From Komagataeibacter kakiaceti JCM 25156 (lineage in GTDB: Bacteria > Pseudomonadota > Alphaproteobacteria > Acetobacterales > Acetobacteraceae): DNA of 28,751 bases. The stretch lies in contig NZ_BAIO01000009.1 in NCBI RefSeq assembly GCF_000613305.1, positions 1 through 28,751 of the forward strand, in the 5' to 3' direction. The notes below the pieces were generated by a model. The model saw only the letters and a program-made list of their open reading frames with translations, ran no database searches and was not told the origin of the DNA. Position 1 is the stretch's first letter. Every line of letters starts with the position of its first letter. Both the position numbers and the translations under genes were made by a program. Shown piece after piece: positions 1 to 28,751 of this stretch.

Positions 1-128
1 AGCACGTCGCGCGTGCGCTGCGCGGTGCCGCTACGCCCGATGCCGATGCGCGCGCGCGTGAGGTGGCGCAGTTCGCTCCAGGCGTCATCCGGCGGGACGG
101 GGCTGGGGGTGGGTTTTTTCGTATCCAT
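1..128 (-). CDS. eutC: Ethanolamine ammonia-lyase small subunit, 5' part only
   Basis: This is the start of the small (light) subunit of adenosylcobalamin-dependent ethanolamine ammonia-lyase, which with EutB converts ethanolamine to acetaldehyde and ammonia. Only about 42 residues are in the window; the gene runs off the left edge. After a Pro-rich start (MDTKKPTPSP) comes the typical EutC segment LTRARIGIGRSG followed by TRDVL. The ATG at 126-128 (complement) lies 9 bases downstream of the eutB stop, the usual eutB-eutC order. Identification rests on the short N-terminal motif and on the neighbour. Confidence 0.85.
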   Translation of the reverse strand, partial: MDTKKPTPSPVPPDDAWSELRHLTRARIGIGRSGTAQRTRDV

Positions 129-137
129 GTCAGGCGA

Positions 138-1508
138 TCAACTGGCCAAGGCGGGTCTGCCCCGGTGCGAGTTCGCGCATCTGCCGGACTTCGCGTCATA
201 CAGCCCCATCCGTTCCAGCCACGCGGCGAATTCGGGCGCGGGGTCAAGCCGGAGCATGCGGCGCAGCGTCATGATGTCATGAAACGACAGGCTCTGGTAA
301 TTGAGCATGATGTCATCCGCGCCCGGCACCCCGATCAGGAACGAAATCCCGGCGACACCCAGCAGCACCATGAGGTTGTCCATGTCATCCTGATCGGCTT
401 CGGCATGATTGGTGTAACAGGCGTCACACCCCATGGGCACACCAAGCAGCTTGGCGCAGAAATGGTCCTCCAGCGCGGCGCGGGTGATCTGCTTGCCGTC
501 ATACAGGTATTCCGGCCCGATAAAGCCGACCACGGTATTGACCAGCAGCGGCTCGAACGCACGCGCCACGGCGTAGGCGCGGGTTTCAACCGTCTGCTGG
601 TCCAGTCCATGATGCGCGCCAGCGGACAGGGCCGCCCCCTGCCCGGTTTCAAAATACATCACGTTATTGCCGATGGTGCCGCGATGCAGGCCCCGGGCGG
701 CCTCATGCGCTTCCTTCAGGATGGCGAGGCTGATGCCAAAGCCTCATTCGCCTTCTGCGTTCCGGCTATAGACTGGAACACCAGATCCACCGCCGCGCCC
801 CTGTTCATCATCTCGATCGTGTTGGTCACGTGGGTCAGCACGCAGGTCTGGGTGGGAATTTCATAGCGGCGGCGGGCGTGATCGAGCATGTCGAGCAACG
901 CCATGCCGGTGGCCACATTGTCCGTAGCCGGATTGATGCCGATGACGGCATCCCCCATCCCGTACAGCAGGCCATCAAGGGTGGAGGCGGCGATGCCCCT
1001 GAGGTCATCGGTCGGGTGATTGGGCTGCAACCGCGAGGCCAGGCACCCGGCAAGGCCGATCGTATTGCGGAAACGGGTAATGACGCGAATTCGGGCGGAA
1101 ACCGACATCAGATCCTGATTGCGCATGATCTTGCTGACCGCCGCCGCCATTTCCGGCGTAATTCCCGGCGCCACCGCCGCCAGTGTCGGCCCGTCCGCCG
1201 CGTGCGAGAGCAGCCAGTCACGGAAATCGCCCACGGTCATGTGCGAAATCGGGCAAAGGCCGCCCTGTCATGCTGTCAATGATCAGGCGCGTGACCTCGT
1301 CCTCCTCATACGGCACGAGCGCCGTGTGGAGGAAGGTTTCAAGCGGCACATCCGCCAGCGCATGCCGCGCGGCGATACGCTGCACATCCGACGTGGCCCC
1401 CAGCCCCGCCAGCACATCACCCGAACGCGGTGGAGAGGCGACGGCCAGCAGGGTCGCAAGATCAGGGAAGCTGTATGTTTCCCCGCAGAACGTGGCGTGA
1501 AATCCCAT
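138..1508 (-). pseudogene. eutB: Ethanolamine ammonia-lyase large subunit, two apparent frameshifts
   Basis: This encodes the large, B12-binding catalytic subunit of ethanolamine ammonia-lyase. Three reading-frame pieces line up with the whole family, about 456 residues after correction, the normal EutB length. The N-terminal piece (from ATG 1508) includes RSGDVLAGLG and VPYEEDEVTRLIID. The middle (about 1240-738) includes MGDAVIGINPATDN and VFQSIAGTQKANEA. The C-terminal piece (about 735-138) includes NNVMYFETGQGAALSAGAHH and VGFIGPEYLYDG. The first break is near 1240, between DFAH and MTVGDFRDWLLS. The second is near 738, where GCTTTGGC lacks one base for the expected AFGISLAILKEAHEA. With many similar breaks in this window, sequencing error is at least as likely as gene decay. 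A shell for a eut microcompartment is not seen nearby. Confidence 0.85.
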
Positions 1509-1538
1509 GGAACGGTATCCGGATAATGGGTCGGCCCT

Positions 1539-1557
1539 GTCATGACCCGGGCATGAC
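1539..1557. promoter_or_regulatory. Perfect dyad upstream of eutB, candidate operator
   Basis: GTCATG-N7-CATGAC is a perfect inverted repeat about 30 bases upstream of the eutB start, in the divergent eutB/araC intergenic region. It could bind the adjacent AraC-type regulator, but AraC-family sites are more often direct repeats, so this is only a candidate. Confidence 0.25.
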
Positions 1558-1699
1558 GGGGGCCGGGAAATCATTCGTTATCGTAATAATAACCATAGCG
1601 AAGTGATGGTGACTTGACCGGGCGGGACAAAGTTTTAACAATTTCGCACAATCCGTCTTATCGGATATAGGCAGGGACAGACTGCCAAGCGGAGCATTC

Positions 1700-2739
1700 A
1701 TGGTTCATGCATCAAGACCGGGTGGCGCCGCCATGGTGCTGGCCGCCGCCGCCCATGGCGTTGAACAGTTCATTACCCGCAGCGGGGGCGATATCGACCG
1801 CATTGCCGGGCGGGCCGGGCTTTCAACGCGGCAGTTCGCCCTGCCCACCGAAAAGCTGGATCTCAGCGCCTATTGCCGCCTGTTCAGCGAAGCGGCGATC
1901 GACACACATGATGGCAATATCGGCCTGCGCTTTGGCCAGCAGTTCCGCCCCGACATGCTTGGCTGATCGGGTACGTGGCGCTTCTTTCCCCCACGCTGGG
2001 GGATGCCGTGGCGAATCTGGCTTCGCATTTCGGGTATCATCAGGCCCATACCCGCACCCGGCTGGTGCGCCAGAACGGGCTGCTGCATCTTGAATACGCC
2101 ATCGAGGATCCCCGGATCACCCAGCGGCGGCATGATGCGGAACTGACCATGGGCATGTTCTGCAACGTCCTGCGTCACGCCATGGGGCCGGACTGGGCGC
2201 CGGAGGAAATCCATTTCGCCCATGCCCGCCCCGAACAGGCCCATGAACATGCCGATGCGTTCCAGGCCCCCGTGCGCTTTGAGCAGACGACCAACGCGCT
2301 CGTATTCCGGGAGGAAGGCACGGACATTCCCATGCCGAATGCAGACCCGTCGCTGCTGAAGGTCGTGCGGTCCTCGCTCATTTCGCTGGCGGGGGCGGAA
2401 CAGGACACGCCCGCCAGCAGCCCGTTACGCGGGGAACTGGCGGGGCACATCCGCGGCGCGCTGGCGGTCGGTCACATCGAATTCGTGGATATTGCCCGCC
2501 GTATGGGCCTGCCGCCATGGACGCTCCAGCGCCGGCTGGCGCAGGAAAACCTGACCTATTCCGCCATACTGGAGGAAACACGCCATGCCGAGGCCCTGCG
2601 CTACCTGAGCAGCACCAGCCATGACATAAGCGAGATCGCCATGGCGCTGGCCTATACGGAAACAAGCGCGTTCAGCCGCGCCTTTCGCAAATGGAGCGGC
2701 CAGTCCCCCCGCGCCTACCGGAAGCAGAACATGAAATAA
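1700..2739 (+). pseudogene. AraC-family regulator (arabinose-binding-domain type), one apparent frameshift
   Basis: A transcriptional regulator of the AraC family with an N-terminal ligand domain of the PF12625 type and a C-terminal double helix-turn-helix. The first 88 residues (HGVEQFITRSGGDIDRIAGR, LDLSAYCRLFSEAA) and the remainder (from about 1964) are in different frames. Adding one base at GGCTGATC near 1963 gives a continuous protein of about 346 residues, the usual size. The DNA-binding part shows FVDIARRMGLPPWTLQRRLA and a second helix-turn-helix ending FSRAFRKWSGQSPRAYR. The ATG at 1700 follows GGAG by seven bases. It is divergent from eutBC, so an EutR-like role is plausible by context, although E. 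coli EutR is not a close match in domain type. Confidence 0.8.
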
Positions 2740-2774
2740 GGGGAACATCGACGTGTGATCGCGATGTTCCCCTT
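2738..2774. terminator. 13-bp perfect hairpin between convergent genes
   Basis: AAGGGGAACATCG (2738-2750) and CGATGTTCCCCTT (2762-2774) form a perfect 13-bp stem with an 11-base loop. It starts at the stop codon of the araC gene and ends ten bases before the pirin stop, so it can serve both strands. The A/T-flanked stem fits an intrinsic terminator, though the T tract is short. Confidence 0.75.
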
Positions 2775-2784
2775 CGTTGTGGCT

Positions 2785-3486
2785 TCAGGCTACCGTATCA
2801 ACCAGAACCACTTCCGCATCCGCAAGCGCGCGCACCGAAAGTTCCCCGGTGGCGGAAATGGCCGCGCCATCCCGTTCCCTGACGGTCTGGCCTTCAATCT
2901 CCACGGCCCCTTTCGCCACGACCAGATAACCCAGCCTTTCCATGCCAAGGTGATACGTGGCGGTCTCCCCCTTCCCGATCGTCGCCCCCAGAACACGGGC
3001 GTCGGCATGGATCGGAAGGGCGTCACCATCATCCGGCCGCCCCGAGGCCAGAACCACGAACTGCCCGGCCCGCTCCGCCTTGGGAAAGGCGCGCGTGCCC
3101 CATGACGGGGCATGCCCCGCGCGGTCGGGCAGGATCCAGATCTGGAACAGCCGCGTGGCCACGTTCTCGCGGTTGTATTCGCTATGGCGGATGCCGGTCC
3201 CGGCCGACATGACCTGAACATCCCCCGCTTCGGTCCGGCCCGTGTTCCCGAGACTGTCCTGATGCGTGATCGCGCCTTCGCGGATATAGGTGATGATTTC
3301 CATGTTCCGGTGCGGATGGGCGCCAAAGCCGGTGCCCGGCGCGATCATATCATCATTCCATACACGCAGCGCGCCCCAGTTCATGCGTGCGGGGTCGTGA
3401 TAGTCCGCGAATGAGAAATGATGGCGCGCATCAAGCCAGCCGTGATCCGCATGGCCCAGACGATCAAAAGGACGGATTTCAATCAT
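2785..3486 (-). CDS. Pirin family protein (YhhW-like quercetin 2,3-dioxygenase)
   Basis: A 233-residue bicupin of the pirin family; some members (E. coli YhhW, human pirin) show quercetin dioxygenase activity. The N-terminal cupin carries the expected metal ligands: His57 and His59 in GAHPHRNMEI, and His101 and Glu103 in GIRHSEYN, the same spacing as in the characterised members. Length is normal for the family. The ATG at 3486 follows CAGGAGCAGG. The gene is divergent from a LysR regulator, an arrangement often seen for pirin genes, so control by that regulator is likely. The natural substrate in this organism is unknown. Confidence 0.9.
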   Translation of the reverse strand: MIEIRPFDRLGHADHGWLDARHHFSFADYHDPARMNWGALRVWNDDMIAPGTGFGAHPHRNMEIITYIREGAITHQDSLGNTGRTEAGDVQVMSAGTGIRHSEYNRENVATRLFQIWILPDRAGHAPSWGTRAFPKAERAGQFVVLASGRPDDGDALPIHADARVLGATIGKGETATYHLGMERLGYLVVAKGAVEIEGQTVRERDGAAISATGELSVRALADAEVVLVDTVA

Positions 3487-3565
3487 GATACCTGCTCCTG
3501 TTCCGTAATCCTGTTTCTGGTCGCCAGATTACCGCCGAGCCCAATGTGCCGTATATGGAAATCAT

Positions 3566-3582
3566 GGAAAGCCATGGTTTCC
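3566..3582. promoter_or_regulatory. Dyad in pirin/lysR intergenic region, candidate LysR operator
   Basis: GGAAA-N7-TTTCC is a perfect dyad in the 194-bp divergent region between pirin and lysR, with an additional GGAAA just upstream. Position and symmetry suit a LysR-type binding site controlling both genes. No promoter was assigned firmly. Confidence 0.35.
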
Positions 3583-3680
3583 GTTTTTAATACCTTTCAT
3601 CCCGTCTCATGGGGACGACAGGAAATGGGTGGATAAGCTATGGAAATTATCGGGTTGAATCATTTCTCGGGATAACATTC

Positions 3681-4601
3681 ATGAGACTGCCGGATTTCGA
3701 GGCATGGGCAATTTTCGCCAAGGTTGCGGAGCTAGGCTCCTTCGCCCGCGCGGCGGAGGATATCCAGCTTTCCAAACCCACGGTTTCAAAGGCGGTCAGC
3801 CGCCTGGAACAGGCGCTGGGGGTTTCCCTTTTCAATCGCAATTCCCGCCATATGTCACTGACCGAGACAGGGCGGCTCCTGCTGGGCCATGCCAACAGGA
3901 TCCTGACAGAAGCCGAAACCGCCGAGACACAGGCCCGGGGCGAGACGCAGCGCCCATCAGGATTGATCCGGGTTACGGCGCCCATGACATTCGGCATGCG
4001 GCATCTGGCCCCGCTACTGCCTGAATTTCTGGTCCGTTACCCCGAAATCGACATTGACATTGATTTTAGCGACGCCGTGGTCGATCTGGTGGCGCAGGGC
4101 TATGACGTGGCGCTGCGCATTGCGGCACTGGCGGATTCAGCACTGCGCGCGCGCCGCCTGTGCCCCGTCCGTCTCGTGCTGGTGGCCAGCCCGCATTATT
4201 GCGAACGGATTGGACGACCGGCCCACCCCCGGGATCTGGAGGGCAAAAAGAGCTTTGTCTATACCAACACATCAGCGCCCGGCATGATCCGGCTGCGGCA
4301 GGAAAAAACCGGCAAGGAATTCGTCCTGTCCCAGACATCGCGTTTCCGGGCCGACAATGCGCAGGCTTTCCTGCCAGCCCTTCAGGCCGGGCTGGGCTTC
4401 GGGCTGTTCCCCGAGTTCATGGTGGGAGACGGCCTGCGGTCAGGGCTGTTCGAACGCCTGTTGCCGGAATGGGAAGCGCCCGCCGTGGCGCTCTATCTGG
4501 TTACGGCGGGAAGTCCGTTGCGCCCGATGCGGGTCAGCGCGTTTCTGGATTATCTGGTCGGGGCGTTCGAGCATCCCCCATGGACAGGCCGGGAGAACTG
4601 A
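3681..4601 (+). CDS. LysR-family transcriptional regulator
   Basis: A 306-residue LysR regulator of the large LysR group that includes DhcR/PtxR-like proteins. The N-terminal winged helix-turn-helix spans residues about 3-62 (FAKVAELGSFARAAEDIQLS, then KPTVSKAVSRLEQALG). The effector domain follows from about residue 90 (GLIRVTAPMTFGMRHLAPLL). I chose ATG 3681 because the family start MRLPDFEAW lies there; an in-frame upstream start would add 24 residues with no domain match. It is divergent from the pirin gene, which is its most likely target, and convergent with wrbA. Confidence 0.9.
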   Translation: MRLPDFEAWAIFAKVAELGSFARAAEDIQLSKPTVSKAVSRLEQALGVSLFNRNSRHMSLTETGRLLLGHANRILTEAETAETQARGETQRPSGLIRVTAPMTFGMRHLAPLLPEFLVRYPEIDIDIDFSDAVVDLVAQGYDVALRIAALADSALRARRLCPVRLVLVASPHYCERIGRPAHPRDLEGKKSFVYTNTSAPGMIRLRQEKTGKEFVLSQTSRFRADNAQAFLPALQAGLGFGLFPEFMVGDGLRSGLFERLLPEWEAPAVALYLVTAGSPLRPMRVSAFLDYLVGAFEHPPWTGREN

Positions 4602-4620
4602 CAGCCTGCCCGGGATCTGT

Positions 4621-4726
4621 CTGGTTGATAAAACATAACAAAAGTTTCTGGGGCCGCCTTCTTTCACAAAAAGGCGGCGTTTCCTGCAGCTTTCGGGAAA
4701 AAAGCTTCACCAAGAAACTTCCTTAT
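4621..4726 (+). repeat. Intergenic hairpin repeat, copy A
   Basis: This copy of a dispersed element starts CTGGTTGATA, contains AAAAGTTTCTGG and then two hairpins. Hairpin 1 is GCCGCCTT/AAGGCGGC at 4653-4678, followed by GTTTCCTG. Hairpin 2 is AGCTTT/AAAGCT at 4688-4706. It ends CACCAAGAAACTTCCTTATG. The same order of blocks recurs at 14010-14129 (same strand) and 12799-12868 (opposite strand). It contains no open reading frame. It sits between convergent lysR and wrbA and may also help termination. Confidence 0.75.
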
Positions 4727-4743
4727 GTCTGCGGACCATGGAT

Positions 4744-4771
4744 ACGCCCCCGCAACAGTATCCGGGGGCGT
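4744..4771. terminator. 9-bp perfect GC hairpin between lysR and wrbA
   Basis: ACGCCCCCG (4744-4752) pairs perfectly with CGGGGGCGT (4763-4771) across a 10-base loop, six bases beyond the wrbA stop. The genes on either side converge, so a bidirectional terminator is likely. There is no strong T tract. Confidence 0.6.
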
Positions 4772-4776
4772 GTGGG

Positions 4777-5373
4777 TCAGGCCAGTTTCCGGGTCAGGTC
4801 CGCCACATGCTGGCCCAGGAATTTCGCGCCCGCAAGCTCGGTCTCGCTGGGCTGGCGGGAACCATCCCCACCGGCGATGGTGGTTGCGCCATAGGGTGAA
4901 CCGCCCGTGACCTCGTCCACCCTAAGCTGCCCCTGAAAGCTATAGGGCAGGCCGCTGATAACCATGCCATGATGCAGCAGGTTCGACATGAGGGAGTACA
5001 GCGTCGTCTCCTGCCCGCCATGCTGGGATCCGGTGGAGGTGAACACCGCCCCGACCTTGCCCACAAGCGCGCCCTTCAGCCACATGCCGCCCGTCTGGTC
5101 CCAGAAATTCGCCATCTGCGCGGGCAGACGTCCAAACCGGGTGGGCGCACCGACGATGATCGCATCATATTCCGGCAGTTCACGGGTCGTGGCGATGGGG
5201 GCGGCCTGCGCGGTCTTGAAGTGATGCGCGGTCGCGACCTCCTCGGGCACCAGTTCGGGCACCCGTTTCACATCGGCTTCCAGCCCCGCCGCGCGCACGC
5301 CGTCCGCCACGGCGTAGGCCATCGTTTCCACATGACCGTAGGAGGAATAGTAAAGAACAAGAACTTTTGCCAT
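4777..5373 (-). CDS. wrbA: NAD(P)H:quinone oxidoreductase, type IV (WrbA)
   Basis: A 198-residue flavodoxin-like enzyme that reduces quinones by two electrons using NAD(P)H, protecting against redox cycling. The FMN-binding start [19 protein letters not shown] is nearly identical to E. coli WrbA. Further family motifs are [32 protein letters not shown] and [17 protein letters not shown]. Length is normal. I chose ATG 5373 over the in-frame ATG at 5379 because GGAAAG stands nine bases before it and it matches the family start. A role beside the quercetinase-like pirin gene in quinone or flavonoid handling is possible but inferred. Confidence 0.95.
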
Positions 5374-5894
5374 TGTCATGATCTTTCCGGGGTGTGAACG
5401 GTTTTGTAAAATACCCCGATCCCCATGACCATAAGTGCTGAACGGAAAGTGGATACGCCAAATTTGGAAACCTTGAATTTCCCGCAGCGTGGGTGAGCGC
5501 TCTCCGGCTTCGAAAAAAATAATGGGCGAAACCGGATGGCCGCTCCCCTGCCCGTTTGTTCGTTTACGGACGTAATGTGCGACAATCCCGCGCCTGCTTC
5601 GGCCCATTCACGACATTTTCCGCCATGGAGCGCATGGAATTCTGGCCGGGATAAAGCCTGCAATCCGGTCTTTATGGCGGATATTCCCCCTTCCCCGGCA
5701 CAACGCTGGCTGATGATGGCATGACAGGCCCGGCGGCCCCTGCATAAATCGTTCCATTATAAATGCCGTGCGCACACGGCAGTCATGTAACGCCCGACGT
5801 TGACACAAACCAGTATAAGGACACTATTCATCACGAGTTAGTACTTGTATTTCATGTATTATCTTGTATTTTCATAAACGTAATGAGGTAAGCC
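5374..5894. other. 521-bp intergenic region with direct repeats and candidate promoter
   Basis: No convincing gene was found on either strand. The right end turns AT-rich before the small gene at 5895. CTTGTATTTCAT (5844-5855) recurs as CTTGTATTTTCAT (5863-5875), a direct repeat of about 20-bp period. TTGTAT (5845-5850) and TATTTT (5867-5872) at 16-base spacing could be the promoter of that gene. The left part carries the upstream region of wrbA. Confidence 0.4.
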
Positions 5895-6056
5895 ATGTCT
5901 AAATGGACAGGTCTGTGGCGCGTACGTGGCCACGATGGCAAGGATAACCGTATTGTCGTGCTCAACGGGGAAAGGGAAGATGAAATCGATGAAAAAGATT
6001 ACATCATGAACAAGTTCGAACCGCCTGTTGAAGACCTGGAATGGCGGAAAAAGTAA
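5895..6056 (+). CDS. Small hypothetical protein, 53 residues
   Basis: The reading frame starts MSKWTGLWRVRGHDGKDN and ends VEDLEWRKK. A good ribosome binding site (GAGGT, seven bases before ATG) and a candidate promoter just upstream support it. The protein is charged, with a central run rich in Asp/Glu (GEREDEIDEKD), no membrane segment and no Cys. Base composition is lower in GC than its neighbours. I do not recognise the family. It stands alone between wrbA and cowN. Confidence 0.65.
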   Translation: MSKWTGLWRVRGHDGKDNRIVVLNGEREDEIDEKDYIMNKFEPPVEDLEWRKK

Positions 6057-6073
6057 TATAGCGCCTGAACGGA

Positions 6074-6114
6074 TGACATGGTTTTTCAAGGGCCTGAACA
6101 GGACCGCCATGTCA
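6074..6114 (+). terminator. Candidate hairpin after the 53-residue gene
   Basis: TGACATGG (6074-6081) is repeated inverted as CCATGTCA (6107-6114), with a smaller CCTG/CAGG pair inside the loop. It lies 18 bases beyond the stop at 6056. The large loop and lack of a T tract make this tentative. Confidence 0.3.
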
Positions 6115-6245
6115 CCCGTGTCAATATTGATTGCCGGTGGTGAAATAGCCAGTTCCGGCCAATGGTGCGTGTACGGATTTTATAAAACATTCAGGAGCCA
6201 TGGGCAGCTTTACGCCCACCCAAGGAATCTCCTGTAAATCAAGGA

Positions 6246-6283
6246 CGTTTCTGAAAAAAGGCAGCCCCCGAAAACTTTTATTT
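6246..6283 (-). repeat. Intergenic hairpin repeat, decayed copy D
   Basis: Read on the minus strand, AATAAAAGTTTTCGGGGG, CTGCC and TTTTTTCAG follow the order of the left half of the repeat at 4621 and 14026. The second hairpin is missing. It lies immediately downstream of cowN, where it could act in 3' end formation. Confidence 0.45.
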
Positions 6284-6295
6284 CTCAGCAGTTTC

Positions 6296-6571
6296 TTACA
6301 TACACAGGACCTCAAGCTCCTCCAGTTTGGCCAGCGTCGCGTCATCATCCAGATCTTCGAGAATATCCTTCAGCGTCGGCAGGAAATTGTGCAGGACCCG
6401 CAGGTCATCCAACCCCTGATAATGGGCGATGACGCGCTGTTTCAGGAAGTATTCCCAGAACGGGCTGGTCTTCGTATCGAAATGCGGTTGCAGCAGCCCG
6501 AAGACTTCGGCAGTCCTGCGTTCCCATTCAACATTCCTGAAACTGACATATCGATCAATCTGTTCGGACAT
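6296..6571 (-). CDS. cowN: CowN, protection of nitrogenase from carbon monoxide
   Basis: A 91-residue protein matching CowN, which sustains nitrogenase activity when the inhibitor CO is present; it was described in Rhodospirillum rubrum and studied in Gluconacetobacter diazotrophicus. Family hallmarks are the start MSEQIDRYVSFRNVEWE, SPFWEYFLKQR, and GLDDLRVLHNFLPTLKD with the ending LEELEVLCM. Length is normal for the family (about 90). I chose ATG 6571 rather than the in-frame GTG at 6577 because the family begins there and GTGGAG precedes it closely. It is 88 bp downstream of a CooA-like regulator on the same strand, with a CooA-type site between. No nif genes are in the window, so whether the host fixes nitrogen is unknown. 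Confidence 0.93.
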   Translation of the reverse strand: MSEQIDRYVSFRNVEWERRTAEVFGLLQPHFDTKTSPFWEYFLKQRVIAHYQGLDDLRVLHNFLPTLKDILEDLDDDATLAKLEELEVLCM

Positions 6572-6633
6572 CTCCACTCACCCTGGTTTTCCTGAGCCGG
6601 GTCAGGAATGTGAAACGCCACGCGCATGCTGTC

Positions 6634-6649
6634 TGTCAGATGCCCGACA
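6634..6649. promoter_or_regulatory. CooA-type operator upstream of cowN
   Basis: TGTCA-GATGCC-CGACA is an exact match to the TGTCA-N6-CGACA half-site arrangement described for the R. rubrum CO regulator CooA. It is centred about 70 bp upstream of the cowN ATG, in the only gap between the cooA-like gene and cowN. If CooA acts about 43 bp before the transcription start, as at known coo promoters, transcription would begin near 6598. No clear -10 box was found. Confidence 0.65.
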
Positions 6650-6659
6650 TAATGGCGGG

Positions 6660-7349
6660 TCAGTTCAACGCCGTCGCGTCTCCACTGGTCCAGCTCTTCA
6701 GCAGCGCGACGTCTCCCAGGCGAAGATAACCCCGGCCCGCGCGTGAAAACGCGCCCTCGCGTATCATGGCGTTGAATTCGGTCGAGACCGTCTGCCGCGT
6801 CGTGCCCAGAAGCATGGCCATTTCCTCCATGCCAAGTGTCAGCGGCACGACCGCTCCCCGCTGCGGCCCGACACCGGCCTGCGCCGCGCAGCGCAGCACA
6901 TAACGGGCAATCCGCCCCCTGGCATGATGGAAGGCCAGATCCTCCAGCAAGGTGAGGGTCTGGCCCAGAACCCGCGCGAGACCATGGATCAGTGCGTGCT
7001 GGAGCGCCGGGTGGTGCGCCGATATCCGCTCGATGGCGGTGCGGCGGGCCATGAATAGCTGCGTGAACTCGCTCGCCTCCATCTGCAGGCGGGTATGGGT
7101 GCTGAACATGTCGCCCCGCCGGAGGTAGGCAAGGCTCAGTTCCCGATCGAAGGCCAGCAGGAAGGCACGCAGGCGTCCTGTCCTGACAATGAAGATGTAG
7201 TCCGTATCGTCAGGGTTGGTCAGGAGTTGCCCCCGGTCGAACGCCACCATCTGAAAGGCCGCCCGGAGCGGCCTTGCGTCCTCCCCCTCCAGAAGCTCCA
7301 GAATGGAGCCGGTCCATGAACATGCGGTGGCGTCATTTACGGCATTCAA
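6660..7349 (-). CDS. CooA-like CRP/FNR-family regulator, probable CO-sensing haem protein
   Basis: A regulator of about 229 residues with an N-terminal cyclic-nucleotide-like domain and a C-terminal helix-turn-helix. Similarity to R. rubrum CooA is strong around the haem pocket: DRELSLAYLRRGDMFSTH aligns with CooA EREISLFYL..GDMFCMH. The ferrous haem ligand His77 is kept (His85 here), while Cys75, the ferric ligand, is Ser. The dimer helix keeps LEDLAFH, and the recognition helix keeps TTRQTVSTEFN (CooA SSRQTTSTALN). The only in-frame start is a TTG at 7349 with no good ribosome site. One extra C or G after ATGCC (7345-7341) would instead give an ATG start reading Met-Pro-Val-Asn-Asp, and Pro2 is CooA's other haem ligand. 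It lies 39 bp after the oxygenase gene and upstream of cowN. Confidence 0.8.
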   Translation of the reverse strand: MNAVNDATACSWTGSILELLEGEDARPLRAAFQMVAFDRGQLLTNPDDTDYIFIVRTGRLRAFLLAFDRELSLAYLRRGDMFSTHTRLQMEASEFTQLFMARRTAIERISAHHPALQHALIHGLARVLGQTLTLLEDLAFHHARGRIARYVLRCAAQAGVGPQRGAVVPLTLGMEEMAMLLGTTRQTVSTEFNAMIREGAFSRAGRGYLRLGDVALLKSWTSGDATALN

Positions 7350-7388
7350 GCAAATCCCATGCCATCACCGCCCCGCCACCGTCATCCT

Positions 7389-8300
7389 TCAGGCCGCGTG
7401 GCCGTATGTCGCCGCCAGCCGTTCGCGCAGGTAATCGGCCCCGGTAATGGGCGGGTAATGCGGTGTGTCGCCAGGATTCGTGGTGATCGGCGCGACAATC
7501 GCATCGGCGTCCGGATCCAGGAAGAAGGCGACGGAATAGCGTTCGCTGGCGGGTTGCAGCACCCGGTGCGGGGTCGAGACATAGACGTCATTGCTCCACC
7601 GCATCAGGCAGTCCCCGATATTGCACACAAACGCGCCCGGTATCATCGGGGCGTCAATCCAGTCGCCCCCGCGCGGGCGCACCTGAAGCCCGGCAACGCC
7701 ATCCACCGCCAGAATGGTCACATTGCCATAATCCGTATGCGCCCCGGCACCCGGCGCGTCATCATGGGCATGGGGTTCCGCCGCGCCGTAACGCAGCAGC
7801 CGCAGGGTCGCCATGGGATGGCGGAATTTATCGGCGAAGAAATCCTCCGCCACGCCCAGATCAAGCGCGAAGGCACGGTGCAGCGCGGCCCCGACCGTCT
7901 GGCAGGCGGCGAAGTAACCCAGCATGAGATCCCGCCACCCCGGTATGTCGGGCCACGCATTGGCGGGCTCGCCAGCCGCTTCCCGGCCTATGTTGAAGGC
8001 TTCCTTGCGGTCGGGGAGTGCGGCGGTGTCCAGCCGCTCCACGCCCAGGCCGACATAGCCGCGATTGTTCCCCACCCTGCTGCGCGCGATACGTTCCTTT
8101 TCCGCATCCGGCAGGGCGAACAGCGCGCGCGAGGCATCGAACACGTTACGCAGCAGCGAGGGGTCGACCCCATGGCCGGTAATGTAGAAAAACCCGGTCT
8201 CGCGGCAGGCGCGGCCAAGGGCGGCCGCGATTTCCTTATGGTCCGCGTGGTTTCCTTCCCTCAGGCGCGTAATGTCAATAACCGGAATGTCATGAGACAT
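7389..8300 (-). CDS. 2-oxoglutarate/Fe(II) oxygenase, isopenicillin N synthase-like family
   Basis: A 303-residue non-haem iron oxygenase. The N-terminal DIOX_N part starts IPVIDITRLREG with FFYITGHGVD. The double-stranded beta-helix core has the iron triad His188, Asp190 (GAHTDYGNVT) and His245 (STPHRV), and the Arg254-x-Ser256 pair (RYSVAFF) that binds 2-oxoglutarate. The substrate cannot be told from sequence; bacterial homologues are usually annotated only as isopenicillin N synthase family. The start ATG overlaps the end of the upstream araC gene by 11 bases, so the two are likely co-translated. Downstream is the CooA-like regulator. Confidence 0.9.
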   Translation of the reverse strand: MSHDIPVIDITRLREGNHADHKEIAAALGRACRETGFFYITGHGVDPSLLRNVFDASRALFALPDAEKERIARSRVGNNRGYVGLGVERLDTAALPDRKEAFNIGREAAGEPANAWPDIPGWRDLMLGYFAACQTVGAALHRAFALDLGVAEDFFADKFRHPMATLRLLRYGAAEPHAHDDAPGAGAHTDYGNVTILAVDGVAGLQVRPRGGDWIDAPMIPGAFVCNIGDCLMRWSNDVYVSTPHRVLQPASERYSVAFFLDPDADAIVAPITTNPGDTPHYPPITGADYLRERLAATYGHAA

Positions 8301-9147
8301 AGGACTGATCCCTGCTGTTGGCGGAAGATGTTTCGTTCAGTGTGCGGATTCCCTTCCCCGTTTCCACGGATCCCGGCTGATGCGTGCCGCGTTGCCGCAG
8401 GTCGCGCGGGCACAGTCCGGTCATGCGCCGCACCAGGCGAGAAAGATGGAAAGGCGAGCTGTAACCACACAGTTCGGCAATGGTCGCCAGTGGCATATCC
8501 GTGCGCAGGATCATGCGGATGGCCGCCTGCGTGCGCACATCCCACACATGGCGCATGGGGGTCGTGCCAAAATACCGGCGGAAGGACGCCACCAGATGGG
8601 GCGGCGTCACCCCCCAGACCGCCGCCAGGCGCGGCAGGTCCAGTGGTTCGAAATAATGCGCCTCGACATAGGCGCGCACTTTCCCCAGCCCTTCGGGCAC
8701 GAGGGGATTGTCTTCCCGCCCGGTTTCAAACCGCCAGGCGGCGAACAGCGCCTCCCCCAGCGCGTTGCGCAGGAGATCGGCCTCGGGCGAGCGGACAAGG
8801 CCACATCCCAGCCCCTCACGGAACAGGGTCCGCATGCGTGATGACGCGGGCATGCATTCCGCGATCATGCCACCGCTTGGGGGGGGACCGGCCAGAAGCG
8901 GCGTTTCGCACCAGCGCACATGGCTGCCCGGTGCGTAGAACGAGGCCCGTCCCTCCCAGTTCACGAACAGGCCGCATTCCCCGGCCTCAAGCCCATGCTC
9001 GCGCCCGTCGATGAGCGTGTGCATGGATCCGGTCTCCAGCAGCAGGATCCACGCGTAAGGCTGGCCGGCAACCCGGAACGCCCCCCCGCGTGGATAGGCG
9101 ATCTCCCCAAAGGAGAAATTTGCGCCCCTGTTCAGAAACGACAGCAT
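8290..9147 (-). CDS. AraC-family transcriptional regulator with cupin-like N-domain
   Basis: A 285-residue regulator. Residues about 10-120 form a cupin-like sensor (EIAYPRGGAFRVAG, WILLLETGS, EAGECGLFVNWEG). The C-terminal AraC domain at about 155-260 has two helix-turn-helix units: LDLPRLAAVWGVTPPHLVAS and LATIAELCGYSSPFHLSRL with FRRYFGTTPMRHV between. ATG 9147 follows AAGGAAG by six bases. Its end overlaps the oxygenase start by 11 bases, so it probably controls its own operon. The last 25 residues beyond the domain are Ser/Asn-rich and not conserved-looking. Confidence 0.88.
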   Translation of the reverse strand: MLSFLNRGANFSFGEIAYPRGGAFRVAGQPYAWILLLETGSMHTLIDGREHGLEAGECGLFVNWEGRASFYAPGSHVRWCETPLLAGPPPSGGMIAECMPASSRMRTLFREGLGCGLVRSPEADLLRNALGEALFAAWRFETGREDNPLVPEGLGKVRAYVEAHYFEPLDLPRLAAVWGVTPPHLVASFRRYFGTTPMRHVWDVRTQAAIRMILRTDMPLATIAELCGYSSPFHLSRLVRRMTGLCPRDLRQRGTHQPGSVETGKGIRTLNETSSANSRDQSYVS

Positions 9148-9334
9148 GCTGGCTTCCTTGCACCACCCTCTTACCCGCTACAGATAAGTCCCCCTGCGCG
9201 GGGATAAAATGACCGGGCGGCACAAAAACATATCCAGAATTATGCTCCCGTCCCGCGCGGGGACGGATGCACTGCTTGATACGTGGTAAAATCAATACCT
9301 GCTGATGGTTTTGTTACGAAGTCCGTCGCGCGGA

Positions 9335-9380
9335 AAGCCGGGAAAAATCCGGCTTCCGGCATGCCGGGCGCAGCGCCCGG
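9335..9380 (-). terminator. Two consecutive hairpins after the FTR1 gene
   Basis: Reading down from the FTR1 stop, the first hairpin is CCGGGCG/CGCCCGG with a 3-base loop (9364-9380). The second is AAGCCGG/CCGGCTT with a 7-base loop (9335-9355). They likely end the cupredoxin-FTR1 transcript, although neither has a strong T tract. Confidence 0.5.
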
Positions 9381-9393
9381 ACGAAAGCGCGCA

Positions 9394-10224
9394 TCAGGAA
9401 GGATGCACCACTTTGGCGGGGGGGCGATGGCGCACCATATGCCCCATGGCGGTTAGCACGATACAGGTACACACCCATGCAAGTAGCTGGATGCCCGTGG
9501 GCCGGTCCGAATAACCGAACAGCGCCTTTGCCGCCCGGCCGACCATGCTGCCATCCGACAGCAGCCACGAGGAATCCCATATGTCGTAGCCCAGCGCGGG
9601 CAGCAGGTCGTCACTGGCCAGCAGGGCGGCGGCCTGACTGGCCATGCCCGCCGCAAGGAACGTGACCAGCAGGCCGGTCACGGCAAACAGGCGGTTCAGC
9701 GGAATGACAACCAGCCCCCGGTACAGCGCCCAGGACAGCCCCGCCCCGGCCAGAACCCCCAGGACACCGCCAACCAGCATTGGCACCGGCCCGGTCCCGC
9801 TGGAGATGGCGATGCCGTAGAGGAACAGCACCACCTCCATCCCCTCCCGCAGGACGGCGACGGCGACGACGACAGCCATGGCGAGCAGCGAACGGCTGCC
9901 ACTGGCGACGGCGGCCCCGACCGCCTTCATGTCCCGCGCCATTTCGCGGCCATGCCGGGCCATCCAGATAATATGCCAGCTCAGCATCACCACCGCGAGG
10001 CACAGGATCACCGCCGAGAACACATCCTGCCCGTTACCGGACAGCGCCTGTGACAGCGCCCCGGCAAACAGCGCGAGAACCCCGGCCCCCAGAACGCCCG
10101 CCCCGATACCCCCCGCGATCCAGCGCCCGCGAAAGGGAATGCCCTGCGTCGCCGCCAGCACAATCCCCACGATCAGCCCGGCTTCCATGACTTCACGGAA
10201 AACGATCAGCAGACTGCCCAGCAT
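9394..10224 (-). CDS. FTR1-family iron permease
   Basis: A 276-residue inner-membrane protein of the FTR1/EfeU family, which imports iron. About seven hydrophobic segments are visible. Both diagnostic R-E-x-x-E motifs are present, REVME at residues 10-14 and REGME at 126-130, each in a membrane helix. Further features are WHIIWMARHGREMARDMK and the Gly/Ala-rich late helices. It is preceded by a periplasmic cupredoxin whose corrected stop is one base from this ATG, so they form a two-gene operon. This is the P19/FTR1-like arrangement rather than EfeUOB, since no EfeO/EfeB lies here. Confidence 0.93.
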   Translation of the reverse strand: MLGSLLIVFREVMEAGLIVGIVLAATQGIPFRGRWIAGGIGAGVLGAGVLALFAGALSQALSGNGQDVFSAVILCLAVVMLSWHIIWMARHGREMARDMKAVGAAVASGSRSLLAMAVVVAVAVLREGMEVVLFLYGIAISSGTGPVPMLVGGVLGVLAGAGLSWALYRGLVVIPLNRLFAVTGLLVTFLAAGMASQAAALLASDDLLPALGYDIWDSSWLLSDGSMVGRAAKALFGYSDRPTGIQLLAWVCTCIVLTAMGHMVRHRPPAKVVHPS

Positions 10225-10225
10225 G

Positions 10226-10565
10226 TCAGGGTGCTTCCGTTACGGTGACGGTGCCGGTGGCACTATCGGTGATAGTCATCAAAGAATTTGTAGGTGCCGG
10301 GATGCAGCGGCCCGGCATGGACCGAAATCGTCCCGCCCTGAACAACGATTTTTTCAAATTTCAGGTCATAGCTTTCGAATTCATCAACCGTATCGTCATG
10401 ATTGACCAGTTCGATGATAAATCGCTGCCCGGCGGGCACCGTGAAATGATCGGGCGTGAAATGATGGTCCTTCACTTCCAGGTGGACCGGCTCCAGGGCA
10501 TGCGCGGTCGTGGACACAGCCACCAGCGCCGATGCAAGAATGATTTTGGGAAATGAAATGCGCAT
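10226..10565 (-). CDS. Periplasmic cupredoxin-domain protein, partner of FTR1
   Basis: A small exported cupredoxin with a signal peptide (residues 1-23, cleavage after AHA). The mature part shows HLEVKDHHFTPDHFTVPAGQ, NHDDTVDEFESYDL and HAGPLHPGTYKFFDDYH, as in cupredoxins that hand metal to FTR1 permeases. As read it stops at 10263, right after FDDYHR. The next frame continues DSATGTVTVTEAP and stops at 10226, one base before the FTR1 ATG, which is what family members look like. I therefore infer one indel near 10265. The intact protein would be about 112 residues. There is no Cys, so it is not a classical blue copper site. Confidence 0.85.
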
Positions 10566-10574
10566 GGTTCATCC

Positions 10575-10612
10575 ATTGGGTAATATTCACCCAATAATGC
10601 GATTGGTTCGCA
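10575..10612. promoter_or_regulatory. Two adjacent dyads upstream of the cupredoxin-FTR1 operon
   Basis: ATTGGGT-N7-ACCCAAT (10575-10595) is a perfect dyad starting about 10 bp from the cupredoxin ATG. TGCGA-N5-TCGCA (10598-10612) follows next to it. The second resembles the TGC-N-GCA type of dyad bound by alphaproteobacterial Fur-family or Irr regulators, which suits an iron-uptake operon. The binding protein is not established. Confidence 0.4.
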
Positions 10613-10697
10613 ATGTCAAACCATGTCGGCACATATCCCTGCGCCCCAAACCTTTTCCTGCCTGTGGCGTTGCCACCCGCACAGGAAGGAGGCCGTC

Positions 10698-10856
10698 ATG
10701 AACCAGACCTTCACAAGGCTTGTCGTCTGCGCGCTGCTGCTCTCCGTTTCGGGCTGCTACGGGCCGCGCTACCACCACCATGGCTGGCATGGTGGATATG
10801 GCCGCCCCCATGGCGGGCCGGGACCATATCGGGATGGACCGGGACGCCGCTGGTAA
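10698..10856 (+). CDS. Tiny His/Gly-rich lipoprotein
   Basis: A 52-residue protein beginning MNQTFTRLVVCALLLSVSGC, a lipoprotein signal with lipobox LSVSGC (lipidated Cys20). The mature part is only about 33 residues, rich in Gly, His, Pro, Tyr and Arg (YHHHGWHGGYGRPHGGPGPY). A strong ribosome site (AGGAAGGAGG) precedes the ATG. His-rich short lipoproteins like this are common in acetic acid bacteria; function unknown, metal binding is a guess. It is divergent from the cupredoxin-FTR1 operon. Confidence 0.75.
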   Translation: MNQTFTRLVVCALLLSVSGCYGPRYHHHGWHGGYGRPHGGPGPYRDGPGRRW

Positions 10857-10933
10857 CGCCCCGGATCATCATGCCCGTGCCGCACGGATCGGGCCGCGGT
10901 GGCCCCTTCCCCATGCAGTACGGGCTGGCTGAC

Positions 10934-10970
10934 GGTTCCCGGCGGCGGATCCATGAATCCGCCGGGAACC
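10934..10970. terminator. Strong hairpin between lipoprotein gene and hmp
   Basis: GGTTCCC (10934-10940) and GGCGGAT (10944-10950) pair with ATCCGCC (10957-10963) and GGGAACC (10964-10970), giving a 14-bp stem with a 3-base bulge and a 6-base loop. The genes on both sides converge on it. There is no T run. Confidence 0.6.
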
Positions 10971-10992
10971 GCCGCCCCTCATATTGCGCGTC

Positions 10993-12204
10993 TCAGGCCG
11001 CCAGTTCGGCATCCGCCGCCGAACCGAAGAACTCGAAGCGAACCGCCTCATCCGGCACACCAGCGGCCCTGAGCACCGCCACCATTTCACGCATGAACGC
11101 GTCCGGCCCGCAGATGTAATAGACACTGTCCGGCCGTGCCTGCGCCTTCAGCCATTCGGGGGAGAGACGGCCCGCATGCTGTGTCGTGCCGGTCTGCGCC
11201 GCCGTATCGGGCGCGGTTTCACGGCTGTAGAACACATCATGCCGAACCCGCCCGCTTGCCGCCAGCTTGCGGATGTGCCTGCCGAACGCTTCGGTCTGGG
11301 GGGTGCGTGTCGCATGCACGTAATGGATGGCCGGGGCGTCTTCACGCTCCATAAGCGTATCCAGCATGGACATGAGCGGCGTCAGGCCCACGCCGGCGCT
11401 CAGCAGCATGATCGCGGGTGTCGCCGCCCTGTCCAGCACGAAATCACCAGCGGGCGCGGAAACCTGTAGCTCGGCCCCTTCCCCCACCGTGTCATGCAGC
11501 CATTCGGACACGACGCCACCGGGGATCCGCCGCACGCTGATACGGTAGGCGCTGTCATCCGGGGCGGAGGAAATGCTGTAGTTGCGGCGTTGCGATCCAT
11601 GCACCGGCACATCCAGCCGGAAGCTGAGATACTGCCCCGGCACATGCCGCATGACAGGACGCCCGTCAACCGGCACCAGTTCAAAGGACGTGACCGTTTC
11701 ACTCTCCTTTACGCGGCGCTGGACGCGGAACGGCCGCCAGCCGACCCACCCACCCGGCGCGGCTTCATGGGCCTGATAGATTTCCTTTTCACGACCGATC
11801 AGGATATCGGCCAGGAACCAGTAGGCTTTTCCCCACGCGTCCAGAATTTCCGGTGTCGCGGCATCCCCAAGCACATGGGCGATTGCCCCCAGCAGCGCCT
11901 CCGCCACAAAGGGATAGTGTTCGGGCAGGATATTCAGGCCCGCATGCTTTTCGGCAATGCGCTCCACCATTCCGCCCAGCGCGCCCAGGTTATCAATATT
12001 CCGGGCATAGGCCAGCACCGCCAGCGCCAGGGCGCGCGGCTGCTCGCCATCCTTCTGGTGGGACATATTGAACAGGTCACGGATATCCGGGTTCGCCAGC
12101 AGGCGGCGGTACATTTCCGTCGTAATCGCAACGCCGTGTGCTTCCAGCACGGGCACGCAGGCCTTGATGATGGAACGGGTTGCGTCGTCCAGGGGAGCAG
12201 CCAT
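10993..12204 (-). CDS. hmp: Nitric oxide dioxygenase (flavohaemoglobin)
   Basis: A 403-residue flavohaemoglobin that oxidises NO to nitrate using O2 and NADH. The globin domain is residues 1-140: Tyr32 (B10), Phe45 (CD1), the haem-binding His87 in AEKHAGLNILPEHYPFV, and Glu139 near its end. The FAD domain shows PGQYLSFRLDVP and QRRNYSISSAP (FAD motif). The NAD domain shows LLSAGVGLTPLMSML and YYICGPDAFMREM. Length is standard. It is divergent from nsrR with two NsrR-type operators between, so NO-induced derepression is expected. AGGAG precedes ATG 12204. Confidence 0.97.
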   Translation of the reverse strand: MAAPLDDATRSIIKACVPVLEAHGVAITTEMYRRLLANPDIRDLFNMSHQKDGEQPRALALAVLAYARNIDNLGALGGMVERIAEKHAGLNILPEHYPFVAEALLGAIAHVLGDAATPEILDAWGKAYWFLADILIGREKEIYQAHEAAPGGWVGWRPFRVQRRVKESETVTSFELVPVDGRPVMRHVPGQYLSFRLDVPVHGSQRRNYSISSAPDDSAYRISVRRIPGGVVSEWLHDTVGEGAELQVSAPAGDFVLDRAATPAIMLLSAGVGLTPLMSMLDTLMEREDAPAIHYVHATRTPQTEAFGRHIRKLAASGRVRHDVFYSRETAPDTAAQTGTTQHAGRLSPEWLKAQARPDSVYYICGPDAFMREMVAVLRAAGVPDEAVRFEFFGSAADAELAA

Positions 12205-12215
12205 GTTTCACTCCT

Positions 12216-12238
12216 AAGATGTAAGTTTCGCACATCTT
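12216..12238. promoter_or_regulatory. NsrR operator 1
   Basis: AAGATGT-N9-ACATCTT is a perfect 23-bp dyad that fits the NsrR consensus (11-1-11 with AAGATG ends). It starts 12 bp upstream of the hmp ATG, next to its ribosome site, so binding would block hmp transcription. Confidence 0.85.
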
Positions 12239-12255
12239 TAAATACCCTCTGGAAA

Positions 12256-12278
12256 AAGATGTCAAGCCCGCATATCTT
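12256..12278. promoter_or_regulatory. NsrR operator 2
   Basis: AAGATGT-N9-ATATCTT is a second 23-bp site with one mismatch in the dyad. Its centre is 40 bp from that of the first, close to four helical turns, placing both on one face of the DNA. It ends six bases before the nsrR ATG, fitting autorepression. Confidence 0.8.
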
Positions 12279-12284
12279 CAGGTC

Positions 12285-12719
12285 ATGAGACTGACCCTTC
12301 ATACCGACTATGCGCTGAGAACATTGATGTATCTGGCGGTTCACACCGACCGCCTGTCCTCAATCCGTGAAATCGCGACCACGTACGGTATTTCGGAAAA
12401 TCATCTGATGAAGATCATCCACCGGCTGGGTCTTGGCGGTTTCATCGAAACCGTTCGTGGGCGCGGCGGCGGCCTGCGCCTTGCCCGTCCCGCCGACCAG
12501 ATCCGCATTGGCGATGTCGTGCGCTATACCGAGGAAGACATGGCGCTGGTCGGTTGCCAGCATCCCGCAGGTACAAAGGATAATACGCCGTGCCTTCTGG
12601 CGGATGCCTGCCGGTTGCGTGGCGCATTGGGCGAGGCGCTGGGTTCGTTCATGACAGTCCTGAATGGATACACGCTGGCCGATGTCGTAACACCCCATGA
12701 GCGCCGGTGCCTGTCCTGA
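12285..12719 (+). CDS. nsrR: NO-sensing Rrf2-family repressor NsrR
   Basis: A 144-residue Rrf2-family repressor. The winged helix shows the family start MRLTLHTDYALRTLMYLA and the recognition region YGISENHLMKIIHRL, with the wing GRGGGLRLA. Three Cys, at 91, 103 and 109, would hold the Fe-S cluster that reacts with NO. The spacing is C-x11-C-x5-C, a longer first loop than the C-x5-C-x5-C of E. coli NsrR. Divergence from hmp and the two operators make the assignment firm. Confidence 0.93.
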   Translation: MRLTLHTDYALRTLMYLAVHTDRLSSIREIATTYGISENHLMKIIHRLGLGGFIETVRGRGGGLRLARPADQIRIGDVVRYTEEDMALVGCQHPAGTKDNTPCLLADACRLRGALGEALGSFMTVLNGYTLADVVTPHERRCLS

Positions 12720-12798
12720 CCAACAGGGGCATATCCGTTCATGGACAGCGCGGGGCGTAGTCCATGACCTGAACTGCCCCCTATACGAATATCAGCGT

Positions 12799-12868
12799 AG
12801 AAGCTTTTTTTAATGCTTTAAGGAACGCCGCCTTTTTGAAAAGAGGCGGCACTCAGGAACTTTTACTG
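12799..12868 (-). repeat. Intergenic hairpin repeat, copy B (inverted)
   Basis: On the minus strand this reads AAAAGTTCCTGAG, then hairpin GCCGCCTCTTTT/AAAAAGGCGGC (12827-12850), CGTTCCT, and a degraded second hairpin ending AAAAAAAGCTTC. It matches copy A block by block. It lies 80 bp downstream of nsrR and may contribute to its termination. Confidence 0.65.
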
Positions 12869-12951
12869 CTTTTCAATCAGTTATTTTTGTGATTTATGAA
12901 TATTATTTAAAGTATAACCACACATCGAAATAAAAATAGGATATTTTTAAT

Positions 12952-13407
12952 ATGCACACCCTTTCGGATGATTTCAAAAGCTTTTTAATATCTGAAGAAA
13001 GGCTTTCTGAACCCGAACTTCAGCTTTCAACACGTATAGTAGAAGATCTCAGCCTGGATGGATACGATGCTCACTGTTTAATGGTATCATATATTGACAC
13101 TTTCCATATAAACACAGGAGATTTTGATTTTTGTCGATATTTCCGCCATGAGACACCGCCTTTTCTGGTTTTCCTGATTATACCTGACCTGTTATTCAGG
13201 TTGTTCAGATTGCTGGTCTGGCAGTTTCTGCTGGGCAAACCTGCACCCGAACCAACAACGGTTCCGCTCACATTAGCCATGCTTCAACAGGCAATTGATG
13301 ATGGAAGGTGGGATTCCGCACGCCTTGAATCCCTTGCTGGCACGGAGGTCTACCCCCCGCCGCCCCAAAAGACCGGATGGTTTGCGCGTATCCGCAATGG
13401 AAAGTAG
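12952..13407 (+). CDS. DUF1493-like hypothetical protein
   Basis: A 151-residue protein. Residues 25-70 (STRIVEDLSLDGYDAH, FHINTGDFDFCRYFRHE) fit the DUF1493 pattern of an acidic acyl-carrier-like fold ending at a YF..E motif. A hydrophobic stretch follows (FLVFLIIPDLLFRLFRLLVW), possibly membrane-associated. Function is unknown. The gene is clearly lower in GC than its neighbours and lies beyond an AT-rich leader, pointing to acquisition from elsewhere. A weak AGGA lies about 11 bases before ATG 12952. Confidence 0.7.
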   Translation: MHTLSDDFKSFLISEERLSEPELQLSTRIVEDLSLDGYDAHCLMVSYIDTFHINTGDFDFCRYFRHETPPFLVFLIIPDLLFRLFRLLVWQFLLGKPAPEPTTVPLTLAMLQQAIDDGRWDSARLESLAGTEVYPPPPQKTGWFARIRNGK

Positions 13408-13654
13408 CAGGCTACCCTTGATTGCCTTTTTTCCGCATTCCACAAGTTTCCACTGGTGGGAGCAGAGCGCCTGAACGCATGTTTCAGACAAAGGGGGTTC
13501 ACCACGCCCTGTGTCTGGAAATTCGCGTTATCGCATTTGTGATCGGCGTTCCGGCCAACAGGCTTATTGCGGTCTTCCCCTGCCCTTTTCAATACATGCC
13601 ACCATCCCCACATCCGCAGTATCGGGGAAACATTCCCCCGAGGTGGAGGTTGCC

Positions 13655-13762
13655 ATGGCTATGGGAACACAGTACCGCTCAAAATCGGATATGATGAACT
13701 GGGTTGGAATAGGCATTGTCATGCTGACACTGGCCCTATGGTTATCGTTCATTTTTATATGA
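13655..13762 (+). CDS. Tiny single-pass membrane protein (35 residues)
   Basis: The reading frame starts MAMGTQYRSKSDMMNWVG and continues into one hydrophobic helix of about 19 residues running to the C-terminus (IGIVMLTLALWLSFIFI). A good ribosome site (GGTGGAGG, 5 bases before ATG) supports translation. Topology should be N-in by the Arg/Lys before the helix. No family recognised. It is followed 57 bp on by a second tiny membrane protein with a similar leader. Confidence 0.55.
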   Translation: MAMGTQYRSKSDMMNWVGIGIVMLTLALWLSFIFI

Positions 13763-13819
13763 ACAGACTGTCCGGATACTTCCCGCACGCCCCAAAACAA
13801 GCGTTGATGGAGTTCTGCC

Positions 13820-13957
13820 ATGTGGATGTACTCACGACGCCAGCATAATAATGCTGGCGCATCACAGACCGGGCGACTTGACCGATGGGACATTATTGCC
13901 CCCGCGCTTCTGGCCGCCGCCTTCGCGCTGTCAACCGCGCTGATCTTCTTTGGATGA
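13820..13957 (+). CDS. Tiny single-pass membrane protein (45 residues)
   Basis: The reading frame starts MWMYSRRQHNNAGASQTGRL, then has a C-terminal helix (IIAPALLAAAFALSTALIFF). A ribosome site (TGGAG) stands eight bases before ATG 13820. A perfect 9-bp hairpin with a 4-base loop (CGCCAGCAT/ATGCTGGCG, 13838-13859) lies inside the start of the frame; it could lower translation or be a processing site. No family recognised. Probably co-transcribed with the 35-residue protein upstream, with a shared terminator after it. Confidence 0.5.
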   Translation: MWMYSRRQHNNAGASQTGRLDRWDIIAPALLAAAFALSTALIFFG

Positions 13958-13968
13958 GAGCAGTCATG

Positions 13969-14001
13969 AATGGAGGCCCGGAATGATACCGGGCCTCCAT
14001 T
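13969..14001 (+). terminator. 13-bp perfect hairpin after the tiny membrane genes
   Basis: AATGGAGGCCCGG (13969-13981) pairs perfectly with CCGGGCCTCCATT (13989-14001) across a 7-base loop, 11 bases past the stop at 13957. It is well placed to end the two-gene transcript. Confidence 0.75.
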
Positions 14002-14009
14002 TCAGTAAG

Positions 14010-14129
14010 AGGTTGTTGGAAACAACTGGTTGATAGAAAATAATAAAAGTTTTTGTGTGCCGCCTTTTCTCAAAAAATGCACCGTTTCCTGAAGCTTTTT
14101 GAAAAAAGCTTCACCAAAACTTTCTTATG
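14010..14129 (+). repeat. Intergenic hairpin repeat, copy C, with AT-rich flank
   Basis: A short hairpin GTTGTT/AACAAC (14012-14026) leads into CTGGTTGATA, AAAAGTTTTTG, a decayed first hairpin (GCCGCCTTTTCTC...), GTTTCCTG, and a well-formed second hairpin GAAGCTTTTT/AAAAAGCTTC. It ends CACCAAAACTTTCTTATG. Block order is identical to copy A. The following bases to 14254 are AT-rich with no gene seen. Confidence 0.7.
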
Positions 14130-14254
14130 ATTTGTAGAATATTTCATGGACAGGATTTCTAATCCGCCTTCCTTTTTCATTATACAAACAATAAAAATAT
14201 TCTTTTAATTTAAAAATATTATATAAATAAATCCAAATAAAATCATAATATCAT

Positions 14255-14427
14255 TTACATCTTCTCCCCCGCATTGCGGGCCACAACGGCATTGGCCTCC
14301 CGAATGGCGCGGCTTCATCGCCCGTTCGTTCCAGACATTCATTGGCAACCTTTACCCACAGTTCCCGCAGGTGTGCCGTCGTCGCTTTATGCGTATGTGT
14401 CGGGGCATCCTCGGCTGTCCATGGCAT
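14255..14427 (-). pseudogene. Small conserved protein (about 57 residues), one apparent frameshift
   Basis: It starts MPWTAEDAPTHTHKATT, as in a widespread small bacterial protein (MPW.A.DA..HTKKA type), continues LRELWVKVANECLERTGDE, then loses frame. Reading one base off from about 14306 gives IREANAVVARNAGEKM and a stop at 14255, the expected family ending. One base missing at GCGCC would restore it. GGAG stands ten bases before the ATG. Function of the family is unknown. Confidence 0.7.
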
Positions 14428-14499
14428 TTGGGGAATCTCCAGTAATGGTATGGGCGTTACACATATGTTGTCAGTAACGGACAGTGAAACAGCGGGTTC

Positions 14500-14913
14500 C
14501 TACACCGTTCCCTGATTCAGGCGTGCGGCCATCATGTATCCGGCGGAAACCGACAGCATGCCCAACATGATTGAAAGACCGATATTGAGCAACGCCCGGC
14601 CCGGCGCGCCCCCACGCAGCAGGTCAAGTGTCTGCAATGTGAACGAGGAGAACGTGGTGTATCCCCCGCATATGCCAACCATGAAAAAGAGGCGGCCGAG
14701 ATCCGAAACAGGGTACCGCCCGGCCGATGTGGTCAGCGTGCCAAAAAACGCAATGGCGAAAGACCCCGTCACGTTAATCGCGATCGTGCCCCATGGCAGG
14801 CTCTGGCTCCACCGCGCCATCCATATGCCAACCCAGTACCGCCCGACCGTGCCCAAGGCGCCCCCTGCCGCAATCCACAGGGTTACGCGTAATCTGTCCA
14901 GATCCAATACCAT
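14500..14913 (-). CDS. crcB: Fluoride exporter CrcB/Fluc
   Basis: A 137-residue, four-helix membrane protein of the CrcB family, dimeric fluoride channels that lower cytoplasmic fluoride. Signatures are GGALGTVGRYWVG, the WGTIAINVTGSFAIAFFG segment, and GICGGYTTFSSFTLQT (the TTFS track residues). I chose ATG 14913 because AAAGGAGGAT stands immediately before it and the family starts there. It lies 35 bp after the universal stress gene on the same strand. No fluoride riboswitch fits in that gap. Confidence 0.95.
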   Translation of the reverse strand: MVLDLDRLRVTLWIAAGGALGTVGRYWVGIWMARWSQSLPWGTIAINVTGSFAIAFFGTLTTSAGRYPVSDLGRLFFMVGICGGYTTFSSFTLQTLDLLRGGAPGRALLNIGLSIMLGMLSVSAGYMMAARLNQGTV

Positions 14914-14948
14914 CCTCCTTTCCCGTAATGATGTGCCTGGTCGTGCCT

Positions 14949-15768
14949 TCAATGTTGCAGGAAGACCGGTATTTCCCTGCATTCCAGAATATCCTGCGTG
15001 ACGCTGCCCACAAGACGGTTATAGAGCGCGCCATGCGTATATCCCCCATGACCAGCAGATCACGCCCGGTATCATGGCACTGGCGCAGGATCACTCTGGT
15101 TACGTCCTCCGGCGCGCCATCGTCCTCCGGCGGCAGGTAACGGACCGCAAGGCCCGCCAGCAGGTCGGCCAGAACGGATGATGTATCCGTATCCGCCCGC
15201 ATGACCGCCACATCATGCGCGGTCGCAAGGATGGGACGCACTGACCGCACCGTCCGGCGGCAGGATGGGGTATCCTTCCACGCCAGCAGGATATTGCGCC
15301 CTATGGAACGGTTCCAACCGGGGGGTACGAACATGACCGGACGCCCGGAATCAAAGATCGCGGCGTGAACGGCCCGACGCTTCTGGTCACTGTCATGGGG
15401 TTGCGGAAAGCCGAGCACGATCAGGTCGGCATCGCTGGCATAGGCCTGCATCATGCGGGTGACCGAAATTTCCGGGTCCAGCCAGTTGACCTCCACGTTC
15501 CCCATCGCGCCATGCGCCCGGTTTTCCGTCAGCCAGCCCTGAAAACAGGCATGGAGACTATCAGCCACTGCCGTTGTGCTGTGCGAATTTGTGCGCGTGT
15601 CCGGTCCGTCAGCATCTCCTCGGTGGGCAGGATCGTGTCCTCCGGCGGTTCACGGGCAGCCAGCACATTCATGACCGCACCGTCCGCCCGCGCAACCACA
15701 TCCAGCCCCGCAGCAAGAAGGCCCGCCGCATCTTCCGGACGATTAAGAACGATGAGGGCTTTTTTCAC
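14949..15768 (-). pseudogene. Universal stress protein (UspA family, tandem), two apparent frameshifts
   Basis: A tandem UspA-domain protein of about 273 residues after correction. The start is GTG 15768 (VKKALIVLNRPEDAAGLL). The first frame is lost near 15590, after RAQIRTAQ. The next piece runs VADSLHACFQGWL, VFVPPGWN.., ILLAWKDTPSCRRTVRS, and RDLLVMG. Then a C5 run at 15043-15047 is one short. With a sixth base it reads GGYTHGALYNRLVGSVTQD, ILECREIPVFLQH and stops at 14949, the textbook UspA ending. The second domain's nucleotide-binding G-x2-G-x9-G-S/T pattern is thus recovered. It lies upstream of crcB, likely co-transcribed. Confidence 0.8.
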
Positions 15769-15832
15769 TTTTGATCGGCTTCCACATCAGGATCCTGCCC
15801 GGCGAACCAGTCCCGTCTACCCACACACATTG

Positions 15833-16621
15833 TCAGATCGTGCTCAACACGCCGCCATCCACACGCACCGATGCCCCGGTTGTTGCCGATGCCTGGGGGG
15901 AAGAAAGATAAACCACCATATTGGCCACCTCCTCCACCGATGCCGCGCGGCGGATAATCGAACTGGGCCGATGTGTCATGACAAACCCGGCGGCGACTTC
16001 ATCCAGTGACCTGCCGGTTTTTTCCTGCTCCGGTTTGAGCATCTCCGCCAGCCCTTCGGAAAGGGTCGGTCCGGGCAGCACGGAATTCACGGTTACGCCG
16101 GTTCCGGCCATCCGTTCGGCCAGTCCCCGTGCGATCGAGACCTGCGCCGTCTTGCTGAAGCCGTAATGGATCATTTCCACGGGAATATTGAATGCGGATT
16201 CCGAGGAGATGAACACCACACGCCCCCAGTCCCGCTCCTTCATGCCCGGCAGATAGGCACGCGACAGGCGCACGCCGGACATCACATTCACCTCGAAAAA
16301 CCGGGTCCAGTCCTCATCCGGTGTTTCGAAAAAATCCTTCTGCTCATAAATTCCCAGATTATTGATCAGGATGTCACAGGATGGATGGGCCGCCACCAGT
16401 GCCGCGCAACCGGCGGCCGTGCCCAGATCACCCGTAAATCCGACAGCACTGCCCGCGCCAAGGCATGACAGTTCCCCCACTGCCTGATCCACCGCAGCCT
16501 GCCGCCGCCCGTTGATGACAACCCGCGCCCCGCTGGCGGCAAGCCCCTTTGCAATAGCCAGGCCAATACCGCCTGTGGATCCTGTTACAATGGCTGTTCG
16601 ACCCGTAAGATCAATCCGCAT
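15833..16621 (-). CDS. Short-chain dehydrogenase/reductase (SDR), first of two
   Basis: A 262-residue NAD(P)-dependent oxidoreductase. The Rossmann start is IVTGSTGGIGLAIAKGLA with an Arg-Arg pair (INGRRQAAV) suggesting NADPH preference. Catalytic residues are Ser in FISSESAFN and Tyr-x3-Lys in HYGFSK. The N-N-x-G motif is NNLGIY. I chose ATG 16621, preceded by GGGAG, rather than a 42-residue longer frame with no homology. The substrate is not clear. It is downstream of another SDR on the same strand, with 184 bp between. Confidence 0.9.
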   Translation of the reverse strand: MRIDLTGRTAIVTGSTGGIGLAIAKGLAASGARVVINGRRQAAVDQAVGELSCLGAGSAVGFTGDLGTAAGCAALVAAHPSCDILINNLGIYEQKDFFETPDEDWTRFFEVNVMSGVRLSRAYLPGMKERDWGRVVFISSESAFNIPVEMIHYGFSKTAQVSIARGLAERMAGTGVTVNSVLPGPTLSEGLAEMLKPEQEKTGRSLDEVAAGFVMTHRPSSIIRRAASVEEVANMVVYLSSPQASATTGASVRVDGGVLSTI

Positions 16622-16805
16622 GGTATTCTCCCGCAATGGATATGGGGGGCATCGTACGCAAAATGCCCTGCTGAACAATACGATAGCCAGCCCCACCCAA
16701 ACAACCGGACGGTATGACAGTTGCGGCAGGGATATGCCTGCTGTCAACCTTCAGGACATTTCATGCGGAAATACGCGAAGACCGTGGGGTGCGCCGGTCC
16801 AGTCC

Positions 16806-17588
16806 TTATTGCGCGAGATAACCGCCATCCACAGGCAGGACCGCACCCGTAATGAAAGACGCCTCATCAGATGCAAGGAACAGAATGGCGCTGGCCACTT
16901 CTTCCGGTCGCCCCATCCGGCCCAGCGGATGCATGGAAACGACCTTGTCGATGCCTTCCTTGCCCATTTTGGCCACGGCGGGCGTGTCGATCGTGCCGGG
17001 TGCGACCGCGTTGACGCGTATGCCCTTGTCGGCAAGGTCGATCGCCAGATGCTTGGTCAGGCCGGAAGCCACGAACTTCGCCGGGCCATACACGGCCTGT
17101 CCCTTCTGCCCCGCGAACGCGGAAATTGACGACAGGCAGACGATTGCGCCCCGTCCGGCCTTCACCATCTCGGCGGCCGCGTATTTGCAACTCAGGAACA
17201 TGCCGCGCCCATCCACGGCCATGGTATGGTCCCACAGGTCAACGGTGGCGGAAGCCAGATCGGCTTCGGGAATGACGCCGGCATTCGCCACCAGAATATC
17301 AATCCTGCCAAAACGACGGACAGCCTCGTTCATGAGACGCTGGACATCGGCCTCGCTGGCAATATCACCCGCAACCCCCAGCACCTCACTGCCCTGGGCT
17401 GCAAGTTCACCCACAACGGCATCCAGCTTTTCCTGATCCAGATCCGCAAGCACAAGCTGCGCGCCCTCATGGGCAAAGCGCTCGGCCGTGGCCCGCCCCA
17501 TACCGCTGGCGGCCCCGGTTATCACGGCAACCTTGTTCCTTATCCGGCCACCCGTGGAATCGCTGTCCGAGCGTGCATGTCCTGACAT
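16806..17588 (-). CDS. Short-chain dehydrogenase/reductase (SDR), second of two
   Basis: A 260-residue classical SDR. Motifs are VITGAASGMGRATAERF, an acidic VLADLDQEKL (Asp after beta-2 favours NAD), VANAGVIPE, CLSSISAFAG and Tyr-x3-Lys in YGPAKF, and the ending AFITGAVLPVDGGYLAQ. I chose ATG 17588, which follows AGGAG and gives a normal length. Family relatives include glucose and sugar-alcohol dehydrogenases, but the substrate is not predictable here. Confidence 0.92.
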   Translation of the reverse strand: MSGHARSDSDSTGGRIRNKVAVITGAASGMGRATAERFAHEGAQLVLADLDQEKLDAVVGELAAQGSEVLGVAGDIASEADVQRLMNEAVRRFGRIDILVANAGVIPEADLASATVDLWDHTMAVDGRGMFLSCKYAAAEMVKAGRGAIVCLSSISAFAGQKGQAVYGPAKFVASGLTKHLAIDLADKGIRVNAVAPGTIDTPAVAKMGKEGIDKVVSMHPLGRMGRPEEVASAILFLASDEASFITGAVLPVDGGYLAQ

Positions 17589-17780
17589 CTGCTTCTCCTG
17601 TCCTATGTCGCGGATAAACCCCCGGCAAAAGGAGGCGGAAAGGTTGTCCGCTTTTTCCTGTGTCCTTATAGGGCAAACCGCAGCGTCGTGCCTACGCACT
17701 CCAGCGGCAACTGCGTCGCGGGGGCAGCATCTCGTTAAACAGGACAGGAAACGCCGGAAGGGTTATCCGGAAATCCGTAA

Positions 17781-18251
17781 TTATTCAGGATTCACATCTG
17801 TCTGATATTCTATCCTGGCCTCCGCCTGCTCGGCCCCGGTTACATTTTCCGTGCTGGAATGACTTGTACTGGAGTAATTTTCAAGCGCGTCCTTTAATCC
17901 GGACAGGGAGGAAACCGTGGATTTCACGTCCCCGATACCATCGGATTCCTGATCCTTGATCATGGTGTCAAGCAGGGAATAGGCATCAAGCGTGCCGGTT
18001 GATGACTGCCGGAGCTGCCCACTGTTAACGCCCCTGAGCGCCCAGCCATCCAGTAACGAGAGTTCACCGCTCTGGCGGAACGTAATCTTTCGCTGCTGCG
18101 TCAGTTCCTCATTTACTTCCTGCAATTTCTCAGCCGAGACATTGCTGAAATCCACAGAACCCGACTGGCCGCCACCCGTATTTTCCGTGGCCGAGCCGGA
18201 GAGATATTGCGCGGCATTCCCGATAATCGAAGATACGCTACCAACACTCAT
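17781..18251 (-). CDS. Unrecognised Ser/Thr-rich protein (156 residues)
   Basis: No family recognised. The start MSVGSVSSIIGNAAQYLSGS is followed by GGGQSGSVDFSNVSAEKLQEV, which resembles the motif seen in the two upstream neighbours. The rest is polar and rich in Ser, Gln and Glu, with a predicted helical part (EKLQEVNEELTQQRKI) and an acidic end. It has no classical signal peptide and no Cys. It is the last of three or four same-strand unknown genes; 322 bp containing a repeat separate it from the previous one. Confidence 0.6.
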   Translation of the reverse strand: MSVGSVSSIIGNAAQYLSGSATENTGGGQSGSVDFSNVSAEKLQEVNEELTQQRKITFRQSGELSLLDGWALRGVNSGQLRQSSTGTLDAYSLLDTMIKDQESDGIGDVKSTVSSLSGLKDALENYSSTSHSSTENVTGAEQAEARIEYQTDVNPE

Positions 18252-18322
18252 CGCCTGTAAATCCCGTTAAATAATGATGATCGAAGTCATATTTATATGA
18301 CAACCAGTATATTCCTTACAGG

Positions 18323-18394
18323 CTGTCTGGAAAGCCTGTCCACAAAACTTCCCTGGGATTTGCGGACTATCTTAAAGGCAGGCTTTTCAGGCAG
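18323..18394. repeat. Short element with 16-bp terminal inverted repeats (copy E)
   Basis: CTGTCTGGAAAGCCTG (18323-18338) is repeated inverted as CAGGCTTTTCAGGCAG (18379-18394), 14 of 16 positions matching. The inside (AAAACTTCCCTGGGATTTGC...) matches the right-hand tail of repeats A, C and F. It looks like a miniature inverted-repeat element or a deleted copy of the longer repeat. It fills the gap between two unknown genes; the rest of that gap is AT-rich without a gene. Confidence 0.55.
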
Positions 18395-18573
18395 TCTCTG
18401 ACACAAGGAAAACGAACACCGGCGGAAGCGTACCATCCGGGAAATACGCTAAAATTCACTTCTCAGGTATTTACACAAAATCAGGATATTAGATTGAAAA
18501 TTTACAATTACTTCATATGTTATTGAAATGTAATAATATCCTGATTAACGCCACCAGATGCGTTCCGGGCCAT

Positions 18574-19353
18574 TCATATATCGCTGCCAGACGTATCACC
18601 CTGCTTTTTCAGGTGATTCATGCTTTCGTGAAGAAGCGCCTTCATCTCATTGGCCAGGTTACGCACGGTCTGCTCAAAATCCTGACTGTCATCCGTCTCC
18701 ATGCCGGACTGTTCCGCCTTGCCTGTCTGTTTGGACACGGAACCGGAACTGTCCTGTGTGCCATCCGTTTCCCCGCGCTGCGCGCCTTCATCCGTGCCAT
18801 CGTCTGTTGCGCTCTGGCTGGCGCCTGTTGTGTTCAGGGATGTACTTTGTGGCGCGGCCACCGCCACATTGCCAACCGTGGCGGTCGTGGCGCCGGTGGT
18901 GGTCCCGCCGCTCTGGGCGTACTGTTCCACGGCGGCCGCAAGCTGACGGGCCAGTTGCGACAGTTCCAGCGCCAGCGCCTTGGGTGAAAGCAGGGCCTTC
19001 ATGTCCATAAGCTGACGCATCTGCGCCTTGATGTTGTCAATCCGCTGTTCCGCCTCCGCCCGGGCGTTCTGCTGGTTGGAGCGCGGAAGCTGCCCCACCT
19101 GTGACAGCGCGCCCTGCGCCGATGCCAGGGCAGCACTATCATCGGAAGATGTAGAAGAAGATGATGTGGTGGAGGAGGAGGAAGAAGTCCCTGACAGGAA
19201 ATCGAGACCAGCCTGCGAAATCGTTACCACGACAGAGGATGTGTCCTTCTGGCTCACCTGCCCGGCCGCAGAAGAGGCTGTACTATCCGTCGCCTTGTTA
19301 TCGGTCGCGGATGGATAGGTGCCGGTTTGGGTGGATGTTGTGGAAACGAGCAT
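18574..19353 (-). CDS. Unrecognised low-complexity Ser/Thr-rich protein with coiled coil (259 residues)
   Basis: No family recognised. Residues 1-40 are Ser/Thr-rich. Residues 41-54 read VVVTISQAGLDFLS, a motif shared in form with the neighbour (DTLTLSAEAAVAL). A Ser/Thr run follows (55-75). Residues about 93-146 form a likely coiled coil (EAEQRIDNIKAQMRQLMDMK, ALELSQLARQLAAAVEQYA). The C-terminal third is acidic and polar. No Cys and no normal signal peptide. The composition resembles proteins exported by a flagellar or other type III-like route, but this is only an impression. Confidence 0.6.
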   Translation of the reverse strand: MLVSTTSTQTGTYPSATDNKATDSTASSAAGQVSQKDTSSVVVTISQAGLDFLSGTSSSSSTTSSSSTSSDDSAALASAQGALSQVGQLPRSNQQNARAEAEQRIDNIKAQMRQLMDMKALLSPKALALELSQLARQLAAAVEQYAQSGGTTTGATTATVGNVAVAAPQSTSLNTTGASQSATDDGTDEGAQRGETDGTQDSSGSVSKQTGKAEQSGMETDDSQDFEQTVRNLANEMKALLHESMNHLKKQGDTSGSDI

Positions 19354-19382
19354 CGCTAAAGTGTCCCGATTGGTGGTCTGGA

Positions 19383-19877
19383 TCAGTTTCCAGACAGGCC
19401 TAGTTCCTTGCGTGTAGTGACCAGTGCGTCTTCGATCGCCGCTTCACGGCCCTTCGCCCATTTCTCGTTGAGCAGGTCAGTGACGTTCATGACGGATGGA
19501 TTGCTGCTGACATGTGTCTTCTGGGCGTTCTTCATCAATTCGCCCAACATGCCAACAATCGACAGGTTGCTGATATATTCCGGATCGTAGGACTGGTGCG
19601 CGGCGTCCATGTCTTCCTCGTACTGGGTCTGTACCGACGCGCGCCCGAAGGCCCACTGAACGGTGCTTTTTTCGTAACTGCCAGCTTTATCGAGATAGCG
19701 GCTCAGATTTTCCGAAAGTGCAACATCGGCGTAAGTAATGTTGGACGTATCCGAAACCATCGCGTTACTTGAATCGAAAGAATAACCCTGCCCGCTCGGG
19801 GGCTGCGCAACGAACCTTGATTCCATATCCAGGGGACCGGCATAATTCCCTATGGCGAACTGTTCCTCCTGAAGCAT
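19383..19877 (-). CDS. Unrecognised protein, probably the C-terminal part of the next gene
   Basis: A 164-residue frame with ENLSRYLDKAGSYEKSTVQW, DPEYISNLSIVGMLGELMKN and an acidic helical end. Its ATG at 19877 has no ribosome site and lies inside the end of the upstream frame. One added base at about 19877 would fuse the two into one protein of about 336 residues. I think a single gene is more likely given the many indels in this window. No family recognised. Confidence 0.5.
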   Translation of the reverse strand: MLQEEQFAIGNYAGPLDMESRFVAQPPSGQGYSFDSSNAMVSDTSNITYADVALSENLSRYLDKAGSYEKSTVQWAFGRASVQTQYEEDMDAAHQSYDPEYISNLSIVGMLGELMKNAQKTHVSSNPSVMNVTDLLNEKWAKGREAAIEDALVTTRKELGLSGN

Positions 19878-20392
19878 GAGGACTGCGCCATATCCTGTTC
19901 ATCCCTGGAGAACAGGCCATCCTGATCGGATGACACCGCGGCCAGCGCGGTCCTGTCCAGCCCGGACATGAGCGTATTCCAGTCAACGCCGTTATTGAAA
20001 TCGAAAGGCTGTCCACTGGCGGCCATGGAAGAATACGCCGCGTCCATGCTGGCGCGCGCGGCCTTCGCGATTTCCGGGCCACTCAGACCCGTCGAGAGGG
20101 TCGTCGCGGCAGGATCGAGAATGTTCTCCCCAAAAATGGTGGCTGACCCTGAACGCGTGGGAAAGAACCGGGCGTAATACGCGGCCTGTGGATCCGTGGT
20201 CTCGCCAGTCGAGCCGGTTAACGCCACCGCCGCTTCCGCTGAAAGGGTGAGGGTATCCGAAACGGAGGCCGCTGAATCCCGGTATTCTGAACTATTCGTG
20301 AGCGATGAATCATCGGCCTGCGTGGCGGCTGCGGCAACAGTCGAAAGCGAAAGATAGTTATCGGCCGCCTGAAGCGCACTGATCGTCGTCAT
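19850..20392 (-). CDS. Unrecognised Ser/Thr-rich protein with EF-hand-like loop, probably the N-terminal part
   Basis: A 180-residue frame starting MTTISALQAADNYLSLSTV, with DTLTLSAEAAVALTG at about residues 46-60, and FNNGVDWNTLMSGLDR. Near its end lies SSDQDGLFSRDEQDM, which fits a calcium-binding EF-hand loop (D-x-D-G-x-[FL]-x-x-x-E). The second EF-hand helix would continue into the 19383-19877 frame if one indel is corrected, supporting fusion. No signal peptide and no Cys. No family recognised. Confidence 0.55.
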   Translation of the reverse strand: MTTISALQAADNYLSLSTVAAAATQADDSSLTNSSEYRDSAASVSDTLTLSAEAAVALTGSTGETTDPQAAYYARFFPTRSGSATIFGENILDPAATTLSTGLSGPEIAKAARASMDAAYSSMAASGQPFDFNNGVDWNTLMSGLDRTALAAVSSDQDGLFSRDEQDMAQSSCFRRNSSP

Positions 20393-20634
20393 CGGTCCAT
20401 TCCGGATTTGAAGGATGAAAGGTTACCATTTCCTTAAAACGGTTAGTGATTCGTTAAATTGGACGGTATTTTTACGCAATTCCAAAATCAAATAAACGAC
20501 AGTCCTACATTAGGAAAATATTCTGGAATCACAGCCATAACTTGACATTTTAAGTAACATATTCCGCATTTCAGGATAAATCCATGCTTTCCCAAATATC
20601 TTCCCCTCATGCCTGAATTGGGCATGGTGGAGAA

Positions 20635-20710
20635 GACAGACCCCTAACGGGAAGCACGGATGCAGGTTCCGCAACAGTAGTCAGGGTACCGGTTGGGCCG
20701 GGTATCTGTC
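20635..20710 (+). promoter_or_regulatory. Cobalamin-riboswitch-like core, short or degraded
   Basis: Several conserved cobalamin-riboswitch blocks occur in the right order: TAACGGGAAG, then TTCCGCAACAGTA (compare CCCGCAACTGTAA), then AGTCAGGGTACCGG (compare the B12 box AGYCAGGAGACC). GACAGA (20635) and TCTGTC (20705) would close the structure, and GGTACCGG can pair with CCGGGTATC. The stretches between blocks are far shorter than in known classes, so it may be a variant, a remnant or chance. A B12-dependent radical SAM gene lies about 640 bp downstream. Confidence 0.35.
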
Positions 20711-20943
20711 CCCGGCCTGTGTTCGGCATTTCCACAAAAGCTGATACTGACGATCCCACCCCGCGCTCCCTCCGTAGTTCACGTTATGATCCGACCACAA
20801 TCATGTTCAGGCGTAACAGGTCAGGAAACTGGTATTTGTCAGGCTTTAACCAGACATACGCATTTAGTATAAATGAAATCCATATATGGGACATTCTATA
20901 CCACAAAATATACAGATTACGAAATAATAAAGGTGGCATTATA

Positions 20944-20982
20944 ATGCAGCAGACATATGTGAAGAAAAAAGCAGGAATTTAA
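20944..20982 (+). CDS. Possible 12-residue peptide or leader frame
   Basis: ATG-led frame MQQTYVKKKAGI with AAAGGTGG before it at workable spacing. It could be a leader peptide, a frame truncated by an indel in the A6 run (one A fewer gives a 38-residue frame), or nothing. Very short, so support is weak. Confidence 0.2.
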   Translation: MQQTYVKKKAGI

Positions 20983-21352
20983 CGTCTCGTTAACCGTTTC
21001 CGGTTCCATCCGGCGGCATCCGGCCCGTTCAGACCTGAACCCTGAAGCCGACTGCGAACGGTAGGGTATAAGGAAGGCACCCCCCTTCCTGCACGAACCA
21101 TCTGTTGCGTTCGCCCTGCGGGCAAACGGCGCATCCTCCCCATGCTATATCGCCGGATGCTCTTCTATCGCTATTATGGGGCAGCGGGTGTAGGAACGCT
21201 TCCACATCCAGATGGAAGATCCATATGACGCCCGTTCACCGGAATATCGCCACTTCACCCCAGATGGGTCAGGCCGTCCGTCCATGCCCCACCACCAGCC
21301 GGGGAGGCCGTTTCAATCATGAAGAGGAGGTAGACCAAGGGAGCCCGTCATA

Positions 21353-22953
21353 ATGACCGATACATGCAAGGTCCTGATGGTCTTTCCCCTCTTCAATGCA
21401 AACTCGTTCTGGAATTACACGGAAGCCTGCGATCTGGCCGGTGCGCATTATCCGGCCGCCCCGCTTGGCCTGATTACCGTTGCCGCCCTCCTCCCCAAAA
21501 GCTGGGAAATCAGGCTGGTCAACCGCAACACCGAAATTTTGACGGATGCGGATCTCGACTGGGCCGATATTGTCATGACGGGCGGGATGCTGCCCCAGCG
21601 CAATGATGCGCTGCATATTATCGAAATGTGTCACGCCCGCGGCAAGCCGGTGGTGGTTGGCGGCCCGGATGTCACATCCAGCCCGGACCTCTACCGCGCC
21701 GCGAATTTTCTGGTTCTGGGCGAAGCCGAGGAAATCATGGATGATTTCGTCACGGCCTGGCGCAATGGCGCCGGACAGGGCGTGTTCGAGGCGCCGATGG
21801 GAAAGACCGATGTCACCCGCAGCCCCCTGCCCCGCTTCGACCTGCTGAAGCTGGACCATTACCTGCATGTCGGCGTCCAGTTCTCACGCGGCTGCCCGTT
21901 CAGTTGCGAGTTCTGTGATATTATCGAACTCTATGGCCGGGTGCCGCGCACCAAGACGAATGAACAGGTCATGGCCGAACTCGATGCCCTGTATGCGCTG
22001 GGCTATCGCGGGCACGTCGATTTTGTTGATGATAACCTGATCGGCAACAAAAAGGCGCTCAAGAAATTCCTGCCAGACCTGAAGCGCTGGCAGAACGAGA
22101 AGAACTTCCCCTTCGAATTCTCGACCGAGGCCTCGATCAACCTCGCCGATGACCCCGACCTGCTGCGGAGCCTGTCGGAGACGAATTTCTTCGCCATATT
22201 CGTGGGCATCGAAAGCCCGGATACGGACTCACTGGTGCTTATGCAGAAAAAGCAGAACACAAGGCGCAGCTGCAACAGAGCATCGAGACGATCCATAAGG
22301 CCGGGATTTTCGTCAATGCCGGCTTTATCGTAGGGTTCGACAGCGAAAAGGGCAGCGTTGCGCCCGGCATGATCGAATGCATTGAGGATACCGCCATTCC
22401 GGTCTGCATGGTCGGTCTGCTCTACGCCCTGCCCACAACCCAGCTCACGCGCCGCCTACTGGCGGAGGGACGGCTCTTTTCCGGTAGTGAGCAGACGCAA
22501 TCAGGCGACCAGTGCACCGCCGGGCTGAATTTTGAAACAAAACGGCCACGTCGCGACGTACTGAACGACTACAGATCGGTTCTCAAGGCGATCTATGATC
22601 CAGCAGCCTATTTCGGCCGTGTCCGTCGCCTTGGCCGGATGCTCGGGCGTGAACGCGCGCACCGGATGGTGAAGGGCGACCTGCGCAGTTTCATGCGACT
22701 CATCTTCCGCATTCACCGTGCGGGGCCCGGAACAGGCAGGCAGTTCTGGCGCACGATGCTGGACTGCGCCCTGCACAACCCCAGGGCATTGCCATACGTG
22801 GTCATGATCAGCGCGCTTTACCTGCATCTTGGCCCATTCTCCCGGCAGGTCGTCGGTGAGATCGATCAGGAAATCAGCAACGTGGACCATGGGCGCTGGC
22901 AGGCTCCGCCGCCTGTCCTGCCCATGGGGGAAGCCGCGCTCGTGCCCGCCTGA
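21353..22953 (+). pseudogene. B12-binding-domain radical SAM protein (DUF4070 type), one apparent frameshift
   Basis: After correcting one missing base near 22260 (AACACAAGG, A run), this is one protein of about 533 residues. Residues 1-150 form a cobalamin-binding-type domain (PLGLITVAALLPKSWEIRLV, VVVGGPDVTSSPDLY). The radical SAM core has the Fe-S triad Cys181, Cys185, Cys188 in SRGCPFSCEFCDI and DDNLIGNKKALKKFL. The second frame carries AGIFVNAGFIVGFDSEKG and the DUF4070-like C-terminus (YDPAAYFGRVRRLGRML). Relatives include hopanoid methylases such as HpnP, but this is not an obvious HpnP and its substrate is unknown. GGGAG precedes the ATG. Confidence 0.85.
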
Positions 22954-23033
22954 GCGGCAGACCAGCCGCATGCCGAAACCCCGCGAACATGGCTCCACCC
23001 GTGCTACCGGCTTCAATTCCTTACAAAATGGCA

Positions 23034-23060
23034 TTGCCCTGCGGGGCCGGGCGCTATAAG
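23034..23060 (+). promoter_or_regulatory. Candidate mntP promoter
   Basis: TTGCCC (23034-23039) and TATAAG (23055-23060) at 15-base spacing sit just before the manganese riboswitch. Spacing is slightly short, so this is a candidate. Confidence 0.4.
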
Positions 23061-23246
23061 AGGACGTCATTCTTGGGGAGTAGCCACCCGCCAGCGCGGG
23101 GCCACCGTCAACATCCTCGGCCCATTCAGCGCAATGGTCCGTGGCGGTGGCAGCAGGTCAGCGGACCTTGCCCGGCAAGACCAACGATGCCCCGCCTCCC
23201 TCATGGCCAGAGGTGGGTCGCATCGTTCGGTTGACGGCCTCGGGAT
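23061..23246 (+). promoter_or_regulatory. yybP-ykoY manganese riboswitch upstream of mntP
   Basis: The leader has the diagnostic blocks of the Mn2+-sensing yybP-ykoY aptamer: TTGGGGAGTAGCC at 23073-23085, GTCAACATCCTCGG at 23107-23120, and CGGCAAGACC at 23173-23182. A likely switching stem pairs AACGATGC (23183-23190) with GCATCGTT (23220-23227). CCGTCAAC (23105-23112) can pair with GTTGACGG (23230-23237), directly before the ATG, so the ribosome site could be hidden or freed. Its place before mntP matches the known E. coli arrangement. Confidence 0.88.
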
Positions 23247-23823
23247 ATGAACACAATGACTGGTGTCCTTACGCTTGGCGCACTTGGTGCAAGCCTGTCG
23301 GTTGATGCTTTTGCCGCGGCCATTGGCAAGGGTGCAACCAACCAGCGCAACCGCTGGATCGACGCGCTGCGCGTGGGGGCCGTGTTCGGTTTTTTCGAGG
23401 CCATAACCCCGGCCATTGGCTGGGCCATCGGGCTGGCGCTGAGCAACTGGATCGCCGCCGTTGACCACTGGATCGCGTTCTTCCTGCTGCTGGGCGTGGG
23501 CGCCACATGATCCATGCGGCCCTGAAAAATAACGCCCGGACAACGGACACCCCCGCCAGAAGCGCCAGCGCACTGCGCCTGGTCGCAACCGCGCTGGCCA
23601 CCAGTATCGACGCGACGGCGGTGGGGGTCAGCCTGGCGGTCATGCAAGTCAACATCATTACCGCATGTCTTGTCATTGGCGCGGTCACGACGGTCGTGGC
23701 CACGCTGGGCGTGATGCTGGGCAAACATGCCAGCGCCTATATTGCCGTTATGCCGAAGTTCTGGGTGGCATGGCGCTGATCATTATTGGCTCAACCATTC
23801 TGTACCAGCATCTCAGCGCCTGA
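23247..23823 (+). pseudogene. mntP: Manganese efflux pump MntP, two apparent frameshifts
   Basis: A six-helix Mn2+ exporter of about 192 residues after correction, the normal size. The first frame has [17 protein letters not shown] (the first DUF204 repeat with its Asp). At 23505 GCCACATG lacks one C for [14 protein letters not shown]. The second frame has LATSIDATAVGVSLA, the second repeat's Asp motif. Near 23750 GCCGTTATGCC lacks one G. The last frame reads YAEVLGGMALIIIGSTILYQ and stops at 23823. Both breaks are at short homopolymers, so I think the gene is intact in the cell. Control is by the manganese riboswitch upstream. Confidence 0.88.
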
Positions 23824-23849
23824 TCCAATCCGAGAATAAGTAAACGCCT

Positions 23850-23901
23850 TCAGGAAACTTCCTTATGATTTATGGGGGGATTCAAATACAGGCTTTTCAG
23901 A
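23850..23901. repeat. Intergenic repeat tail, copy F
   Basis: GGAAACTTCCTTATGATTT and ACAGGCTTTTCAGACA repeat the right-hand tail of the elements at 14129 and 18346-18394. The hairpin part is missing. It lies between convergent mntP and glpR. Confidence 0.45.
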
Positions 23902-23908
23902 CACACCC

Positions 23909-24666
23909 TTACACAACATGCAGTTCCACACCATGTTCACGCAGCATGGCGCATATCCGTTCAGAGGCTGATGATCGGTAAAAAAGCCATGGATATGTGA
24001 AAGATGCCCGACACGCCCCATCGGCCGGCGGCCAAATTTGGTCTGGTCCGCCACCAGATAGACACGGCGGGCATTGCGCATCATGGCCTGGGTCACGCTG
24101 ATCTCATCGGCATCGAAATCCAGCAGCGTGCCGTCCTCCTCGATCCCGCTTACACCGATCACCGCGAAATCCGTGCGGTACTGCTCGATAAACGTACTGG
24201 CGGCCGATCCGGTAATCCCGCCATCATAAAAACGTACCAGTCCACCCGTTACGATAACCTGAAAATCCGTCTGCGCGGATAACGGACTGGCCACATGCAG
24301 GTTGTTGGTAATGACCCGCAGCGCCTTGTGCCGCCGCAACGCCTTGGCGAAGGCTTCCGTTGTGGTGCCAATACTGATGAACAGCGATGAATTGTCCGGC
24401 ACCTGCCGGGCCGCGAGCTGACCGATGGCTTCCTTGGCGCGGCGGTTGAGAACCTGCCGCTCCGAATAGGCGATATTCTCGACCGAGGAGACCAGCCCCG
24501 CCCCCCCATGGTGCCGTGCGACCACGCCACGCCGCGCCAGCTGGTTGACGTCACGACGAATGGTCTGGACCGCGACATTCAGCCTCTGGGCCAGTTCCTC
24601 GTTCGACATATAACCCTGGCTGCGCACCAGGGCGGTGATTTCCCTATGGCGTTCTTCCGCTGACAC
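23909..24666 (-). CDS. glpR: DeoR-family repressor, GlpR-like, with apparent frameshift near its end
   Basis: A DeoR-family regulator of about 253 residues. The N-terminal helix-turn-helix shows RHREITALVRSQGYMSNEEL and VAVQTIRRDVNQLARRG. The sugar-phosphate sensor domain shows FISIGTTTEAFAKAL, VTGGLVRFYDGGITG and VYLVADQTKFGRR. As read, the last residues are scrambled and the frame runs to 23863. Adding one base near 23955 (CAGCC) gives SERICAMLREHGVELHVV and a stop at 23909, the typical GlpR ending. Start is GTG 24666, eight bases after the fba stop. As the last gene of the glp operon it is probably the glycerol-3-phosphate-responsive repressor. Confidence 0.88.
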
Positions 24667-24674
24667 GACGCCGC

Positions 24675-25793
24675 TTACTCCATGCCCGCCACGGCGTGCG
24701 CCACACTGCGCCCCGTCGCCCCCAAATCCGCGAAAGCCTGCTCCAGCCGGGTCACGATACCCACTTCCCCTACCCGCAGCCATTTGCGCGGGTCATACAG
24801 TTTCTTGGTCGGCCTGCCGGTGGATGGGGCGATCTGGTGGCGGAACGCCTCGGCATGTTCCGCTACATAATGGCCAATACTGCTGGCGAAGGCGAACTGG
24901 ATGTCCGTATCAATATTCATCTTGAACACGCCGTAGGACACGGCCTCGATAATCTTGCCGGGTTCGGAGCCCGACCCGCCATGGAACACCAGCGCCAGCG
25001 GCCTGTCACCACGCCCGACAGCCTGGGCCACCACGGCCTGCGAATTGCGCAGGATTTCGGGGCGCAGCTTGACATTGCCCGGCGCGTAAACGCCATGCAC
25101 GTTGCCAAAGGATGCGGCGATGGTGACAAAACCCAGTGGCGAGAGCGCCTGATAGGCCTTGAGCACATCTTCGGGCTGGGTGTAGAGATGCGCATTCTCC
25201 GCGCCATCATCCACGTCATGGCCCACGCCATCTTCCTCACCGCCCGTCACGCCCAGTTCCATTTCCAGGCCGATGCCAAGCGGGGCCATGCGGCGCAGGA
25301 AGCGGGCGCATTCGGCAATGTTTTCATCCAGCGGTTCAGCCGAAAGGTCGATCATATGCGATGAGAACAGGGGCCGCCCCGTTTCCTGCACCGCCTGCGC
25401 GCTGGCGTCGATAAGCGCGGAAACCCATGGCAGCAGCTTGCGGTCGGCATGATCGGTATGAAGGATCACGCATACGCCGTAAGCCGCCGCCACGGTATGG
25501 ACATGACGCGCGGCGGCCACCGCGCCAAGCACACGGGCCTGGTCGGCGTCCTTCATGCCCTCCCCCGCGTAAAACCGTGCCCCGCCGTTGGATAGCTGGA
25601 TAATGACATCCGACCGGTTGCGCGCGGCGGCTTCCAGCACGGCATTGATGCTGTCGGTACCGACAACATTGACGGCGGGCAGCGCGTACCCCTCGTCGCG
25701 GCAGGTTTCAACCAGACGACGATAATCCGACCCGGTCACCACACCGGGATTCAGGGCCAGACGGACGGAGTGGGGGTCCGCTTTGTCAGTCAT
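24675..25793 (-). CDS. fba: Class II fructose-bisphosphate aldolase
   Basis: A 372-residue zinc-dependent aldolase, class IIA by its length and its GGEEDGVGHDV insertion. It joins dihydroxyacetone phosphate and glyceraldehyde 3-phosphate into fructose 1,6-bisphosphate, or the reverse. The first zinc ligand and the catalytic Asp are in ILHTDHADRKLLPW (His112, Asp114, His115). Other motifs are SSHMIDLS, the glycine-rich FHGGSGS and KMNIDTDIQFAFA for phosphate binding. Frame intact. In this glycerol operon it likely works in the gluconeogenic direction together with GlpX. Confidence 0.96.
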   Translation of the reverse strand: MTDKADPHSVRLALNPGVVTGSDYRRLVETCRDEGYALPAVNVVGTDSINAVLEAAARNRSDVIIQLSNGGARFYAGEGMKDADQARVLGAVAAARHVHTVAAAYGVCVILHTDHADRKLLPWVSALIDASAQAVQETGRPLFSSHMIDLSAEPLDENIAECARFLRRMAPLGIGLEMELGVTGGEEDGVGHDVDDGAENAHLYTQPEDVLKAYQALSPLGFVTIAASFGNVHGVYAPGNVKLRPEILRNSQAVVAQAVGRGDRPLALVFHGGSGSEPGKIIEAVSYGVFKMNIDTDIQFAFASSIGHYVAEHAEAFRHQIAPSTGRPTKKLYDPRKWLRVGEVGIVTRLEQAFADLGATGRSVAHAVAGME

Positions 25794-25843
25794 GTCGTTT
25801 CCCTATTGCTGTTATTATTATTGTTATGCAACGGATGGAAAGA

Positions 25844-26829
25844 TTACCAGTTCTTGGTCTGGTAGTCGTGCTGGCCCTCGACAAACCGGATGGTGCCGGA
25901 CTTGGAGCGCATGACCAGCGAATGCGTGACCGTACGCCCACCCGTGCGGTGGACGCCACGCAGCAGCGCGCCGCCTGTCACACCGGTAGCGGAAAACAGC
26001 ACGTCACCACAGGCCATGTCCTCCAGCGCCAGCTTGCGCGACGGGTCGGCATCGGGGTTCATCTTGCGCGCGCGGTCAATCTGGCTGTCATCCTCGAACA
26101 GGAGGCGGCCCTGCATCTGCCCGTTGACGCAGCGCACGGCGGCGGCGGCCAGAACGCCCTCGGGCGCACCGCCCGATCCCGCGTAAATGTCGATTTCGCT
26201 ATCATCCAGCAGGCGGCAATGGCGGCGGCCACGTCCCCATCGCTCAGCAGCGTCACGCGCGCACCGGCCTCACGCGTGCGGGCGATCAGTTCCGCATGGC
26301 GTTCCCGGTCGAGGGTACACAGCATGAGATCGGACACATCGCATTTCTTGGCCTTCGCCAGCGATTTCAGGTTGGCTTCGATGCTGTTATCCAGATCCAC
26401 CACGCCTTCGGGCAGGAAGGGACCAACCACGATCTTTTCCATGTAGATGTCTGGCGCATGCAGGAAATTGCCACTTTCCGCCAGCGCCACCACGGTCAGG
26501 GCGTTGGGCAGGTTCTTGGCGCACAGGTTCGTGCCTTCCAGCGGGTCAACGGCAATATCCATGCCGGGGCCGCCCGCCCCCACCTTTTCCCCGATGAAGA
26601 GCATCGGGGCCTCGTCCATCTCGCCCTCCCCGATCACCACGGTTCCGTCGATCGCAACCGTGTCAAAGGCGCGTCGCATGGCCTCCACCGCCGCGCCGTC
26701 GGCTTCGTTCTTGAGGCCGCGCCCGGTCCATGCCGACGCGGCGACCGCCGCCGCCTCCGTTACACGAACCAGTTCAAGGGCGAGATTGCGGTCCGTAACC
26801 TGATAGGGGTTATACCGTGAGGAGGTCAT
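25844..26829 (-). pseudogene. glpX: Class II fructose-1,6-bisphosphatase GlpX, one apparent frameshift
   Basis: GlpX removes the 1-phosphate of fructose 1,6-bisphosphate, a gluconeogenic step. The first frame has [18 protein letters not shown] and [20 protein letters not shown], the metal-binding signatures of the family. The frame is lost at about 26217 after IAAC. One added C (TGCTGG to TGCCTGG) gives [19 protein letters not shown] and continues with RGVHRTGGRTVTHSLV to the stop at 25844. The corrected length is about 328 residues, as expected. It lies between glpK and fba on the same strand with short gaps (33 and 50 bp). Confidence 0.9.
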
Positions 26830-26862
26830 GAAACACTCTTTTCCTGTTCTTATATGCGAGGG

Positions 26863-28360
26863 TTACGCCGCCACGGTGGCGCTGAGCGTCCGCCGCACCG
26901 CCGTATGCCACCCCGCCACCATACTGTCGCGCTGTGCCTTGTCCATTGCAGGGCGGAACAGATGCCCGCGGGTCCAGGTCCCCTCCAGTTCGGGTATGCT
27001 GCTCCATACCCCCGTTGCCAGCCCCGCCAGAAAGGCGGCGCCAAGAGCCGTTGTCTCGACCTGCTGCGGCCGCTCCACCGGTGTGCGGAGCATATCGGCA
27101 AGAAACTGGCAGAACCAGTCATTGACGGACATTCCCCCATCAACACGCAGTGCGCTCAGCTCCCCGCCACCGTCCTCACGCATGGCGTCCATGAGGTCGA
27201 GCGTCTGGTAGGCAACCGATTCCAGCGCCGCGCGCGCGATATGGGCGGCCGTCGCGTCCAGTGTCAGGCCACAGATCAGGCCACGGGCATCAGGATCCCA
27301 GTGCGGCGCGCCCAGACCGACAAAGCCGGGCACCATGTACACCCCATGGCTGTGGGGCACGCGGGTGGCCATGTCATCCGTCTGGGAGGCATGGGTGATC
27401 AGGTTCAGCCCGTCACGCAGCCAGCGGATGGCCGCCCCCGCCACGAAAATGGAACCTTCCAGCGCATAGGTGGTCTCGCCCCCAATACGGTAGGCGATGG
27501 TGGTCAGCATGCGGTTTTCGGAGCGGACGGGCGTGGTGCCGGTATTGAGCAGCGCGAAACAGCCGGTGCCATAGGTGGCCTTGGCCGTGCCGGGCCGGAA
27601 ACAGGCCTGCCCCACCATGGCCGCGTTCTGGTCGCCCGCCATGCCCGCGACCTTCAGGGCCTCGCCAAACAGGGCGGGGTCCGTTTCACCAAAAATCTCG
27701 CTGTTGGTGCGCACGTCGGGCAGGATGGCGCGCGGCACGTTGAACAGTGCCAGCATGTCGTCATCCCACGCGCAGGTATGGATGTTGAACAGAAGGGTGC
27801 GCGCGGCGTTGGTCATGTCGGTGGCATGCACGCGCCCGCCGGTCAGCCGCCACAGCAGGAAACTGTCAATGGTGCCGCAGGCCAGCCTGCCCTGTTCGGC
27901 GCGGGCGCGGGCGCCTTCCACGTTATCCAGAATCCACGCGATCTTGGTGGCCGAAAAATACGGGTCCAGCAGCAGGCCGGTGCGTTCGCGCACTAGGGCC
28001 TCATGCCCCTGCTCGCGCATATGCGCGCAGGCGGCGGCGGTGCGCCGGTCCTGCCAGACGATGGCGCGATGGACGGGCGCGCCCGTCTCACGGTCCCAGA
28101 CCACTATGGTCTCGCGCTGGTTGGTGATGCCTATGCCCGCGATGGTGCCGGGGCCGCCCACCTTTTCAAGCGCCTCCCGCGCGGTGGACAGGACGTTGGA
28201 CCAGATTTCCTCCGCATCATGCTCCACCCAGCTGATCCGGGTAATGCTGCGCGAATTCGATACGCGCGACCGCAAGGGCGGTGATGTCGCGGTCAAACAC
28301 GATGCTGCGGGTCGAGGTCGTTCCCTGGTCGATAGCAAGAATTCTGTTCTTCTTGTTCAT
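26863..28360 (-). pseudogene. glpK: Glycerol kinase, one apparent frameshift near the N-terminus
   Basis: Glycerol kinase (ATP + glycerol to sn-glycerol 3-phosphate), about 498 residues after correction. The start [19 protein letters not shown] at ATG 28360 has GGAG before it. The frame breaks near 28240, in the conserved [13 protein letters not shown] stretch. The rest is in one frame: [49 protein letters not shown], and [19 protein letters not shown]. The length from the break suggests two missing bases or one extra. It lies 70 bp after glpD, in one operon. Confidence 0.92.
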
Positions 28361-28430
28361 TATTATCTCCTGCCCGAACGGGCGGATACTGGTTTGGGGC
28401 CGTACGCCGTTTAGGCCTACGGCCGGTATG

Positions 28431-28751
28431 TCACGAAACCGCTGGCGTCGCGACCGGCTGGCGGGCGCGCAGGTAGCATCCAGCCGGGCCGCGTCCTCAT
28501 CCGTTACATGCAGGCCCAGACGGGAGCGCCGCCACAGGATATCATGCGCGGTCTGCGCCCATTCCCGTGTTATCAGGTATTCCACTTCCCGCGCGCTCAG
28601 CCCAGCGCCGAACTGCGCGCCCATATCGGCCATGCTGCGGGCGTCGCCCACGATTTCGGTCGCGCATGAACCGTAATTGCGCACCAGACGCCAGACAAGG
28701 CTGGGGTCAAGGAACGGGGCCCGCGCCGCAAGGCGGCTGACGGCGCCTTCG
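28431..28751 (-). CDS. glpD: Glycerol-3-phosphate dehydrogenase, C-terminal part, with apparent frameshift at the end
   Basis: The C-terminal about 107 residues of aerobic, FAD-linked glycerol-3-phosphate dehydrogenase, which feeds electrons to quinone and yields dihydroxyacetone phosphate. The gene enters from the right edge. Typical sequence is [13 protein letters not shown] and [20 protein letters not shown] followed by [12 protein letters not shown]. After RLDA the frame shifts near 28475; adding one base gives [14 protein letters not shown] and a stop at 28431. Read uncorrected, the frame would run on into glpK. It is the first visible gene of the glp operon. Confidence 0.9.

Follow-up and report, generated by a model that had tools for sequence, protein, structure and literature searches.

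On the minus strand of the window, by which we mean the whole 28,751-nt stretch of DNA that was analysed, cowN has a CooA-type CRP/FNR gene immediately upstream, and a candidate regulatory element precedes each of the two genes. The features are as follows:

6296..6571, minus strand: cowN, encoding the nitrogenase-protecting protein; start most likely ATG 6571 (listed as ORF 6296-6577)
6607..6612, minus strand: predicted weak -10 element CACATT (3 of 6), at a distance as in other cowN loci
6634..6649, minus strand: CooA-type palindrome TGTCGGGCATCTGACA, starting 78 nt before the cowN ATG, just behind the cooA stop
6660..7336, minus strand: cooA-type CO-sensor gene; start most likely ATG 7336, against TTG 7349 in the ORF list (ORF 6660-7349); frame interrupted by a base missing near 7310
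7350..7364, minus strand: sigma54 -24/-12 box TGGCATGGGATTTGC, in front of cooA and directly before the false TTG start

The ORF at 6296-6577 comprises 93 residues (91 counted from ATG 6571, a start that agrees with the MSEQIDRYVSF-type starts of relatives) and scored well above curated CowN cut-offs (NF033689: 94 bits, cut-off 48; PF20543: 70.9, cut-off 27), confirming that cowN adjoins the regulator as an earlier note on this DNA had stated. Beyond cowN, a possible small gene of 53 residues (P0063) occupies positions 5895-6056 on the plus strand; no Pfam family exceeded its cut-off for this protein. Upstream of cooA, the next gene (7389-8300) gave no NCBIfam match and by eye resembles a 2-oxoglutarate/Fe(II) oxygenase. 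A gene for an NO-inducible flavohaemoprotein (10993-12204; 507 bits, cut-off 432) is located a few kilobases upstream of the module, and between the two is an EfeU-like iron permease (9394-10224; 151 bits, cut-off 255).

A search of solved structures with ORF 6660-7349 returned R. rubrum CooA as the best match (1ft9, E = 9 × 10−33), with C. hydrogenoformans CooA-1 at 2.5 × 10−30 and the first chain not named as CooA only at 1.8 × 10−14; CooA tops the matches to the window regulator both by sequence and by fold. The regulator shares with R. rubrum CooA (1ft9) and C. hydrogenoformans CooA-1 (2fmy, 2hkx) the fold, the His ligand and the recognition-helix residues, and the motifs GDMFSTH and TTRQTVST are both found in it, the latter being given in the earlier note as the recognition helix. 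Its closest public protein is P0001 from Komagataeibacter kakiaceti JCM 25156 (100% identity over 94% of the query), which points to this species or a close relative as the source of the window. An FNR identity was rejected: in FNR, an iron-sulfur cluster is held by N-terminal cysteines, whereas P0001 lacks cysteine throughout residues 1-140. RcoM, which combines a PAS sensor with a LytTR DNA-binding domain (PMC4257681, in the part of the source drawn on here), was likewise rejected, as the Pfam search found only HTH_Crp_2 and a weak cNMP_binding match. Phylogeny, proposed earlier as a check on this assignment, placed the window among the CooA rows, with three CRP/FNR outgroup rows (the PF13545 paralogues of K. 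melaceti and G. diazotrophicus, and P0062) separated from them at 99, in a tree that held only four outgroup rows and in which the fourth, L097, came out within the CooA group at the end of a very long branch. Both crystallised CooA rows also have long branches, which makes the position of R. rubrum CooA within the group uncertain. On sequence grounds, the window regulator belongs to CooA as the earlier note had it, with binding of haem and CO as its predicted function.

A scan with a CooA alignment across one genome per GTDB species found 97 relatives, and the best 80 were kept. The pairing of cooA with cowN exceeds chance: cowN was carried by 73 of the best 80 of 97 CooA-type loci, and in 69 of these 73 it followed cooA on the same strand, its ORF opening either ahead of the cooA stop or no more than ∼210 nt from it. 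In the remainder, cowN was either turned round relative to cooA (L010 and L012) or 1.1-2.5 kb away (L021 and L031). The seven loci without cowN on the stretch examined were L017, L053, L059 and four Chloroflexota loci. The two loci with inverted cowN belong to Gluconacetobacter johannae and G. azotocaptans, whose CooA proteins are 44-45% identical to that of the window and group with Rhodopseudomonas and Beijerinckia rows in the tree; G. diazotrophicus (79% identical) differs from them in both respects, a contrast that suggests the module was gained twice, independently, within Gluconacetobacter. All 14 tested genomes of the 80 loci encoded nifH above the cut-off, compared with 3 of 14 control genomes. 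Among 299 genomes of the Acetobacteraceae, the family of K. melaceti, cowN was found in 8 and nifH in 12, the 8 lying entirely within the 12 (leaving 4 of 12 nifH genomes without cowN), and each of the 6 genomes with CooA at E < 1 × 10−20 also carried cowN. The window is collinear with the related genome G074 over the fetched stretches (pieces at 79-94% DNA identity), and K. melaceti is collinear with its first 16 kb. In the genus of G074 (n = 19), CooA was present in 2 genomes and nifH in 3, the 3 including both CooA genomes. From these relatives, we infer that the host would carry nif genes.

The palindrome TGTCGGGCATCTGACA is the only exact TGTCR-N6-YGACA in the window (0.09 expected; at least one in 8 of 100 shuffles). 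It follows the consensus tGTCg-N6-tGACa given for CooA sites in the part of PMC8047169 drawn on here, and it does so at the target gene, cowN. Exact sites upstream of cowN occurred in 39 of 79 loci (shuffles: 0.02; control stretch 620-800 nt before cowN: 2 of 78), and sites with at most two mismatches in 76 of 79 (shuffles: 12.8; control stretch: 10 of 78). The cowN loci without a site were L018, L084 and L085; the latter two are Acetobacteraceae loci in G270 and G090, genomes without a CooA match, and serve as a natural negative control for the site, with n = 2 only. In these two genomes (L084, L085, L118 and L119), cowN has no CooA neighbour and by eye sits behind ORFs resembling DAHP synthase and nicotinate phosphoribosyltransferase, with a similar small ORF after it. 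Alignment on the palindrome centre of 59 non-redundant sites out of the 76 revealed T-A-n-A-n-T as a further conserved element, spanning +29.5 to +34.5 relative to that centre, where the match to TATAAT averaged 3.00, compared with a median of 1.15 over offsets after the palindrome, and reached 4 of 6 in 29 of the 59 sites. If this element is the -10 hexamer, the centre of the palindrome would fall at -41.5, where CRP/FNR activators of class II classically bind. A simple sigma70 scan, which requires a -35 box, called no promoter before cowN in the window. The promoter and terminator scan also found no terminator between cooA and cowN, a result of little weight given that shuffles yielded only 1.0.

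In front of cooA, TGGCATGGGATTTGC is the sole exact match to the sigma54 -24/-12 pattern in the window. Allowing one mismatch gave 6 matches against 6.6 expected, which is chance level, and weight is therefore placed only on the exact match and its conservation. The box occupied the same place before cooA in all 8 acetic-acid-bacterial rows, two of which, of the G. diazotrophicus type, are near-identical (one row matching at 9 of 10 positions, the others at 10), and a box scoring at least 9 preceded cooA in 28 of 79 loci overall (shuffle mean 0.7). In none of the 8 acetic-acid-bacterial rows did the 220 nt ahead of the sigma54 box contain the NifA pattern TGT-N10-ACA.

These observations are best accounted for, with a probability of about 0.88, by a CooA-cowN module shielding molybdenum nitrogenase against carbon monoxide through a cascade responding to nitrogen starvation and CO. 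Under nitrogen starvation, a promoter at the observed sigma54 box, probably driven by NifA, would transcribe cooA. By analogy with characterised CooA proteins, the product would be a haem dimer with the conserved His and probably the N-terminal amine as ligands of its ferrous iron, and CO would displace the N-terminal ligand to switch the protein on. CO-bound CooA would then bind the palindrome at 6634-6649 and, from the class II position at -41.5 to which the spacing corresponds, recruit sigma70 RNA polymerase to cowN, whose product would let nitrogenase work despite CO. The last step is published for the G. diazotrophicus protein. Because CooA would be made only when nitrogenase is, cowN expression would need both nitrogen starvation and CO. 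Points that count against this account are the lack of TGT-N10-ACA ahead of the cooA sigma54 box, the weak -10 hexamer of the window, Ala for Gly at position 117, the CooA-type loci (7 of 80) and nifH genomes (4 of 12) without cowN, and the broken cooA frame of the window as read.

One alternative disputes a single step of this account, the route by which the nitrogen signal reaches cowN. For G. diazotrophicus, the 2021 JBC report (PMC8047169, in the part drawn on) places a proposed NifA site across the CooA site in front of cowN, and under this alternative NifA would act directly at cowN through TGT-N10-ACA together with CooA. The palindrome at 6634-6649 does fit that pattern, as do 42 of 79 cowN sites, but any exact TGTC...GACA contains TGT-N10-ACA by construction. 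Many betaproteobacterial sites, by contrast, keep the CooA half-sites without the NifA pattern (for example, cowN site TGTCGGCCAGCCGACG in L020, L022, L026 and L040), which shows that the overlap with a NifA site is no general feature. Direct action by NifA would also accord with the reported 30-fold rise of cowN RNA in G. diazotrophicus under N2-fixing growth with no CO added; the RNA rose further with CO, and did not rise with CO in ammonium (PMC8047169, in the same part). Sigma54-like matches (at least 8 of 11) within 200 nt before cowN, also in favour, occurred in 7 of the 60 loci (of 79) in which a start codon was found, namely L010, L030, L036, L044, L052, L058 and L066, and only that of L036 lay between the CooA site and the cowN start. 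On the other hand, cowN was not preceded by any such match in the window, in G074, K. melaceti and G. diazotrophicus, or in the Acetobacter loci, and in the 18 loci examined the 90 nt behind the cowN site held no sigma54 box scoring at least 7 of 10; what follows the site is instead the conserved -10-like element. This suggests that cowN in these bacteria would have no sigma54 promoter of its own. We consider direct NifA action unlikely, and lean towards a view for the Proteobacteria as a whole in which cowN is served by a class II sigma70 CooA promoter (palindrome at -41.5) at which NifA does not act, the overlapping NifA site proposed in print arises from the CooA palindrome itself, and nitrogen control enters only via the cooA promoter (sigma54 in acetic acid bacteria), with read-through supplying the basal cowN expression seen without CO. 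The published model for G. diazotrophicus, in which NifA and CooA share one overlapping site, may be wrong.

A further alternative, which touches the strain and not the kind of module, is that the module has decayed in this strain, the base lacking near 7310 being a true frameshift that would kill the sensor and leave cowN no longer controlled by CO. DNA alignment with eight relative rows (two from one genome) did show the window to be one base short at this point, and P0001 begins MTPPHVHGPGSI where the window ORF begins MNAVNDATACSWTGSI. However, P0001, whose record is named K. kakiaceti, is otherwise identical and has an intact frame, and the palindrome and the sigma54 box are both intact. 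Moreover, 9 of 27 ORFs of the syntenic genome G074 (mechanically picked, some possibly spurious) are split between frames in the window, for which reason the break in cooA is taken as a sequencing error. Several genes elsewhere in the window are split in the same manner (1-1523, 21353-22950, 25847-26829 and 26863-28684), namely eutB and three genes identified by eye: a B12-type radical SAM gene, a glpX-like gene and glpK. The split of glpK shows in the ORF list only, those of the other three in comparison with G074; these splits point to indel errors in the sequence. Decay is accordingly judged very improbable, and P0001 is the apparent intact form of the window CooA. The TTG start at 7349 is an artefact, since P0001 starts otherwise and the cooA start of relatives matches ATG 7336; lying directly behind the sigma54 box at 7350-7364, TTG 7349 would fall at or before the expected transcript start.

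For the intact regulator as a putative haem-based CO sensor, the ligand positions were compared with those of other CooA proteins. The earlier note held that the haem-binding His is kept in GDMFSTH and that Ser replaces the Cys ligand of the ferric form. His77 is present in the window and invariant across all 82 CooA rows, a count that excludes four Chloroflexota rows without the His (L077-L080) and the four outgroup rows. The window does have Ser at R. rubrum position 75, so the R. rubrum-type Cys75 ferric ligand is lacking, but the loss is not peculiar to this protein: the 82 rows comprise Ser in 39, Thr in 31, Val in 9, Cys in 2 and Ala in 1, giving Ser or Thr in 70 of 82 and no Cys in 80 of 82. 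Loss of Cys75 as a special feature was rejected on these counts. As Cys75 is limited among the 82 rows to the two crystallised proteins, from R. rubrum and C. hydrogenoformans, Ser counts as normal for a CooA linked to cowN. It also occupies this position in L050, the A. vinelandii locus (GGIYSTH), whose CooA reportedly responds to CO (Youn et al. 2004). At position 117, R. rubrum CooA has Gly where the window has Ala, a residue shared by 23 of 82 rows. In the part of PMC6955866 drawn on here, the Cys75/His77 ligand switch is described as unique to R. rubrum CooA, and the C. hydrogenoformans protein as using Ala2 and His82 without a switch. For the window CooA, we predict that the N-terminus and the His form the ligand pair and that no redox ligand switch occurs. 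The N-terminus of P0001 reads MTPPHVHGP, and residues 1-8 of its model have pLDDT < 50. Two other N-terminal candidates for a haem ligand were rejected: the Cys of the window ORF (MNAVNDATACSW) sits in the artefact frame, and the His-x-His of several relatives (for example, MPPHVHGP) is absent from P0008 (MPLRNDGSP). That the regulator is instead a CRP/FNR protein for some other ligand (iron-sulfur, cAMP or other), its adjacency to cowN saying nothing on CO, is extremely improbable in the face of the best match to CooA in sequence and fold, the invariant His77, the exclusion of three of four outgroup rows at 99 and the lack of N-terminal cysteines in P0001.

The nearest known system is that of G. 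diazotrophicus, for which an algH-cooA-cowN cluster with a CooA site before cowN and induction by CO was described in 2021, with RpoN control of cooA predicted (PMC8047169, in the part drawn on). The G. diazotrophicus locus (L003) shares with the window the cooA-cowN order, a CooA 79% identical, an exact CooA palindrome (75 nt before the cowN ATG, compared with 78 in the window) and the same sigma54 box before cooA, but differs in having algH in the cluster, where the gene next upstream of cooA in the window is 7389-8300. In Rhodobacter capsulatus (L066, L076), cooA also adjoins cowN with an exact palindrome, TGTCATCCGGCTGACA, although its CooA is only 37-38% identical to that of the window and has Val at the Cys75 position; in this organism, NifA reportedly makes CooA, and CooA with CO turns on cowN (Hoffmann et al. 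2014). Rubrivivax gelatinosus (L065) has cooA adjoining cowN as in the window, but is of betaproteobacterial lineage and has a CooA site with two mismatches; this adjacency and its possible regulation have been noted in print (PMC4257681, in the part drawn on). The cooA genes of R. rubrum and C. hydrogenoformans, whose products have Cys at position 75 where the window has Ser, are grouped with CO-oxidation genes, and according to the same part of that source the neighbour of R. rubrum cowN is rcoM. The proposal of a local CO-defence circuit in an acetic acid bacterium is right, but the circuit is not a new one: the window pair is a further example of the CooA-cowN circuit already published for G. 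diazotrophicus.

With this module, a Komagataeibacter-type vinegar bacterium joins the likely diazotrophs with a known CO-defence switch, and the idea that its CooA has lost a Cys is corrected. The promoter geometry makes it possible to test directly how cowN integrates the nitrogen and CO signals.
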